In this document: piece by piece, positions 1 through 64,000 of the stretch
Position numbering within the stretch: position 1 is the first letter of the stretch
How the letters are laid out: every line of letters starts with the position of its first letter
NCBI RefSeq assembly: GCF_002270055.1
Contig: NZ_NIBG01000020.1
Location: 1-64,000, forward strand
Direction of reading: 5' to 3'
DNA: 64,000 nt
Source of the DNA: Anaeromicrobium sediminis
GTDB lineage: Bacteria; Bacillota; Clostridia; Peptostreptococcales; Thermotaleaceae
Notes under the pieces: generated by a model
The model's input: the letters and a program-made list of their open reading frames with translations, nothing else
What the model was told of the DNA's origin: nothing
Databases searched by the model: none
Program-made: the position numbers and the translations under genes

Positions 1-2280
1 ATTATTAATGTTACTTTCTAATTTAATATTATACTCATTTCCATTTTTCCTATATACTGAAGACTTTTTACCATATAGGGCCATATTTATTTGTCTCTGA
101 ATATCATACTTAGTTATTCCCATACTTATGGCCTTATCTTCATTCACATCCACATTTATTTCATATGTCTTATCCTTCATATTATGCTTTACGTTAGCTA
201 CACCTTCCATGTGGCTAATTTCTTTTTTAAGCATATTCGATACTTCTGCTAATCTATCTAAATCATCTCCTGATACTTTTATTTCTACCTTTGCATCGGA
301 TGGTGAAGCATTTGCTAGTAGTTTTACTTTACATTCACCTGCTGAAATATTTTCATCTAATAATACTTGTATAAAGTCTGCAAGCTCTAAATTAGAGTTA
401 AATCTACTATCTCCCTTTTCTAAATCAAATTTACAAACCATTTGTCCATAGTCATTTGAAGGCATGGCTGGTGGCATGGATATATAAAACTTTGGAAGGC
501 CATTTCCTACAGCAACCGTATAACTTGTTATCTCTGGCACATCCTTTAATAAGTCTACCACTTCATCTGTAAGTTCTTCTGTAGCATCTATATTCGATGC
601 TGCTTCTGAATTCATATCTATATACAGCAAAGTCTTATCCGTATAAGGGAAAAATTCTGATGGTAGTGCTGGCATTAATATCTTAACCACTAAAATTAGT
701 ATTATAAATGTACTTATTACTACAGTTTTAGATTTATTTAAAGAATTTCTTAAAGTATTTTTAAAGAATTTTCTTAATACATTTTCTTTCCCATTCTTTT
801 TAACTGTCTTTTTAAATAGCATAGCTGACATGGCCGGTGTAATAAACATGGATACCACATAAGCTGCTATTATGGATATTATAAGAACTAAAGGTATAGC
901 CACTAAGAAGTCTCCTGCTACTCCTGGCAATCCCAATAATGGTGAAAATGCCGCTATAGTAGTTAGCGTTGCTGTGAATATTGGAATGGCAGACATGCTA
1001 GTTCCCTTCTGTGCTGCTTCATCAGGAGTCTCTCCATTATCTATTCTCACTTGGATAGTGTCACTAATAACTATGGCATTATCCACTAGGATTCCAAGGG
1101 CTACTATTAAAGCCGTTAAGGACATCTGATGTATTTTTATTCCCATTAAATACATGACTCCAAAGGTTATTAGTATGGACATGGGAATAGCTGCTGATAC
1201 TACTAGGGCATTTCTCATACCCATTCCTAAGAATACTACTACAATAACCAATACTACACCCTCAACTAAATTTATCATAAAATCATTAACAGATTTAGAT
1301 ACATCCTCTGGTTGATATATGACTTCTTCTACTACTAGGTCCTCTGGTAATTGAGCCTTTACCTCATCTATTATTTTTCTTACGTCTTTACCTATTATTA
1401 CTACATTTTTTCCTTCTTTAAAATATCCAGTTAAGAGTACAGCATTCTTTCCATTTTGTTTATACTTTTGAGCTCCTTCTTCAAGGCCCATATATATGTC
1501 TGCCACATCTCTTAACCTTACTGTACTACCATTTTGTGACGATATTCCTATTATAGTATTTTCTACATCCTTTAAAGATGTGAATATACCTGGTGTTTTT
1601 ACTGTAATCTTATCTTTACCATATTCAATATCTCCAGATGGTATTTCAACATTTTGTGCTTGTAGTGCTTTATCTATATCATCAATTCCCATTCCATATT
1701 GATTTAATTTTTCTATATCTACAACTACTTTAACTTCTTTTTCTAATTTACCCTCTATGGTGAACTTAGATATTCCATCTACATCTGATAATTTATCTTC
1801 AAATAATTCACCAAAAGACTCTAATTGATCATAGGTATAATTGTCCCCTGATAAACTTATTATGATCCCTGCAGCTTCAGTTAAATCCGTATTTATATCA
1901 CTTGCCATAGTGCCACTAGGAAGTTCACTTTCCACATCAGCTACGGCATTTCTCACATCCTGCATGGCCTTGTCATTATCCACATCACTATCAAAGGCTA
2001 CTAAAACAATTGATAAACCTTCCTTAGATGTTCCTTCCACCTTATCAAATCCATCTAATTCCACCATCTTATCTTCTATCTTTTTGGTTACAAGTTCCTT
2101 CACATCGTTAGGAGATGCTCCTGGATAGGGAGTTACAATAAGGGCATAGGGTGCCGATACATCTGGACTCTCTTGTCTTGGCAATATATAGTAACTAACG
2201 GCTCCTACTATACCTATTACAATGGATAGAAATATAACTATTACCTTTTTCTCTATAACTTTTTTAATTATGCTATTCAT
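1..2280 (-). CDS. RND-family efflux transporter, first copy (C-terminal part outside the window)
   Basis: Inner-membrane resistance-nodulation-division pump, AcrB/MexB-like, which uses ion exchange to export drugs or other compounds. It begins with ATG at 2278-2280 and runs off the left edge after about 760 residues. The N-terminus has one membrane helix followed by the family motif LPRQESPDVSAP; a helix cluster near residues 330-490 contains ALGILVDNAIVISDTIQVR. It lies 13 bp behind its adaptor gene, so the two are co-transcribed. It is closely similar along its length to the pump at 4418-7471, showing a tandem duplication. Substrate cannot be read from sequence. Family confidence is high. 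Confidence 0.93.
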   Translation of the reverse strand, partial: MNSIIKKVIEKKVIVIFLSIVIGIVGAVSYYILPRQESPDVSAPYALIVTPYPGASPNDVKELVTKKIEDKMVELDGFDKVEGTSKEGLSIVLVAFDSDVDNDKAMQDVRNAVADVESELPSGTMASDINTDLTEAAGIIISLSGDNYTYDQLESFGELFEDKLSDVDGISKFTIEGKLEKEVKVVVDIEKLNQYGMGIDDIDKALQAQNVEIPSGDIEYGKDKITVKTPGIFTSLKDVENTIIGISSQNGSTVRLRDVADIYMGLEEGAQKYKQNGKNAVLLTGYFKEGKNVVIIGKDVRKIIDEVKAQLPEDLVVEEVIYQPEDVSKSVNDFMINLVEGVVLVIVVVFLGMGMRNALVVSAAIPMSILITFGVMYLMGIKIHQMSLTALIVALGILVDNAIVISDTIQVRIDNGETPDEAAQKGTSMSAIPIFTATLTTIAAFSPLLGLPGVAGDFLVAIPLVLIISIIAAYVVSMFITPAMSAMLFKKTVKKNGKENVLRKFFKNTLRNSLNKSKTVVISTFIILILVVKILMPALPSEFFPYTDKTLLYIDMNSEAASNIDATEELTDEVVDLLKDVPEITSYTVAVGNGLPKFYISMPPAMPSNDYGQMVCKFDLEKGDSRFNSNLELADFIQVLLDENISAGECKVKLLANASPSDAKVEIKVSGDDLDRLAEVSNMLKKEISHMEGVANVKHNMKDKTYEINVDVNEDKAISMGITKYDIQRQINMALYGKKSSVYRKNGNEYNIKLESNINN

Positions 2281-2293
2281 AAGTATGACCTCT

Positions 2294-3379
2294 CTACTCC
2301 ACTATTTTTATTTTAGTTCCATCATCTAAATTCTTCATACCGCTTATAGCTATTTTTTCTCCTGCCTTTAAGCCCTTTACTAACATCTTGTTATCAGAGA
2401 TTTTATCTATTTGTATAGTTCTCTTAAAAGCTCGATCTCCATCTATTACATACACATAGTCTTCTCCATTAGAAAAAATCGATGTTACTGGTACCCATAT
2501 GCCCGATTCCGCTCCTATAGGGAAATCCACATTGGCAATAGAACCTAATCTATACTTATTTGTATTAACTGTTACTTCCACATTATAGGTTCTACTTTCC
2601 TTATCTGGAACTTCTGAAATATTTGTTACAGTTCCATCAGCCTTATTTCCATCCACATCTACTTGGGAATTTTGACCTAATTTTAATTTATCAATATCCC
2701 TTTGAGATACCCCTACATTTATTACCTGTTCATTACTTCTAAGAACTAATATGGGATTATAGGCTCCTACTAATTCATTTTCTTCTACTAGCACATCTAA
2801 TACAATCCCATCATTTTTAGATTTTAGTGTTGCATCATGAATTAAAGTAGTTTTATAATCATAATCAGCCTTTGCCTGTTCATATTGAGCCCTTGCCTGT
2901 AAATATACTGATTCACTTTGATCCAGTTGAAGTTTCACTTTGTCATATGTATCTCTAGATACGGCCTGTTGACCATATAATTTCTCTATTTTATTAAAAT
3001 ATTCTCTATTATAACTTAGAGCATCATTGGCCTTTGTAATATTTAACTCCGCTGCATCTAATACTCCCTTAGCAGCTGTTACTTGGAAATTTAAATCAGA
3101 AGTATCTAGTGTTGCTAGTATTTGTCCTTTACTTACTTTATCACCCTTTTCCACATTTATAGATCCAATCTTTCCATTTACTTTAAATCCATATTTAGTG
3201 GTTTCCTTAGAATCTACAGTTCCTATATAGTCTAAGCTAACAGGCTTTTCATCCTTAGCTACCTCTTGTACCTTTACAGCCTTAACCCTTTCTTCCTTTT
3301 CATCTGCCTCAGCTTTATTGCAACCTGAGAGTGAAAACATCAACATTAATATAACCATTAGTGATACTAGTTTTTTCAT
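2294..3379 (-). CDS. RND efflux periplasmic-adaptor (MFP/HlyD-like) lipoprotein, first copy
   Basis: Membrane-fusion/adaptor subunit that partners the RND pump immediately downstream. The first 20 residues form a lipoprotein signal peptide with lipobox LSGC (lipidated Cys20), as expected in a Gram-positive cell without an outer membrane. The body shows the lipoyl-like half motif GFKVNGKIGSINVEKGDKV, a long coiled-coil hairpin (about residues 80-170), then beta-barrel segments. It is 361 aa, the same length as the paralogue at 7485-8570. Two inverted repeats that probably bind the neighbouring TetR protein lie in its promoter (3414-3474). ATG at 3379 is preceded by AAAAAGGGGATG. Confidence 0.92.
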   Translation of the reverse strand: MKKLVSLMVILMLMFSLSGCNKAEADEKEERVKAVKVQEVAKDEKPVSLDYIGTVDSKETTKYGFKVNGKIGSINVEKGDKVSKGQILATLDTSDLNFQVTAAKGVLDAAELNITKANDALSYNREYFNKIEKLYGQQAVSRDTYDKVKLQLDQSESVYLQARAQYEQAKADYDYKTTLIHDATLKSKNDGIVLDVLVEENELVGAYNPILVLRSNEQVINVGVSQRDIDKLKLGQNSQVDVDGNKADGTVTNISEVPDKESRTYNVEVTVNTNKYRLGSIANVDFPIGAESGIWVPVTSIFSNGEDYVYVIDGDRAFKRTIQIDKISDNKMLVKGLKAGEKIAISGMKNLDDGTKIKIVE

Positions 3380-3413
3380 ACTTTATTCATCCCCTTTTTT
3401 ATAATTTAATAGG

Positions 3414-3474
3414 ATTAATGAACCGATATTCATTAATGTGTATAATTTAAAATGAATGATTGGCCATTCATTTT
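3414..3474. promoter_or_regulatory. Two probable TetR operators in front of the first adaptor/pump operon
   Basis: Two perfect inverted repeats. Site A is ATTAATGAA-N6-TTCATTAAT (3414-3437). Site B has 10-base arms AAAATGAATG / CATTCATTTT around ATTGGC (3449-3474). Both share the core AATGAA...TTCATT. The same two site types, at nearly the same spacing (centres about 36 bp apart here, 34 bp there), recur in front of the second pump operon. Assignment to the TetR protein next door is inference from proximity and the recurrence. Confidence 0.72.
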
Positions 3475-3493
3475 TGATTTAAAAAAAATAATA

Positions 3494-4084
3494 TTATTTT
3501 AATGCATTTACGCACATTTTAACTATTTTATTTACTCTCTCTTCTGTTAACTTATTTGTATCCATGCCATCCCTTAATAACCAACTTATGTAGGTAAAGG
3601 GCATTGCTACTAATACTAATCCCATGTCAGTAGAGTCTACTTCTTCATCTAGTTCTTTTTTCTTTTTTCCCTTCTCAACCATAGCATCAATAAATTTTTG
3701 AATCGGCATTTCACTATTTTTAATTATTCTTTGAAAAGTAGTTCCTGATTCTACAGCTAATACTGCTGCAAGCATGGCCTTTGATGGATAGTTTCTAGCC
3801 ATGATAAACAGTTTTTTTATAAAATCCTCTATTATGTTATATATGGAATCTTCCCTTTTACATAAAGAATTTATCTCCTCATCATACATCCTAAAGTTAC
3901 TTCTTATTAATTCAGTAACTAACTCTTCCTTACTTTCATAATGTCTGTACATATATCCAGTAGAAACCCCTGCACGTTTTGCTATTTGTGCTATGGAAGC
4001 TCCCATGTATCCATATTCAACTATCATTTCTATTGCTGCTTCTTTTATTTTCTCTATTTTTGTTGGATCTGTTCTTCTCGCCAT
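3494..4084 (-). CDS. TetR/AcrR-family transcriptional regulator
   Basis: A 196-aa repressor of the TetR family. The N-terminal helix-turn-helix is visible as GASIAQIAKRAGVSTGYMYR (about residues 29-48), followed by the typical HYESKEEL motif; the C-terminal three quarters are the variable ligand-binding and dimerisation domain. It lies between two RND pump operons on the same strand and very likely controls both and itself: an AATGAA-N6-TTCATT palindrome sits in its own promoter region (4104-4123) and matches sites upstream of both adaptor genes. The ligand is unknown. Confidence 0.9.
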   Translation of the reverse strand: MARRTDPTKIEKIKEAAIEMIVEYGYMGASIAQIAKRAGVSTGYMYRHYESKEELVTELIRSNFRMYDEEINSLCKREDSIYNIIEDFIKKLFIMARNYPSKAMLAAVLAVESGTTFQRIIKNSEMPIQKFIDAMVEKGKKKKELDEEVDSTDMGLVLVAMPFTYISWLLRDGMDTNKLTEERVNKIVKMCVNALK

Positions 4085-4103
4085 AATTTACTTCCCTCTT
4101 CTT

Positions 4104-4123
4104 AAATGAATTTTAATTCATTT
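4104..4123. promoter_or_regulatory. Probable autoregulatory TetR operator
   Basis: Palindrome AAATGAATT-TT-AATTCATTT, 20 bp before the tetR start. Its core AATGAA-N6-TTCATT is the same as at 3417-3434 and 8592-8609. Confidence 0.68.
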
Positions 4124-4240
4124 TATTACATTCATACACTTTAGTCAATAGGAAATATTAAATTTTCTTTTCCAATTATATATCATAATTAGTTTTTTAA
4201 ATATAGTTATTTTTTATTTTTTTGAATTTTCCCACCAAAA

Positions 4241-4405
4241 GGCATACTTTGTATGCTTCGCTATGGAACCCTATGGTTCCCTTCGACGCAACTGAAGTTG
4301 CTGAGCACCCTCCTTTAAACAGGCAGGGGAATTCTTCCCCCACACCCCCTTCATTTTTAACTTATTCACAGTTTTAAAAGTTTATAATTTATGAGTAAGT
4401 TAAAA
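4241..4405. repeat. Dispersed structured element, copy 1
   Basis: About 165 bp, present four times in the window in the same orientation (also 29801, 32841, 45094). From left to right: a hairpin GCATAC-TTT-GTATGC, an almost invariant hairpin GGAACC-CTAT-GGTTCC, the constant TTCGAC, a hairpin GCAACT-GA-AGTTGC, a C-rich box (about 4319-4350) and a long-range pair ACTTA...TAAGT. It lies between the TetR gene start and the terminator of the second RND pump. No coding function is seen. Confidence 0.85.
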
Positions 4406-4432
4406 AGAGGTCTATTTCTAGACCTCTATTTT
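4406..4432 (-). terminator. Terminator of the second RND pump operon
   Basis: Hairpin AGAGGTCTA-TTTC-TAGACCTCT that includes the stop codon; on the minus strand it is followed by TTTTTAACTT, which merges into the dispersed element. Confidence 0.75.
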
Positions 4433-7400
4433 TCTTCCTTCCCTGAAAGTCTCTATTAAACTGTATATTACAGGTATTACTATCATAGTTAAAAAGGTAG
4501 ATGCAGCCAATCCAAACATGAGACTTATGGCCATGGGTGAAAATAAACTACTATTGCCTATGGCTAATGGAACTAAACCCATTATGGTAGTTACTGCGCT
4601 TAGTATGATAGCATTAAATCTTTTATCAACTGCATCTATACAAGCCTCATCTATATTGTGACCCTCATTTCTTGCATCATTTATATACTCAATTAAAAGT
4701 ATTCCGTTCTTAACAACCAATCCTATTAAAGCTATTATTCCTAAAAATGCCGTTAAGGACAGGGGCTTTTTAAAGAAGTATAGCCCTATAACAGACCCTA
4801 TTATAGATAGTGGTATGGTCATAAGTATTACTAGGGGTTGTATAAATGAATTAAATTGTATAACTAAAATAATATATATTAATATTACTGTAAACCCTGC
4901 TAATATGCCTGCCACACTAAAGTATTCCTTTATGTCTTCACGTTCTCCATCAAAGGTAATTTTTACGCCAGACAAATCCATTTTAGGAAGCAACTCATTT
5001 TCTATTCTATATTCAATCTCTGTAGCATTGTATCCTGGTAATTCATTGGCTAATAGTTCTATTGATTGTTCCCTATTAAAGGTTTTTATAGTATCTAGCT
5101 TACTGGAATAATTTATTTGAGCAAATTGTTTTAATGGAACTTTTTTCCCTGTTATGGACGATTTTATTTTCATGTTACTAAGAAGGGCCGTATCTTTAAT
5201 ATTGCTTTCTATTTTTATATTGTATTCGCCTCCATCCCTTCTATAAACAGAAGATACCTTACCATAAAGGGCCATGTTTATTTGCTTTTGAATATCATAT
5301 TTGGTTATTCCCATACTTATGGCCTTATCTTCATCTATATCCACTTGTATTTGATATACCTTATCCTTCATATCATGTCGTACATTAGTGGTTCCTTCTA
5401 ATTTAGACACTTCTTTTTTCATAATATTAGCCACTTCCATTAATCTATCTAAGTTTTCCCCAGACATTCTTACTATGATCTTAGCATCTTTAGGTACTGC
5501 ATTAGCTAAAAGCTTGGCCGTACACTTTCCTTCTGGTATATTTTCATCTAATATACTTTGTATATGGTCTAATAATTCTAGTTTTGATTTAAAACGATTT
5601 TCTCCTTTGGCTAAATCAAATTTGCAAAGCATTTGACCATAATCACTAGATGGTGTAGCTGGAGGCATAGTTAGATAAAATTTAGGTAATCCGTCACCTA
5701 CGGCCACCGTATAATTTGTTATTTCTGGTATGTCCTTTAAAACCTCTACCACATGATCTGTAAGTCTTTCTGTAGCCTCCATATTAGCTATATTTTCCGA
5801 ATCCATGTCTATATAAACTAAATCCTTATCCACATAGGGAAAAAACTCCGATGGTAACAGGGGCATAATTATTTTTACAGTAATTAATAAAACTATAAAG
5901 GTGCTGAGTACTACAGTTTTTTTTCTTTTCAAAGACTGTCCTAAACATTTGTGGAAAACTCCCCTTAACCTTTGTTTTTTTAATGCCTTCTCCTTAGTAG
6001 GTTTGAAAAAAATAGTAGCCAGAGATGGAGTTATGAACATGGCTCCCACATATGCTCCTATTATGGATATGATAAGCACTTGTGGTATAGCTAATAAAAA
6101 ATCTCCTGCTGCTCCTGGTAAGCCTAGTAGTGGTGAGAAGGCTGCTATAGTAGTAAGGGTTGCTGTAAATATAGGGATTGATGACATACTAGTCCCTTTA
6201 AAAGATGCCAGTTCATTACTTTCTCCCTTATCGATCCTCACTTGAATAGTATCACTAATAACTATGGCATTATCCACAAGTATACCTAATGCTATAATAA
6301 GAGCTGTTAAAGACATTTGATGTATCTTTATTTTCATTAAAAACATTACTCCAAAGGTCATTAATATGCAAAGGGGTATGGAAGTGGATACTACTAAGGC
6401 GTTTCTAAGACCCATTCCTATAAAGACTACTATTATTACTAGTACGATACCTTCTAGTAAGCTTAACATAAAATTATTTACTGAATCCGATACATCCTTT
6501 GGTTGATATACTACCTCCTCCACTACTAAATCGGTGGGCAATTTACTTTTAACATTATCTATTATCTTCCTTACATCTTTACCTATTAATACAACATTTT
6601 TATTTTCCTTAAAATAACCTGTTAAAAGTACTGCATTCTTTCCATTTTGTTTATATTTAGCCATACCTTCTTCTAAATCCACATATATATTAGCCAAATC
6701 CTTTAAACGAAGAACATTTCCATTTTGTGGCGATACAGCTATTATGGTATTTTCTATATCCTTTATGGATGTGAATATACCAGGTGTTTTTACTGTAATT
6801 TTATCTCCATCATAATCTATATCTCCCGTTGGAATTTCAACATTCTGTGCTTGTAATATTTTATCTATATCATCAATTCCCAATCCTATTTCATTTAATT
6901 TTCTAATATCTATATCTACCTTTACTTCCTTGTCAAGTTTACCTTCTATAGTAAATTTAGATATGCCCTCTGCATTTGAAAGTTCAGTCTTAAACAGCTC
7001 TCCAAAGGACTCTAATTGTTCATAAGTGTAATTTTCACCAGATAAACTTATTATGATTCCTGCACTCTTAACCAAGTCCGTATCTATGTGGATACCCATT
7101 ATACCTGATGGCAGATCCCTTCTCACATCTTCTATGGCATTTCTCACATCCTGCATGGCCTTATCGTTGTCCGCATCTGAATCAAACTTTACTATTATAA
7201 TTGATAGACCTTCCTTTGAAGTTCCCATAGCCTTTTCAAAATCATCCAATTCTACCATCTTATCTTCTATCTTTTTCGTAACCAATTCTTTTACATCTTT
7301 AGGAGTTGCCCCAGGATAAGATGTTATAACCATAGCATAAGGAGCTGATACATCTGGACTTTCTTGCCTTGGTAAAATATAGTAACTATATATGCCTACT

Positions 7401-7471
7401 AAACCTATTATTACCGCTAAAAATATGGTTATTACTCTCTTTTCAATAAGTTTTTTAATTATTGTATTCAT
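4418..7471 (-). CDS. RND-family efflux transporter, second copy
   Basis: Full-length 1017-aa RND pump, near the usual 1000-1050 residues. One N-terminal helix (MNTIIKKLIEKRVITIFLAV), a large extracytoplasmic loop, helices 2-6 around residues 335-490 with ALGILVDNAIVISDTIQVR, a second loop, then helices 8-12 with GFTVILIYIILVIQF and GLVVKNGILLIEYI. It follows its adaptor gene by 13 bp. The duplicate at the left edge aligns along its whole visible length, so the adaptor-pump unit was duplicated; sequence differences are many, so the copies may have separate substrates. Confidence 0.94.
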   Translation of the reverse strand: MNTIIKKLIEKRVITIFLAVIIGLVGIYSYYILPRQESPDVSAPYAMVITSYPGATPKDVKELVTKKIEDKMVELDDFEKAMGTSKEGLSIIIVKFDSDADNDKAMQDVRNAIEDVRRDLPSGIMGIHIDTDLVKSAGIIISLSGENYTYEQLESFGELFKTELSNAEGISKFTIEGKLDKEVKVDIDIRKLNEIGLGIDDIDKILQAQNVEIPTGDIDYDGDKITVKTPGIFTSIKDIENTIIAVSPQNGNVLRLKDLANIYVDLEEGMAKYKQNGKNAVLLTGYFKENKNVVLIGKDVRKIIDNVKSKLPTDLVVEEVVYQPKDVSDSVNNFMLSLLEGIVLVIIVVFIGMGLRNALVVSTSIPLCILMTFGVMFLMKIKIHQMSLTALIIALGILVDNAIVISDTIQVRIDKGESNELASFKGTSMSSIPIFTATLTTIAAFSPLLGLPGAAGDFLLAIPQVLIISIIGAYVGAMFITPSLATIFFKPTKEKALKKQRLRGVFHKCLGQSLKRKKTVVLSTFIVLLITVKIIMPLLPSEFFPYVDKDLVYIDMDSENIANMEATERLTDHVVEVLKDIPEITNYTVAVGDGLPKFYLTMPPATPSSDYGQMLCKFDLAKGENRFKSKLELLDHIQSILDENIPEGKCTAKLLANAVPKDAKIIVRMSGENLDRLMEVANIMKKEVSKLEGTTNVRHDMKDKVYQIQVDIDEDKAISMGITKYDIQKQINMALYGKVSSVYRRDGGEYNIKIESNIKDTALLSNMKIKSSITGKKVPLKQFAQINYSSKLDTIKTFNREQSIELLANELPGYNATEIEYRIENELLPKMDLSGVKITFDGEREDIKEYFSVAGILAGFTVILIYIILVIQFNSFIQPLVILMTIPLSIIGSVIGLYFFKKPLSLTAFLGIIALIGLVVKNGILLIEYINDARNEGHNIDEACIDAVDKRFNAIILSAVTTIMGLVPLAIGNSSLFSPMAISLMFGLAASTFLTMIVIPVIYSLIETFREGRKIEV

Positions 7472-7484
7472 TCAAATAACCCCT

Positions 7485-8570
7485 TTATTTAACGATTTTA
7501 ACTTTAGATCCATCGTCTAAATTTTTCATCCCGCTTACTGCTATAATTTCTCCAACTTTTACCCCCTCAATTTCCATCATATTGTCATATATATTTTTAA
7601 TTTTAATTCCCCTTTTAAATGCCCTATCTTCTTTTATTACATATACATAATCTTCTCCATTAGAAAATATGGCTGTCATTGGAATCCATATGCCCTCTTC
7701 TTCTCCCACAGGAAAGGACACTTTAGCAATTGAACCTAATCTGTATTTTTCATTATTTACTACTACTTCCGTATTGTAAGTTCTAGTATTTTCATCAGGC
7801 ACCTCACAAATGTTGCTTATTATCCCTTCTGAAATATTGTCTTCCACATCTACCCTAGCTTTCTTTCCCAATATAATTTCATCTATTTCACTTTGAGAAA
7901 CACCTATATTGACTACTTGACTCTCACTTCTAACTACCACAGCAGGATAATATGCTCCTATCAATTCATTTTCTTCTACTAATACATCTAGTACGACCCC
8001 ATCCTTCTTAGCTTTTATGGTAGAATCATCTATAATATTTATGGAATACTCATAGTCTGCCTTCGCCTTCTCATATTGAGCCTTGGCTTGTAAATATGAT
8101 GCTTCATTTTGATCTAATTGAAGTTTAGCTTTGTCATAATTGTCTTTAGAAGCAGCATTTTCTTCATATAGTTTTTCTATTTTCTTAAAATAATCCCTAT
8201 TGTAATCTAATGTATCCTTTACTTTCCCTATATTTAACCTGGCCGTGTCTAGTACTCCCTTAGTCCCCTTCATTTTAAAATTTAAATCCTTTACCTCTAA
8301 TATAACTAACACATCTCCAACCTTTACCGTGTCTCCCTTTTCTACCATAATCCTCTCAATTTTCCCATTTACCTTAAATCCATATTTAGTAGTCTCTTTA
8401 GAATCTACAGTTCCTATATATTCTAAAAATACAGGCCTTTTTTCAAATTTTACTTCCTGAACTTTTACTGCTTTTACCCTCTCCTTATTTAAATCTGCCG
8501 ATGCCTTTGAACAAGCTGTCAATGAAAATAAAAGTACAAAAGAAATTAATACCATACATACTCTTCTCAT
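7485..8570 (-). CDS. RND efflux periplasmic-adaptor lipoprotein, second copy
   Basis: Adaptor subunit of 361 aa for the pump at 4418-7471. It has a signal peptide with lipobox LTAC (Cys20), then a lipoyl-like region (GFKVNGKIERIMVEKGDTV), a coiled-coil hairpin around residues 85-170 and a beta-rich C-terminal half ending ISGMKNLDDG-like, as in the paralogue at 2294-3379. First gene of its operon, with paired TetR-type operators at 8591-8645 in its promoter region. Role is inferred from family and context. Confidence 0.92.
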   Translation of the reverse strand: MRRVCMVLISFVLLFSLTACSKASADLNKERVKAVKVQEVKFEKRPVFLEYIGTVDSKETTKYGFKVNGKIERIMVEKGDTVKVGDVLVILEVKDLNFKMKGTKGVLDTARLNIGKVKDTLDYNRDYFKKIEKLYEENAASKDNYDKAKLQLDQNEASYLQAKAQYEKAKADYEYSINIIDDSTIKAKKDGVVLDVLVEENELIGAYYPAVVVRSESQVVNIGVSQSEIDEIILGKKARVDVEDNISEGIISNICEVPDENTRTYNTEVVVNNEKYRLGSIAKVSFPVGEEEGIWIPMTAIFSNGEDYVYVIKEDRAFKRGIKIKNIYDNMMEIEGVKVGEIIAVSGMKNLDDGSKVKIVK

Positions 8571-8590
8571 GACTATTACTCCCTTCTTTT

Positions 8591-8645
8591 TAATGAATTA
8601 AAATTCATTATTCGCCCAAATAAAATGAATGGTTAGCCATTCATT
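8591..8645. promoter_or_regulatory. Two probable TetR operators in front of the second adaptor/pump operon
   Basis: Site A: TAATGAATT-AA-AATTCATTA (8591-8610). Site B: AATGAATGG-TTAG-CCATTCATT (8624-8645). They repeat, in the same order relative to the gene, the two site types at 3414-3474, which implies one regulator for both pump operons. Confidence 0.72.
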
Positions 8646-8796
8646 TTATACTTATTAAATTACTTTGTATACACACCAACTTTCCTGAGGATAACATCCC
8701 CCTTACAATATACTATATATATTCATATTGATTTAAAATATTACCAAATCAAAGAATTTTTTAATAATTTTTCAATAATTGATTCTCTTGAATTTT

Positions 8797-8825
8797 AAAA
8801 AAGCTAGGATTACTCCTAGCTTTTT
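8797..8825 (-). terminator. Terminator
   Basis: Hairpin AAGCTAGGA-TTAC-TCCTAGCTT with T runs on both sides. It overlaps the stop codon of the small membrane-protein gene at 8825-9136 and can work in both directions. Confidence 0.8.
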
Positions 8826-9136
8826 CATTTAAACACATATTCTCTATATAAGATAAAAGTTAATCCTAAAGGAAATCTAATTCCTATAACAGGATGAGCC
8901 TTTAGGCCTTTACATGTCATAATGGAATAAATACTTCCCATAGAATAGGGATCTATATTTATATAATCAAAATGAAAATCTATTTCTATTAAGTAGATTC
9001 CACTAAAAATTAATATGACATACAATATTTTCTTTACAAAACTTATGCCATCTTTTTTTATCCATCTATATGATAACCAGGTACTTCCTATGAATAATAA
9101 AACCCATATGAACAAATAGATAAATTTCATGTACAT
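8825..9136 (-). CDS. Small hypothetical membrane protein
   Basis: 103 aa, not recognised. Two hydrophobic segments near residues 3-22 (YMKFIYLFIWVLLFIGSTWL) and 36-52 (KILYVILIFSGIYLIEI) predict an integral membrane protein with a short C-terminal domain. ATG is preceded by AAGGGGAGAAATTT. It stands alone between the efflux cluster and a possible structured RNA (9184-9317), which lies directly upstream on the same strand and could be its leader. Function unknown. Confidence 0.6.
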   Translation of the reverse strand: MYMKFIYLFIWVLLFIGSTWLSYRWIKKDGISFVKKILYVILIFSGIYLIEIDFHFDYINIDPYSMGSIYSIMTCKGLKAHPVIGIRFPLGLTFILYREYVFK

Positions 9137-9183
9137 AAATTTCTCCCCTTAAAATACCTTATCCACTTTTGATTATTGACTCT

Positions 9184-9317
9184 CTTGGTGCAACGATAGG
9201 TTCATGCAAATAATTTCTAAATACCCCTAAATAGAACTTAACGATCTGACGGATAACTCCCCCTGAATAACCACCAACAATCTTTCACATGTTCCCTTTA
9301 TCGTTGCAACAGATAGT
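9184..9317 (-). ncRNA. Possible structured RNA or leader
   Basis: Intergenic stretch closed by a 10-bp pair TGCAACGATA / TATCGTTGCA about 105 nt apart, with CATG/CATG pairing just inside it and a hairpin TTCTA-N12-TAGAA (plus-strand sense). No open reading frame fits. It could be a free RNA or a leader for the gene at 8825-9136. It does not match a class I can name; strand is a guess from context. Confidence 0.35.
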
Positions 9318-9416
9318 GTTACTTACTAAATATAAGTTCTACATTTAGGATGAACTTACCTTCTATTTTATATAATAATACAATATACCAAAAAATGTCT
9401 TATATAGAACAATAAT

Positions 9417-9460
9417 GTGTTTTTAGGGAATGAAAATACACTTTTCTCCCCTAAAAACAC
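9417..9460. repeat. Perfect 12-bp inverted repeat
   Basis: GTGTTTTTAGGG (9417-9428) and CCCTAAAAACAC (9449-9460) around a 20-nt loop, lying upstream of the possible structured RNA and just downstream of a terminator. It could be a second terminator or a protein-binding site. Confidence 0.5.
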
Positions 9461-9474
9461 ATATCTCATTCAAA

Positions 9475-9505
9475 TAAAGCTCCTAGATTAAAACTAGGAG
9501 CTTTT
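9475..9505 (-). terminator. Terminator of the DUF3231-like gene
   Basis: Hairpin AAAGCTCCTAG-N7-CTAGGAGCTTT, 40 bp after the stop codon at 9545; T-rich on both sides. Confidence 0.8.
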
Positions 9506-9544
9506 ATATTTGAATATTTCCTAATACTATATTTATATCATCCC

Positions 9545-10009
9545 TTAGGATGTACTTGGTGGATTCATAATCCAATTTTTCTCGTAATTCAATTCCACAA
9601 TTTTATCAAAGGCTTTTTTATCATCTTCAGTAATATCCCAAATAAATTTTCTCAAATCTCCCCTTGTAGCATCCATAAATGCAATATTATCAAGAATCAA
9701 TGACAATCTTAATATTTCCATTATAGCTAACCCTATTTGTTCGTCAGTTATTTTTTTCCTCTGGGGCATTGACGGATAGGCTAATTCTTCTTTTTTTAAA
9801 AATTCTTGGATTTTTTCCACATGTGGAACTGCTTGCATTTCAGTGCCTTGTTTAATAAATCTTTTTAATTCAGGATCTTCACAAAGATCATGAAGTATAT
9901 CAAGTACTGGTATTCCTATAATTTTATGACGACATATATCCCATAAACCGGAACTGCCACCCCAATGTAGTGGATGTTTGTTGTCCGTCAATATATCCGT
10001 TAGTTTCAA
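9545..10009 (-). CDS. DUF3231-like protein
   Basis: About 154 aa. The ending LILDNIAFMDATRGDLRKFI...NWIMNPP resembles the second half of DUF3231 proteins, a family of helical proteins common in spore-formers and often repeated twice per protein; here a single short copy is present. I prefer the TTG start at 10009, because AGGAAGGGTG lies 6 nt before it; a GTG at 10033 sits upstream of that site. It follows the spore-type multicopper oxidase gene by about 120 bp, which suggests, without proving, a role in spore surface assembly. Confidence 0.6.
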   Translation of the reverse strand: MKLTDILTDNKHPLHWGGSSGLWDICRHKIIGIPVLDILHDLCEDPELKRFIKQGTEMQAVPHVEKIQEFLKKEELAYPSMPQRKKITDEQIGLAIMEILRLSLILDNIAFMDATRGDLRKFIWDITEDDKKAFDKIVELNYEKNWIMNPPSTS

Positions 10010-10133
10010 TCTATTCACCCTTCCTTTATTCACTATGAATTTATTAAATATTATTTCTTATTGAAATAAAATTATTCACTAGTGTTTAAACTGGGTATAA
10101 GAAGACTTATTATAAGAAGTCAGATATTTATAG

Positions 10134-12353
10134 TTATCTTATACAGCCTTTTCTAATGCAAACTTTAACAATGTCCTTTTCTACAAATTTGTAAGCTAAT
10201 GGTTTATCTGTATTAGGATCTGTTCCAAAATTTTGAGTACGAGCAAAAACTTCACATAATATGGTTGCACCTGTAATTCTAAATTTATCACCTTCGTTAG
10301 CATCTTCTCGATCAATTGCACATTGGAAAGGAATATCATCTACAATTTCTTTTTCTTGTTCAATTCCATTGTCCAAAAGGGCAGTATAGGTGATAGTCCT
10401 GCGAATGAATCCACTGATAACAACTTTTTCAGGGCATACCTTTTCAATTTCAGCATAAACTGCATTTTCATGAACAATAGGTTCATCCCTTAATGCAGGA
10501 GGAACTAATTGAGTGTCTCCCTCCACCATAACTTGGCAACAGGACTGAGGGTTAGCTACAGGTATAGGACAATCAACAACCTTAAGTGGTCTCATCATTT
10601 CATTGTCTTCATGGTCTATTATATGGCAATGCCATACATATCCAGGACCAAAGGTAGGATCAAATGGAAATAAATTTACCCCGGGCTTAACTTTTTTAGG
10701 ATTAGCATCCTGCGGTGCCCAGCGAAGTTTAAGTCTAGTAACTTGTCCTGGCATCATTAAAACAGTATCTTTCCATCCACGCTCATTTGGTGGTGGATCA
10801 ATCGGATTACCTTCCAAGAAAGGTTCAACAGGCAATGATATGGTTGGATGTTGAAGAGGAGGTTCACCATTAAGTTTGATCCATTCTTCACGGTATTTTG
10901 TACTATCAAAGTTTTGACGATTTAAAACTTGGAACTGTATTAGGTGTATGTGAATTGGATGTGCACCACCCGTAAGGTTCACTATTTCCCACTCCACCGT
11001 TGATCCTACTATAGGCAATTCTGAAACCGGAGCCCCCCACACCTGTCCATCCAGTAATAATTCAAGAGGCATTGTAGGTTGCCTGAATATCACGTTTAGA
11101 GTTAATACCTCTTTAGGCACATCTGGAGTCAGTACAGGTATTTTATTCAACTCTGCTGGAAGTTTATTTGGTGGTACTACAGGTGTATCAAGTACAGTGA
11201 ATTGCATAATTTGTCCAACAGTATCCGGGTCTGGTATTGGACCATTTGGGAAAGGAGCACGTGCATTATTAGTCATAATGATATTTGTTCCAGGTTCTAA
11301 CATTGAAAAATCAATCAAGATGTCAGCACGCTCTGCTGGTGCAAGTAGTAGCTCAGTCAACGTAACAGGGAAAGGTAGAAATCCTCCGTCAGAACCAATC
11401 TGAATAAAGGACTGATTATTTGAAAGCTTCAGATTATAGGTTCGGGTGTTAGATCCGTTAATGACCCTGAATCGGTATTGTCTACGCTCCACATTCAAAT
11501 TAGGCCATACCTTTCCATTGACCATAATAGTATTACCTATAAATGCGGGACGCCAATAGGGGTGAACATCAGGAACGACGCCATTGCTAGGAAACAATAA
11601 TGAACCATCTTCATTGAATGAACGGTCCTGAATAACTATAGGCATTTCATAGGGGCCACTTGGAAGAAGTGGAGATATTTTATTGTTTGGATCTCTTAGT
11701 AGATAGGCTCCAGCGAAGCCTCCATATACGCCAAGACGTGTGGTTCCTAGTGCATGATCATGATACCAAAGTGTAGTTGGCTCCTGTGTGTTTTGATAGG
11801 TAAAACGGGACTTGGAAAATGCCTCACCTTTTTTTTCCTCTCCAGCCGTAAACCATGCCTCTGGATGACCATCTGAATCAGATCTAACCTCTGCCCCATG
11901 TAAATGTACCACAAGAGGAACTGGACTCTGGGCTAAAGCATATCCTGGAGGAAATGGTAAAAATGGTGGTATTGGTCTTGGCATATTATTAGGATTTGCC
12001 CAATGTAGTGTTGGATCTACCGCAAACAAATTTGGTTCGGTAATGTTATTTACCCACTGCACATTTACGGGTATGTCTCGAACAGCTTCAAAGGTAGCAC
12101 CTGGTGTACTACGGAAACAAGAAATCTCACCTATACACGGATCTTCCACAGTACCTTCAAATCCCCAGACAGTTGTCATAGGAAACATAGGCGGAAGGAG
12201 CTGTTGCATAAATTGGGTCATACTAATTGTATAGTTATGACTTATATCTTCACCTGTAATCGGATCTTTTACAATGGTAGGTTTAAATACAGGTGGAATA
12301 AACAATTGATTAACATATTTAGGGATGATATTTGGATCTAATGGTTTTGTCAT
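10134..12353 (-). CDS. CotA-like multicopper oxidase with C-terminal SPOCS-like domain
   Basis: A 739-aa laccase/bilirubin-oxidase-like enzyme. All four copper-binding motifs are present: HLHG (His150, His152), WYHDHALGTTRLG (His198, His200), HPIHIH (His465, 468, 470) and HCHIIDHEDNEMM (His575, Cys576, His577, His581, axial Met586). The copper core ends near residue 595, already longer than three-domain laccases of about 510 aa. Residues about 605-739 form an added domain (CPEKVVISGFIRRTITYTA, DDIPFQCAIDREDANEGD, VEKDIVKVCIRKG) that resembles the SPOCS/DUF3794 module of spore coat and cortex proteins. No signal peptide, so it probably reaches the spore surface from the mother cell. A sigma-K-like promoter lies upstream. 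Confidence 0.9.
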   Translation of the reverse strand: MTKPLDPNIIPKYVNQLFIPPVFKPTIVKDPITGEDISHNYTISMTQFMQQLLPPMFPMTTVWGFEGTVEDPCIGEISCFRSTPGATFEAVRDIPVNVQWVNNITEPNLFAVDPTLHWANPNNMPRPIPPFLPFPPGYALAQSPVPLVVHLHGAEVRSDSDGHPEAWFTAGEEKKGEAFSKSRFTYQNTQEPTTLWYHDHALGTTRLGVYGGFAGAYLLRDPNNKISPLLPSGPYEMPIVIQDRSFNEDGSLLFPSNGVVPDVHPYWRPAFIGNTIMVNGKVWPNLNVERRQYRFRVINGSNTRTYNLKLSNNQSFIQIGSDGGFLPFPVTLTELLLAPAERADILIDFSMLEPGTNIIMTNNARAPFPNGPIPDPDTVGQIMQFTVLDTPVVPPNKLPAELNKIPVLTPDVPKEVLTLNVIFRQPTMPLELLLDGQVWGAPVSELPIVGSTVEWEIVNLTGGAHPIHIHLIQFQVLNRQNFDSTKYREEWIKLNGEPPLQHPTISLPVEPFLEGNPIDPPPNERGWKDTVLMMPGQVTRLKLRWAPQDANPKKVKPGVNLFPFDPTFGPGYVWHCHIIDHEDNEMMRPLKVVDCPIPVANPQSCCQVMVEGDTQLVPPALRDEPIVHENAVYAEIEKVCPEKVVISGFIRRTITYTALLDNGIEQEKEIVDDIPFQCAIDREDANEGDKFRITGATILCEVFARTQNFGTDPNTDKPLAYKFVEKDIVKVCIRKGCIR

Positions 12354-12409
12354 CCCTATCGCCTCCTTTTTATATAAATATTTGAGAATAAGTTGTCCCT
12401 TCTCACTTA

Positions 12410-12436
12410 TATAATATGAGGCTTGGCCAAAAAAGT
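12410..12436 (-). promoter_or_regulatory. Sigma-K-like promoter for the multicopper oxidase
   Basis: On the minus strand, a -35-like AC (12435-12436) is followed after 16 nt by CATATTATA (12410-12418), which fits the late mother-cell form CATAnnnTA. It lies about 57 bp before the start codon. The match is short, so this is a suggestion. Confidence 0.45.
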
Positions 12437-12483
12437 GATTAATTAGCCTTTTATATTATTATGCCGTTTTGGCAGATGAAAAT

Positions 12484-12525
12484 AGGGCTAGGCTTATAAA
12501 ATCAAATTTTCAAGCCTAATCCCAT
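12484..12525 (-). terminator. Terminator of the ACT/UPF0210 operon
   Basis: Hairpin pairing GGGATTAGGCTT with AAGCCTAGCCC on the minus strand, followed by TATTTTC. Confidence 0.65.
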
Positions 12526-12566
12526 TCCGTTACCCTATATATTCTAAAAACAAATAATAGTCTCCC

Positions 12567-13925
12567 TTAATTTTTGAAGCTATGAACTGGGGCTGGAACT
12601 CTTCCTCCTCTATTTATAAAATCAACACTACTAAATTTACTTACGGCCATAATAGGAGCACTTCCTAAAAGACCTCCAAATACTACTTCATCTCCGAGAC
12701 CTTTACCATAAACGGGAATAATCCTTACGGCAGTTGTTTTATGATTTATTACTCCAATAGCCGCTTCATCGGCAATCATAGCTGAAATAGTTTCATCTGG
12801 AGTATCGCCAGGAATGGCGATCATATCAAGACCTACTGAGCAGACACACGTCATTGCCTCTAATTTTTCAATATTTAGTGAACCAGATTTTACAGCCTTT
12901 ATCATTCCCTCATCTTCACTAACAGGGATAAATGCTCCACTTAATCCACCCACATGGGAAGAAGCCATAATTCCTCCCTTTTTAACAGCATCGTTTAAAA
13001 GGGCTAAGGCCGCTGTAGTACCGTGTCCCCCACAGCTTTCAATACCCATTTCTTCTAAAATTCTTGCCACACTATCTCCTATAGCAGGAGTTGGTGCAAG
13101 GGATAAATCTAGTATTCCAAAGGGAACATTCAGCCTATTTGCGGCTTCCTTCCCTACTAATTCTCCCATTCTCGTTATTTTAAATGCAGTTTTCTTTATG
13201 GTGTCAGCCACCACATCAAAGGGAGCACCCTTTACCTTTTCTAGTGCTGCTTTTACAACTCCTGGTCCGCTTACACCTACATTTATGACGCATTCCCCTT
13301 CTCCAGCTCCATGAAAGGCTCCTGCCATGAAAGGATTATCTTCTACTGCATTAGCAAAAACAACAAGCTTAGCACATCCTATACTATTTTGATCCCTCGT
13401 AAGATAAGCTGTCTTTTTAATGATTTTACCCATATGGGCAACTGCATCCATATTTATACCCGACCGGGTGTCTCCAATATTTACTGAAGAACACACTCTT
13501 TCTGTAACAGAAAGGGCCTCTGGAATTGAATCTATAAGAATCCTATCTCCCCTTGAATATCCCTTTTGAACAAGGGCTGAAAAACCACCAATGAAGTTAA
13601 CGCCTACTGCCTTTGCCGCCTCATCTAGTGTCTTTGCAAACTCTACATAATTTTTATCATTGCTTGTTTGGGCAACTAATGATATGGGGGTTACAGAAAT
13701 CCTCTTATTTATAATAGGTACTCCATATTCTGCTTCAAGTTCTTCTCCCACTTTTACTAGGTTTTCTGCATATCTTGTAATTTTATCGTAAATCTTAATC
13801 CGCGATTGTTTTCCATCTGTATGGCAGCAATCTAGTAAGGATATCCCCATGGTAATAGTTCGAATATCTAGTTTTTCCTTTTCAATCATTTGAATTGTTT
13901 CCATTATATTTTTAAATTTACTCAT
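12567..13925 (-). CDS. UPF0210 / PFL-family protein
   Basis: 452 aa from the ATG at 13925 (GGGAG lies 9 nt before it; two further ATGs at 13931-13934 are too close to that site). Members of UPF0210 are glycyl-radical-like in fold prediction but no reaction is established to my knowledge. It directly follows a small ACT-domain protein with which it is normally paired, and the pair is behind a glycine riboswitch, so a task in glycine or one-carbon metabolism, or in amino-acid sensing, is likely. Recognisable stretches: [46 protein letters not shown]. Confidence 0.85.
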
Positions 13926-13940
13926 TGTCATCATCTCCCA

Positions 13941-14213
13941 TTATGAAATTTTGTGCATAGAATCAAATACATCTTCATGTTGTATTTTAATAGAAACACC
14001 TATACTTCTACCCACTTTTTCAAGATTGTCTTTTATATCTTTAAAGAAATCTTTCCTATCTTTTAAATCTACAATCATAATCATGGTAAAGTAATCCTGC
14101 AAAATAGTTTGGCTAATATCTAAAATATTTATATTGTTTTCTGCTAAAGCAGAAGTAACCTTTGCAATTATACCAACCTTATCCTTTCCTATTACTGTAA
14201 TAACGCCCTTCAT
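13941..14213 (-). CDS. ACT-domain protein (UPF0237)
   Basis: 90-aa stand-alone ACT domain, the usual length for UPF0237. The opening MKGVITVIGKDKVGIIAKVT is the family signature for a small-molecule (amino-acid) binding regulatory fold. I start it at ATG 14213, with AGGAGA 8 nt upstream; an ATG-like codon 60 bp further upstream would put the N-terminus inside the riboswitch terminator and is rejected. Co-transcribed with the UPF0210 gene (15 bp or less between them). The riboswitch upstream indicates expression responding to glycine. Confidence 0.88.
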   Translation of the reverse strand: MKGVITVIGKDKVGIIAKVTSALAENNINILDISQTILQDYFTMIMIVDLKDRKDFFKDIKDNLEKVGRSIGVSIKIQHEDVFDSMHKIS

Positions 14214-14250
14214 AAAACACATCTCCTCTTTTATTGAATATAATTTTTTT

Positions 14251-14289
14251 AAAAATAAAAGAGACACAATCAAAATGATCGGTCTCTAG
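14251..14289 (-). terminator. Riboswitch terminator (expression platform)
   Basis: On the minus strand AGAGAC pairs with GTCTCT (14260-14265 / 14282-14287) around an inner ATCA/TGAT stem, followed by TTTTATTTTT. It lies between the glycine aptamer and the ACT gene. Confidence 0.75.
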
Positions 14290-14356
14290 AAAGTAAAATT
14301 ATAAATGAAAAATAAGTATGTATCCATAGGAATACACCCTTTTTCATTATTAATTA

Positions 14357-14477
14357 TCCCCTGTCCTTTTACCTGAGAGTTTCACCATTGCTGGCTTTCC
14401 CCTTCGGTGCTCATATGAGTCTCTCCAGAGGCCCGTCCCATAACGGTCGCAAAAACTTCCGCTATCTTCAACCGGCA
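14357..14477 (-). promoter_or_regulatory. Glycine riboswitch
   Basis: Minus-strand sequence contains the conserved gcvT-type blocks: GGAGAGA, then GCACCGAAGG, then AACTCTCAGG followed by AAAAGGACAG. One complete aptamer is clear; the upstream half (GACGGGCCTCT...GCCGG) may hold a shortened partner. It controls the ACT-UPF0210 pair and not the more usual glycine-cleavage or alanine/glycine transporter genes. Confidence 0.9.
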
Positions 14478-14496
14478 CTATGAAATTATGTAGAGA

Positions 14497-14526
14497 ATTA
14501 TAACACAATTCTAAAATGTAACGCAA
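14497..14526 (-). promoter_or_regulatory. Promoter of the glycine-riboswitch operon
   Basis: TTGCGT (14521-14526) - 18 bp - TATAAT (14497-14502) on the minus strand, about 20 bp before the riboswitch. Confidence 0.7.
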
Positions 14527-14574
14527 CTACAAATTTAAAAATACATTTTTGAGACGTATATACCTTTTAGTTGT

Positions 14575-14740
14575 AAGCTCCATAAATCATAGCACCTACA
14601 AGTTTTTATAAATCAAAAATTTTTCAGCAGGTGGAACATCAGAACATCCTTTGCTGCAAACAATTATGAACCTTCTATCCTAACTATAACATTCACACTC
14701 TATAGTCTGATAGTGACTTGCCTGTGAAACGTTTTGATTT
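14575..14740. other. Intergenic stretch with nested inverted repeats, possible RNA
   Basis: Outer pair CCATAAATC / GATTTATGG about 150 nt apart; inside it ACTATA/TATAGT and CAGCA/TGCTG stems, giving a three-way-junction-like fold. It lies after the terminator of the rRNA methyltransferase gene and before the promoter of the next operon, with no reading frame. Strand and identity unknown. Confidence 0.35.
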
Positions 14741-14796
14741 ATGGAAATGTAGTAGGTCCACATAAGCCTAGCTTACATATAATTTCTCTCCATAGC

Positions 14797-14834
14797 AAAA
14801 AAGATTCTAGTTTTTTATGAGTAAAAAACTAGAA
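14797..14834 (-). terminator. Terminator of the rRNA methyltransferase gene
   Basis: TTCTAGTTTTTT / AAAAAACTAGAA hairpin followed on the minus strand by TCTTTTTT. Confidence 0.85.
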
Positions 14835-14848
14835 CCTTCATATCTCAT

Positions 14849-15997
14849 CTATTTATTATTAAAATATTCTTTCGGTGGCTTTGGGCCAAAGAATTGGTAG
14901 TAGTCTACCTTAATTCTACCGTTAAATAATTTTCTCTTTTTATCTGCTTTCTTACCATATAACTTCTCTAATTCTTCATCAGAAGTTATTATATATTTTG
15001 ACCAGGTTTTAAATTTTGAAAAGCTCTTCCCCATTCTCTTATAAAGTCTTTGAACTTCTGCCTTCTCCCCTAATCTTTCTCCATAGGGAGGATTGCTGAT
15101 TATATATCCATATTCCTTGTCAGAATGGATCTTTCCCATATCATGTGATTCAAATTTAATACACTCGTCTACACCTGCATTATATGCATTATCTTTAGCT
15201 ATCTTTATAGTTTTAGGGTCTATATCTGATGCATATATGTCCAATTCAATATCTTGACGAATAGATTTAAGGGCATGAGTTCTAGCATCTTTCCAAGCTT
15301 GCTTTGGTATTCTTGACCAGTTTTCTGATATGAAACTTCTTTCCAGACCTGGGGCTATATTTTTACCTATCATAGCTGCCTCTATAGCTATAGTTCCAGA
15401 ACCACAAAATGGATCTATAAGGGCTCTGTCCCCTCTCCATCTGCTTATCATTACCATGGCTGCTGCTAGAGTTTCTTTAAGGGGAGCTTCATTGGCCGTC
15501 TCCCTATATCCTCTTTTATGTAATCCTACACCAGATGTATCTATGGTAATTGTAGCTATGTCCTTTAAAAGAGCTACTTCTATTCCATATTCTGCACCCG
15601 TTTCTTTAAACCAATCTACTTTATATTGAGATTTTAATTTTTCTACTATGGCCTTTTTAGTTATGGCCTGACAGTCAGATATACTAAATAATGTGGACTT
15701 TACACTCTTTCCGTTTACAGGAAATTTGTCATTTTCACCGATCCATTCATGCCAAGGTAATTTTTTAACTCCTTGAAACAATTCTTCAAAGGTAGTAGCC
15801 TTGAATTCTCCCATTTTAACTAATACTCTATCTGCTACCCTAAGCCACATATTTAATATGGGAATATCCCTTTCCTCTGCCTTAAATTCTACTTTACCAT
15901 TATCTACTTTTATTACTTCATATCCTAAGTTTTCCACTTCTATTTTTACTAATTTTTCTAACCCAAAGGTTGCCGTTGCAATTAAAGTTAATTCCAT
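14849..15997 (-). CDS. THUMP-domain class I SAM-dependent RNA methyltransferase (RlmL/YpsC-like)
   Basis: 382 aa. The N-terminal half is a ferredoxin-like plus THUMP RNA-binding region; the C-terminal half is a Rossmann methyltransferase with the SAM motif DPFCGSGTIAIEAAMIGKN and the N2-guanine catalytic motif SNPPYGERLG. The family (E. coli RlmL N-terminal part, B. subtilis YpsC) methylates a guanine in 23S rRNA; the exact site here is inferred from family. Monocistronic, with its own terminator. Confidence 0.92.
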   Translation of the reverse strand: MELTLIATATFGLEKLVKIEVENLGYEVIKVDNGKVEFKAEERDIPILNMWLRVADRVLVKMGEFKATTFEELFQGVKKLPWHEWIGENDKFPVNGKSVKSTLFSISDCQAITKKAIVEKLKSQYKVDWFKETGAEYGIEVALLKDIATITIDTSGVGLHKRGYRETANEAPLKETLAAAMVMISRWRGDRALIDPFCGSGTIAIEAAMIGKNIAPGLERSFISENWSRIPKQAWKDARTHALKSIRQDIELDIYASDIDPKTIKIAKDNAYNAGVDECIKFESHDMGKIHSDKEYGYIISNPPYGERLGEKAEVQRLYKRMGKSFSKFKTWSKYIITSDEELEKLYGKKADKKRKLFNGRIKVDYYQFFGPKPPKEYFNNK

Positions 15998-16061
15998 ATT
16001 ATCTCTCCTATATGTTATTCTTTAGTATTATAACACATATGGTTAATCAATATTAATTTTG

Positions 16062-16201
16062 TTGACTAATTGTTGACGTATTTTTTATAATATATAAAAT
16101 GTCAAAATTTATCTAAATTCATAGGTTTAAGGATAAATATTCCCTTTTCTACTGTTATTAATTTATCTATATTGATTGTAAATAATAAATAATGATAAAA
16201 T
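16062..16201 (+). promoter_or_regulatory. Promoter region of the folate operon
   Basis: Two candidate sigma-A promoters face the operon: TTGACT-N18-TATAAT (16062-16091) and TTGATT-N18-TAAAAT (16172-16201). Use of the first would give a leader of about 180 nt; I see no known riboswitch in it. Confidence 0.55.
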
Positions 16202-16280
16202 TAGACAAAGTAAGTTATATAGGGAGATAGTTTAGAAATTAAAGTTGTTAACAAATCCTTAAATACTCAGGAGAAATCAT

Positions 16281-16757
16281 ATGAATAGAGTAAACAAAAT
16301 ATTAGAAAATGAAAAGTACAAGGAATACTTAAATAGAATAAACATGTGTGAAAAAGACAGAATATTTTGCCGTCATACCCTACAACATTTTATTGACGTA
16401 TCTAGAGTAGCGTATATTCTTTCATTAGAAAAAAATCTATCCTTAGAAAAGGAAATAATATACGCAGCAGGATTACTCCATGATATTGGTAGGTTTATGG
16501 AATACGAGGAAAATATAGACCATGCAGTAGCCTCTGCTCATTTATGTGTGCCTATCCTTGAAGATAGTTTATTTTCTCAGGAAGAAATAGGTTTAATAAA
16601 GCAGGCTATAAAAAGTCATAGAAATAAGGATTTATTAAAATCAGATTTAGATTTTATAATTTATGAAGCAGATAAAAAATCTAGATTATGTTTAGACTGT
16701 AAGGCACTCAAGGAATGTAAAAAATTCAAAAACACACTACCAAAACTCACATATTAA
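16281..16757 (+). CDS. HD-domain protein, first gene of the folate operon
   Basis: 158-aa HD-superfamily metal-dependent phosphohydrolase fold. Likely metal ligands are His32/His36, the HD doublet His67-Asp68 (GLLHDIGR) and Asp131 (YEADKKSR). A short C-terminal tail has three cysteines, CLDCKALKEC (137, 140, 146). It lies 18 bp before pabA. The operon has GTP cyclohydrolase and dihydroneopterin aldolase but no recognised enzyme that removes the triphosphate of dihydroneopterin triphosphate; a phosphohydrolase in this position is a natural candidate, but this is inference only. RBS AGGAG. Confidence 0.85.
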   Translation: MNRVNKILENEKYKEYLNRINMCEKDRIFCRHTLQHFIDVSRVAYILSLEKNLSLEKEIIYAAGLLHDIGRFMEYEENIDHAVASAHLCVPILEDSLFSQEEIGLIKQAIKSHRNKDLLKSDLDFIIYEADKKSRLCLDCKALKECKKFKNTLPKLTY

Positions 16758-16775
16758 ATAAGGGAGCTGTTTTAG

Positions 16776-17354
16776 TTGATATTAATGATTGATAACTATG
16801 ATTCATTCACTTATAACTTAGTTCAGTATTTATCTTCATTAAAAGAAGAAGTAGTTGTAAAAAGAAATGATGAATTGACTATTGAGGACATAGAAAATTT
16901 AAATCCAGACATTATCGTACTGTCTCCTGGGCCATGTACTCCTAATGAAGCTGGTATTTGTATAGAAGTAGTTGAAAAACTTAAGGGTAAATATCCAATC
17001 CTAGGGATTTGCCTAGGTCATCAAACTATAGGACAAGTATTTGGTGGAAAAATAATAAAAGCGCTAGAACCAGTTCACGGAAAGGTTCACAATATAGATC
17101 ATACTGATAAGGGCGTGTTTAAAGGACTTAACAATCCTCTTAAAGTAACTAGGTATCATTCACTAGTCATAGATAAGAATACGTTACCAGACTGTCTTGA
17201 AGTTACTTCTCTAACTAAAGAAGGAGAAATTATGGGTGTAAAACATAAGGAATTTATGATAGAAGGGGTACAATTCCATCCAGAAGCCATACTTACAGAG
17301 CAGGGAATGGAACTACTTCATAATTTCTTAAAGAGAGCTAAATCTAAAAAGTAG
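16776..17354 (+). CDS. pabA: Aminodeoxychorismate synthase glutaminase subunit PabA
   Basis: 192-aa class I glutamine amidotransferase that hands ammonia to PabB to make 4-amino-4-deoxychorismate. Catalytic triad visible: Cys79 in GICLGHQ, and His168 and Glu170 in QFHPEAILTEQG. I accept the TTG start at 16776: AGGGAG is 9 nt before it, whereas the ATG at 16785 is too distant and would remove the conserved first strand (MILMIDNYDSFTYN). It may also serve anthranilate synthase, as in other Firmicutes, though no trp genes are here. Confidence 0.93.
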   Translation: MILMIDNYDSFTYNLVQYLSSLKEEVVVKRNDELTIEDIENLNPDIIVLSPGPCTPNEAGICIEVVEKLKGKYPILGICLGHQTIGQVFGGKIIKALEPVHGKVHNIDHTDKGVFKGLNNPLKVTRYHSLVIDKNTLPDCLEVTSLTKEGEIMGVKHKEFMIEGVQFHPEAILTEQGMELLHNFLKRAKSKK

Positions 17355-17364
17355 GTGACTAAGG

Positions 17365-18726
17365 ATGAAAATAAAAAAAATAGATACTAAATATAACGGA
17401 TTTGAACTATATACTTTATTTAAAAATTATCCCTATAGCTTCATTCTAGATAGCGGTATGGATAAGGAAAGACTGGGTAAATATTCTTTTATAGGATTTG
17501 ACCCATTCTTAGTATTTAAAAGTAAAAATGAAACTATAACCATTGAAGAGGGTAATACTACTAGGGTTTGTAAAGGTAATCCCTTTGATGAATTACGAGA
17601 TATTATGAAAAAATACGAATTCAAATATGATTCTCCCCTTCCCTTTATAGGTGGGGCCGTTGGATATTTTTCCTATGATTTATGCCATCACGTAGAAAAT
17701 CTACCTAGAACTGCCCTAGATGATGTTAATATATATGATTGTCACTTTGGATTATACGATGGAATAATAGTAGTGGACCATACTGAGGACGAAACATATA
17801 TATGCTCTTTAGGTATTAAGGATGATGAAAATAAGGTAATAGAATTTATAGAAAATATTATAAGTAAAAAGCCTCTGCCTTCTGTAGAAGAAGAAAATAA
17901 GGATGAAGTAACTATAGAATCTAACTTTACTAAAGAAAATTATGTAAAAGCCATAGAAAGTATTAAAAATTACATTAGAAGTGGTGATATATATCAAGCC
18001 AATATGACTCAAAGATTTACGGCAAATATGACCCAATCACCCCTTTCTTTATATTCTAAGTTAAGAAATATAAATCCAGCACCCTTTGCTGCATTTATGG
18101 ACTTAAAGGACCATCACATATTATCCTCTTCTCCAGAGAGATTTATTCAGATAAGAGATAATCATGTGGAAACTAGACCAATTAAAGGAACTAGACCTCG
18201 TGGAAAATCCCCTGAGGAAGATAAATTAAATAGCGAAGATCTACTGAGCAGCGAAAAGGATAAATCTGAATTATTAATGATAGTTGATTTAGAGAGAAAT
18301 GATTTAGGACGAGTTTGTAAGTCAGGAAGCGTATCAGTTCCTGAGTTATTTACCCTAGAAACTTATCCTACTGTATATCATTTAGTTTCCACAGTGGTGG
18401 GAGAGTTAAGGGATGAAGTTCATCCTATTGACTGTATAAAATACTCTTTCCCTGGAGGTTCTATTACAGGTGCGCCTAAAATTCGTGCCATGGAAGTTAT
18501 AGATGAATTAGAACCCACTCAAAGAAATCTCTATACGGGATCAATTGGATATATTGGATTTAATGGAGATATAGATACTAATATAGTGATTAGAACTATC
18601 CTTTGTAAAAATAATAAGGCATATTTCCAAGCTGGTGGTGGAATAGTGTGGGATTCTGATGCTCACCTTGAATACGAAGAATCCCTTCATAAGGCACGAG
18701 CTTTGATGAATGCATTAAAGTTGTAG
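17365..18726 (+). CDS. pabB: Aminodeoxychorismate synthase component I PabB
   Basis: 453-aa chorismate-binding enzyme that aminates chorismate using ammonia from PabA. Family signatures in order: GDIYQANMTQRF, SSSPERFIQ, PIKGTRPRGKS, VDLERNDLGRV, and SFPGGSITGAPKIRAMEVID near the C-terminus, with GSIGYIGFNGDID after it. Length is normal and no PabC domain is fused, in agreement with a separate pabC gene immediately downstream (8 bp). ATG follows AGGTGACTAAGG. PabB and anthranilate synthase TrpE are related; the operon decides for PabB. Confidence 0.93.
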   Translation: MKIKKIDTKYNGFELYTLFKNYPYSFILDSGMDKERLGKYSFIGFDPFLVFKSKNETITIEEGNTTRVCKGNPFDELRDIMKKYEFKYDSPLPFIGGAVGYFSYDLCHHVENLPRTALDDVNIYDCHFGLYDGIIVVDHTEDETYICSLGIKDDENKVIEFIENIISKKPLPSVEEENKDEVTIESNFTKENYVKAIESIKNYIRSGDIYQANMTQRFTANMTQSPLSLYSKLRNINPAPFAAFMDLKDHHILSSSPERFIQIRDNHVETRPIKGTRPRGKSPEEDKLNSEDLLSSEKDKSELLMIVDLERNDLGRVCKSGSVSVPELFTLETYPTVYHLVSTVVGELRDEVHPIDCIKYSFPGGSITGAPKIRAMEVIDELEPTQRNLYTGSIGYIGFNGDIDTNIVIRTILCKNNKAYFQAGGGIVWDSDAHLEYEESLHKARALMNALKL

Positions 18727-18734
18727 GTAATATT

Positions 18735-19496
18735 ATGAAAAACTCACTTGCCTATCAATATGGATATGGACTATTTGAAACTATAAAAGTGGAAAGCTCT
18801 AAGTTACTGTTTTTAGATGATCACATTGAGCGATTAGCCTCATCTGCCACTCAAATAAATATGCCGGTAGAACCTTTAAAAAATTTAAAAAACAGGGCCT
18901 ATTTATATATAAAAGAAAATAACATAAAAAATGGCATACTAAAAATTATGTATATTAAAGACACTAATTATAAAGTAGAATTCCTATATCGTGAAAATCC
19001 TTATAGTCAACACCTGTATGAAAAGGGATTCAAAATTAATTTTTCGGATTCAAAAAGAAACCCCTATTCAAATATGGTTTACTTAAAAACTAATAATTAT
19101 CTAGAAAATATATTGGAAAAAAACAACTCCAAAAGTTTAGGATTTCATGAACCCTTATTTTTAAATGTACACAATCATATAAGTGAAGGTGCCACTAGCA
19201 ATATATTCTTTGTAAAAAATAATATTGTTTATACGCCAAGTATAAATTGTGGCCTTTTAAATGGAATTATAAGAAAAAATCTAATAAAATTTTGTAAACA
19301 AAATAACATTCAGTTAATAGAAGGAGAATTTAGTAAAGAGTTTTTACTAGATTGTGATGAAGTCTTTGTCACTAATTCCATCCTAGAAATAATGCCTGTA
19401 AGCATGATAGAAAACAATTCATTCAATATAGATACTTACAATTTAACCAAAGAAATATATAATAAATTTTGTGACTATATGAGAAAAGAGGGGTAA
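18735..19496 (+). CDS. pabC: Aminodeoxychorismate lyase PabC (class IV PLP enzyme)
   Basis: 253 aa, fold-type IV PLP enzyme that splits aminodeoxychorismate to p-aminobenzoate and pyruvate. The PLP-binding lysine is expected in MVYLKTNNYLEN, and the cofactor-binding EGATSNIFFV segment follows. C-terminal GLLNGIIRK and VFVTNSILEIMPV fit the family. Branched-chain aminotransferases share the fold, but the position between pabB and folE supports PabC. Confidence 0.9.
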   Translation: MKNSLAYQYGYGLFETIKVESSKLLFLDDHIERLASSATQINMPVEPLKNLKNRAYLYIKENNIKNGILKIMYIKDTNYKVEFLYRENPYSQHLYEKGFKINFSDSKRNPYSNMVYLKTNNYLENILEKNNSKSLGFHEPLFLNVHNHISEGATSNIFFVKNNIVYTPSINCGLLNGIIRKNLIKFCKQNNIQLIEGEFSKEFLLDCDEVFVTNSILEIMPVSMIENNSFNIDTYNLTKEIYNKFCDYMRKEG

Positions 19497-19499
19497 ACA

Positions 19500-20060
19500 A
19501 TGGATAAGGAAAAAATTAAAAGAGCCGTAAGAGACATATTAGAAGCTATAGGAGAAGATCCAGATAGAGAAGGATTACAGGATACTCCTGACAGAATAGC
19601 TAGAATGTATGAAGAAATTTTTTCAGGTCTTAAAGAAGACCCAAAGGACCACTTACAAATATTTTTCCAAGAAGAAAAACATGAAGAATTAGTATTAGTT
19701 AAAGACATACCCTTTTATTCCATGTGTGAACATCACCTAGTTCCATTCTTCGGAAAAGCCCATGTGGGATATTTACCAAAGGGAGGAAAATTAACAGGAC
19801 TTAGCAAATTAGCAAGGGTAGTTGAGACCGTAGGAAAAAAACCTCAACTTCAAGAAAGATTAACTGCACAAGTGGCTGAAACCATAGTGGAAATGTTAGA
19901 TCCGTATGGAGTAATAGTAGTTGTAGAAGCAGAGCACATGTGCATGACCATGCGTGGAGTAAAAAAATCCGGATCTAAAACTATTACTTCTGCCGTACGT
20001 GGATTATTTGAAAGGGATGTAAAAGCAAGAAATGAAGCTATGACGCTTATTAAGTTTTAG
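19500..20060 (+). CDS. folE: GTP cyclohydrolase I FolE
   Basis: 186 aa, type IA. Turns GTP into 7,8-dihydroneopterin triphosphate, the first step of the pterin branch. Zinc ligands are visible in [20 protein letters not shown] (Cys and His) and [14 protein letters not shown] (Cys). Starts 3 bp after the pabC stop; its RBS GAGGGG is inside the end of pabC, so translation is probably coupled. Confidence 0.96.
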
Positions 20061-20073
20061 GGGGAAATAAATA

Positions 20074-20916
20074 ATGGGCAAAATGGATTTAAAATGCGGT
20101 AAATATACATTAAATTTAGGTAGTAAAACTTTCATAATGGGAATCCTAAATGTAACACCAGATTCATTCTCAGATGGCGGAGAATTTACTAGTGTAGATA
20201 TAGCTATAAAACATGCTAAAGAAATGGTAAGTGAAGGAGCTCACATTATAGATGTGGGTGGTGAATCTACAAGACCAGGTAGTGAAGAAGTGGGAGTAGA
20301 AGAAGAAATAAAAAGAATAGCTCCTGTTATAGAAGCCCTTGTACGTGAGGTAGATGTTCCCATTTCAATAGACACTTATAAGTCTCAGGTGGCGGAAAAA
20401 GCCCTGTCCCTTGGTGCTCATATAGTAAATGATGTATGGGGAATGCAAAGGGATAAAAATATGGCTAATGTGGTAGCAAAATATAATGTTCCTATCATAG
20501 CCATGCACAATCAAATAGGTACTGAATATTCTACAGACATTATGGATAGCATGATAAATTTCTTCAAAGAAACTGTACGTATTGGTACAGAAGCTGGAAT
20601 ATCTCATGATAAGATAGTTTTAGACCCGGGTATTGGCTTTGGAAAAACAGCTGATCATAATATAGAAGTCATGAGTAGACTTGAAGAATTAAACCAATTA
20701 GGATATCCTATATTATTGGGTACATCTAGAAAATCTACCATAGGTAAAATACTAGACCTACCTCCTAAAGAAAGGGTAGAAGGCACTATTGCAACTTCTA
20801 TCATAGGAATTCAAAAGGGCGTAGATATCTTAAGAGTTCATGACGTAAAAGAAAATTTACGTGCCGCTAAGGTAGCTGACGCCATAGTAAGAGGTGTAGT
20901 TCCATGGACAAAATAA
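20074..20916 (+). CDS. folP: Dihydropteroate synthase FolP
   Basis: 280 aa TIM barrel that joins p-aminobenzoate to hydroxymethyl-dihydropterin pyrophosphate; target of sulfonamides. Motifs: MGILNVTPDSFSDGG, IDVGGESTRPGSEEV, SIDTYKSQVAEKAL, DPGIGFGKTADHN, LLGTSRKSTIG and the final VHDVKENLRAAKVADAI. Its last 13 bases overlap folB. Confidence 0.96.
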   Translation: MGKMDLKCGKYTLNLGSKTFIMGILNVTPDSFSDGGEFTSVDIAIKHAKEMVSEGAHIIDVGGESTRPGSEEVGVEEEIKRIAPVIEALVREVDVPISIDTYKSQVAEKALSLGAHIVNDVWGMQRDKNMANVVAKYNVPIIAMHNQIGTEYSTDIMDSMINFFKETVRIGTEAGISHDKIVLDPGIGFGKTADHNIEVMSRLEELNQLGYPILLGTSRKSTIGKILDLPPKERVEGTIATSIIGIQKGVDILRVHDVKENLRAAKVADAIVRGVVPWTK

Positions 20917-21269
20917 TAATGAAAAATTTAGCTTTCTTTGGCTACCACGGTGCAATGGCTGAGGAAAATGTTCTTGGTCAAAAGTTTTTTGTGGATGTGG
21001 AAATTTATACAGATTTAAAAAAGGCAGGAAAAAGTGATCAGGTAGAAGATACTGTTCACTATGGAGAAGCCTACACATTAGTTAAGGACATAGTGGAAAA
21101 AAAGACTTTTAACCTAATAGAAGCCCTAGCTGAAAACATAGCCAATGAAATATTAACAAATTTCTCAACAGTAATGGAAATTGATGTTACAATAAGAAAG
21201 CCAGAAGCTCCTGTTCCTGGTATTTATGACTATTTTGGAGTACAAATAAGGAGAAGTCGTCATGAGTAA
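20904..21269 (+). CDS. folB: Dihydroneopterin aldolase FolB
   Basis: 121-aa T-fold enzyme converting dihydroneopterin to 6-hydroxymethyl-dihydropterin and glycolaldehyde. Typical start FFGYHGAMAEENVLGQKFFVDVEI, a central FNLIEALAENIA, and the substrate-contact strand RKPEAPVPGIYDYFGV. Overlaps folP by 13 bp and folK by 8 bp, indicating tight translational coupling. Confidence 0.95.
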   Translation: MDKIIMKNLAFFGYHGAMAEENVLGQKFFVDVEIYTDLKKAGKSDQVEDTVHYGEAYTLVKDIVEKKTFNLIEALAENIANEILTNFSTVMEIDVTIRKPEAPVPGIYDYFGVQIRRSRHE

Positions 21270-21747
21270 AGCATACTTAGGAATCGGCACTAATATGGGT
21301 GATAAATTTAAAAACATAAAAGACACTTTAGAATTACTAAATAAAAATAGTAAAATAAATGTTACTAAAATATCCTCCTACTATGAAACGGAACCAGTAG
21401 GATATGCAGATCAGGATTGGTTTTTAAACATAGTTTGTGAAGTAGAAACGGATTTGTTGCCCTATGAATTATTGGATTACTGTGCTTTTATTGAACACGA
21501 ATTAAAGCGTGAACGAATTATAAGATGGGGTCCTAGAAGCATTGATGTGGATATACTCATTTACGAAGGATTTACATCTACTGATGAGAAATTAACTGTT
21601 CCTCATCCTAGAATGACAGAAAGAAATTTTGTAATGATACCTTTACATGAGATAAATGACAATTTAGTAATTAATGGTGAACCTATCAAGAGCATTATTG
21701 ATAGATTAAATGGAGAAGAAATTAGGAAGGTAAATCATGAAAGATAA
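21262..21747 (+). CDS. folK: Hydroxymethyl-dihydropterin pyrophosphokinase FolK
   Basis: 161 aa. Transfers pyrophosphate from ATP to 6-hydroxymethyl-dihydropterin, the substrate of FolP. Motifs: YLGIGTNMGDK, YYETEPVGYADQDWFLN, RWGPRSIDVDILIY (metal-binding aspartates) and VPHPRMTERNFVMIPL. Overlaps folB and the DAHP synthase gene at its two ends. Confidence 0.95.
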   Translation: MSKAYLGIGTNMGDKFKNIKDTLELLNKNSKINVTKISSYYETEPVGYADQDWFLNIVCEVETDLLPYELLDYCAFIEHELKRERIIRWGPRSIDVDILIYEGFTSTDEKLTVPHPRMTERNFVMIPLHEINDNLVINGEPIKSIIDRLNGEEIRKVNHER

Positions 21748-22519
21748 AAAAATACTAAACGGACAAGAAATAATAGTTAATGTTAGAAATTTAAAAATAG
21801 GTGGAAAGAATCCTAAAATATTTATAGGAGGTCCATGTTCTGTAGAAAGTGAGAAACAAATCATGACTACAGCTAAACACCTTAAAGAAATTGGTGTGGA
21901 TATTCTACGTGGTGGAGTATTTAAACCTAGAACTAGTCCTTATGCTTTTCAAGGATTAGAAGAAGAAGGTCTTAAAATGTTAAGAAAAGCTGGAGATGAA
22001 TTTGACTTACCTATCATTACAGAATTAATGGACGAGAAAAATTTAGATTTAATGTTAGAATATACAGATATAATTCAAATAGGGTCACGAAACATGTATA
22101 ATTATCCCCTTTTAAAGACCCTAGGAGGCGTAGACAAGCCCGTATTATTGAAAAGGGGTATGAGTGCTACCATAAAGGAATGGGTCCTAGCAGCAGAGTA
22201 TTTAGCGGCCCATGGCAATAAAAATATTATCCTTTGTGAACGTGGAGTACGTGGATTTGATAATTATACTAGGAATATGCTAGATTTAGCAGCTGTACCT
22301 ATTATGAAAAAAGAAACTGGTCTACCTATAATAGTTGATCCATCCCATGGTACAGGAGTAAAATGGCTAATACCACCTATGACTAAAGCTGCCCTTGCAG
22401 CCGGTGCCGATGGAATAATGGTAGAAGTTCATCCAAATCCAAGTGAAGCCCTAAGTGATGGAGATCAATCCCTTACTTTTGAAGAATATGAAAATATTTA
22501 TAAGGAATGTGCAAAATAG
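21737..22519 (+). CDS. aroF: 3-deoxy-7-phosphoheptulonate (DAHP) synthase, short type
   Basis: 260-aa type I-beta DAHP synthase core without an added ACT or chorismate-mutase domain. It makes DAHP from phosphoenolpyruvate and erythrose 4-phosphate, the entry to the shikimate path. Motifs: IGGPCSVES, KPRTSPYAFQGL, QIGSRNMYN, LLKRGMSATIKEW, VDPSHGTG and EVHPNPSEALSDG. Overlapping folK by 11 bp, it ends the operon and would raise chorismate supply for the p-aminobenzoate branch; being domain-poor it may escape aromatic amino-acid feedback. Confidence 0.94.
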   Translation: MKDKKILNGQEIIVNVRNLKIGGKNPKIFIGGPCSVESEKQIMTTAKHLKEIGVDILRGGVFKPRTSPYAFQGLEEEGLKMLRKAGDEFDLPIITELMDEKNLDLMLEYTDIIQIGSRNMYNYPLLKTLGGVDKPVLLKRGMSATIKEWVLAAEYLAAHGNKNIILCERGVRGFDNYTRNMLDLAAVPIMKKETGLPIIVDPSHGTGVKWLIPPMTKAALAAGADGIMVEVHPNPSEALSDGDQSLTFEEYENIYKECAK

Positions 22520-22546
22520 CTTTGAGAAATCTCAAGGCTATTTTTT
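22516..22546 (+). terminator. Terminator of the folate operon
   Basis: ATAGC-TTTGAG-AAAT-CTCAAGGCTAT followed by TTTTT, straight after the aroF stop. Confidence 0.88.
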
Positions 22547-22565
22547 ATTTGTACTATATATAAAC

Positions 22566-23303
22566 TTATTTCATTTCAAATCCTTTACTTTTCAAAAACT
22601 CTCTCATATGAGGCCTTAACTCATTCCCCATTTTTTCTGCCATCTGCTTAGACCAAGAATCGTCTCTCTTTCCCCTAGTTCTTTTAAGATAATATTCACT
22701 GATTACCTTATCATACTCTTTTATTTTTTCTTCGTCCCCTTCTGTACTATATTTTTCTTCCTTAAATACCACATCCAAAGGTAATCTTGGCTTTATTTCT
22801 GGGTCTTGATTTGGATAGCCTAAACACATACCAAATAGGGGATATACATTTTTAGGAATATTCAAAAGATCACAAACCTTGTAAGGGTCATTTCGTATTC
22901 CTCCTATGTACACGCCTCCTAACCCCATTGATTCAGCAGCTACCATGGTATTTTGAGCAGCAAGGGCCGCATCTACAGTTCCTATGATGAGTGGCTCAGT
23001 GTACCCCTCTATCATGTGGGTATTATTCATTTTACAAGCTAAATCTAATCTATTTAAGTCTGCACAAAAGACTAAAAACAATGGGCACTTTTCAACATAT
23101 ATTTGGTCACCACTTAATTTTGCAATTTCTTTCCTTGTATCCATATCCTCTACCCTAATAATTGTATAGGCTTGAACAAAACTAGAAGTAGACGCACATT
23201 GTGCTGATTCAATAATCATTTTTATTTTCTCTTCTTCAACCCTTTTGTCTTGAAACTTTCTAATAGATCTATGGGATTTTAAAAGTTTAATAACTTCATT
23301 CAT
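22566..23303 (-). CDS. NADPH-dependent nitroreductase/flavin oxidoreductase (NfsA/NfrA-like)
   Basis: 245 aa, the usual length for the NfsA/FRP branch of FMN nitroreductases. N-terminal LKSHRSIRKFQDKRV is the FMN-binding signature; middle QNTMVAAESMGLGGVYIGGIRNDPYKV and LFGMCLGYPNQ fit the family; the C-terminal DDSWSKQMAEKMG is typical. Reduces nitro-compounds, quinones or flavins with NAD(P)H; natural substrate unknown. Single gene facing the folate operon terminator. RBS AAGGGGAG. Confidence 0.9.
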   Translation of the reverse strand: MNEVIKLLKSHRSIRKFQDKRVEEEKIKMIIESAQCASTSSFVQAYTIIRVEDMDTRKEIAKLSGDQIYVEKCPLFLVFCADLNRLDLACKMNNTHMIEGYTEPLIIGTVDAALAAQNTMVAAESMGLGGVYIGGIRNDPYKVCDLLNIPKNVYPLFGMCLGYPNQDPEIKPRLPLDVVFKEEKYSTEGDEEKIKEYDKVISEYYLKRTRGKRDDSWSKQMAEKMGNELRPHMREFLKSKGFEMK

Positions 23304-23595
23304 TTCAATACTCCCCTTCTTACTTTTCTTTTATTAGTACCCATACAAAGCCATAAATAATCCTATTCTTTTTTCTAAGTCTAAGAACTAAAAAAAATCA
23401 TTAATTATGTTTTTGCCATTTGTTTTTTTCTTACTTCAATACTTAATTTAAGAAGTTCTTTTTCAAGTTTCACATTAAAAATACTTTTTTCACAAGTTTT
23501 TAGCTTGTCTAATATAATAAACTAAACGTAAAATAATTGTTTAGTTAGTACTTATATTTAGTTAAATATAATGGCAAATTGGAAGGTGATTCTAT

Positions 23596-24723
23596 ATGCG
23601 TTGTCAAAACGATATGGTTTGTAAAAATAATACAGGTTGCCAAGACGATATTCTTTTTTCATGGGGACGTAATAATTGGGGTCAATTAGGTATCGGCTCG
23701 TTTGGCGGTTCTAGCAATACTCCTATAAAAGTAATGAGTGGAGTAACTGGACTCTTCAATCCTATGGCTATAACTGCTGGTGGATTTCATAGTTTAGCAA
23801 TTGATCCCAATTATAAAGTTTGGACATGGGGACGTAATGATAATGGTCAATTAGGTGATGGTACTTTCACTAGTAGTAATATCCCTGTGCGGGTGAGTAA
23901 AGTAACTGGACTCTCCAATGTTATAGCTATAACTGCCGGTAGATTGCATAGTTTGGCAATTGATTGCAATGGCCAGGCTTGGGGTTGGGGAGGTACCTTT
24001 TTTGGTGAATTAGGTGATGGCACTTCTGGTCCTGGCCAAGATATGAATACCCCTGTTCAGGTAAGTGAATCAACTGGCCTCTCCAATGTTATAGCTATAG
24101 CTGCCGGTGGTTTTCATAGCCTAGCAATTGATTGTAGTGGGCAACCTTGGGCTTGGGGACGTAATTGGTTTGGTCAATTAGGTAACGGTACTTCTGGTCC
24201 TGGTGTTATTAGTAGTACCCCTGTACAGGTAAGTGGACTCTCTAATGTTATAGCTATATCTGCTGGTAGTGCTCATAGTTTAGCAATTGATTGTAGTGGG
24301 CAACCTTGGGCTTGGGGACGTAATAATAATGGTCAATTAGGTAACAATACTACCACTGATAGTAATACTCCTGTACAAGTAAGTGGACTCACCGATGTAG
24401 TCGCCATATCTGCTGGCGGTGGGCGTAATAGCGTCGATGATCCTTTTGGCCATAGCTTAGCAATTGACTCTGCTGGTCAAGCTTGGGCTTGGGGACTTAA
24501 TAATTGGGGCCAATTAGGTGACGGTTCTAACAGTGATAGTGATATCCCTGTCCAGGTAAGTGGACTCACCGATGTAATCGCTATATCTGCTGGTGGTGGG
24601 CATAGCTTAGCCATTGATTCTAATGGTCGGGTTTGGGCTTGGGGATTGAACTCCAGTGGTCAATTAGGTGACGGTAATTTCACTAATAGTGACACCCCGA
24701 TTCAGATAAGTGGAGGAACTTGA
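23596..24723 (+). CDS. RCC1-repeat beta-propeller protein, copy 1
   Basis: 375 aa of RCC1 repeats of about 50 residues, each of the form GLSNVIAIAAGGFHSLAID-x-GQAWAWGRNNxGQLGDGT. About seven blades can be counted. No signal peptide or membrane helix; a short cysteine-bearing N-terminus, MRCQNDMVCKNNTGCQDD, is shared with copy 2. RCC1 propellers are protein-binding platforms; the bacterial function is unknown. The frame continues beyond the TGA for one more half blade (24724-24804). RBS GGAAGGTGAT. Confidence 0.85.
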   Translation: MRCQNDMVCKNNTGCQDDILFSWGRNNWGQLGIGSFGGSSNTPIKVMSGVTGLFNPMAITAGGFHSLAIDPNYKVWTWGRNDNGQLGDGTFTSSNIPVRVSKVTGLSNVIAITAGRLHSLAIDCNGQAWGWGGTFFGELGDGTSGPGQDMNTPVQVSESTGLSNVIAIAAGGFHSLAIDCSGQPWAWGRNWFGQLGNGTSGPGVISSTPVQVSGLSNVIAISAGSAHSLAIDCSGQPWAWGRNNNGQLGNNTTTDSNTPVQVSGLTDVVAISAGGGRNSVDDPFGHSLAIDSAGQAWAWGLNNWGQLGDGSNSDSDIPVQVSGLTDVIAISAGGGHSLAIDSNGRVWAWGLNSSGQLGDGNFTNSDTPIQISGGT

Positions 24724-24804
24724 CTCTTTGATGTAATATCTATAGCTGCCGGTGGTCAGCATAGTTTAGGCCTAAAATATCTATCCTGTGGAATTCTGCT
24801 TTAG
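24724..24804 (+). pseudogene. In-frame tail of RCC1 copy 1 after the TGA
   Basis: Directly after TGA (24721-24723) the same frame reads on for 26 codons, LFDVISIAAGGQHSLGLKY..., a fitting closing strand of the propeller, to TAG. A GGA glycine codon stands at this place in the inner repeats. Copy 2 has the same TGA and a tail of identical length. Confidence 0.65.
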
Positions 24805-24883
24805 ATAATGCCTTTTTACTTTAAGTAGAATACAAATTATAAAATGTTATCTACAGTAAATTCATATATTCTTAAATAGCCAA

Positions 24884-24926
24884 GCATAACCTAAGGTAAC
24901 TCTTTCAGGTTATGTTTTGTTTATTT
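24884..24926 (+). terminator. Terminator after RCC1 copy 1
   Basis: GCATAACCT...AGGTTATGT stem followed by TTTTGTTTATTT; the same structure follows copy 2. Confidence 0.7.
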
Positions 24927-25157
24927 AACTGTCTCAATAATTCTACTTAATCCATAAAATTATTAACTTAAACTTTTAAATAGAAAATAAATTTATTATT
25001 AGTTATCCTACAGATTATATTCATGGCCAAGATTAACTGTCCCATAAAGTAAGTCACAAGTTTTCAGCTTGTCCAATATAATAAACAAACAGTAGAATAG
25101 CTGTTTAGTTAGTATTTGATTAGTTAAATATAATGGCAGGTTGGGAGGTGATACTAT

Positions 25158-26261
25158 ATGAGTTGTAAAAACAATATGATTTGTCAAAATAATATAGGTT
25201 GTCAAAACAATACCCTTTTTTCATGGGGACTTAATAGTTTTGGACAATTAGGTGATGGTACTAACATTAATAAGAATATCCCTGTAAAGGTAATCAGTGG
25301 AGTAACTGGACTCTTCAATCCTATAGCTATATCTGCTGGTCGATTTCATAGCTTAGCAATTGATTCTAATAATCGTGCTTGGGCTTGGGGACGTAATGAT
25401 AATGGCCAATTAGGTGACGGTACTAACACTGATAGTAATATTCCTGTGCAAGTAAGTAAATCAACTGGACTCACTAATGTTATAGCTATATCTGGTGCTC
25501 GATTTCATAGCTTAGCAATTGATTGTAGTGGTCAAGCTTGGGCTTGGGGATTTAATAATAGGGGACAATTAGGTAACGGAGTAACAGGCGGTTCTAGTAA
25601 TATCCCTGTACAGGTAGATACAACAACTGGACTCACCAATGTTATATCTATAGCTGGCGGTGGTAACCATAGCTTAGCAATTGATTGTAATGGTCAAGCT
25701 TGGGCTTGGGGGCGTAATAATTTTGGTCAATTAGGTAACAATACTACCACCGATAGTAATACCCCCGTGCAAGTAAGTGGAGGAACTGGACTCTCTAATG
25801 TTATAGCTATAGCTGGCGGTAATTTTCATAGCTTAGCAATTGATTGTAGTGGCCAAGCTTGGGCTTGGGGACGTAATGATGATGGACAATTAGGTGATGG
25901 CACTAACTTTAATCGTGATGAGCCTGTACAGGTAATTGGACTCTCTAATATTATAGCTATAGCTGCTGGTCGTGATCATAGCCTAGCAATTGATTCTGAT
26001 GGTCAAGCTTGGGCTTGGGGACTTAATAATAGGGGGCAATTAGGTAACGGAGTAACGGGCGGTTCTAGCAATACCCCTGTGGCGGTAGATACAACAACTG
26101 GACTTACCAATGTTATCGCTATAGCTGGTGGTCAAACTCATAGCTTAGCTATTGATTCTGATGGTCAAGCTTGGGCTTGGGGCCGTAATAATTCTGGTCA
26201 ATTAGGTGACGGTACTAACAATAATAGCAATACCCCTGTACAAGTAAGTGGAGGAGCTTGA
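25158..26261 (+). CDS. RCC1-repeat beta-propeller protein, copy 2
   Basis: 367 aa, about seven RCC1 blades, paralogue of the gene at 23596. The N-terminus MSCKNNMICQNNIGCQNN keeps the three cysteine positions of copy 1. Blades 3 and 7 share the insertion NGVTGGSSN, showing that blades have been copied within the gene. No signal peptide. The reading frame again ends at TGA in SGGA-TGA with a conserved tail behind it. RBS GGGAGGTGAT. Confidence 0.85.
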   Translation: MSCKNNMICQNNIGCQNNTLFSWGLNSFGQLGDGTNINKNIPVKVISGVTGLFNPIAISAGRFHSLAIDSNNRAWAWGRNDNGQLGDGTNTDSNIPVQVSKSTGLTNVIAISGARFHSLAIDCSGQAWAWGFNNRGQLGNGVTGGSSNIPVQVDTTTGLTNVISIAGGGNHSLAIDCNGQAWAWGRNNFGQLGNNTTTDSNTPVQVSGGTGLSNVIAIAGGNFHSLAIDCSGQAWAWGRNDDGQLGDGTNFNRDEPVQVIGLSNIIAIAAGRDHSLAIDSDGQAWAWGLNNRGQLGNGVTGGSSNTPVAVDTTTGLTNVIAIAGGQTHSLAIDSDGQAWAWGRNNSGQLGDGTNNNSNTPVQVSGGA

Positions 26262-26342
26262 CTCATCAATGTAATATCTGTAGCTGGCGGTGGTCAGCAA
26301 AGTTTAGGCCTAACATCTCTATCCTGTAGAATTCTATCTTAA
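26262..26342 (+). pseudogene. In-frame tail of RCC1 copy 2 after the TGA
   Basis: 26 in-frame codons after TGA, LINVISVAGGGQQSLGLTSL..., then TAA; the same length as the tail in copy 1. Confidence 0.65.
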
Positions 26343-26420
26343 GAAACACTTTTTACTTTAAGTAGAATACAAATTATAAAAGGTTATCTACAGTAAATTC
26401 ATATATTGTTAAATAGCAAA

Positions 26421-26464
26421 GCATAACCTCACGTAACTCTTTCTGGTTATGTTTTGTTTATTTT
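26421..26464 (+). terminator. Terminator after RCC1 copy 2
   Basis: GCATAACC...GGTTATG stem followed by TTTTGTTTATTTT. Confidence 0.7.
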
Positions 26465-26598
26465 AAACAGATAAAAAAGTAAATATTTTTTATTTTCGAC
26501 AAATTCTAATATAATTTCCTAAAATTATACTTTATAATACTAAATGTATTAATTACTTTAAAAATAAAGTGTTTAAATAAAATAATAATATTATCAAT

Positions 26599-26697
26599 GT
26601 TAGACAAATGATGTATGGAAAAATTTGGACGCTTTATGCCATACTGATGTAGTGGCGTAACCGACTAACTATAGCTTTTTTTATAGTTAGTTTTTTT
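26599..26697 (+). promoter_or_regulatory. Riboswitch-like leader of the chemoreceptor gene (c-di-GMP-I/GEMM-like)
   Basis: GTTAG (26599-26603) can pair with CTAAC (26665-26669) to close an aptamer; the same CTAAC is the 5' arm of the terminator CTAACTATA-N8-TATAGTTAG-T7 (26665-26697), so the two folds exclude each other. Inside are a CAAAT/ATTTG stem, GGACGC, a TTATGCCA/TGGCGTAA stem and ACCGA, in the order of GEMM-I riboswitches, but the AAA of the usual GGACGCAAAGCC block is TTT. An additional GTATGG/CCATAC pairing is possible. Confidence 0.5.
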
Positions 26698-26747
26698 GTA
26701 TGTAAAACTTAAAAATTCAATATTAAAATCATGGGGAGGGAAATAAA

Positions 26748-28463
26748 ATGGAGAAAATACCATACAGAGAAAGATTGGGATTCAAAATCACTTTATCCTT
26801 TTTAATCATCATAATACTAACTGCTGGAAGTTTATTAGGTATAGTGTATCATCAAAATTATAAGCTATTAGTACATAATGTAGGAAATAACGCTTTAAAA
26901 ATTGCACAAGTAGCTTCTGAAAAAATTGATGTGGAAGAATTTAAGAAGCTAAAAACAGTAGACGATATGGAAAAAGCATCTTATAAAAAGATGCAAGAAG
27001 ATCTTAATTATATTAGAAATATAGGCGGAGCAAAATATTTACATACTATAAGGGTAAATGAAAATGGTGAGTATGTATATGTAGTAGATAGTGATGTTGA
27101 ACAAGAAACAGAGATTGGTGAAGAAGCAGAATTTTATTCAGAATATGAATATGTTATGAAGGGAAATCCTTATATAGATGATGTAATATGGATTGATCAA
27201 TATGGTATCTTAATATCTTCACAGTATCCAATCAAAGATGAAAATGGTGCAGTAGTTGGATTTGTAGGTGTTGACTATGATGTAGAGACAGAATATCACG
27301 CATTTCATAAAATGAAACAAAATATCATTATAATGGCATTAGGGTTACTAATATTAACATCCATATTAGGAGTAATTTTATTAAAAAAAGTAACAAAACC
27401 AATAGAAACTATAGCTAAAGTAGCTAATAAAGTTGCAAATTATGATCTAACAGTTGAAAATATTAATATTAAAAGTAAAGATGAAATAGGGCAACTAGCT
27501 GAAGCTTTTAATAGGATGGTAGAAAATTTAAGACAATTAATCAACCATATAACAAGTACATCAGAGAATTTAGGAGCATTTTCTCAGCAAGTGGCTGCTT
27601 CAACCCAGCAATCAAATTCTATGGCAGATCAAGTGGCCCAAACAATGGACCAGCTTGCCAAAAATGCAATAGAAGAAGCAACATCCATAGAACAAGCTAC
27701 CAAAACAATCAATGAGATGGCAGCAAGTATGCAACAAATTGCAGAAAATGCCCAAACAACAAATGTAGCTGGAAAAAATGCTGAAGAAGCAGGAGAAAAT
27801 GGAAAACAAGCAGTAGATAAATCAATCCAAACAATGGCTCAAGTTCAAATGTTTATGAAAGAAGCTGTTGGATCAACAGAAACTTTAGGAAAAAATTCAA
27901 AAGAGATAGGTAATATCGTTCAGATTATAACAAGTATTGCGGACCAAACTAATCTTTTAGCATTAAATGCAGCAATAGAAGCTGCCAGAGCAGGAGATTC
28001 AGGACGTGGTTTTGCTGTAGTAGCAGAAGAAGTTAGGAAGTTAGCAGAAGAATCAAGCAATGCTGCTAGCCAAATTACCAAATTAATAGACAACGTACAA
28101 AAAGGAACAGGTTCAACAGCAGATTTAATCAAGAAAGGATCAAAAGTAGTAGAAGAAGGTTCCATTGCAGTTATGGACACTGGAAGAGCATTTGATGAAA
28201 TACATACAGCTATAAATCAGATTACAACTGATATAGAAGAAATATCTGCAGCAACGGGGCAAATGTCTACTGGATCAGAGCAAATTGTAACTGCCATGGA
28301 CAATATAGCAAATTTGACACAAGAAGGTGCTACTGGCACACAGCAAGCTTCTGCTGCAACACAGGAACAGATGGCCACAATTGAAGAAATTACTTCTAGC
28401 GCTCAAAATCTTGCCTATATGGCAGATGACTTACAAAAACAAGTGTACCAATTTAAACTATAA
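26748..28463 (+). CDS. Methyl-accepting chemotaxis protein
   Basis: 571-aa transmembrane chemoreceptor. Helix 1 at about residues 12-32, an extracytoplasmic sensor domain (Cache-like, about 35-190), helix 2 at about 193-215, a HAMP domain ([21 protein letters not shown]), then a cytoplasmic coiled coil with the conserved hairpin tip [20 protein letters not shown] and [19 protein letters not shown]. Glu/Gln pairs in the adaptation helices are visible. Ligand unknown. The leader carries a riboswitch-like element with a terminator, so expression may respond to a small molecule. RBS GGGGAGGG. Confidence 0.95.
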
Positions 28464-28552
28464 GTAAAGATGCAGTTGGAATTTAATATGATTTAATGAA
28501 AAACTTTTTAACCCAATACAATAATTATATAAATATTAAAATTTAAACACTT

Positions 28553-28590
28553 AAAGAAGATTTTTATAATCTTCTTTTTCTTTTTATCTT
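28553..28590 (+). terminator. Terminator of the chemoreceptor gene
   Basis: AAAGAAGATT-N5-AATCTTCTTT followed by TTCTTTTT. Confidence 0.8.
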
Positions 28591-28696
28591 TTTTTTAATG
28601 GAACATAACATACTTTTTTATTGTACATATGTTTCTATATGTGAATTTGTTCCAAAAAAATTTAAATTTAATATTATAAAGTAATAACTGGTTTAT

Positions 28697-28747
28697 TTGA
28701 CAATTATTATCCTCATTGTTATAATTGATAATAATTATCATTATCAA
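28697..28747 (+). promoter_or_regulatory. Consensus promoter with overlapping Fur box
   Basis: TTGACA (28697-28702) - 17 bp - TATAAT (28720-28725), a perfect sigma-A promoter. A 23-bp Fur-type palindrome (28725-28747; GATAATAATTATCATTATC core) begins at the last base of the -10 and runs into the ribosome-binding region, where a bound repressor would block initiation. Confidence 0.85.
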
Positions 28748-28759
28748 GGAGGTGGTCCT

Positions 28760-29350
28760 ATGAACGAACATAAACAATGTTTTAAACAAAATAAAGACCC
28801 ATTTATACAGTGGTTAGTAGGAACTTTAGGTCCTGTTATATTGGGAGTAAAGCCATCAGAAATAATGAGTTTTAAAATGAACGATGCCACTACTAATGAA
28901 AAAATAAAAAAAATAGAGGAGACCTTCTCTATTTGTAAACATATATCTTATAAAATTTCATATTATAATGGTACTAGTATAAAAGTATTGTTTTATAATG
29001 TGAAATCTTTAGAAAAAACTTTAAAAGAGCCGAGAAACTTGAAATTCCTAGCTTCCATAGGTTATCCGAAAAAATTTTCTCTAAATTTTTTCCTAAATCA
29101 TTTGATTAGTAAGATAAATCTTGGTATAATACCTACAGAAATAGGAGTTTTTTTGGGATATCCTTTAAAGGATGTCATTGGGTTTATGGGTCATCCATCT
29201 TTAAAGTTAACGAAGGTTAATGGCTGGAGAATTTATGGGGATTCGAGAATATCTGATCAGAGATATGAAGAATTTCTCCAAGCTAAGAAAAAGATTCGTG
29301 ACTTGTTAACAATCAATAATCCCAGTACTATTCTCGCTATAACATCATAA
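28760..29350 (+). CDS. DUF3793 family protein
   Basis: 196 aa. The ending GIIPTEIGVFLGYPLKDVIGFMGH is characteristic of DUF3793, a clostridial family of unknown biochemical role often found with iron-uptake genes. Start set at ATG 28760, with AGGAGGTGG 4-5 nt upstream; an upstream in-frame start would be inside the promoter. A Fur box overlapping the promoter indicates iron-repressed expression, so a part in iron acquisition or sparing is likely. No signal peptide or clear metal motif; Cys at CFKQ and ICKH only. Confidence 0.85.
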   Translation: MNEHKQCFKQNKDPFIQWLVGTLGPVILGVKPSEIMSFKMNDATTNEKIKKIEETFSICKHISYKISYYNGTSIKVLFYNVKSLEKTLKEPRNLKFLASIGYPKKFSLNFFLNHLISKINLGIIPTEIGVFLGYPLKDVIGFMGHPSLKLTKVNGWRIYGDSRISDQRYEEFLQAKKKIRDLLTINNPSTILAITS

Positions 29351-29374
29351 TAATGTTATCATATAAAAACCCCC

Positions 29375-29404
29375 AAAGGACACTGGTTTTACCTAGTGTC
29401 CTTT
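29375..29404. terminator. Bidirectional terminator between DUF3793 and CsoR-like genes
   Basis: AAAGGACACT-N10-AGTGTCCTTT; on the minus strand followed by GGGGGTTTTT. Confidence 0.7.
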
Positions 29405-29410
29405 ACCCCG

Positions 29411-29683
29411 TTATTTAGCAAATTTTACAATGGTGCTTAATACTTTTTCTAAATCTTCTCTACTTATTTCTCCATCACAATTTTTTATTAAACAATCATC
29501 TGCATACTTCTCAATTATAAGTAATCCAACCCTATGTACAGAAGATCTTATAGCTGCTATTTGTATAAGTATATCTTCACAGCTCTTATTATCCTCTTCT
29601 ATCATCTTTTCAATTCCACCTATATGTCCCTTAATAGTTTTTAACCTATTTAATATATCCTTTTTGGCTTGTTCTTTAGTCAT
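29411..29683 (-). CDS. CsoR/FrmR-family transcriptional repressor
   Basis: 90-aa all-helical DUF156 repressor. RLKTIKGHIGGIEKMIEE (residues 13-30) is the family DNA-contact helix. Metal-site positions are Cys35, Tyr60 (KYADDC) and Cys64: copper sensors have Cys-His-Cys, so the histidine is missing here; RcnR and FrmR types also carry His at that place. A further Cys69 follows. The effector is therefore uncertain (copper(I), thiol/persulfide or other). A CCCC-N6-GGGG operator sits in its own promoter. No target transporter lies next to it. Confidence 0.88.
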   Translation of the reverse strand: MTKEQAKKDILNRLKTIKGHIGGIEKMIEEDNKSCEDILIQIAAIRSSVHRVGLLIIEKYADDCLIKNCDGEISREDLEKVLSTIVKFAK

Positions 29684-29706
29684 AATTTACCTCCTAAGCT
29701 TTTGTG

Positions 29707-29758
29707 CCCCTACGCAGGGGGGTTAATTATAATATATCCTTTTTTGAAAAAAAATCAA
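29707..29758 (-). promoter_or_regulatory. Promoter and G/C-tract operator of the CsoR-like gene
   Basis: CCCC-TACGCA-GGGG (29707-29720) stands just after a possible promoter (TTGATT 29753-29758, TATATT/TATAAT near 29726-29736). CsoR-type repressors bind such C/G-tract palindromes, so autoregulation is likely. Confidence 0.6.
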
Positions 29759-29800
29759 GGTCTTTTGAGCTTTTAAACCTTTTTATAGACAATAAAAAAA

Positions 29801-29965
29801 GGTGTACTTCGTACGCTTCGCTATGGAACCCTATGGTTTCCTTCGACGCAACTAGCGTTGCTGAGCACCTTCCTTCAAAGAGGCAGGGGAATTCTTCGCC
29901 CACACCCCCTTATTTTTTACTTGTCCACAGTTTTAAAAAATTATAATTTCCTAACAAGTAAAAAA
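29801..29965. repeat. Dispersed structured element, copy 2
   Basis: Matches copies at 4241, 32841 and 45094. First hairpin GTGTAC-TTC-GTACGC, second GGAACC-CTAT-GGTTTCC, third GCAAC-TAGC-GTTGC, then the C-rich box and the long-range pair ACTTGT...ACAAGT. Lies between the CsoR-like gene and the terminator of the gene at 30021. Confidence 0.85.
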
Positions 29966-30020
29966 TAAAAGGATATGTCTAAGGCATAATACCTTATAAA
30001 CACATCCATCTAAAAAAAAT

Positions 30021-30416
30021 TTAATAGCCGTAAGGACCACCATAGGGATCACCATAAGGGCCACCATAAGGACTACCATAAGGACTACCATAAGGATTAT
30101 AGCGGCGTCTTCTCCTTCTTCTTCTTAGAAGCTCAGTGATAATGAAAGCTCCTATTAAAGCTTCTAATGCTCCTCCCCCATATACAGATGCTTCTACATC
30201 TTGTTTTCTTCCTTCTCTTTCGTACATTACTTTTACCTCTTTAACCATTCTATCAAAATCCTCTTTACTAGGGAATGGTTGCATATGCATATTGTATATA
30301 TGATCTTCCCTTGCACATACCATTCTTACGTAAGGATATAGTTTATGGTAAAGAGGGTGATGAAGCTTTATGGCTTCTCTTTCATAATACTCCATGTGTT
30401 CATAGTAGTTGTACAT
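30021..30416 (-). CDS. Hypothetical protein with Arg8 tract and PYG repeats
   Basis: 131 aa, not recognised. Residues 1-75 are rich in Tyr, His and Met (MYNYYEHMEYYEREAIKLHH); a hydrophobic patch (GGGALEALIGAFIITELL, about 80-97) may be a membrane or assembly helix; then eight arginines in a row and a tail of PYGSPYGG-type repeats. Such Gly-Tyr-rich tails are frequent in spore surface proteins, so that location is a guess. RBS AGGAGGGGG. Confidence 0.6.
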   Translation of the reverse strand: MYNYYEHMEYYEREAIKLHHPLYHKLYPYVRMVCAREDHIYNMHMQPFPSKEDFDRMVKEVKVMYEREGRKQDVEASVYGGGALEALIGAFIITELLRRRRRRRRYNPYGSPYGSPYGGPYGDPYGGPYGY

Positions 30417-30587
30417 TAGACCCCCTCCTAAAAAATTTCATGGTATATAATATGTAGCTTCTTTATGTAAAGTGCATAGATTTTAATATAATCTTAGGAA
30501 TTGTCCTTACTTTTTTAATTATGAGGAATAGGACAAACAATTCTTAAATATATTATTAGTACGAGATAAGCTAGAGAGGTGAATATT

Positions 30588-31025
30588 ATGTTAAAAATAT
30601 TTGTTTTAAAAAGGCGCAATGTATACATAGCTTTATTAGTCTTATTAGTTTTAGTAGGTGGTCTTATTTTTTTAATGGCTAGGTCTGGGTCTAATGAAAC
30701 CTTCTCCGATACCATGAAATTTACCTATAAGAAAATATCTCCTGAGCAGACTAAGGTATTGCTAGATAAAAATCCCAATGCTATAGTATTTGATATTAGA
30801 GAAGAAGACGAATACATACAAGGACATATCCCCAGTGCAACCCACCTTAGCTATAAGGAGCTAAAAGTACAAATGGAGTATTTCAATAAGGATAGAATAT
30901 ATGTCATATATGGACCTACTGCTAAAAAAGCTGCTAAGGTAGCTGATGTTATGACTAGCAAAGGTTTCCCTAAAGTGTATATTTTAAACGGTGGTATAGA
31001 CAAATGGCCCTATGATTTAGAATAA
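30588..31025 (+). CDS. Membrane-anchored rhodanese-like protein without catalytic cysteine
   Basis: 145 aa from the ATG at 30588 (GAGAGGTG is 7 nt upstream; the GTG at 30579 is part of that site). One N-terminal helix (about residues 12-28, VYIALLVLLVLVGGLIFLMA) places the domain outside the membrane. The rhodanese fold is clear: VFDIREEDEYIQGHIPSATHLSYKEL and GFPKVYILNGGIDKW. The active-site loop reads YVIYGPTAKKA, with Gly where the sulfur-carrying Cys is expected, so classical sulfurtransferase activity is unlikely. Confidence 0.85.
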   Translation: MLKIFVLKRRNVYIALLVLLVLVGGLIFLMARSGSNETFSDTMKFTYKKISPEQTKVLLDKNPNAIVFDIREEDEYIQGHIPSATHLSYKELKVQMEYFNKDRIYVIYGPTAKKAAKVADVMTSKGFPKVYILNGGIDKWPYDLE

Positions 31026-31052
31026 ACTAGAGTATATCTCTAGTTTTTTTTA
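31025..31052 (+). terminator. Terminator of the rhodanese-like gene
   Basis: AACTAGAG-TATAT-CTCTAGTT followed by TTTTTT. Confidence 0.85.
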
Positions 31053-31080
31053 TTTTAAGCAACGTAAATCAAAATAATTT

Positions 31081-31119
31081 TAGGGGGTTATTAAATTTAA
31101 TAACCCCCTATTTTTTTTT
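31081..31119. terminator. Strong hairpin between convergent genes
   Basis: TAGGGGGTTATTAAA / TTTAATAACCCCCTA, 15-bp arms without loop bases, T run on the plus-strand side. It ends within a few bases of the stop codon at 31118. Confidence 0.75.
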
Positions 31120-32755
31120 AAATTCTTGGTGGAAGAGTTGGATCCTTTGGTACTACAATTTTACCTGTTTTAGCATCTATATGAAGTATCCAATATCCAT
31201 AGTCATTGACCTCTTTACGGAACGCTTCCACAGGATGCCAATATACAAATCCTGTCATTCCTTCATAGGGTTGTTCACTTTCCATAAATCTACCTGGAAT
31301 ACCGTACATATAGTATTTTGTGTCATCTTCTTCATATTTAATTCCAAATATATAATGTTCATATTTATTAATTAGACCTGGACAAGTTGGTCCACTTTCT
31401 TCATTGTCTTCTTCAGATACATACCCATAAAATGGTAAGAAGTTCCTGTACATGGTTTGATCATCATAATCAATTCTCCACCATCTAGTATTTTGTATAT
31501 TTTTATCAAATGGTATTATTTCTGGATAATACCCCAACATGCTCTCCACATATTTACATATCATTTTAAAATGATATTGATAAGATGAATGTTCCATTGA
31601 ATCCCTATTAGTTAATCCATCTAACTGAAATTCCTTATGTGAAGACTCTATTTCTTCTTCCATATAACCGAATTGATTTCCCATAAAATCCAAATTTTTC
31701 TTATCATATTCTATAAATTCTTTTTCTACTTCTGTTCCTGAATCTTTAAAAGTATTTAATTCTTCTTTTACTTCTACTTCTGTTTCTATATCTTTAAAAG
31801 CTTCTATTTCTTCTTGTACATCCACTTCTGTTCCTAGATTTTTAAAAGTTTCTATTTCTTCTTCCACTTCTACTTCTGTTCCTAGATTTTTAAAAGTTTC
31901 TATCTCTTCTTCCGCTTCTACTTCTGTTTCTATATCTTTAAAAGCTTCTATTTCTTCTTGTACTTCCACTTCTGTTCCTAGATTTTTAAAAGCTTCTATT
32001 TCTTCATCTTCTTTAACTTCAGCAAATAATTCCACCTTTTCTTCTTCATTATTTTTATCCAATACCTCTTCCAGGATATTATCCTCTTTACTAACTTCAG
32101 CAAATTCAACTGGTACATCTTCTACAGGTGATATGCTATCTGCAACTTCTCTTTCTTCCTCATAAGTATTTTTATCAGATTCTACATCCACTAAATTCTC
32201 AATCTTATTTTCAGCAACTTCATAGTCATTATTATGTTCATGGGATACATGAATTTCTTCTTTTTCATTATGCTTTTGAAATAGATCCTCTTTATTTTTC
32301 TTGTATAACTTGCTACTAAAAGCTTCTTTCCATACTACCTTCTTTTTATCTATATATCCAGCTAAAGGTATGATGATTGACTTTCTCTTCGCATCTTTTG
32401 TTGATTCTGCCACAATACAAACTACATTAAAGTCCTTCATTGATGCTTTCTTTCCATCCACATTATCTGCATTAAAGGTCCATTTTAGTTCAGCTTTACC
32501 AGACTCTTCTACCTTTAAAATGCCATTATCCATATAGATAATATCATCTCTGTTAGTACCTACTAAATAGGACCTATACACATATTCTGCGTCGTAGAAG
32601 TATTTGATATTCTGTATATAATGAGTAAGTACACCCTTTCCGTTTTTCACTTCAATCTTAGTGTATCCCTTTGGACTTTTTCCTGTTTGTAAACTAAAAC
32701 CTTCATCTTCCTGACCTAGTATAATAAAATACCTACGGTATTTCTTATTGTCCAT
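31118..32755 (-). CDS. Acidic repeat protein of unknown function
   Basis: 545 aa, not assigned to a family with certainty. Residues 1-145 form a compact domain (YRRYFIILGQEDEGFSLQTG ... IIIPLAGYIDKKKVVWKEAF). Residues about 155-350 are highly acidic and low in complexity, with six tandem 16-residue repeats (EVEVQEEIEAFKNLGT-like, about 246-341). Residues about 375-545 form a second domain with many aromatics (RWWRIDYDD, CPGLINKYEHYIFGIKYEED, YWILHIDAKTGKIVVPKDP). No signal peptide. Looks like two globular ends joined by an extended acidic linker. RBS GGGAGGGAG. Confidence 0.75.
   Translation of the reverse strand: MDNKKYRRYFIILGQEDEGFSLQTGKSPKGYTKIEVKNGKGVLTHYIQNIKYFYDAEYVYRSYLVGTNRDDIIYMDNGILKVEESGKAELKWTFNADNVDGKKASMKDFNVVCIVAESTKDAKRKSIIIPLAGYIDKKKVVWKEAFSSKLYKKNKEDLFQKHNEKEEIHVSHEHNNDYEVAENKIENLVDVESDKNTYEEEREVADSISPVEDVPVEFAEVSKEDNILEEVLDKNNEEEKVELFAEVKEDEEIEAFKNLGTEVEVQEEIEAFKDIETEVEAEEEIETFKNLGTEVEVEEEIETFKNLGTEVDVQEEIEAFKDIETEVEVKEELNTFKDSGTEVEKEFIEYDKKNLDFMGNQFGYMEEEIESSHKEFQLDGLTNRDSMEHSSYQYHFKMICKYVESMLGYYPEIIPFDKNIQNTRWWRIDYDDQTMYRNFLPFYGYVSEEDNEESGPTCPGLINKYEHYIFGIKYEEDDTKYYMYGIPGRFMESEQPYEGMTGFVYWHPVEAFRKEVNDYGYWILHIDAKTGKIVVPKDPTLPPRI
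31733..32020 (-). repeat. Six tandem 48-bp repeats inside the acidic protein gene
   Basis: Each repeat codes for 16 residues of the form EVEVxEEIExFKNLGT or EVEVxEEIExFKDIET. The two ending types partly alternate, as expected from copying of a 32-residue pair. Confidence 0.85.
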
Positions 32756-32840
32756 TCTTTACTCCCTCCTCCCGTTTTTATCACCTTACTATTAATATAT
32801 GTGGTCTTTTAAAAATAGTGCCTTTTTTATCATAAGATTT

Positions 32841-33020
32841 AAGTAAAAAAAATTATACTTCGTATAATTCGTTATGGAACCCTATGGTTCCCTTCGACGA
32901 TTGCTAACGCAATCTGAACACCTTCCTTTAAAGAGGCAGGGGAATCCTTCCCCCACACCCCCTTAATTTTTTACTTATCTACATCTTGAAAAATTTATAA
33001 TCTCCTAGTAAGTAAAAAAA
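32841..33020. repeat. Dispersed structured element, copy 3
   Basis: The most diverged copy. First hairpin ATTATAC-TTC-GTATAAT, second GGAACC-CTAT-GGTTCC, third GATTGC-TAAC-GCAATC: the first and third differ on both arms from the other copies but still pair. C-rich box and ACTTA...TAAGT are kept. Lies between the acidic repeat gene and the ksgA terminator. Confidence 0.85.
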
Positions 33021-33053
33021 TAAATGACGTGAAAATTTTTCACGTCATTTATT
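33019..33053 (-). terminator. Terminator of rnmV-ksgA
   Basis: AATAAATGACGTGAAA and its complement, followed on the minus strand by TTTTTTT. Confidence 0.85.
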
Positions 33054-33055
33054 GA

Positions 33056-33913
33056 TTATATTATGAAAGCATCTGCTAATTTAGCAAACTCATCTATGGA
33101 TAAAGTTTCTCCCCTTCTCTTAGGGTCTATTTCAGCCCTTTCTAAGGCTTCCCTTATAAAATCCTTCTCAAAGTTCAACCCACTATTAGATAAAGCATTT
33201 AAAAGGGTTTTTCTTCTCTTACCAAAGGCAGCTCTTACTATTTTAAATAATAGTTTCTCATCTCTTACTTGGACTCTAGGTTTTTCTAACACTTCTAAGT
33301 TTATAACAGTGGATTCTACCTTAGGTTGAGGAATGAACACACTTCTTGGCACTTTAGTTATTATATGGGGCTCACAATAATATTGTACTGCCACAGATAA
33401 GGCTCCATACTCTTTAGTTCCAGCACTGGCTCTCATTCTATCTGCAACTTCCTTTTGAATCATTACAGTAATACCTTTAACAGGTACCTTTTCTTCTAGA
33501 AACTTCATTACAATAGGTGTAGTAATATAGTAGGGTAAGTTAGCTATTAACTTAATAGACCCTTCAACCTTTAAATCTCGTAACAAGGTGTGTACATCAA
33601 CTTTTAATACATCCTCATTAACTATATCTATATTATCCTTATCTCCTAGTGTTTCTCCTAATATGGGGATTAATGTCTTATCTATTTCTATGGCCACGAC
33701 CCTTTTAGCTTCTTCACATAATACTTGAGTCAGTGTTCCAATTCCAGGACCTACTTCTATTACTGTATCTTCCTTAGTTACGTTTGATCCATGGACTATA
33801 CTGTATAGTATATTTTCATCTATCAAAAAGTTTTGTCCTAAACTCTTTGAAAATTTAAATCCGTGCTTGTTTACTATCTCCTTGGTCTTTTTAGCTGATA
33901 CTAATTTATCCAT
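33056..33913 (-). CDS. rsmA: 16S rRNA (adenine1518/1519-N6)-dimethyltransferase
   Basis: 285 aa KsgA/RsmA. Dimethylates two neighbouring adenines in helix 45 of 16S rRNA late in small-subunit assembly. Motifs: KSLGQNFLIDENILYSIV, EVGPGIGTLTQVL (SAM site), IANLPYYITTPIVMKFLE (catalytic NLPY), and a C-terminal helical domain with FGKRRKTLLNAL. Follows rnmV by 5 bp, the order usual in Firmicutes. Erm methylases are related, but length and context fit RsmA. Confidence 0.96.
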   Translation of the reverse strand: MDKLVSAKKTKEIVNKHGFKFSKSLGQNFLIDENILYSIVHGSNVTKEDTVIEVGPGIGTLTQVLCEEAKRVVAIEIDKTLIPILGETLGDKDNIDIVNEDVLKVDVHTLLRDLKVEGSIKLIANLPYYITTPIVMKFLEEKVPVKGITVMIQKEVADRMRASAGTKEYGALSVAVQYYCEPHIITKVPRSVFIPQPKVESTVINLEVLEKPRVQVRDEKLLFKIVRAAFGKRRKTLLNALSNSGLNFEKDFIREALERAEIDPKRRGETLSIDEFAKLADAFII

Positions 33914-33918
33914 TCTTA

Positions 33919-34467
33919 TTATTTCAACTCCCTCTTCACATTCTCTAGTGCCACGTTAAATTCTTCTCTAGTAATACCATAATTATTTAATCTATGTAAA
34001 AATTGCTTTCCATTGGCATATCCTATACCTAATTCTTTTCCCATTCTATCCCTCATTTTAGTAGCCTTATCCGAACCTACCAGATCATTTCTTATTAAGT
34101 CTATCTTTTTAAATTCTTCTCTTTTTTCGTGGACGATACTTCTCACCTTTTCAAGGGCAGCTATTATACTCTCAGGGGTGGCATTTTCTATACCTATGTC
34201 ACCTTTTTTTGTAGCTTCGTCCCTAGGTAGGAAAGCATGTTTGCATCCATCTACCCTATCAGTTATATATTTTCTTATCTTCTCTCCTGCAAAATCAGGA
34301 TCGGTAAATATGATTACTCCCTTTTTCTCTTGAGCAAATTTAATTCTATCTATAGTCTTTTTCGTAATACCAAATCCATGGGTAGTTATGATTTCTGCAT
34401 CTACTGCTCTTTTCACTGCTGATACATCATCTCTGCCTTCTACAACAATGACTTCTTTTATTATCAT
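33919..34467 (-). CDS. rnmV: Ribonuclease M5
   Basis: 182 aa. TOPRIM nuclease that gives 5S rRNA its mature ends. N-terminal TOPRIM motif IKEVIVVEGRDDVSAVKRAV (catalytic Glu) and IIFTDPDFAGEKIRKYI (DxD-type metal site), with a C-terminal helical RNA-binding part. Operon with rsmA. RBS GGAGGAAAC. Confidence 0.95.
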   Translation of the reverse strand: MIIKEVIVVEGRDDVSAVKRAVDAEIITTHGFGITKKTIDRIKFAQEKKGVIIFTDPDFAGEKIRKYITDRVDGCKHAFLPRDEATKKGDIGIENATPESIIAALEKVRSIVHEKREEFKKIDLIRNDLVGSDKATKMRDRMGKELGIGYANGKQFLHRLNNYGITREEFNVALENVKRELK

Positions 34468-34547
34468 TTGTTTCCTCCATTTTTATTTATTCTTTCCTAA
34501 TTTTACAATATGTATTTTCCCTTGTATAGGATTAATTGTAAATTAAA

Positions 34548-34599
34548 GCATATTCAAAAAATAAACTAGTAAAATAGCTCATTTATTTTTTGAATATGC
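34548..34599. repeat. Perfect 18-bp inverted repeat
   Basis: Arms 34548-34565 and 34582-34599 (GCATATTCAAAAAATAAA and complement) around a 16-nt loop. Next to a separate terminator, upstream of rnmV; either an extra terminator or a small mobile inverted-repeat element. Confidence 0.55.
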
Positions 34600-34608
34600 C
34601 TAACTTAT

Positions 34609-34642
34609 AAAGACAGTTAGCTTTTAGGCTAACTGTCTTTTA
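34609..34642. terminator. Terminator between the MTH865-like and rnmV genes
   Basis: AAAGACAGTTAGC-TTTTAG-GCTAACTGTCTTT; T runs on both sides. Confidence 0.85.
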
Positions 34643-34661
34643 TATCTAACTATTATTTCCT

Positions 34662-34832
34662 TTAATTATTATGAATACACCTGCTTCCTTTTGGCCCACT
34701 CCACTGGTTACAGGAAATACATCTTACTTTTCCACCTTTTCCCCGTCGTTTAAGCAAATCAGAATCACAGATGAATAGTATAATCTTTAATTCAAATAAA
34801 ACCTCTTTATACCTATCTAATATATAGTCTTG
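34662..34832 (-). pseudogene. Cysteine-rich reading frame without a usable start
   Basis: Directly after the MTH865-like stop, in the same frame, an open stretch ends with FICDSDLLKRRGKGGKVRCI then SCNQWSGPKGSRCIHNN and a stop at 34662. The CxxC pair and two outer cysteines, and the Lys/Arg-rich middle, look like a small zinc-binding protein. No ATG, GTG or TTG is well placed with a ribosome site. It may be a decayed gene or use a non-standard start. About 150 bp; otherwise no feature is seen here. Confidence 0.4.
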
Positions 34833-35072
34833 TTAAAGTTTTGCTAGTTCTACTATGGTTTCGCCTACGTCCTCTGCACTTTTAAACGGAAAATGGTTAG
34901 CATTTAGTAATTTTCCAGCTTCACCTGCTGTTATTTTCAAATCTCCAGCTTTACATGTTGTCTCTGCCCCATTAGGGAATGCTCCTAACAATTCTTCTGG
35001 TGTATTGATAGGGAACTGTGCGTCCTTTAAAGCTCCCACAATTTGCTTTTTAATAATTTCACGTACTGACAT
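34833..35072 (-). CDS. MTH865-like family protein
   Basis: 79 aa, a small helical family first described from Methanothermobacter and found in anaerobic bacteria. The line [20 protein letters not shown] and the final [16 protein letters not shown] fit the family. Function unknown. Good RBS (GGGAGG) before ATG 35072. Lies alone between rnmV and a Crp/Fnr gene. Confidence 0.82.
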
Positions 35073-35175
35073 ATCCTTATACCTCCCATGTATTTTTCTT
35101 TACACAGTTAGTATACTTTATATAATACTATGTATCTGTAAAGTACTTTACAAAAATACCTTTAAAATTAATATC

Positions 35176-35853
35176 CTAAATTGCATTCTCCAATATGATG
35201 CTATCAGTTATATATATGTATCTTTTTTCAATAGCAATTAATCCCTCATTTTTTAAGGTATTTAGTATATTAGTTACCATTACTCTAGATGCATTAACTA
35301 AATTAGCCATATCTTGATGACTTAAAATAACATCGATTTTTATTCCTCTTTGAGTGGTCTTGCCATGCTTTTCAGCCAATTTCTTTATAATATTTAGTAT
35401 CCTACCCTTAACATCATTAAATGCTATATTAGCCATTTGTTCTGTATATCCATTTAACTTATTAGTTAGATGCTTCATCATTTTTATTGCAATCTGTGGA
35501 TTTTTTAAAAGCTCCATAAAATCACTTCTTGAACATACACATACAAAAGTATCTTCTAATGCCTTTGCATTAAAGGTATGTGTGGAATCATCAAATATAG
35601 TATTCTCACCAAATATATCATCATGCTTCAGTATATCTAATGATATTTCTTTACCCTGGGCGGATACTTTATATAATAATATCCGTCCTTTTCTTATGAA
35701 ATAGATCTTATCACAGGGCATGCCTTCACTAAATACCGCCTGTCCTTTTTTTAGAAATGTTGGGCGAGCTAAACGAGCTACTAAATTCTTTTCTGAATCA
35801 TCAAGAGAACTGAATATATCTAGATCTTTCATACATTTTATTTTTTTTGTCAT
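35176..35853 (-). CDS. Crp/Fnr-family transcriptional regulator
   Basis: 225 aa from ATG 35853 (AAAGGAT 7-8 nt upstream; upstream in-frame Met codons lack a site). N-terminal cyclic-nucleotide-binding-type barrel (FLKKGQAVFSEGMPCDKIYF, FGENTIFDDS), a long dimer helix and a C-terminal winged helix with LSHQDMANLVNASRVMVTNI as recognition region. No N-terminal four-cysteine iron-sulfur motif, so it is not a classical oxygen-sensing Fnr. Signal and targets unknown. Confidence 0.88.
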   Translation of the reverse strand: MTKKIKCMKDLDIFSSLDDSEKNLVARLARPTFLKKGQAVFSEGMPCDKIYFIRKGRILLYKVSAQGKEISLDILKHDDIFGENTIFDDSTHTFNAKALEDTFVCVCSRSDFMELLKNPQIAIKMMKHLTNKLNGYTEQMANIAFNDVKGRILNIIKKLAEKHGKTTQRGIKIDVILSHQDMANLVNASRVMVTNILNTLKNEGLIAIEKRYIYITDSIILENAI

Positions 35854-36060
35854 TATTTTAATCCTTTCTACCATGTATTTTATAATTAATTGGCTTAAAC
35901 GCAATCATTCTATTACTATATAATATATCATATGGGAAATTCTCAACTAAAGCCAGGATACAACGTACAGATAGGTGTGGAAAATTTGTTCTTATGATGA
36001 AAAAAATTCGATTAATACACATGAACTCTATAAAACTAGGACCAACCAACATGAATAAAG

Positions 36061-36093
36061 AGACTATCTCAGAAATCATTCTGAGACAGTCCC
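36061..36093 (-). terminator. Terminator of the YabE-like gene
   Basis: GACT-a-TCTCAGAA / TTCTGAGA-c-AGTC hairpin, followed on the minus strand by TCTCTTTATTC. Confidence 0.75.
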
Positions 36094-36100
36094 TTATATT

Positions 36101-37111
36101 TTACTCTAGTACATATACCATTACAGGTCGTCTTCCATATTTATACACTTCTTTAGAATCTGCAATGAATAAATCTATTTTATTTCCCTTTATGGCTCCA
36201 CCCGTATCCTCAGCAGATGCAAAACCATAATCTTTAGTTCCATCTAATGCCTTTACATACAATTTACTTCCTAAAGGTATCACTCTAGGATCCACTGCCA
36301 CAACCCCAGGTCTAGCTTTTGTTCCACTACGAGTTATTCCATAATATTTATCTCCTGGATTTTTACCACAACTTTCATAACTTAAGTCATAGGCTGTAGC
36401 AGTCATTTTTATGACCTTTTTAACCCTTTGGTTGCCCCTTGATGTGGCCACATATTGTACAGTTCCCTTTTCAACCACTTCATCCCTAGGTTCCGCTAGA
36501 ACTTCTTCTGCTAACATTTCTCTAAATATTTCTTCGCCATTTTTATATACTACTTTATACTCTATTACTTTTTTTCCCTTTTCACCTTTAGTTATTAAAT
36601 TTACTTTACCCTTATCCATATCGTCATTATATTTAATAATACTCTTATAATCAATTTCTTCTTCTACCTTTAATGATTTTTCTAGGATCTTAACTATTTT
36701 TATTTCCTTCTCTTCTCCAATAGATCCCTCTAATGCGGGTGTTACTTCGTCATTTGGCCCAATTTCAACCCCATGTTCCATAAGTATATCACTAACTTTT
36801 GTGTTAGCGCTCATTATAACTTCTTCTTTTTTATCTATTACTATGTCTATTGGCTTAGCCCTGTTAATAATAATCTTCATATTTTTAGATAATTTACTAT
36901 CTAATGGAGCTGATATTTTGTCATAAGCATTCAAATTGATTTTTCCCTTTTCTAAGGTATCTTCTACTGTGTTCATGAACCCACTTACTACTATTTTTCT
37001 GTTTCCATCCTCTACAGTTACTTTTTCATAGTTGGCATATCCAACTGCCACTATACTTAATATGAACACTAGTACTAGAAGTCTATTGGCTTTTTTATGT
37101 TTAATATTCAT
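36101..37111 (-). CDS. YabE-like exported protein with DUF348, G5 and 3D domains
   Basis: 336 aa. N-terminal membrane segment (RLLVLVFILSIVAVGYANY, residues 10-28), two DUF348 ubiquitin-like modules (VTVEDGNRKIVVSGFMNTVE and IDIVIDKKEEVIMSANTKVS), a G5 domain (about 165-235) and a C-terminal 3D domain with its three aspartates: TATAYDLSYESCGK, VAVDPRVIPLG and EDTGGAIKGNKIDLF. The 3D domain resembles the catalytic part of lytic transglycosylases/MltA and resuscitation factors, so a role in cell-wall remodelling is expected. Its place near rnmV and rsmA matches B. subtilis yabE. Confidence 0.93.
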   Translation of the reverse strand: MNIKHKKANRLLVLVFILSIVAVGYANYEKVTVEDGNRKIVVSGFMNTVEDTLEKGKINLNAYDKISAPLDSKLSKNMKIIINRAKPIDIVIDKKEEVIMSANTKVSDILMEHGVEIGPNDEVTPALEGSIGEEKEIKIVKILEKSLKVEEEIDYKSIIKYNDDMDKGKVNLITKGEKGKKVIEYKVVYKNGEEIFREMLAEEVLAEPRDEVVEKGTVQYVATSRGNQRVKKVIKMTATAYDLSYESCGKNPGDKYYGITRSGTKARPGVVAVDPRVIPLGSKLYVKALDGTKDYGFASAEDTGGAIKGNKIDLFIADSKEVYKYGRRPVMVYVLE

Positions 37112-37282
37112 AAAATTTCCTCCTTCTAATTTGTCTCCAAGGATTTCCAGGAGACATGGTATTTTATCTCATAGAAGCTTAATAGTTAAATTTTGTATGT
37201 TTTATTCATACATTTCCTATTATTGACTTCATATGGATTTTTATACTTTACATATTTTTGTAATATTATTCATGAAAATTTA

Positions 37283-37298
37283 TATTTCCCGGGAAATA
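37283..37298. promoter_or_regulatory. Perfect 16-bp palindrome
   Basis: TATTTCCC/GGGAAATA, about 170 bp upstream of the YabE-like gene start; a possible operator. Nothing else is recognised in 37112-37282. Confidence 0.35.
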
Positions 37299-37309
37299 GA
37301 CTTTTTAAT

Positions 37310-37377
37310 CCTTTTTTCGCCTTTTGGAACATAATACCGTTTTGTCAGTGTATAATATTCCAAAAGGCGAAAAAAGG
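37310..37377. repeat. Perfect 20-bp inverted repeat before the decayed chemoreceptor
   Basis: Arms 37310-37329 and 37358-37377 (CCTTTTTTCGCCTTTTGGAA and complement) around a 28-nt loop. It ends in AAAAAAGGAG. Possible terminator, operator or mobile inverted-repeat element. Confidence 0.6.
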
Positions 37378-37398
37378 AGTCACAAGAACAAAATAAAA

Positions 37399-37938
37399 GT
37401 GAAAAACAAATTGATGTTAAGTTTAATTATTATCACAAATTTAAGTCTATTCATAGTATCTTATTTTGGTTACACTTGTGTAGATAATATTTTATAAGAT
37501 TCTATAAATAGTAAAATAGAACTCACTGTAAATAAATATAATGAGGATTTGGATAATTGGGTACAAAATAAAGTTCAAATGTTAGAAACTACAAAGGACA
37601 TTATTGAAAAAACTAATAATATGGATAACCTTAAAAGGGACTACTTTAAAGGATATGAAAGAGACCCTCGTATTTATGACATGTATTTTGCATATTTTTC
37701 AAATATTTTTTAATAGATTGAGATAATTGGATTCCACCAGAAGGAAATGTTATATAAAAAGAACGACATTATTTATTATGAATTAAATAATGTCGTTCTT
37801 TTTATATAACCAATTAGCAAAGGCCCTTAACTAGTTAAATAACCAAGTAAATATAGTAGGTAACGGAGACCTTACTCATACTATACAAGTCTCTTCTAAG
37901 GATCAAATAGGGTCTTTAGGAATATCTTTTAATATCTA
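37399..37938 (+). pseudogene. Decayed methyl-accepting chemotaxis protein gene
   Basis: From GTG 37399: a membrane helix (LMLSLIIITNLSLFIVSYFG), a TAA stop, then in the same frame a dCache-like start (VQMLETTKDIIEKTNN...RDPRIYDMYFAYF), a double stop near 37712 and a frameshift to DNWIPPEG. After a 62-bp palindrome (37749-37810) a HAMP fragment appears (LNNQVNIVGNGDLTHTIQVS...IGSLGISFNI) and ends. The second half of the sensor domain, helix 2 and the whole signalling domain are lost. Confidence 0.85.
37749..37810. repeat. 62-bp near-perfect palindrome inside the pseudogene
   Basis: 27-bp perfect arms (37749-37775 and 37784-37810; GTTATATAAAAAGAACGACA start) and an 8-nt loop. It stands exactly where about 120 codons of the chemoreceptor are missing. 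Confidence 0.85.
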
Positions 37939-37956
37939 GATTTAATATATAATAAA

Positions 37957-37988
37957 AAAAACCGTACTTTTTTAAAGTACAGTTTCTT
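37957..37988 (+). terminator. Hairpin behind the pseudogene
   Basis: AAAC-c-GTACTTT / AAAGTAC-a-GTTT with TCTTATTTT after it. In 37990-38081 nothing else is seen. Confidence 0.6.
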
Positions 37989-38081
37989 ATTTTCAGTAAA
38001 ATATGCACAAAGAAATCAGGACAGAATATTAAATATCCCTCTGTCCAATGGCAGAAAAATAGAAGACGATGATTATTTAAA

Positions 38082-38261
38082 TTAAGCTTTTACAAGTTCA
38101 TGTCTTATAGTAAATTTACTTTTTCTTTTGTATGTAAATAAATCTTTTTTAGATTCTATATTAATATAATCTGGACAATATTGCACGTCCCCATTTATAA
38201 TATGCATTTTACATTGTCTTTTACAGCATGCGCATTTATTAGCAACTTTTAAATTATCCAT
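38082..38261 (-). CDS. Small cysteine-rich protein
   Basis: 59 aa from ATG 38261 (AAGGGGGAT 4 nt upstream). NKCACCKRQCKMHIINGD and QYCPDY give a CxxC-x3-C...C arrangement typical of a small zinc knuckle; the second half is basic. Not recognised as a named family. Monocistronic, between a pseudogene and argH. Confidence 0.6.
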   Translation of the reverse strand: MDNLKVANKCACCKRQCKMHIINGDVQYCPDYINIESKKDLFTYKRKSKFTIRHELVKA

Positions 38262-38430
38262 TATTATCCCCCTTAAGCTGTCCACTTTTTTTCATCTTAG
38301 CATATGTATATTAAAAAATATGTAAAAGTTCATTGTCAAAAAAACACTAAAAACGGCTATCTACTAATTTTTATCTTTTTTTCGTGTCTATACAGGTTCT
38401 TTTACTATACCATATTTGTATACAAATTTA

Positions 38431-38472
38431 AAATACTACAAGGCTAAATAAAAATTTAGCCTTGTAGTATTT
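38431..38472 (-). terminator. Terminator of the arg operon, overlapping the argH end
   Basis: 18-bp perfect arms AAATACTACAAGGCTAAA / complement, 6-nt loop; the upper arm holds the last codons of argH. Confidence 0.75.
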
Positions 38473-39778
38473 CCTTTTTTATTCCCTTTTTTAAAGATTC
38501 TTCATAATCTATAAAATCATATATATCTTCTTCAAATTTAACGTTAAAGTTTTTAAATTCACCTATGGATAATTTTTCTATTGGAATATTTTTTTCTTCA
38601 CAATATAGGACTATATTTCCTGAAATTTCATGGGCATCTCTGAAACTAATACCCTTGTTAACTAGATAGTCTGCCACTTCTGTAGCATTTAAAAATCCCA
38701 TTTTAACACTATCTTTTATGTTCTTTTCATTTACTTTCATTGTTTTTATCATACTAGTCATAATAACTACGCAATTAGATACGGTGTCTAGTGCATCAAA
38801 GAATTGCTCCTTATCCTCCTGCATATCCTTATTATAAGCTAATGGGAGGGCCTTCATAGTAGTTAATATACTCATGAGTGATCCATATACTCTACCAGTT
38901 TTTCCTCTTATTAGTTCTGCTCCATCTGGATTTTTCTTCTGAGGCATTATGCTACTACCTGTAGAATATTTGTCATCTAAAGTAATAAACTTAAATTCTT
39001 GGGAAGACCACATAATAATTTCTTCACTTAATCTGCTAAGATGCATCATTATTATGGAAAAAGCACTTATTAGCTCTATTATATAATCCCTATCACTAAT
39101 ACCATCTAGGAAATTATCTACTTTCTTGTTAAATCCCAAATTACGTGCAGTAAAGTCCCTATCAATACTATAGGTGGTTCCAGCTAAGGCACAACAACCT
39201 AGTGGGCTCTCATTTAAAATATCCACGCTATTTTCAAGGCGTTTTATATCCCTTTTAAACATTTCAAAGTATGCCATCATATGATATTTTAAAGTGACCG
39301 TTTGAGCCCTTTGAAGATGAGTATATCCTGCCATTATAATATTGTTTTCATCTCCAAAGATCTTTAAAGCATCCTTTAAATTATTTAGTCTTTCTATTAA
39401 GTTAATAGTTTCTTCTTTTGCAAATAACTTCATGGCTACTGCCACTTGGTCGTTTCTACTTCTAGCCGTATGAACTTTTTTTCCAACGGGTCCTATTTTC
39501 TCTATAAGGTTTAATTCTATAAAGGAGTGAATATCTTCATAATCTCCCTCTATCTTCAACTCTCCATTATCTACTTCTTCTTTTATCTCTTTTAGGCCAT
39601 AAACTATTTTGTCTTTTTCCTCATTAGATAGTATGTCTACTTCACATAACATGGTCACATGAGCTATACTAGCTTTTATGTCATGAGGAAATAATCTTTT
39701 GTCAAAGGGTAGTGAACTATTAAATTGGTTCATTAAATAGTCCACTTCCTCCTTAAATCGTCCTCCCCAAAGTTTCAT
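38456..39778 (-). CDS. argH: Argininosuccinate lyase
   Basis: 440 aa fumarase/aspartase-superfamily enzyme; splits argininosuccinate into arginine and fumarate. Signature GSSIMPQKKNPDGAELIRGK (catalytic Ser loop) is present, with HTARSRNDQVA and GYTHLQRAQT earlier. Separated from argG by one base, so co-translated. The last codons form part of a terminator hairpin. Confidence 0.96.
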   Translation of the reverse strand: MKLWGGRFKEEVDYLMNQFNSSLPFDKRLFPHDIKASIAHVTMLCEVDILSNEEKDKIVYGLKEIKEEVDNGELKIEGDYEDIHSFIELNLIEKIGPVGKKVHTARSRNDQVAVAMKLFAKEETINLIERLNNLKDALKIFGDENNIIMAGYTHLQRAQTVTLKYHMMAYFEMFKRDIKRLENSVDILNESPLGCCALAGTTYSIDRDFTARNLGFNKKVDNFLDGISDRDYIIELISAFSIIMMHLSRLSEEIIMWSSQEFKFITLDDKYSTGSSIMPQKKNPDGAELIRGKTGRVYGSLMSILTTMKALPLAYNKDMQEDKEQFFDALDTVSNCVVIMTSMIKTMKVNEKNIKDSVKMGFLNATEVADYLVNKGISFRDAHEISGNIVLYCEEKNIPIEKLSIGEFKNFNVKFEEDIYDFIDYEESLKKGIKKEILQG

Positions 39779-39779
39779 T

Positions 39780-40982
39780 TTACAGGTCCTTATCCATCAT
39801 GGCCTTAATTTTAAATGGAAGATTGAATAAGTTTATGAACCCACCTGCATCACTTTGATCATAAAGATCACTATGGCCAAAGGATGATATTTCTTGGTTA
39901 TAAAGTTTGTATTTAGAATCCATACCTGCTGGAATTATATTTCCCTTATAAAGCTTTAACTTCACCCATCCAGTTACATTTTCTTGAGTTTTATCAATAA
40001 ATGCATCTAAACTTTCCTTTAAAGTACTAAACCAAACTCCGTTGTACACAAGTTCTGCATACTTAAGCCCTATCATTTGCTTATATTGATAAGTCATTTT
40101 ATCTAATACTAAATGCTCTAATTCCTTATGAGCAAACATAAGAACGCTTCCACCAGGAGTTTCATATATACCTCTTGATTTCATACCTACTAATCTGTTT
40201 TCTAGTAAATCTACTACTCCAACTCCATTGTCTCCACCTATTTCATTTAATTTACTTAAGATTTCTACAGGAGATAGTTCTTCTCCATCTACCTTTGTAG
40301 GAATGCCCTTTTCAAAATGAATAGTAACATAAGTTGGTTCATCACTAGCTTCTTCTAGTGTTTTTGTCATCATATATAATATATCTGCTTTATGTTCATT
40401 TTTCACATCTTCTATATCTCCACCTTCATGGCTTATATGAAGTAAGTTTTGATCTCTAGAATAGATTTTTTCCTTAGTAACTGGTACTTCTATGCCCATT
40501 TCATTTGCATAATCTATAGCATCTTCTCTAGATTTAATATCCCACTCTCTCCAAGGAGCTATTATCTTTATACTAGGATCTATGGCCGCTATAGTAGTTT
40601 CAAATCTAACCTGATCATTTCCCTTACCAGTACATCCGTGAGCTATATACTTTGCCCCTTCCTTATGGGCTATCTCAACTAATTTTTTAGCTATAAGTGG
40701 TCTTGCAATTGAAGTTCCCAATAAGTATTTATCTTCATACACAGCATTAGCCTTTAAAGCTGTGAATACATAATCAGCTACAAATTCCTCTTGAACATTT
40801 TCAATGTAAATATTTACAGCTCCTGAAGCTAAGGCCTTCTCTTTAACTTCCTTCATGTCATCCTCTTGACCCACATTAACACAAGCAGCTATAATATCTA
40901 GATCATAATTTTCCTTTAACCAAGGTACTATGATAGATGTATCTAATCCCCCTGAATAAGCTAATACTACCTTTTCTTTCAT
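39780..40982 (-). CDS. argG: Argininosuccinate synthase
   Basis: 400 aa. Joins citrulline and aspartate using ATP. N-terminal P-loop-like [18 protein letters not shown], then [15 protein letters not shown] and the C-terminal multimer helix. Together with argH it makes arginine from citrulline; carbamoylation and earlier steps are not in the window. 15 bp after the binding-protein gene. Confidence 0.96.
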
Positions 40983-40997
40983 TTTAAAATCCCCCTT

Positions 40998-41792
40998 CTA
41001 TTCCTCAGCCAGTTGGCTATTTTTAGCAACAAATTCTTCAATTTTATTTTCTTTAATTAATTCATCTAATACAGTATCTATTACCTGTACTAAATCCTCA
41101 TTTCCCTTTTTAACTGCTATGGCAGAGCCATTATCATTAGTTTCAATCTTCACATCTGATATGATTAATTCTTCATATTTATTCACATAAGATTTTGCCA
41201 CAGGACTTTCTACTATTACTGCATCTACCTTTTTCTCAAGTAAATCTAACATTATATTAGAAAGCTTAGTTAATCCTTTTATATTCTTTTCATCTCCATA
41301 TTCTTTAGCTAACTCTTCTTGTACTGTTCCCTTTTGTACTCCTAATTTAATACCCTTTAACTTATCTAAACTATTTATTTCACTACTATTTTCATCTAAT
41401 ATAACTACGGCTTGCTTAGCTTGATAATATACCTTAGAAAAATCTACACTCTTTTTTCTTTCTTCTGTTGGAGTCATCCCAGCTATGATAATATCAATCT
41501 TTTCTCCATTTAAAGCTGCTAATAATCCGTCAAATGCCATATCTTTAATCTCAACTTCTACCCCTAACTCTTTAGCAATTTCATTAGCTATATCTATGTC
41601 AAATCCTACTATAGTGTCTTTACCGTTTATATCCTTGTGAAATTCATAAGGTGGATAAGCAGCACTAGTTCCAATAACGATCTTTCCTTGGCTCTTAATA
41701 GAATCTACCTTAGACTGTACCTCTTCATTTCCACATGCAACCATACTCATAACTAATATTAATCCTAATAAAACCAATAATATCTTTTTCAT
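40998..41792 (-). CDS. Amino-acid ABC transporter substrate-binding lipoprotein
   Basis: 264 aa from ATG 41792 (GGGAGG 6 nt upstream). Signal peptide with lipobox MVAC (Cys20 of this start), then a family 3 solute-binding fold: KIVIGTSAAYPPYEF, GFDIDIANEIAKELGVEVE, DIIIAGMTPTEERKKSVDFS, GVQKGTVQEELAKEY. No permease or ATPase gene is adjacent; the operon with argGH and the ArgR-like boxes point to arginine, citrulline or ornithine as ligand. Confidence 0.9.
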   Translation of the reverse strand: MKKILLVLLGLILVMSMVACGNEEVQSKVDSIKSQGKIVIGTSAAYPPYEFHKDINGKDTIVGFDIDIANEIAKELGVEVEIKDMAFDGLLAALNGEKIDIIIAGMTPTEERKKSVDFSKVYYQAKQAVVILDENSSEINSLDKLKGIKLGVQKGTVQEELAKEYGDEKNIKGLTKLSNIMLDLLEKKVDAVIVESPVAKSYVNKYEELIISDVKIETNDNGSAIAVKKGNEDLVQVIDTVLDELIKENKIEEFVAKNSQLAEE

Positions 41793-41804
41793 ATTCATCC
41801 TCCC

Positions 41805-41878
41805 TTTGTATTTTTATTCATATCAATGTATATTTATTAACTTGTATGAATTATATTACACATTTTTATAGGTGTCAA
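41805..41878 (-). promoter_or_regulatory. Consensus promoter with two ArgR-like boxes
   Basis: Minus strand TTGACA (41873-41878) - 17 bp - TATAAT (41850-41855). Box 1, TATGAATAAAAATACAAA (41805-41822), resembles the Gram-positive ARG box; box 2 (41845-41862, TATGAATTATATTACA) covers the -10. Centres are 40 bp apart, suiting a hexameric ArgR that bridges both. Confidence 0.78.
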
Positions 41879-41967
41879 TATGTTTTTTGTTTTTATTTTC
41901 AGTCAATTATTAACCATATTTTTCTGCAATAAAAAAACTCCTTGCAAATGCAAGAAGTTAAATAAAA

Positions 41968-42018
41968 AAGACTATCTCAAAACAGAAAATATTTTCTAGA
42001 TAAGAGATAGCCCTTTTT
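41968..42018 (+). terminator. Hairpin with plus-strand T run
   Basis: GACTATCTC / GAGATAG outer stem followed by CCCTTTTTT. No plus-strand gene ends here, so it may serve antisense or read-in transcripts. A weaker CTCCTTGCAAATGCAAG hairpin precedes it. Confidence 0.5.
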
Positions 42019-42062
42019 TATGTGTAGTTCTAAATATTTTTAAATTTATAATCATAACCTCA

Positions 42063-42161
42063 TTACCAAGTCTGTACTATTGATACAAATTTAATTGATG
42101 TAACCACAACTGTCATTGACATTACAATATATATACTTCCTATCATAGCTCTCTTAATCAT
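42063..42161 (-). CDS. 32-aa hydrophobic peptide
   Basis: ATG 42161 with GAAGGGG 9 nt upstream; MIKRAMIGSIYIVMSMTVVV then TSIKFVSIVQTW and TAA. A positively charged start followed by one membrane segment. No homologue recognised; small membrane peptides like this may be regulators or toxins. Stand-alone, between the arg operon promoter and unrelated genes. Confidence 0.5.
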   Translation of the reverse strand: MIKRAMIGSIYIVMSMTVVVTSIKFVSIVQTW

Positions 42162-42384
42162 TTTTAAATCCCCTTCTTTCAATTTTCTTAGTTTATTCCC
42201 ATATTAAAATTATACATGAAAATAAAGATTTTAACTATTAACTCTTTCTTAAATATTATTAAATAAGAATTAATTATTTTATAACTACTAGATTATTTCC
42301 ATGTAATAATATTCTGTTGATAAATCTAAAATATGGTTATAACATGGATTAAATTAATGATCGATAGATAAAGAAGGTGATAAA

Positions 42385-42465
42385 ATGTTAATACTTTCAG
42401 TTTTGTTTCTTTTCCTACTTTATATTTGTTATGGTTTCAAACATTCCCACGCCCAAATAAGCTAA
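42385..42465 (+). CDS. 26-aa hydrophobic peptide
   Basis: ATG 42385 with AAGAAGGTGAT 4-5 nt upstream; MLILSVLFLFLLYICYGFKH then SHAQIS and TAA. Single membrane segment. Faces the peptide at 42063-42161 divergently. No family recognised; only the ribosome site and composition support it. Confidence 0.42.
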   Translation: MLILSVLFLFLLYICYGFKHSHAQIS

Positions 42466-42507
42466 CTGATAGGTTTAACCAATTTTACAGTAATGCTCTC
42501 CGTACTG

Positions 42508-43338
42508 CTATATAAATTTTAGATGATAAAAGTTTGCTCCTTTATTTTCATCACATAAATCCATCGTTGAAATTACTGTGGGATTCCATGAAGCTTTTCT
42601 AGGCGTATGTTTATAATATGAAAATTCATCTATAACTTCTATTTTATCATCCCATTTGGATACTTCTTTAGCTGAATCAACTCCCCAAGATAGTAAATTC
42701 TCTTTCATACCAGCATTACGCATCATATCATTTGCATATTTTAATCCTTCTCTAGATAAAGTATCAAAGAAAAACTCTCCATTAGAAAACTTTGATGCAA
42801 GTTTACAAAATAATTGACGTAATTCTTGTTCTTCAAAAAACATTAATACACCTGCCGCAAGAAAAAGTACGTTATCATGTATAGAAGTTATGTCATTAAA
42901 CCAACTATAATCAAATACTGATTTTGAAATATACTTTCTACGTTTTGTCTCTGAGATGAACTTCTTTCTGAATTCTATTGAATCAGGAAGATCAAGGTCA
43001 TACCACATAATTTGTCCGTTATCTATTCTTTCAAAAGTAGTATCTAAACCTGCACCAATATTTACGATAGTAGCTTTTGGATGTTTTTCAATAAAATTTT
43101 GTACAGCTATATCCATAGTTTTTGCCCTAACAACCCAAGATATGGCATTATATTCACTAAGTTTTTTCTCGAACGTAGAAAAATCATAATTAAGTTGACC
43201 TATAATCTCAATGGCTTTTGGGTCATATAATAGAGGATCACTTTTCTGGCTTTCCATAAAACGCCCCCATAGAGGTAAAAACATAGTTTGCTGAATACCA
43301 CCTAATTCAAATATTGATTTTTCACTTGATGTATGCAT
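42508..43338 (-). CDS. Class I SAM-dependent methyltransferase, LCM/TcmP-like family
   Basis: 276 aa from ATG 43338 (GGTAGGTGAT just upstream; the GTG 9 bp earlier lies in that site). N-terminal helical cap, then a Rossmann SAM site TIVNIGAGLDTTFERID, acidic WYDLDLPDSIEFRK and GEFFFDTLSREG. The leucine carboxyl methyltransferase superfamily O-methylates carboxylates of polyketides or proteins; substrate here unknown. Monocistronic. Confidence 0.85.
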   Translation of the reverse strand: MHTSSEKSIFELGGIQQTMFLPLWGRFMESQKSDPLLYDPKAIEIIGQLNYDFSTFEKKLSEYNAISWVVRAKTMDIAVQNFIEKHPKATIVNIGAGLDTTFERIDNGQIMWYDLDLPDSIEFRKKFISETKRRKYISKSVFDYSWFNDITSIHDNVLFLAAGVLMFFEEQELRQLFCKLASKFSNGEFFFDTLSREGLKYANDMMRNAGMKENLLSWGVDSAKEVSKWDDKIEVIDEFSYYKHTPRKASWNPTVISTMDLCDENKGANFYHLKFI

Positions 43339-43457
43339 AAAAATCACCTACCCGATTTAATTGATATCGATAATCCATCTCAATACCAATTAAATTTTAT
43401 AATGAAAATTATATGAAATCAATTAAATGTATACAACAAAAATAGACAAATTTTAAA

Positions 43458-43492
43458 AAAGATGATTTTTACTATAGTAGAAATCATCTTTA
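43458..43492 (-). terminator. Hairpin between cheX-like and methyltransferase genes
   Basis: AAAGATGATTT / AAATCATCTTT around 12 nt, T/A runs both sides. It lies on the 5' side of the methyltransferase-free interval and 3' of the gene at 43515. Confidence 0.65.
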
Positions 43493-43514
43493 AATGAATA
43501 TTTATTATTTGTTT

Positions 43515-43976
43515 TTAACTATTAAAAGCAATATTAATCTCAATAGGAATATTGTCAGCCAATACTTCAACACATAAAACTTTGTCCACATTAACTTTTA
43601 TATTAATATCTTTCCCATACATCAATGTGGGAGTTGATATATTTGTATTTATTTTCATATTCTCAAAGTTAATACTAGCATTTGCAGTAAGCATATTAGA
43701 AAGTTCAGAAAGTGCACTTTGTGCCATGTCATCTAATGTTTCAACGGGCATACCCATCATCATTTTTGAAGCAATTGCTTTTGCATTCTCTATGGTCATA
43801 CCATAGATCACATTTCCTTTAACATCTCCTACCATGCCTAGATTAATCATTACACCATCAATTTTAATATTTTTCTCCTTTAAACTGAGTTCTCCTTTTT
43901 TTATGTCACTAAATCCAATCTGCGGCATTACAACCAAAAATGCTTCAACAAATGGATTGATTAATTTTACATCCAT
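43515..43976 (-). CDS. CheX-like chemotaxis phosphatase
   Basis: 153 aa. CheC/CheX fold; the active motif E-x-x-N is in SALSELSNMLTANA (about residues 88-95). The family removes phosphate from CheY-P. Its first bases overlap the end of the upstream response-regulator gene by 10 bp, so the pair is translationally coupled. Confidence 0.87.
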   Translation of the reverse strand: MDVKLINPFVEAFLVVMPQIGFSDIKKGELSLKEKNIKIDGVMINLGMVGDVKGNVIYGMTIENAKAIASKMMMGMPVETLDDMAQSALSELSNMLTANASINFENMKINTNISTPTLMYGKDINIKVNVDKVLCVEVLADNIPIEINIAFNS

Positions 43977-44830
43977 TCTTCATCACCTCTCTTGAATCCT
44001 ACATTTAAATACATATCTCCAAAAGAAGTCTTACCTATCACAGAAGTGGTTTTTAGCATGGATTTTGATATCTTCAAGGACTCTCCATGAAATATTGTAG
44101 GAGGTGCTACACGCAGACCAAGAACTTCATTCTTTCGATTCAATATAGAACAAGCATTTCCAGCAATGATATTTGCAAATTCACTAGCTACAGCTAAGCA
44201 TTCATCTATACTTTTTACTTCTCTTTTCAAAGCAGCTTCTGCTAACTTTTTAGCCGTTTCTTTTGACAAGTCAAGAATCATTCTTCCAGAGCATTTTCCG
44301 ATAATACCTATAACAACAGAAATTCCTCTAGAATTTTCTGTAGCATTTGATTGAATTTCTTCATCATATGTAGGGATAGTTTTTGCCACTCGGTTTAAAT
44401 TATTAGAAAAGCTTTCTTTAAATACGTGAAAGTATATTTCATTTAACTCTAAAAGTACATTTTTACCAGCCATTGCACGTTTTATTGCAGTAGTAATCTC
44501 ATCTGGATCTACTGGTTTTTGAACATATCCTGCCACTTTATTTTCCTTTGCCCTTTTAACAATTTCATCATCTTTCATAGAACTTACAATAACCACTTTT
44601 ATGTTAGCATCTATTTTATGAATTGCTCTTGTACATTCCAAACCATCCGTTCCAGGAATTGTCATGTCCATAGTAACTAAATCTGGTTTTTTTTCTTTCA
44701 CAACCTCTATAGTTTCTTGCAAAGAACTTGCTTCTCCTACCACTTCAAATCCTTTTTCCTCTAACATATCTTTAAGTATACTTATTGAAAAAAAAGAATC
44801 ATCCACAATCACAATTTTTATTTTTTCCAC
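43967..44830 (-). CDS. Response regulator with C-terminal CheX/CheC-like domain
   Basis: 287 aa from GTG 44830, chosen because GGAGG lies 7 nt before it; an ATG 21 bp upstream would put that site in the coding region. Residues 1-120: receiver domain (KIVIVDDSFFSISILKDML, phospho-acceptor Asp in PDLVTMDMTIPGTDG, Lys in AGYVQKPVD). Residues about 150-287: CheC/X-like domain with EFANIIAGNA carrying the E-x-x-N motif. Receiver and phosphatase in one chain may act on its own receiver or on CheY. Confidence 0.87.
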   Translation of the reverse strand: MEKIKIVIVDDSFFSISILKDMLEEKGFEVVGEASSLQETIEVVKEKKPDLVTMDMTIPGTDGLECTRAIHKIDANIKVVIVSSMKDDEIVKRAKENKVAGYVQKPVDPDEITTAIKRAMAGKNVLLELNEIYFHVFKESFSNNLNRVAKTIPTYDEEIQSNATENSRGISVVIGIIGKCSGRMILDLSKETAKKLAEAALKREVKSIDECLAVASEFANIIAGNACSILNRKNEVLGLRVAPPTIFHGESLKISKSMLKTTSVIGKTSFGDMYLNVGFKRGDEEWM

Positions 44831-44884
44831 AATGCTACCTCCATAAGTCATTAAATTTTAAAAAATGTTCTTTATAAATAATAA

Positions 44885-44943
44885 AACTGCTCCACAATAG
44901 AAAATAAACAAAAAATATAACTATCTTCTATTGTAGAGCAGTT
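44885..44943. repeat. Long hairpin upstream of the response-regulator gene
   Basis: 18-nt arms (44885-44902 / 44926-44943; AACTGCTCCACAATAGAA) with one mismatch, 23-nt loop. On the minus strand TTTTATTATTT follows, so it can act as a terminator or attenuator 35 bp before the gene. Confidence 0.6.
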
Positions 44944-45093
44944 AAGGCTCATATAATATCAGATGATTGTCTTTAGCTGCTTTCTACTATTTATTTAATT
45001 TTTTACTATGTTCTTTATCCTAATTAAATTGTAAATTATATATATATTCATGTCAACGAAATTTGTAGAATCGTATGAATCTTTGTAAAAAAA

Positions 45094-45257
45094 GCATACT
45101 CCGTATGCTTCGCTATGGAACCCTATGGTTCCCTTCGACGCAACTGAAGTTGCTGATCACCCTCCTTTAAAGAGGCAGGGGAATTCTTCCCCTACAACCC
45201 CTTATTTTTTTACTTATCCATAATTCTAAAATTTTATAATTTCCTATAACGTAAAAA
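45094..45257. repeat. Dispersed structured element, copy 4
   Basis: Matches copies at 4241, 29801 and 32841. First hairpin GCATAC-TCC-GTATGC, second GGAACC-CTAT-GGTTCC, third GCAACT-GA-AGTTGC, C-rich box (slightly eroded: CCCCTACAACCCC). The last long-range pair is weaker (ACTTA...AACGT). Lies upstream of the response-regulator gene, directly behind the tatD terminator. Confidence 0.85.
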
Positions 45258-45279
45258 ACACCCTCATAAGAGGGTGTTT
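45254..45279 (-). terminator. Terminator of metG-tatD
   Basis: AAACACCCTC-ATAA-GAGGGTGTTT followed on the minus strand by TTTTTTACG, the border of the dispersed element. Confidence 0.85.
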
Positions 45280-45280
45280 C

Positions 45281-46048
45281 CTACTTTATTCCAAAGAACT
45301 TCTTTGCATTTTCACAAGTCTGCTCTGCCACCTGTTCATAAGATATGCCCTTTATTTGAGCTATCTTGTCTGCCACGTATTGAACGTAGGAGGATTCATT
45401 TCTCTTCCCTCTATATGGCATTGGTGTTAGGTATGGTGAGTCTGTTTCTATCATTAAATATTCTAGTGGAATTTGTTCTACTACTTCCACAGTTTTTCTT
45501 GCATTTTTAAAAGTTACTGGTCCTGCTATGGAAATGTAGGCCCCAAGTTTAACATATTGTTTAGCTAGTTCTACACTTCCTGAATAACAATGAAGAAGTA
45601 CACCTGTTTCAAAGGCATTTTCTGCCTTTAGTATATCCATTACGTCTTGATTAGCTTCTCTGTCGTGAATTATTATGGGTAGATTCACTTCTTTAGCTAG
45701 TCTAATCTGTTCTATGAACCATTTTTTTTGTACATCCCTTGGAGAAAAATCATAGTGATAATCAAGGCCAATTTCTCCAATAGCTACTACCTTTTTCTTT
45801 TTGCTAAGACCCTTTAGTAGTGTAATAGTAGTTTCATCCATATCCTTAGCATCATGGGGATGAACTCCCACAGCTGCATAAATCATATCATACTTTTCAG
45901 CCAAGTTTATTGATGCCACAGATGAAGCAAAATCTGCTCCTGGATTTAATATATATTTTACGCCTTCTTCCTTAGCTCTTTTTATTATCTGATCCCTATC
46001 TTTATCAAATCTAGAGTCATTTAAATGGGCATGTGAGTCAAATAACAT
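45281..46048 (-). CDS. tatD: TatD-family metal-dependent DNase/hydrolase
   Basis: 255 aa TIM-barrel amidohydrolase-like nuclease. Metal ligands in LFDSHAHLND, GEIGLDYHYD, IIIHDREANQD, LLHCYSGS and IETDSPYLTP. Proposed 3'-5' exonuclease in DNA repair and turnover; here behind metG (13 bp), as in most Firmicutes. Confidence 0.93.
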   Translation of the reverse strand: MLFDSHAHLNDSRFDKDRDQIIKRAKEEGVKYILNPGADFASSVASINLAEKYDMIYAAVGVHPHDAKDMDETTITLLKGLSKKKKVVAIGEIGLDYHYDFSPRDVQKKWFIEQIRLAKEVNLPIIIHDREANQDVMDILKAENAFETGVLLHCYSGSVELAKQYVKLGAYISIAGPVTFKNARKTVEVVEQIPLEYLMIETDSPYLTPMPYRGKRNESSYVQYVADKIAQIKGISYEQVAEQTCENAKKFFGIK

Positions 46049-46061
46049 AGTGTGCCTCCCT

Positions 46062-48005
46062 TTAACCTACATTAGCTCCATCTTCAATGTCCGCTGTTAC
46101 TAATGTTAATAATTCACCTTTATCTGCAGCTAATATCATACCTTTAGACTCTTCTCCTCTTAGTTTAATAGGCTTTAAGTTAGTTACAACAATAACTTGC
46201 TTTCCTACCATTTCCTCTGGAGTGTAGTACTTAGCTATTCCAGATACGATTTGACGTACTTCTTCTCCTATTTTTACTTGAGAAACTAATAGTCTATCTG
46301 CCTTAGGGTGCTTTTTACACTCTACTACTTTACCTACTTTTAAATCAAGCTTGGCAAAGTCATCTATAGTAATAGGTGCTTTTTCTTCTTTAACTTCTTC
46401 TTTTTTAGGCTCTTCTTTCTTAGGTTCTTCAACTTTGTTTAATTTTTCCAATGCTTCTAGCTCCTTCTTTATGTCTATTCTTGGGAATAATGCTGCTCCC
46501 TTTTCAACTTTAATTCCTACGGTCAGTTTTCCAAATTCATGGGCATCTTCCCAAGTAGTTCCTTGACCTTCTTCTATACCTAGTTGTTTCCAAATATTCT
46601 TAGATGTAGTATGCATAAATGGTAATATTAGAACTGAAACTATTCTAATTGCATCTGCTAAATTATATAATACATTGTCTAATGTTTCCTTGTTAGCTTC
46701 ATCCTTAGCTAATATCCATGGAGTAGTTTCATCAATGTATTTATTACTTCTTCTTACTATTTTCCATATTTCTTCTAATGCATTTGAGTAATCTAGATTA
46801 TCCATTTTTTCTTCTACTAGATTAGCAGCACTTGTAGCAATCTTCTTTAAATCTTCGTCAAACTCTGTAGAAACCTTAGACTCTGGAACTATTCCACCAT
46901 TATACTTTTCAATCATGGCAACAGTTCTACTTACTAAGTTTCCTAAATCATTTGCAAGATCTGAATTAATTCTATTTAATAATACTTCATTAGTGAATAC
47001 TCCATCTTGACCAAAGGAATATTCTCTAAGTAAGAAGTACTTAAGAGCATCTACTCCATATTTATCAGTCAATATAACTGGATCTACTACATTTCCTTTC
47101 GACTTAGACATTTTTCCACCTTCAAGTAATATCCATCCATGTCCAAATACTTTTTTAGGAAGTGGTAAATCTAGGGCCATTAGCATTGCTGGCCAAATAA
47201 TAGTATGGAATCTCACTATTTCCTTACCTACTAACTGTACATCTGCTGGCCAATACTTGTCACAAGCCTCTTTTGCATCTGGATAGCCTAGGGCTGTAAT
47301 ATAGTTAGATAAAGCATCTAACCATACGTATATAACGTGCTTTTCATCGATTGGCACAGGAATACCCCAATCAAAGCTAGTTCTTGAAATACATAAGTCT
47401 TCAAGTCCTGGCTTTATGAAGTTGTTAATCATTTCATTTTTTCTTGAAGCAGGCTCTAAGAACTCTGGATGTTCCTCAAATAGCTTAAGAAGTCTATCTC
47501 CATATTTAGAAAGCTTGAAGAAATATGCTTCTTCCTTAGCTTCTTCTACCTTACGTGCACAATCAGGACAATTTCCATCTACTAGTTGAGCTTCTGTCCA
47601 GAAGGATTCACATGGTGTGCAATATAATCCTTCATATTCACCCTTGTAGATTTCACCTTTATCATAAAGCTTTTTAAATATTTCTTGAACGCGTCTTTCA
47701 TGATAGTCGTCTGTAGTTCTTATAAAGTGATCATAGGAAATCTCCATAGTATTCCATAGTTCCTTAATTCCACCAACGATTTCATCTACGTATTCCTTTG
47801 GTGTAACACCCTTTTCCTTCGCCTTAGTCTCTATTTTTTGTCCATGTTCATCTGTACCAGTTAAAAACATTACATCATATCCTGTAAGTCTCTTAAATCT
47901 AGCCATAGCATCTGCTGCTACAGTAGTATAAGTGTGACCTATATGCAGATTTGAACTTGGATAATAAATTGGCGTAGTAATATAAAAAGTTTCCTTCTTA
48001 GCCAT
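46062..48005 (-). CDS. metG: Methionyl-tRNA synthetase
   Basis: 647 aa class I aminoacyl-tRNA synthetase charging tRNA-Met. HIGH motif in [15 protein letters not shown], zinc knuckle [12 protein letters not shown]...[17 protein letters not shown] motif, anticodon-binding helices and a C-terminal EMAP/Trbp111-like tRNA-binding domain ([20 protein letters not shown]). A Lys/Glu-rich linker of [10 protein letters not shown] type joins the last domain. Expression is under the Met-specific T-box at 48317-48575. Confidence 0.97.
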
Positions 48006-48294
48006 GTGCCTTCCTCCTCTTTTTCTTCTTTCTTTTTATTCTTTTCTCTAGTTTTTTAACTTCATAAAAACCAAATAATGACATAAAAATGTATCCACCC
48101 CAAGTAATATTTAATTTGTTATAATCAGGGGTTTTTATGTACTCTACAATGATTAAGTTAAATTCATAAGGATCTAGTAATATTATTGTGAGCGCCACAG
48201 TCAAATATATGATCGACACAAATATATATCCTCGTAGATATCCATAAATGAATCTTAATAGACTACCTATTCCTTGGGCAAATTTCAAATCCAT
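47998..48294 (-). CDS. Small membrane protein between the T-box and metG
   Basis: About 98 aa, not recognised. Two hydrophobic segments ([20 protein letters not shown] and [15 protein letters not shown]) and a Lys/Arg-rich end ([12 protein letters not shown]). The start is uncertain: ATG 48294 is close to AAAGGTG, TTG 48288 is better spaced; a GTG at 48315 lies in the terminator T run and is rejected. Overlaps metG by 8 bp, so it is the first gene of the methionyl-tRNA synthetase operon. Confidence 0.65.
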
Positions 48295-48316
48295 CACCTT
48301 TCCAAAAAATCCCACT

Positions 48317-48575
48317 AAAAAAACCTCGTGCCTACATGTGTAGGGACGAGGTTTGGTTTCGCGTTACCACCCTAATTTTTCATTGCTTCACAACAATAAA
48401 CTCAATAAGTGACATGATCACTTTGCAATATAACGGTTGCTACCGTCATAACCTACTATGATTTCAGTCATGCAGTTTAGGAGCCATCTTCAAAATGGTT
48501 TTTTGTACCAGCTCTCACCTTACCTGGTTCTCTTTAACAAATTCCCAAATTTACTCTTTCCATCATTACCTTTTT
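48317..48575 (-). promoter_or_regulatory. T-box leader, methionine-specific
   Basis: T-box sequence GGGTGGTAACGCG (48360-48372, minus strand) before the terminator AACCTCGT...ACGAGGTT-T7. Stem I shows AGAGAACCAGG...GGTGAGAGCTGGT and, in the specifier position just before GCTC, the codon ATG (48485-48487). It therefore senses uncharged tRNA-Met, in keeping with metG downstream. Confidence 0.92.
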
Positions 48576-48745
48576 AGTTTAATATATTATTTAATTTTTT
48601 ACTTAAAGAACATATTACTTTTTATTAATTTATATTATATATATTAATTTATAAAAATATGTATTTATTGTCAAGATTTTTTAAATATTACTATACATGA
48701 ACTTTCACTTCCATGTACATACTATTTGTGTAGGGAGGTGAGTTA

Positions 48746-48904
48746 ATGCATACAAATTCAAGTATAGGGTGTAATGTAACTGAATGTAAATATCATGCTG
48801 GTAGTAAAAATCTATGTACTTTAGATCACATTGATGTAGTAAAACATACTCAAAAGGCTGACACTGTTGAGTGTACTGATTGTGGTAGTTTCGTAAAATC
48901 TTAA
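48746..48904 (+). CDS. DUF1540 domain protein
   Basis: 52 aa. MHTNSSIGCNVTECKYHAGS ... LCTLDHIDV ... ECTDCGSF has the spaced cysteines of DUF1540, a small likely zinc-binding family widespread in clostridia. RBS GGGAGGTGAG. Single gene, facing trpP. Confidence 0.85.
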   Translation: MHTNSSIGCNVTECKYHAGSKNLCTLDHIDVVKHTQKADTVECTDCGSFVKS

Positions 48905-48983
48905 TTCCCCTAACATTTTAAATGTTTTCATTTCTCAAAAAAGCATATGGCAAAGGATATAAGCCCTTTGTCATATGCCCTTC

Positions 48984-49499
48984 TTATGCCATCTCTATTC
49001 TAGAATGTTTAAGGGCTACCTTTACAGCATTATATACAATTACAGTAGCTATGGTGTTAAAAAATGATGTGGGTAATACTACTCCTAAAAATAATACTTT
49101 AAATGATGCTGGAAGACCTACTATTAAGCTAGCTGAGTATAAAAATACTGTTCCACTTATAATCGTTCCTACCAAACCTATAAATCCAACAAATATTATA
49201 TTTTTTTTATATTTTTCCATTCCCTTTATAATCATATATATTACTAAACAAGTAATAATCTTATCTATTATATTTGGTATTTGCCCTCCAGGGAAAGTAG
49301 TTGTCATGGCCGTTATAAAACCACCTAGTAAAGCCGTCATTAATATATTTTTCATATTAGTATTTACTAGCAAACATACAAATATTACACTAAGCATAAT
49401 ATCAAATTTCATTGCTCCTAATATTCCTGGTATAACTTGATGTAGTATAAATCCTATGGCAATTAGTAATGCCGTTAATATATTTTTTCTTAAATCCAT
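48984..49499 (-). CDS. trpP: Tryptophan transporter TrpP-like membrane protein
   Basis: 171 aa with about five hydrophobic segments; MDLRKNILTALLIAIGFILH and the FPGGQIPNIIDK loop fit the TrpP/YhaG tryptophan-uptake family. The leader carries a T-box whose specifier is TGG (Trp), which strongly supports the substrate. RBS AAAGGAGAGAT. Confidence 0.9.
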   Translation of the reverse strand: MDLRKNILTALLIAIGFILHQVIPGILGAMKFDIMLSVIFVCLLVNTNMKNILMTALLGGFITAMTTTFPGGQIPNIIDKIITCLVIYMIIKGMEKYKKNIIFVGFIGLVGTIISGTVFLYSASLIVGLPASFKVLFLGVVLPTSFFNTIATVIVYNAVKVALKHSRIEMA

Positions 49500-49599
49500 T
49501 TCTAATCTCTCCTTTTATTTTTTCTAAATTTTTATTTTTTATTATCCAGTGAATTTCGTCACTTGTTCATGGCATCCTAATCACCTCCTTTTATGCAAT

Positions 49600-49885
49600 A
49601 AAAAAAGCCCTCCATATGCGTAAACATATAGAGGGCGAATAATTATCTATTATCGCGGTGCCACCTCATTTATCTATTTTTAGGTATAAAAATAGACATC
49701 TCTTTAAGATACGAGAAAATAACTTTCCTGATATCCGATCTCTATAACGGGAGAACCCGGGTTACCTACTCTAACAATAATTTCAGTTCCCACTCATGAG
49801 CCCATTCCAAATTCCCTTAAATATGAACTTCCACCTACCGTTCACTCTCTGAAATCTAAAAAGAAAATGTACTTCTCTCAATCAC
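49600..49885 (-). promoter_or_regulatory. T-box leader, tryptophan-specific
   Basis: T-box GAGGTGGCACCGCG (around 49653-49667, minus strand), terminator GCCCTCTATATG...CATATGGAGGGC-T7 (49600-49635). Stem I with AGAGAGTGAACGG...GGTGGAAGTTCA; the codon just before GCTC is TGG (49802-49804), the same relative position as ATG in the Met leader. Confidence 0.92.
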
Positions 49886-50000
49886 AGTTTTATAATTAAT
49901 GAAAAGATTCACTTTTTGTATCCATTTCTTATAGGACATTATACCTATAGTTAATTTATATGTCAAGTTTATATTTTAAGTCGATGCATTATTACATTTT

Positions 50001-50029
50001 TTGACACAACCTCTATAGTAGAATATTAC
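50001..50029 (+). promoter_or_regulatory. Promoter of the histidine kinase gene
   Basis: TTGACA (50001-50006) - 17 bp - TATTAC (50024-50029), followed by RBS AAAGGGGGGA. Confidence 0.75.
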
Positions 50030-50044
50030 TAAAGGGGGGATATA

Positions 50045-51265
50045 ATGAATAATAAAGATCTTTTATGTAATATATTTGATAACATTCCCATTGGATTAAT
50101 AATTGTCAATGAAGATTTAAAAGTTATTGATGTAAACGATACAGCAATCCGTATTTTTCATTCTGAAAACCCTATTGGAAAAAATGGTGGAGAAGTATTT
50201 AACTGCATGTATACCTCTATAAAAGGTACTTGTGGCCATAATTTGGCATGCAACATATGTGAGATTAGAAAAATTGTAACGGATACTTTCAAATATAGAA
50301 TTCCCATATGCGATTTACATATTTCACCAGATTTAGTTTTTGATAATAAACTAGTAAAACCAATACTGAGATTTAGCACTTCACTAGTCACCCTCCATGA
50401 TCAAGAGTATGTGGTTTTGCGAATAGAAGATTTAACTAACACTAAAGATGATACTTATAAAATGTATATAGATAAAATACGTAATTACGATAAAATTCAA
50501 TCTGAACTTTTTTCGAATATTTCCCATGAGTTAAAAACACCTCTAAATTTATTATTTAGTTCTGTTCAGCTCTTAGAGATGTACTCTAACGAAAATCAAG
50601 GTTCAAATTCTGAGATTCACCATAAGACTTTAAATGTTCTGAAAAAAAATTGTTATAGATTATCTAAGACCATAGATAATCTTTTAGATACTTTTAAAAT
50701 TAGTTTGGGAGAATTGACACTAAAAAAAGAAAGTCTAAATATAGTTGAAGCCATAGAAAAAATTTGTACTACCATGCTTCCTTCAATTGAAAAATTAAAT
50801 CGACAATTTATATTCACTACTAATTTAGAAGAAAAAGTTATTTCCATAGATAAGGACGCCCTAGAAAAAATTATTATTAATTTAATTTCTAATGCAATTA
50901 AATTTACCTGTCCTGATGATACTATCATAGTAAAGCTCTATTGCCGTAAAGACAATATATTTATATTTGTAAAAGATAACGGCAAAGGTATACCAAAGGA
51001 CAAGCATGAAATAATTTTTGAGAAATTTAGCCAGATAAATCCTCTTCTAAATAGGTACCACGAAGGTAGTGGATTAGGTCTTTCCCTAGTTAAGTCTTTA
51101 GTAGATTTGCTAGATGGACATGTATATGTAAAAAGCAAAGTGAATCATGGGTCTACTTTCATAGTGAAACTTTCCATTGATTCTAACCATGAAAATTTTG
51201 ACTACCCTGATTACATACCTAGTATGGACAAAATATGCGCAAGCCTTGCTGATATATATGAATAG
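50045..51265 (+). CDS. PAS-domain sensor histidine kinase with four-cysteine cluster
   Basis: 406 aa, no membrane segment, so cytoplasmic. Residues about 8-130: PAS domain with Cys54, Cys63, Cys69 and Cys72 (FNCMYTSIKGTCGHNLACNI then CEIR), a pattern fit to bind a metal or iron-sulfur cluster. His161 in FSNISHELKTPLNLL is the phosphorylation site. C-terminal ATPase domain with N box NLISNAIKFT, G1 VKDNGKGIPKD and G2 GSGLGLSL. No response regulator is adjacent (orphan). Signal possibly redox or metal. Confidence 0.92.
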   Translation: MNNKDLLCNIFDNIPIGLIIVNEDLKVIDVNDTAIRIFHSENPIGKNGGEVFNCMYTSIKGTCGHNLACNICEIRKIVTDTFKYRIPICDLHISPDLVFDNKLVKPILRFSTSLVTLHDQEYVVLRIEDLTNTKDDTYKMYIDKIRNYDKIQSELFSNISHELKTPLNLLFSSVQLLEMYSNENQGSNSEIHHKTLNVLKKNCYRLSKTIDNLLDTFKISLGELTLKKESLNIVEAIEKICTTMLPSIEKLNRQFIFTTNLEEKVISIDKDALEKIIINLISNAIKFTCPDDTIIVKLYCRKDNIFIFVKDNGKGIPKDKHEIIFEKFSQINPLLNRYHEGSGLGLSLVKSLVDLLDGHVYVKSKVNHGSTFIVKLSIDSNHENFDYPDYIPSMDKICASLADIYE

Positions 51266-51275
51266 TTTATATATA

Positions 51276-51312
51276 AAAAAGCCTAAGATTTAAAAATCTT
51301 AGGCTTTTATTT
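51276..51312. terminator. Bidirectional terminator
   Basis: AAAAAGCCTAAGATTT / AATCTTAGGCTTTT with T runs, shared by the histidine kinase (+) and the ABC permease (-). Confidence 0.88.
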
Positions 51313-51313
51313 A

Positions 51314-52342
51314 TTAATTTTTTGCTCCACTAACATTTATAAAGTGATCAGTAAGTTTATATCCACTACATGCTCCTACTGCATATCCTGTTATCATCCC
51401 TAATTTTCCAAAGGTTAGCATGGCATCAAGCAATAGACCTAATAACAACATGGAACAAATGGTAACTCCATATAATAATACTCTATCTAAAGATTTAAAT
51501 GCTAAAACTTCACCATTTCTATCCATATTAGTATTCTTAAAACACTTATATGCAATGGTACCAAAGCCTATAATATAGACACCTGCACAAATTAATCTAG
51601 TCGTTACATCCCCAGGCAGAGTATCATATGCATCAAATGGGAGTAAATACATGACCATAGAAGTATATTGGGCAAATATACCTATAGGGCTATCTTCAAG
51701 GGGCATACCAATTCCAAATCCCCAAGCATCTAAATTCCCAAATACTAATACTAATAAACCAAGGGGTAATGCCATAAATATAGGTGTTATAACAGATTGA
51801 CTTATGCTATTTCCAGAAACGCTTCCAATTAATACACTAAACATAAAAATCAGTATAGTTATATAAATATTTAACCCTAAAGTTTCTATCATGACGTCAG
51901 GAGTATATATGGCACCTATTTCTTTAATACCAATACTCATGAGTATCATAATTAAACTGTTAATAAGAAATGGTGTTATAATACTTATTAAGCCTACCAA
52001 TATTTTATTAAAATATATCTGTGCCTTTGAATAGGGCATATGCCAAAGTATATCTAATGTTTTCTTTCTCTTTTCTTCTCCTATTAAAATAGCTCCTAGG
52101 GATAATGCCAATACTACATTCATAAATATCTGTAAAAAAGACTCCCTATTTACAGCCCTTTTTATTTCCCACATATTAGAAGTATTCATTCCTTCTGATG
52201 CATATTTTAAATCACCTAAATAAGAAATATTTCTCATGGGCAAATCAATAAATAGTACTACTGTAGCAATTACTATTAACCACATTACTAGTTTCATATC
52301 TTTTTTTACTAGGGTTTTATTATATAATTTTTTTAAATTCAT
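51314..52342 (-). CDS. ABC-2 type transporter permease
   Basis: 342 aa from ATG 52342 (AGGTGA upstream; a GTG 9 bp earlier is part of that site). Six or more hydrophobic segments, with the KKTLDILWHMPYSKAQIYFNK motif common in ABC-2 permeases after helix 2. Overlaps the ATPase gene by 23 bp. Together with the ATPase and GntR repressor this is a YtrABCEF-type export or antibiotic-response system; the substrate is unknown. Confidence 0.88.
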   Translation of the reverse strand: MNLKKLYNKTLVKKDMKLVMWLIVIATVVLFIDLPMRNISYLGDLKYASEGMNTSNMWEIKRAVNRESFLQIFMNVVLALSLGAILIGEEKRKKTLDILWHMPYSKAQIYFNKILVGLISIITPFLINSLIMILMSIGIKEIGAIYTPDVMIETLGLNIYITILIFMFSVLIGSVSGNSISQSVITPIFMALPLGLLVLVFGNLDAWGFGIGMPLEDSPIGIFAQYTSMVMYLLPFDAYDTLPGDVTTRLICAGVYIIGFGTIAYKCFKNTNMDRNGEVLAFKSLDRVLLYGVTICSMLLLGLLLDAMLTFGKLGMITGYAVGACSGYKLTDHFINVSGAKN

Positions 52343-53213
52343 AGCCTTCACCTGCCATCTTATATATAAATATTTCTTCTAAAGACATATCCATGGTCTC
52401 TACTAAAATAGGATCATATACCTGTAATTTTTTAATAAAGTCATCTATATTTTCTTTCACTACAATGTAATATACTCTTCCTAGTTTTTCTATTTTAAGT
52501 ATGTTCGAATCATTTTCTATAGGTTCTGGTAATTTATTTTTAAAGGCCACTTGAACCTTCTTAATATTTTCTTTTAAATCTTCTAAATCCGTTTCTAAAT
52601 TTACTTTTCCCTTGTTTATAAAACCTATAGTGTCACAAATTTGCTCTAATTCTCCTAAATTATGGGTAGATACTAACACAGTACAATCATTATTAGCTGC
52701 TTCATTTACTATTAGATTTAGTACTTCCTTTCTAATGACCGGATCTAATCCACTAGTAGGTTCATCCATAATTAGCAATTTGGGATTTATTGATAAATTA
52801 AGATGAATAGACAATTGAGTTTTTTGCCCTTTAGAAAGTTTTCTGATCTTTTTATTCATGTCTAGATTAAACATTTCCCTTAATTTATTAAATTTTTCTT
52901 CATCCCAATTAGAATAGGTATTTCTATAAAAATCTACCATGTCTTTCACTTTGAAATTGGGATAAAAATTTTGATAATCAGGTACATAAGCAAGGCCGTC
53001 TCTAACTTGTGGGTCACTTACCGTATTTCCTTCTATATACACATTACCTTCCTCTGGATTGTATATACCAACTATATTTTTTATGAGAGTACTCTTTCCT
53101 GCTCCATTAGGTCCAACTAAACCATATATTGATCCCTTTTTCACCGTTAAATTCACTTCATCTAATATTTTTTCTTCTCCTAAGTATTTAGTAAGGTTAT
53201 GAACTCGTAACAT
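52320..53213 (-). CDS. ABC transporter ATP-binding protein
   Basis: 297 aa. Walker A GPNGAGKSTLIKNIVG, Q-loop PDYQNFYPNF, signature LSKGQKTQLSIHL (degenerate LSGGQ), Walker B LLIMDEPTSGLDP, switch His in STHNLGELEQICD; a C-terminal extension of about 80 residues. Its start overlaps the GntR stop by one base. Energises the permease downstream. Confidence 0.95.
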   Translation of the reverse strand: MLRVHNLTKYLGEEKILDEVNLTVKKGSIYGLVGPNGAGKSTLIKNIVGIYNPEEGNVYIEGNTVSDPQVRDGLAYVPDYQNFYPNFKVKDMVDFYRNTYSNWDEEKFNKLREMFNLDMNKKIRKLSKGQKTQLSIHLNLSINPKLLIMDEPTSGLDPVIRKEVLNLIVNEAANNDCTVLVSTHNLGELEQICDTIGFINKGKVNLETDLEDLKENIKKVQVAFKNKLPEPIENDSNILKIEKLGRVYYIVVKENIDDFIKKLQVYDPILVETMDMSLEEIFIYKMAGEGYEFKKII

Positions 53214-53596
53214 TATTCATCCCCCTTTATTTCTCTAATTAATTCTTTTATTATTGCCATAGTTTCCTCTTCTTTAATACCCATATACTTCAACTCGATT
53301 AAACCCTTTTTAAAGCTCTCTTTTACTAACTTCATTCTACTTTCATCTCTCTTTCCCTTATAGTCTGTAGATACGAAAGTCCCCTTTCCCCTTATCTTTT
53401 CTATTACCATCTGTCTTTCTAATTCTTTATATGCCTTTTGTATAGTGTTTGGATTTATAGTCATCATCTTTGCTAGCTCCCTAACAGATGGCATTTTATC
53501 TCCTGGTTCTAATATACCCTTTAATATGGACTCTTTTACTTCATCTACTATTTGTGTATAAATAGGTGTACTACTTCTTGGGTTTATATTGAACAA
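53213..53596 (-). CDS. GntR-family (YtrA subfamily) repressor
   Basis: 127 aa. Winged helix MPSVRELAKMMTINPNTIQK (about residues 41-60) followed by GKGTFVS, and a short helical C-terminus as in the YtrA subfamily. First gene of the operon with an ABC transporter that it is expected to repress. The palindrome AAGTGTACTA-N7-TAGTACACTT is 24 bp upstream. Confidence 0.92.
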   Translation of the reverse strand: MFNINPRSSTPIYTQIVDEVKESILKGILEPGDKMPSVRELAKMMTINPNTIQKAYKELERQMVIEKIRGKGTFVSTDYKGKRDESRMKLVKESFKKGLIELKYMGIKEEETMAIIKELIREIKGDE

Positions 53597-53619
53597 ACCA
53601 TCACCTCCAGTTCTGTATC

Positions 53620-53646
53620 AAGTGTACTATTTAACATAGTACACTT
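53620..53646. promoter_or_regulatory. Probable GntR/YtrA operator
   Basis: Perfect 10-bp arms AAGTGTACTA / TAGTACACTT around TTTAACA; an additional half site TACACT follows at about 53650. Confidence 0.75.
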
Positions 53647-53711
53647 AATACACTCCCATAATACTATTTTTGATTTTTCATGTCAATAAAAAAACAACAA
53701 ATTTTTAAAAT

Positions 53712-53837
53712 TTATTGTTTTTCTCTACTAACACTAGTTATTCCATCTATTTGCCTATTTCTTATTAATACACTTTTAATTTCTTCATCCCATTTTACAT
53801 ATTGACCTAAGGCTTCAATTACTGTCCTTAAATGAAA
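53712..53837 (-). pseudogene. Gene remnant
   Basis: An open frame without start reads TVIEALGQYVKWDEEIKSVL then IRNRQIDGITSVSREKQ and TAA (stop at 53712). Composition is protein-like, but there is no initiation codon or ribosome site, and a terminator stands at its upstream end. Family not recognised. Confidence 0.4.
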
Positions 53838-53838
53838 A

Positions 53839-53871
53839 GATGTGACTAAGTGGGAATTTCTTAGTCACATC
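53839..53871 (-). terminator. Terminator behind the 36-aa peptide gene
   Basis: GATGTGACTAAG / CTTAGTCACATC around 9 nt; TTTTCATTT follows on the minus strand. Confidence 0.75.
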
Positions 53872-53912
53872 TCTATATATTTTACAACAGAATTTATTCT
53901 GTTGGGGTGGTT

Positions 53913-54023
53913 TTATTCAGCAAGTTCTTCCATATAATTCCATTCATACCTATTTTTCTTTTCCCTATCATTATCTAGTAAATACCACATTACCATGAGC
54001 AATGCATATAATAATCCTTCCAT
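53913..54023 (-). CDS. 36-aa small protein
   Basis: ATG 54023 after GGGAGAAGGA; MEGLLYALLMVMWYLLDNDR then EKKNRYEWNYMEELAE and TAA. One hydrophobic helix and a charged tail. Has its own terminator (53839-53871). Function unknown. Confidence 0.55.
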   Translation of the reverse strand: MEGLLYALLMVMWYLLDNDREKKNRYEWNYMEELAE

Positions 54024-54133
54024 AATTCCTTCTCCCTTTATGTCTTTCTTTTATCTAAATTTATTCTAACAACCAAATGTGTTGAAAATGTTAAGTTCAT
54101 GTGTTTTTTTAGACATAAATGAAAAATCTTTAC

Positions 54134-55237
54134 TTATGGTGTGAATAAACTAGATTCTCTATATACCTTATACACATTTAAATCCACTTTATCCTTATCT
54201 ATAAAATCATTTCCCATTGTATTTAAATAAATTAATTTATCTATTTTAGTTACAGGTCCTACATATTTTATTTTGTTAAGAGATATATCTAGTTTGTATA
54301 AATTCTTTAAATTTTCCAGATCACTTATATCTTCTATATTATTTTTTCTTAAATCAAGTTTCTCTAAATTTTCTAGGTTTCTTAACCCCTTTATGTCTTT
54401 TATTTTGTTTTCATATAACTTAACTTCTTTTAAGGTAGTGCAATCTTTTAAAAAATCCACATTATCTATATTAGTTTTAGTAATTTCAATTCTCTCCAGG
54501 GATGGCTTTATATAAAATTCATTAATATTATTTATTTTTGCACCTTCTATAGTCAAGCTCATTAAACCACCTATGTTATTAAGCTGCCTCAAATCCTCTA
54601 TCTCACTATCCTCTATATGTAGGTTTTCTACATTATTTAATCCCTTTAAATCTTTCACTTTCAAATTTCCTAATCGAACCATATATAAATCATTTGAATT
54701 AGTTAAAAACTCAAGACTAGTAATTTCATTTTCCAATCTCAACTCTAACATTGTTAAATTAGTCAATTTACTAATAGGGCTTAAATCATTAGATTCTATA
54801 TGAGCGCTATATATTTCAAAACTTCTCAATTTATCCAATTCTTCTATGAAGGAAATATCATCTATTTGTAATTCACTGCTCCACGTTCCTATCCTTAAAT
54901 TCTGTAAGTCTTTTAGCTCTCCAATTAGTTCTATATTTTTTACTATAGGTGCAGTTCTCAATCTTAATTTTCTTAAATTACATAATAAATCTATGCCTTC
55001 TAAGTTTTTAATCTTATCATTACTATAAGTCCTTAGTTCATATACCTTTTTTAAGTCATCTTCAGTTAATGTGCCCGCTTTTTTCCCTAGACTTCTGCAC
55101 ACTGCCTTTTCCAATCCCCTATCTTTAAAAGTCCTTTTAAAGGCCTTAGGCAATATATTAGCTTCATAACAGCTATAGAATATACCCATAATCATAGATA
55201 TAATAATTATTAAATATAATTTTTTAGTGTTTTTCAT
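54134..55237 (-). CDS. Leucine-rich-repeat protein, copy 1
   Basis: 367 aa. N-terminal hydrophobic segment (LYLIIIISMIMGIFYSCYEA), a cap (FKDRGLEKAVCRSLGKKAGTL), then about 11 internalin-type LRRs of 20-23 residues (LENLEKLDLRKNNIEDISDL). No sortase signal. Likely anchored outside the membrane through the N-terminus. Follows the similar gene at 55252 by 14 bp. Confidence 0.87.
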   Translation of the reverse strand: MKNTKKLYLIIIISMIMGIFYSCYEANILPKAFKRTFKDRGLEKAVCRSLGKKAGTLTEDDLKKVYELRTYSNDKIKNLEGIDLLCNLRKLRLRTAPIVKNIELIGELKDLQNLRIGTWSSELQIDDISFIEELDKLRSFEIYSAHIESNDLSPISKLTNLTMLELRLENEITSLEFLTNSNDLYMVRLGNLKVKDLKGLNNVENLHIEDSEIEDLRQLNNIGGLMSLTIEGAKINNINEFYIKPSLERIEITKTNIDNVDFLKDCTTLKEVKLYENKIKDIKGLRNLENLEKLDLRKNNIEDISDLENLKNLYKLDISLNKIKYVGPVTKIDKLIYLNTMGNDFIDKDKVDLNVYKVYRESSLFTP

Positions 55238-55251
55238 ATATACTAACTCCT

Positions 55252-56412
55252 CTAGAACCCCAATATACCTCTTTCCACATAGGGCTTATATTTTTTCAAG
55301 TCTACCTTATCTTTATCTAGTAATTCATTTCCATTATAGTTCACATACACTAGTTTAGGTATTTTAGTAATTGGTTTTATATATTTTATCTTGTTATTAG
55401 ATAAATCTAGTTTATATAGTTTTTCTAATCCTTCTAATGGAGTTATATCTTCTATTTCATTGTTTTTCAAATTTAGTAATTGAATCTCTTTTAAATTTTT
55501 AATAGGATTTATATCTTTTATCTTGTTATTATTTAATTTTACTTTATGTAAATTAGTCAAACTATTAAGAGCATTAATACCTTTTATACTACACTCACTT
55601 ATTTCTAGTTCATTTAAATTAGTGCATCCTTCAATAAAATCAATATTTTTTAAATCTGTTTTTTCTATTTCTATCTCTTTTAACGTAGGATTATTAAATT
55701 TCTCTATATTTTCAACTTCACATCTATTCATAGTAAAATCTTTCAATTTTTCTAGTCCATTTATTCCTTCTAAATCCACTATCTCGGTATGAGACATATA
55801 AATATATTTCAAAGATTTCAAATTTGAAATTCCCTTAGTAGACTCAATTTTACTATCCCATATACTAAGATCATATAGTTTTTTTAAATCTCTTAGATTT
55901 TCTAAGTCTTTCACATGTACATTGTTCATTGTTATGCTCCATAGAGAATGTAACCCTTTTAAGAAGCTAATATCATTTATCGAGCCTACTTCATATAATT
56001 CCAATTTTTCCAATTTAGTTAAATTACTCACACCCTTCAAATATTCACTAGGCACTAATGTGCTATCAAAATTAAGTTTTCTTAATTCTTTTAATTCCCA
56101 AATAGCTTCTATGTTTTTCATATTATATTGATCATATATATATAAACTAGTTAAATTCTTTAATTTGCTTATTTCACTTATATCTCTTACTCTCGTATTT
56201 TTATCTATTTTTAGTTTAACTACATTTCCTAAATCTCTTTCTGATAACCTATCTTTTTTATTATACAATGCATTTCGCACTGCCTTTTCTAATCCTCTAT
56301 CTTTAAAGTATCTGTCCTTTGACATGAACAAACTATTGGATTCATGTAAACTAAACCCCATTCCTATAATCATTGATATTATAATGACTATGATTAATTT
56401 CTTATTATTCAT
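55252..56412 (-). CDS. Leucine-rich-repeat protein, copy 2
   Basis: 386 aa from ATG 56412 (GGGGTGAT 5 nt upstream; an earlier in-frame ATG lacks a site). Same plan as copy 1: N-terminal helix (LIIVIIISMIIGMGF), the cap FKDRGLEKAVRNAL, then about 12 LRRs (LEGLEKLYKLDLSNNKIKYI). Both end with a DKDKVDL-x-KYKPYV-like tail, showing tandem duplication. Binding partner unknown. First gene of the pair. Confidence 0.87.
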   Translation of the reverse strand: MNNKKLIIVIIISMIIGMGFSLHESNSLFMSKDRYFKDRGLEKAVRNALYNKKDRLSERDLGNVVKLKIDKNTRVRDISEISKLKNLTSLYIYDQYNMKNIEAIWELKELRKLNFDSTLVPSEYLKGVSNLTKLEKLELYEVGSINDISFLKGLHSLWSITMNNVHVKDLENLRDLKKLYDLSIWDSKIESTKGISNLKSLKYIYMSHTEIVDLEGINGLEKLKDFTMNRCEVENIEKFNNPTLKEIEIEKTDLKNIDFIEGCTNLNELEISECSIKGINALNSLTNLHKVKLNNNKIKDINPIKNLKEIQLLNLKNNEIEDITPLEGLEKLYKLDLSNNKIKYIKPITKIPKLVYVNYNGNELLDKDKVDLKKYKPYVERGILGF

Positions 56413-56645
56413 ATCTATCACCCCATTCCATTTTACCAAATTATGTATATACCAAAAAGAATTGAGAACTTTATATTTAAAATTTTTATTAATTCATTTC
56501 TGCTTTCCTTTGATAATTTTTCCACACTTGTTTCCGCTTTTCTTATCCCATTTTAATGTATTGATAAATAGACTGTAATAGGACACATAAAAATTAATAC
56601 TTTATGATTATATAATTTTTCTTTGACCTAGAAAGGAGATAGATA

Positions 56646-58181
56646 ATGATAGACAATTCTTTTGTATATGTGGCTAATTTTGAATCAAATAATGTATCAA
56701 AAATAAAAGTATCAGATAACCCTGTAGTTGCTACTATAGACGTTGGAAAAAGTCCTCTTGCAATAGCAATAACCCCAGATGGAAAATTTGCTTATGTTGC
56801 TAATAGTGATGCAACTAAGGTATCAAAGATAAATGTATCAGATAACTCAGTTACTGATATAACTGTTGGGGCTGGTCCTATTGCAATAGCCATAACTCCT
56901 GACGGAAAATTTGCTTATGCTGCTAATTTATTTTCAAATAATGTATCAAAGATAAATGTATCAACTAATAATGTAGATGCTACCATAACTGTTGGAACTC
57001 AGCCTGGTGCAATAACAATTACTCCAGATGGAAAATTTGCTTATGTTGCTAATGAGGGTACAAATACTATATCAAAGATAAATGTATCAGATAATTCAGT
57101 AACTACCATAACTGTTGGAAATCGACCTTTTGCAATAGCCATAACTCCAAATGGTAAATTTGCTTATGTTTCTAATTTTGGATCAAATAATGTATCAAAG
57201 ATAAATGTATCAGATGACTCTGTAGTTGCTACTATAGCTGTTGGAACTTATCCTGAAGGAATAGCCATAACTCCAAATGGACGATTTGCTTATGTTGCTA
57301 ATGAGGGCTCCAATAATGTATCGAAGATAAAAGTGTCAGATGATTCAGTGACTACCATAAATGTTGGAACTCAGCCTGGTGCAATAGCCATAACTCCAAA
57401 TGGTCGATTTGCTTATGTGCTTAATGGTGGTTCAAGTAATGTATCAAAGATAAGGATATCAGATGACTCTGTAGTTGATACTATAGGTGTTGGGACTATT
57501 CCCTTTGCCATAGAAATAACGCCAGATGGACAATTTGCCTATGTTGCTAATAGTGGTTCTAATAATGTATCAAAGATACAAGTATCAAATGACTCAGTTG
57601 CTACTATAACTGTTGGAGAAAATCCATTTGCCATAGGAATAACTCCAGATGGTAAATTTGCTTATGCTGTTAATAGTACTTCAAATAATGTATCAAAAAT
57701 AATAGTATCAGAAAAACCTGTTGTCAATATAAATGTTGGAGAAGGTCCTTCTGCAATAGCCCTAACTCCAGATGGGCAATTTGCTTATGTTGCTAATAGT
57801 GGTTCAAATAATGTATCAAAGATACAGGTATCAGATAACTCTGTGGTTGCTACTATAGATGTTGGACGTAATCCTCGTGGAATAGGAATAACTCCAGATG
57901 GACAATTTGTTTATGTTGCTAATTTCTGTTCAAATAATGTATCAAAGATAAATGTATCAGATAACTCAGTTACTAATATAACTGTTGGAATCCATCCTCG
58001 TGCAATAGGAATAACTCCAGATGGGCAATTTGTTTATGTTACTAATTTATGTTCAAATAATGTATCAAAGATAAATGTATCAGATGACTCAGTTACTAAT
58101 ATCACTGTTGGAGTTGCTCCTATTGCAATAGCCATAACCCCAATTACTGAATCTGAAATTAACAATAATATGGATGAGTAG
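56646..58181 (+). CDS. YVTN-type beta-propeller repeat protein, copy 1
   Basis: 511 aa made of about 12 repeats of 40-43 residues: NVSKIxVSDNSVxxTIxVGxxPxAIAITPDGxFAYVAN. This YVTN/SMP-30-like motif makes beta-propellers. No signal peptide, membrane segment or anchor. The last residues (TESEINNNMDE) leave the repeat. Function unknown. RBS GAAAGGAGAT; the leader from about 56470 is repeated before copy 2. Confidence 0.85.
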   Translation: MIDNSFVYVANFESNNVSKIKVSDNPVVATIDVGKSPLAIAITPDGKFAYVANSDATKVSKINVSDNSVTDITVGAGPIAIAITPDGKFAYAANLFSNNVSKINVSTNNVDATITVGTQPGAITITPDGKFAYVANEGTNTISKINVSDNSVTTITVGNRPFAIAITPNGKFAYVSNFGSNNVSKINVSDDSVVATIAVGTYPEGIAITPNGRFAYVANEGSNNVSKIKVSDDSVTTINVGTQPGAIAITPNGRFAYVLNGGSSNVSKIRISDDSVVDTIGVGTIPFAIEITPDGQFAYVANSGSNNVSKIQVSNDSVATITVGENPFAIGITPDGKFAYAVNSTSNNVSKIIVSEKPVVNINVGEGPSAIALTPDGQFAYVANSGSNNVSKIQVSDNSVVATIDVGRNPRGIGITPDGQFVYVANFCSNNVSKINVSDNSVTNITVGIHPRAIGITPDGQFVYVTNLCSNNVSKINVSDDSVTNITVGVAPIAIAITPITESEINNNMDE

Positions 58182-58249
58182 TCATTCTCCTTATCCATAT
58201 TATTATAAATCCATGTTTCACAGTTCTTACCTCCTATAATTTCTTATTT

Positions 58250-58463
58250 CAAAGCACAAAAATAGAGTTAGGAAATCCTAACTCTATTTAAATACAATCT
58301 CTCATATCCATAGAGATGCTATGACTGCTGCCACATGGTATGTCTAGATTTTTTTATACCTATTGCCCCCAAATATACAGCCATAGTATAAAATATGGTC
58401 TCTACTGATCCCATCATGGTAGGTACTACCCTTCCTACGAAAGATTCTGGTCCATCAGTCTAC
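58250..58463 (-). pseudogene. Decayed 3' fragment of spmB
   Basis: Matches the terminator and C-terminal coding part of spmB at 60401-60630. Against the intact gene it has lost 22 bp between two CACATGG heptamers, which shifts the frame, and several base changes. It breaks off after GTCCAT. It marks an old duplication that included the YVTN gene. Confidence 0.85.
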
Positions 58464-58665
58464 TAAGAGAATTTCAATTTCTATTTAAATTTTTGCTAAT
58501 CCATTCCACCTAGCCTTTCTGCTTTCGTTTAACTAATTTTTACATACTTACTTCCATTTTTCTTATGTCATTTTAATTTATTGATAAATAGACTATAGTA
58601 GGACAAATGAAAATTAATACTTTACAATTAGATAATTTTCCTTTGCCATGGAAAGGAGATAGATA

Positions 58666-60327
58666 ATGGTAAATAACGCTTTTGTATATGTGGCTAATTT
58701 GGGATCAAATAATGTATCAAAGATAAAAGTATGGGATAATCCTGTAGTTGCTACTATAGGTGTTGGAAAAAGCCCTATTGCAATAGGAATAACCCCAGAT
58801 GGACAATTTGCTTATGTTGCTAATAGGCTTTCAAATAATATCTCAAAGATAAAAATATCAGATAACTCAGCTACTACTATAACTGTTGGAGCTGCTCCTG
58901 GTGCAATAGCCATAACTCCAGATGGACAATTTGCTTATGTTGCTAATGAGCATTCAAATAATGTATCAAAGATAAATATATCAACTGATAATGTAGATGC
59001 TACTATAACTGTTGGAACTGGTCCTGGTGCAATAGCCATAACTCCAGATGGACAATTTGCTTATGTTGCTAATAGGCTTTCAAATAATATCTCAAAGATA
59101 AAAATATCAGATAACTCAGCTACTACTATAACTGTTGGAGCTGCTCCTGGTGCAATAGCCATAACTCCAGATGGACAATTTGCTTATGTTGCTAATGAGC
59201 ATTCAAATAATGTATCAAAGATAAATATATCAACTGATAATGTAGATGCTACTATAACTGTTGGAACTGGTCCTGGTGCAATAGCCATAACTCCAGATGG
59301 ACAATTTGCTTATGTTGCTAATAGGCTTTCAAATAATATCTCAAAGATAAAAATATCAGATAACTCTGTAGTTGCTACTATAGATGTTGGGACTAATCCT
59401 CAGGCAATAGCCATAACTCCATATGGGCAATTTGCTTATGTCACTAATTTGGGATCAAATAGTGTATCAAAGATAAAAATATCAGATAACTCTATAGTTG
59501 ATAATATGACTGTTGGAACTAATCCTCAGACAACAGCAATAACTCCATATGGACGATTTGATTATGTTGCTAATGAGGGTTCAAATACTATGTCAAATAT
59601 ACAAGTATCATATAATTGTGTCACTAATATAAATATTAGAACTCAAACTGAGACGATAGGAATAACTGAATATGAAAGATTTGATTATGTTGCTAATGGT
59701 GGTTCAAGTAATATATCAAAGATACAAGTATCAGATGATCCAGTTGCCAATATAGCTGTTGAAGAAGGTCCCTCTGGAATAAGAATAAATCCAGAGGGAC
59801 AATTTCCTTATGTTGCTAATAGTCTTCCAGATAATGTATCAAAGGTAAAAGTATCAGATGACCCAGTTGCCAATATAAGTGTTGGAGAAGGCCCCTCTAC
59901 AATAGGAATAACTCCAGATGGAAGATTTGCTTATATTATTAATAGTGGTTCTAATAATGTATCAAAGATACAAATATCAGATAACGCTATAGTTGCCATT
60001 ATAAATGTTGGACGTAATCCCCGTGCAATAGGAATAACTCCAGATGGACAATTTGTTTATGTTGCTAATTTATGTTCAAATAATGTATCAAAGATAAATG
60101 TATCAGATAACTCAGTTACTAATATAACTGTTGGAATCCATCCTCGTGCAATAGGAATAACTCCAGATGGACAATTTGTTTATATTGCTAATTTATGTTC
60201 AAATAATGTATCACAGATAAAGGCATCAGATGACTCAGTTACTAATATAACTGTTGGAACTGCTCCTATGGCAATAGCCATAACTCCAATTACTGAACCT
60301 GAAATTAACAATAATATGGAGGAGTAG
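58666..60327 (+). CDS. YVTN-type beta-propeller repeat protein, copy 2
   Basis: 553 aa, about 13 repeats, paralogue of 56646-58181 with the same start of leader and the same end (TEPEINNNMEE). Two-repeat units of 83 residues are exactly repeated (249 bp apart). Repeats 7-10 are eroded (GTNPQTTAITPYGRFDYVAN, IRTQTETIGITEYERF), so part of the propeller may be relaxed. No signal peptide. RBS GAAAGGAGAT. Confidence 0.85.
   Translation: MVNNAFVYVANLGSNNVSKIKVWDNPVVATIGVGKSPIAIGITPDGQFAYVANRLSNNISKIKISDNSATTITVGAAPGAIAITPDGQFAYVANEHSNNVSKINISTDNVDATITVGTGPGAIAITPDGQFAYVANRLSNNISKIKISDNSATTITVGAAPGAIAITPDGQFAYVANEHSNNVSKINISTDNVDATITVGTGPGAIAITPDGQFAYVANRLSNNISKIKISDNSVVATIDVGTNPQAIAITPYGQFAYVTNLGSNSVSKIKISDNSIVDNMTVGTNPQTTAITPYGRFDYVANEGSNTMSNIQVSYNCVTNINIRTQTETIGITEYERFDYVANGGSSNISKIQVSDDPVANIAVEEGPSGIRINPEGQFPYVANSLPDNVSKVKVSDDPVANISVGEGPSTIGITPDGRFAYIINSGSNNVSKIQISDNAIVAIINVGRNPRAIGITPDGQFVYVANLCSNNVSKINVSDNSVTNITVGIHPRAIGITPDGQFVYIANLCSNNVSQIKASDDSVTNITVGTAPMAIAITPITEPEINNNMEE
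58795..59367 (+). repeat. 249-bp exact tandem repeats in the second YVTN gene
   Basis: The heptad-like marker AATAGGCTTTCAAATAATAT begins near 58822, 59071 and 59320, each 249 bp apart, and the sequence between is identical as far as I can read. About 2.3 copies. The two-repeat block was copied recently. Confidence 0.9.
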
Positions 60328-60405
60328 TCATACTCCTCATCCATATTATTATAAATCCATATTTCACAGTTCTTAAATTCTATAATCGCTTACTTCAAAG
60401 CACAA

Positions 60406-60436
60406 AAATAGAGTTAGGAAATCCTAACTCTATTTA
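60406..60436 (-). terminator. Terminator of spmA-spmB
   Basis: AAATAGAGTTAGGA / TCCTAACTCTATTT hairpin overlapping the spmB stop codon. Confidence 0.82.
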
Positions 60437-60963
60437 AATACAATCTCGCATATCCATAGGGATGCTATGACTGCTGCCACATGGGAAATTAGGGCAGCCC
60501 ACATGGTATGTCTGGATTTTTTTATACCTATTGCCCCAAAATATACGGCCATAGTATAAAATATGGTCTCTGCTGATCCCATCATGGTAGATGCTACCCT
60601 TCCTATAAAAGAGTCTGCTCCATAGGTATTAATAATATCCTTTACTACTCCTAAGGCTCCACTCCCTGATATGGGCCTCATTATTATAAGTGGAGTCAAT
60701 TCTTTAGGAATATTAAAAGTATCTGTTATAAAGCTTATGATCTTTATAAAAAAATCCATTGCTCCAGAAGTTCTAAATATACCTATAGCTAAAAATATAC
60801 CTATAAGATAGGGCATTATTCTTATGGCTGTATTAAATCCTTCCTTGGCCCCTTCCACAAAGGCCTCATATATATCCACTCCTTTTATAAACCCATGGAC
60901 CAATATTGTAGTCATTATGATGGGTATAATACTGAGGGATATTAAATTAAGTATATCAGTCAT
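60430..60963 (-). CDS. spmB: Spore maturation protein B
   Basis: 177-aa membrane protein with nucleoside-transporter gate-like domain. Motifs FVEGAKEGFNTAIRIMPYLI, LTPLIIMRPISGSGALGV and VASTMMGSAETIFYTMAVYF. With SpmA it helps dehydrate the spore core and set heat resistance. Overlaps spmA by 8 bp. A broken copy of its end is at 58250-58463. Confidence 0.95.
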   Translation of the reverse strand: MTDILNLISLSIIPIIMTTILVHGFIKGVDIYEAFVEGAKEGFNTAIRIMPYLIGIFLAIGIFRTSGAMDFFIKIISFITDTFNIPKELTPLIIMRPISGSGALGVVKDIINTYGADSFIGRVASTMMGSAETIFYTMAVYFGAIGIKKSRHTMWAALISHVAAVIASLWICEIVFK

Positions 60964-61546
60964 AAATAAATACCCTTTCTAATAGCTTAGCCGCTATAAT
61001 CCCAACTATAGTTGATATAGTAGTACTAATTAATGATGTAGCTATTATTTCCGTTGGATTTAGGCTTCCCGCATCTGCCCTAATTTTTAAAACTGATAGA
61101 GGAACTAATTGAACAGAGGACATATTTACTACTAAAAACATACACATTGCATTAGTAGCCCTTTCCTTCCTAGGATTTATCTTTTGCATCTCCTCCATAG
61201 CCTTAATCCCAAGAGCTGTTGCAGAATTCCCTGCTCCAAACATATTCGCTACTATATTCATAACTATAGATCCAATTGCAGGATGATTCTTAGGTATATC
61301 AGGAAACAGTAGCCTAATAAGGGGATTCATTATAACTGATATTCTCCTTATTAAGCCAGATTTTTTGGCTATATTCATAAGACCCAACCATACTGACATA
61401 ACACCAATTAGACCTATAGCAAGCATTACGGCATCTTGAGTGTTGGTTATAACCACACCATTTATTTTATCTATATTTCCATTAATTATAGCAGCTAACA
61501 CACCTGTTATTATCATAAAAAACCAAATGTACTTCATATTAATCAC
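60956..61546 (-). CDS. spmA: Spore maturation protein A
   Basis: 196-aa integral membrane protein. IAKKSGLIRRISVIMNPLIR and NMFGAGNSATALGIKAMEEM are family signatures. Partner of SpmB, which follows directly. Expressed in sporulating cells in Bacillus; I do not see a clear sigma-specific promoter here. Confidence 0.95.
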   Translation of the reverse strand: MINMKYIWFFMIITGVLAAIINGNIDKINGVVITNTQDAVMLAIGLIGVMSVWLGLMNIAKKSGLIRRISVIMNPLIRLLFPDIPKNHPAIGSIVMNIVANMFGAGNSATALGIKAMEEMQKINPRKERATNAMCMFLVVNMSSVQLVPLSVLKIRADAGSLNPTEIIATSLISTTISTIVGIIAAKLLERVFIYD

Positions 61547-61718
61547 CTATAAAAATATATTCATAGGTCCTGTCTATATATGAGTAAAACTTTTAGATTG
61601 TTTCATAATTATTTTCCTGTGTTTAAAAGTTTATTTTAATATTTGGAAAATATTGATATAATTAAGAATAAATCTTATTATAAAAAATACATTGTATAAA
61701 TAAATGAGGAGTGATATT

Positions 61719-62102
61719 ATGAACATACAGATAAGTCTTTTGGACTTAGGTATAATTATTATGGGTATATTAGGAATAATTCTTTTAGGATATGCCATCA
61801 TAGTATTAAAAAACTTTAATGATAGTTTAAAAGTAGTTAAAAATTTAATAGAATCTAATGAAAAAAATATTCAAGAAATAATAGATCAAGCTCCAGATAT
61901 AACTACTAATTTAAATAGCTTAAGTTCTGATATTTCTACTAATGTGCGTGCTGCACAAGGAACTATAAACAATATTCTAGGAACAGGTGAAATAGCTGCA
62001 TCTCAGTTAGCAGAACATTCTGGAGTAATTTCTCAAGCTCTTGGTTTACTACATATATTACAAAAGGCAAGGGATGTTTTTACAGGGTTCATAAAAAAAT
62101 AA
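61719..62102 (+). CDS. DUF948-like membrane protein
   Basis: 127 aa from ATG 61719 (GAGGAG 7 nt upstream; the ATG at 61704 precedes that site). One N-terminal helix (LGIIIMGILGIILLGYAIIV), then a coiled-coil-like chain (residues 35-90) and a weakly hydrophobic end. Resembles short DUF948 proteins, a family with chemoreceptor-like coiled coils and unknown role. Single gene divergent from spmA. Confidence 0.65.
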   Translation: MNIQISLLDLGIIIMGILGIILLGYAIIVLKNFNDSLKVVKNLIESNEKNIQEIIDQAPDITTNLNSLSSDISTNVRAAQGTINNILGTGEIAASQLAEHSGVISQALGLLHILQKARDVFTGFIKK

Positions 62103-62217
62103 TTGAATTTATATAGGATGAAGATACTATCTTCATCTTTTTTCTTGACTTTTTTGGGGATTTTTGGTATTATTCAATCAAGTAAGAATTTTGTCGAAAT
62201 TTGCAAGGAGGAGTCAA

Positions 62218-62451
62218 ATGAAGTCTACTGGTATAGTAAGAAAAGTTGATGAACTGGGTAGAGTAGTTATTCCTATCGAGTTAAGACGTACATTAGGAAT
62301 AAAGGAAAAGGATACTTTAGAAATTTATGTTGATCGTGATAATATAATTTTAAAGAAATATGAACCTACTTGTGTATTCTGTGGAGAATCAGAAGGTATA
62401 AAGAAGTTCAAAGGAAAAAATATTTGTTCTACATGTGTTGGAGAACTTTAA
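62218..62451 (+). CDS. AbrB-family transcriptional regulator with C-terminal zinc-ribbon-like tail
   Basis: 77 aa. N-terminal swapped-hairpin DNA-binding domain MKSTGIVRKVDELGRVVIPI...LRRTLGIKEKDTLEIYVD; C-terminal CVFCGESEG...ICSTC gives two CxxC pairs for zinc. AbrB proteins are transition-state regulators; location beside yabB-type and metG genes matches the abrB locus of Bacillus. Start at 62218 after AAGGAGGAG. Confidence 0.93.
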   Translation: MKSTGIVRKVDELGRVVIPIELRRTLGIKEKDTLEIYVDRDNIILKKYEPTCVFCGESEGIKKFKGKNICSTCVGEL

Positions 62452-62480
62452 AAAAAATCCCCTAAAAGGGATTTTTTTTA
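62452..62480. terminator. Bidirectional terminator
   Basis: AAAAAATCCCC-TAAAA-GGGGATTTTTTT between the abrB-type gene (+) and the yabB-type gene (-). Confidence 0.88.
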
Positions 62481-63221
62481 TGCATCTCTTCCGTATATAT
62501 TATGTATTTCTTCCGTATACTGGCCATCTTCTGTATACACATATAATGGATCCATAAATTTTAATTCTGGTCTTCCGTACTTAGTACACTCTATTAAAAA
62601 TATATTTGGCTTTTTATTTTTATTAGGATGTATAAATCTTATTCTTTTAGGTTCTAGTTTGTACTTTCTACATAAATAAATAATATCTACTAATCTATGG
62701 GGTCTATGAATCATATAAAAACTCCCCCTGTCCTTAAGCATCTTAAAAGCTGTATATATAACATCTTCTAAATTACACTTAACCTCATGTCTAGATATGG
62801 CCTTCATACTCTCAGGATTTAATAAACCTCCACCAGAATTCATATATGGAGGATTAGATACTACCACATCAAAAGTATAATTCTCCACTTTAGAAGGTAT
62901 TTCCTTTAAATCTTCATTAAGTATTTTTACTCTGTCTTCCAAGTTATTTAACTTAACGCTACGATTTGCCATGTTTGCCACTTCTTCTTGAATTTCTATT
63001 CCTACAATTTCTTTTGCATCAGTCTTTCCAGCTAATAATATAGGTATAATTCCAGTTCCGGTTCCTAAGTCCATTACCTTTGAATTTGTCTTTACTTGAG
63101 CAAAATTACTAAGTAATACAGCATCTATTCCAAAACAAAAGCCCTTTGGATTTTGAATTAATCTAAGTCCCTTACATTGTAAATCATCTACCCTCTCATG
63201 AGGTAAAATTAAGTTATTCAT
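62478..63221 (-). CDS. tRNA1(Val) (adenine37-N6)-methyltransferase family protein (YabB/TrmN6-like)
   Basis: 247-aa class I methyltransferase. SAM motif MDLGTGTGIIPILLAG and catalytic VSNPPYMNSGGG (NPPY, as in N6-adenine enzymes). In E. coli the family modifies tRNA-Val A37; the substrate here is inferred. Same neighbourhood as yabB in Bacillus (PSP1 upstream, AbrB downstream). RBS GGGATG. Confidence 0.9.
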   Translation of the reverse strand: MNNLILPHERVDDLQCKGLRLIQNPKGFCFGIDAVLLSNFAQVKTNSKVMDLGTGTGIIPILLAGKTDAKEIVGIEIQEEVANMANRSVKLNNLEDRVKILNEDLKEIPSKVENYTFDVVVSNPPYMNSGGGLLNPESMKAISRHEVKCNLEDVIYTAFKMLKDRGSFYMIHRPHRLVDIIYLCRKYKLEPKRIRFIHPNKNKKPNIFLIECTKYGRPELKFMDPLYVYTEDGQYTEEIHNIYGRDA

Positions 63222-63283
63222 CCCTTATCTCTCCTAATGCTTAGTTAATATATGTATACTTCCCTAATTATACTAGAAAAACA

Positions 63284-63307
63284 AAAAAGCCCACAAGGGC
63301 TTTTTAT
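63284..63307 (-). terminator. Terminator of the ferredoxin gene
   Basis: GCCC-TTGT-GGGC with TTTTTTG following on the minus strand. Confidence 0.8.
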
Positions 63308-63320
63308 AGACTTTTCAGTT

Positions 63321-63491
63321 TTACTTTGGTACTGGTGCATCTACAGGACATACATTAGCACAAGCTCCACAATCAATACATCCTGACTCATCGATTACAT
63401 ACTTGTCACTTCCTGCACTAATTACACTTACTGGACATTCTGGTTCACATGCTCCACAATTAATACATGCCTCTGTAATATTATAAGCCAT
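63321..63491 (-). CDS. 2[4Fe-4S] ferredoxin
   Basis: 56 aa, standard clostridial ferredoxin size. Two CxxCxxCxxxCP motifs: ACINCGACEPECPVSVI and GCIDCGACANVCPVDAP. Low-potential electron carrier for hydrogenase, pyruvate:ferredoxin oxidoreductase and similar enzymes, which marks an anaerobic metabolism. ATG 63491 after GAGGTGAAAA. Own terminator. Inserted between PSP1 and yabB-type genes. Confidence 0.96.
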   Translation of the reverse strand: MAYNITEACINCGACEPECPVSVISAGSDKYVIDESGCIDCGACANVCPVDAPVPK

Positions 63492-63573
63492 ATTTTTTCA
63501 CCTCGCATAAAGTTTTATCCTTATCTATTATGCTATATTTTTTTAGGCTTTATACGTATTACTTACTAATTTT

Positions 63574-64000
63574 TTATTCCTTTGTTTTTTTATTATTCTT
63601 CTTAGGTTGCTTATTTTGTTTTGCACATTCTTGTTGACCTTTATGAGGACACTTGCAATCACTACAATTTTTGTCAATCTCGTGTTTATTATTTTTATTG
63701 TTATCTTTAGATTCCTTATTTTGTTTTGCACATTCTTGTCCATCTTTATGAGGACACTTGCAATCACTACAATTTTTCTTAATCTCATGTTTCTTATAAA
63801 TATATATATCTTCACTTAATTTGTTTTTGTCTTTATCTTCCACAAGTCTTACTTTAACAGATTCTAGTAATACATTGTTATCTACTACAATTCCTTCTCC
63901 ATCTGGAGTATTTATTTTTTCTCCCACATTAGGTAAATTTTCTTTCATACATTCATACATTTCATGCTCATATTTTAAGCAACACATAAGTCTTCCACAT
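63574..64000 (-). CDS. PSP1 domain protein (YaaT-like), C-terminal part
   Basis: The gene enters from the right edge; CGRLMCCLKYE then YECMKENLPNVGEKINTPDG is the conserved PSP1 ending. B. subtilis YaaT (RicT) acts with RicA and RicF in RNA processing and sporulation and binds iron-sulfur clusters. Beyond the usual end, a Lys/Asn-rich tail has two copies of a cysteine module (KNCSDCKCPHKxxQECAKQN). Roughly 140 residues visible. Confidence 0.9.
   Translation of the reverse strand, partial: CGRLMCCLKYEHEMYECMKENLPNVGEKINTPDGEGIVVDNNVLLESVKVRLVEDKDKNKLSEDIYIYKKHEIKKNCSDCKCPHKDGQECAKQNKESKDNNKNNKHEIDKNCSDCKCPHKGQQECAKQNKQPKKNNKKTKE

Follow-up and report, generated by a model that had tools for sequence, protein, structure and literature searches.

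Organization of the tandem RCC1-like genes

The 64,000-nucleotide stretch of Anaeromicrobium sediminis DNA analysed here (the window) is part of contig C20 of a 4.71-Mb genome in 55 contigs, and carries two tandem genes whose RCC1-like proteins share 67–68% identity with each other (Table 1). As terminated, genes 1 and 2 score 274.5 and 300.8 bits against PF25390 (curated cut-off 150), and 263.2 and 303.6 bits against PF00415 (cut-off 21.7). A W.WG strand opens both genes, and counts taken from the printed sequences together with the predicted strands give an unbalanced set of W.WG and HSLAID strands, 7 to 6, in each of them. The flanks were duplicated together with the genes, including a promoter-like site on the 5’ side of each copy; over the whole region such sites number 18 against 13.9 ± 3.8 in shuffles, without clear excess. 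The difference between the copies reaches 22% in the bodies, 14% in the 5’ flank and 8% in the 3’ flank. The larger difference in the bodies suggests that they evolved fast or that repeats within a gene exchanged sequence with one another.

Table 1 Coordinates of the features of the tandem RCC1-like locus (positions in the window)
Feature	Position	Strand	Remarks
Promoter-like site, duplicated 5’ flank of gene 1	23489..23518	+	TTCACA-18-TATAAT, consensus match only
RCC1-like gene 1 as terminated	23596..24723	+	375 codons + TGA; W.WG strands 7, HSLAID strands 6
Cys-bearing N-terminus of gene 1	23596..23640		
Body of gene 1	23596..24720		
Extra in-frame residues of gene 1	24424..24450		9 residues, around RNSVDDPFG
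In-frame TGA of gene 1	24721..24723	+	at Gly position of repeat; neighbouring bases ACT-TGA
Open tail of gene 1 (tail 1)	24724..24804	+	26 codons, then TAG 24802–24804; LFDVISIAAGGQHSLGLKYLSCGILL
SECIS-like hairpin core, tail 1	24745..24760	+	GCUGCC-GGU-GG, bulged U, CAGC; fits bSECIS model
3’ flank of gene 1	24805..24926	+	110/120 aligned bases same as gene 2 flank
A+T-rich inverted repeat, 3’ of gene 1	24885..24923		CATAACCT ... AGGTTATG
Promoter-like site of gene 2, counterpart	25053..25082	+	GTCACA-18-TATAAT, consensus match only
RCC1-like gene 2 as terminated	25158..26261	+	367 codons + TGA; W.WG strands 7, HSLAID strands 6
Cys-bearing N-terminus of gene 2	25158..25202		
Body of gene 2	25158..26258		
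In-frame TGA of gene 2	26259..26261	+	position equivalent to gene 1 TGA; neighbouring bases GCT-TGA
Open tail of gene 2 (tail 2)	26262..26342	+	26 codons, then TAA 26340–26342; LINVISVAGGGQQSLGLTSLSCRILS
SECIS-like hairpin, tail 2	26283..26298	+	GCUGGC-GGUG-GUCAGC; fits bSECIS model
3’ flank of gene 2	26343..26462	+	counterpart of gene 1 flank
A+T-rich inverted repeat, counterpart in gene 2	26422..26460		one pair fewer

Several smaller features accompany the pair. The N-termini of both proteins are short and Cys-bearing, with C3, C9 and C15 identical in the two copies despite 13 nonsynonymous against 3 synonymous changes in the first 32 codons, and this segment of gene 1 is modelled with low confidence; a Cys also directly follows AID in 6 of the 12 inner units. 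Gene 1 contains nine extra in-frame residues before the HSLAID of its fifth unit, which are absent from gene 2. On the 3’ side of gene 1, an A+T-rich inverted repeat with a T-rich run behind it is seen by eye, and its gene 2 counterpart is likewise followed by a T-rich run. Judged by their sequence, these elements are perhaps terminators; a terminator scan confined to loops of 3–8 listed no terminator.

An in-frame TGA at an inner-repeat glycine position

The equivalent codon in the inner units of both genes encodes Gly in 12 of 12 cases (GGA 11, GGC 1), a count obtained from 15 matches after three in the wrong phase (24493, 25227 and 26019) were set aside, and each TGA is thus a single G-to-T step away from the usual codon. 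The bases beside the two TGAs differ, indicating that the gene pair is not one collapsed copy. Beyond the TGA, the two tails differ at 12 of 78 nucleotides with zero gaps, and a C stands next to the TGA in both genes. The first-pass annotation had described TGAs at the inner-repeat Gly position in a TGA-C context, a frame that then stays open for exactly 26 codons in both genes, and tails that have diverged without a frameshift, and all of these points are confirmed here. A search of the genome itself for extra copies of the tails returned 10 matches, all located within the pair itself, inner repeats included.

Among the other open reading frames of at least 150 amino acids in the window, 2 of 43 end in TGA, so that TGA functions as an ordinary though infrequent stop in the window. 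On this ground, and because UCA, among the tRNA genes seen by ARAGORN, is the anticodon of tRNA-Sec only, a reading of TGA as Gly or Trp throughout the genome was rejected. In the tRNA search, 150 of 316 candidates were scored and gave 45 matches, with no Glu, Ile or Tyr tRNA among those named; all 45 lie in ARAGORN-scanned loci, and the scan gave no tRNA call for a weak one at C19:1061 (29.7 bits). As this list is incomplete, a suppressor tRNA could have been missed. A tRNA-Trp with a 4-bp anticodon stem, an idea taken from PMC13092985, was also considered and rejected, as all three tRNA-Trp genes checked have a stem of 5 bp.

The open tails would complete the propeller fold

Reading through the TGA extends the PF25390 match of gene 1 from positions 2–345 to 2–362 of 363 and raises its score to 288.5 bits (+14.0), and the score of gene 2 rises to 310.0 bits (+9.2), with a best stretch that is partial in both forms. 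These increases in coverage and score indicate that the tail is part of the propeller. AlphaFold models, built for gene 1 only from nine-sequence alignments, contain 28 strands (7 × 4) in the read-through form and 26 in the stopped one, and gene 1 as terminated therefore falls short of the full set of seven four-stranded blades. These results accord with the earlier proposal that the 26 codons complete the last propeller strand. The tail 1 strands VISIAA (380–385) and HSLGLK (389–394) lie in stretches with a mean pLDDT of 71–95, and the last five residues of the read-through model have a pLDDT below 50. By analogy with the fold family, the tail strands would pair with the N-terminal strands in the closing blade. 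A Foldseek search with the read-through model returned full RCC1-like matches in the PDB, comprising the UVR8, RCC1, HERC and RPGR propellers. By comparison, the pTM is 0.89 for both the stopped and the long form, and AlphaFold thus gives no sign of misfolding for the stopped form.

That the tail supplies exactly the missing strands, in a model with full RCC1-like matches, speaks for a functional leaky stop, in which a few per cent of read-through by a near-cognate tRNA, most likely that for Trp, would yield a complete propeller beside a shortened one. Both copies have an open tail, tail 1 is still close to the repeat profile, the bodies have been kept even though the stopped product is two strands short, and the TGA is followed by C in both genes. 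UGA is naturally leaky in Bacillus subtilis. Against such a mechanism, no suppressor tRNA is found among the tRNA genes seen, the stem of tRNA-Trp is normal, and both the substitutions in the tails and the residues found at the aligned site of homologous units, described below, lack the expected signature. Taken together, we regard a functional leaky stop as unlikely.

Divergence of the tails and conservation of the bodies

Between the two copies, the tails have accumulated 10 nonsynonymous and 2 synonymous changes (omega about 2). The codon-substitution comparison proposed in the first-pass annotation thus reveals no synonymous excess, albeit with little power over 26 codons, and this absence counts against a leaky stop as well as against decoding of the TGA as selenocysteine. 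For the tail, the test excludes omega values of 0.2 (P = 0.001) and 0.3 (P = 0.01), is compatible with neutrality (P = 0.36) and does not reject the body value of 0.53 (P = 0.085). The divergence of the tails (12/78) shows no difference from that of the pooled flanks (25/224; Fisher P = 0.32), to which the 5’ side contributes 15/104 and the 3’ side 10/120. The ratio of nonsynonymous to synonymous changes in the tail is likewise inseparable from that in the body (Fisher P = 0.33–0.35), tests on 26 codons being weak, and codons 1–32, which are surely translated, show 13 nonsynonymous and 3 synonymous changes, with an omega close to or exceeding 1. At synonymous sites the tail has diverged less than the body (2/21 against 78/245; P = 0.04), a pattern expected from sequence exchange between inner repeats or from homogenisation of the 3’ ends.

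In neutral simulations with 12 substitutions, both tails remained stop-free in 63–68% of cases, and the indel rate of the flanks leaves the tails free of indels with a probability of 0.36. Open untranslated tails are therefore expected about one time in four, and the openness of the tails alone means little. Across the 16 blade codons, with their 6 nucleotide changes, the amino acid replacements do not come out milder than random ones, either with a profile of other proteins (P = 0.16–0.26) or with the inner-repeat profile (P = 0.56–0.77). The fit to the repeat profile is 35.6 bits for tail 1 and 26.4 bits for tail 2. The score of tail 2 is no better than that left by random change from tail 1 (P = 0.16–0.35), and at most about 0.1% of the random-change trials that start from tail 2 reach the score of tail 1, which argues that tail 1 has hardly decayed. 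In tail 2, Gln replaces the His of HSL; among the 432 non-gap rows that the other units provide at this position, 336 have His.

The bodies behave differently from what neutral drift would leave. At 8–15% neutral divergence, as in the flanks, both bodies stay open in 0.05–1.9% of simulations, and the share of nonsynonymous changes in the body is below the neutral 0.75 (P = 0.003 for the whole body and P = 0.04 for its N part). The terminated or recoded products have thus probably mattered since the duplication, even though exchange between repeats has probably inflated the divergence of the bodies and made this estimate of selection a rough one. The same observations bear on the alternative that both genes are decaying pseudogenes, of which the shared TGA was the first lesion and neither product is of importance. 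Consistent with decay, omega is near or above 1 in codons 1–32 and in the tail, and the searches of genomes revealed no close orthologue of the pair. However, about 1.1 kb is open in each body, neutral drift at flank-like rates leaves both copies unbroken in fewer than 2% of simulations, the nonsynonymous share in the bodies is below the neutral value, and both copies keep their start codon and, by eye, their ribosome-binding site, so we consider it very unlikely that both genes are pseudogenes.

Homologous RCC1-like units in other genomes

Matches to a profile of the inner units numbered 918 and came from 101 of 120 sources, namely 119 loci and the window, with overlapping loci counted more than once. 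A stop lies within only 9 of these 918 unit matches, each of them a copy of one of the two window genes. The aligned column at the TGA position, assembled from 510 distinct units of other loci (79 gapped) collected up to the 393-genome search described below, and located in a loop of variable length, contains Gly in 247 of 431 non-gap residues, Cys in 0 of 431 and Trp in 0 of 431, and the lack of Trp argues against a leaky stop read by the Trp tRNA. Three genome searches, in overlapping sets that each count the genome itself, found matches in 43 of 148 genomes (E 0.001), 16 of 393 (1e-40) and 11 of 391 (1e-50), and no other representative of the genus appeared in them. The query of the 148-genome search ended before the TGA and was blind to a stop there, and in the two larger searches only four candidates were scored for many genomes. 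None of the 46 matches listed outside the pair in the 393- and 391-genome searches has a stop inside it, but only 6 of the 46 pass the TGA position, and this count hence says little; the unit scan is the better test for stops in homologues than the listed matches.

No close orthologue of the pair was found in the genome searches and genome contigs (43 loci, best segment 53%) or in the phage-like and viral contigs (10 loci, best segment 33–40% identity), and all 92 plasmid records are under 60% identity. In the three plasmid regions examined, the RCC1 match sits in proteins longer than the window genes. L004, a homologue of the same layout that belongs to a different family of the order, terminates four residues past its last HSLA. 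Counted by eye, this protein has eight strands of each type, and two others (L012 and L057) have seven. A further two RCC1 genes, from two members of a single genus within the order (L096:1078–2448 and L095:1318–2634), have odd ends, one in a degenerate strand, NVMAISTGDRYFTS, and the other directly past the P..V strand.

Selenocysteine machinery and hairpins behind the TGA

The genome encodes tRNA-Sec (70.8 bits, Rfam cut-off 47; anticodon UCA) and SelB (391.6 bits, cut-off 242.25), and its GrdA (L091, C2:332802–333242) contains one in-frame TGA. As the organism uses selenocysteine, a point that the first-pass annotation overlooked, decoding of the TGA as selenocysteine is a third reading that needed a test. 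In this case, the hairpin behind each TGA would act as a bSECIS, and SelB would insert selenocysteine at the start of the last half-blade. The constraints on a bSECIS given in PMC13188914 are a loop of 3–9 nucleotides with a G in the first two and a stem of 4–16 bp, and both tails fit these constraints as stated there, with a loop that begins with GG 27 nucleotides past the TGA and folding energies of –7.9 and –8.4 kcal/mol. The model is fitted by chance at 69 of 1000 random codons from 14 other open reading frames. However, the inner Gly sites of the same genes fit it too, in 7 of 12 cases (5 with a G[GU] loop), indicating that the hairpin comes with the repeat.

Further observations stand against selenocysteine. 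Nearly all selenoproteins have Cys homologues, according to the same review, PMC13188914, and no Cys is found in the aligned column, where Gly predominates. In addition, no TGA-bearing homologous unit occurs outside the window genes across the 101 loci with matches. By comparison, the in-frame TGA of GrdA is followed by no standard bSECIS hairpin and fails a looser model as well, which limits the weight of the hairpin test both for and against selenocysteine. Two further approaches were discarded: folding energy did not discriminate between the TGA sites and others, and a selenocysteine-containing formate dehydrogenase could not serve as a second positive control, as both Molybdopterin-family matches are without an internal stop. 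The literature that pairs RCC1 with selenoproteins or bSECIS consisted, among the matches listed, of co-mentions in algal stress and renal cell cancer contexts. In this regard, despite the machinery present in the genome and the fitting hairpins, we judge it highly improbable that the TGA is read as selenocysteine. Slimmer still is the chance that the ready-made hairpin of the repeat, together with the Gly-to-TGA change, gave rise to a selenocysteine-decoded, selenium-containing propeller whose closing blade would depend on the selenium supply.

A probable shared nonsense change in a duplicated gene

We consider it probable that the tandem copies share one GGA-to-TGA nonsense change, received by inheritance or by spread from one to the other, and that this TGA acts as a true stop. 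This reading is favoured by the 10 nonsynonymous against 2 synonymous changes in the tails, by their flank-like divergence, and by the expectation that untranslated tails stay open about one time in four. Of the two readings offered in the first-pass annotation, a nonsense change that preceded a duplication too recent for decay is accordingly the better supported on these grounds, and the leaky stop is left without positive support by tests that are themselves weak. There is no positive sign that cells read through the TGA. On the other side, tail 1 has hardly decayed, and the retention of bodies whose stopped product is two strands short would be more readily explained by the production of some full-length protein.

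We propose that the ancestor was a seven-bladed RCC1-like gene, the C-terminal strands of which completed the blade begun by the N-terminal strands. A G-to-T change would have converted the GGA codon of the Gly that opens the last half-blade into TGA. The gene and its flanks would then have been duplicated in tandem, or the duplication may have come before the TGA change, which would later have spread from copy to copy; spread by gene conversion and inheritance of the TGA are indistinguishable here. In both copies the TGA would serve as an ordinary stop, and the main products would be proteins of 375 and 367 residues without the two closing-blade strands. Selection would have held the bodies open, implying that the shortened protein is useful, and the 26-codon tails would be untranslated or nearly so and drift like the flanking DNA. 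On this proposal, the pair represents an ordinary shared nonsense change, yet a clean example of one, in which a stop is common to tandem copies whose bodies have survived. Were the TGA leaky or decoded as selenocysteine, the two genes would amount to a natural test, in duplicate, of recoding in a cellular gene of a bacterium, and its read-out would be the completion of the fold.

Comparison with known systems

In common with bacterial selenoproteins, of which GrdA is one in this genome, the window genes contain an in-frame TGA in an organism with selenocysteine machinery, and their hairpins lie at bSECIS spacing. The window site differs in that it has no Cys homologues, no other TGA-bearing unit and no synonymous excess past the TGA. 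With genes subject to programmed stop-codon read-through, the window genes share the C next to the TGA and an extension that stays open and has a predicted part in the fold; the window extensions are distinct in lacking a synonymous excess.

Our structural comparison reveals that the read-through model matches UVR8 (4dnw; E 1e-35) and RCC1 (1a12; E 1.9e-30) over its length. The likeness to UVR8, RCC1, HERC and RPGR is one of fold only, at 22–29% identity, and does not imply Ran exchange or UV sensing. Among the homologues, L004 starts with a W.WG strand as the window genes do and ends just after its last HSLAI, and it comprises eight units as compared with seven in the window genes. The repeat and the fold are common to the window genes and the bacterial RCC1-like seven-bladed propellers (PF25390, PF00415). 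The differences are that the window genes stop two strands short at an in-frame TGA and occur as two tandem copies.
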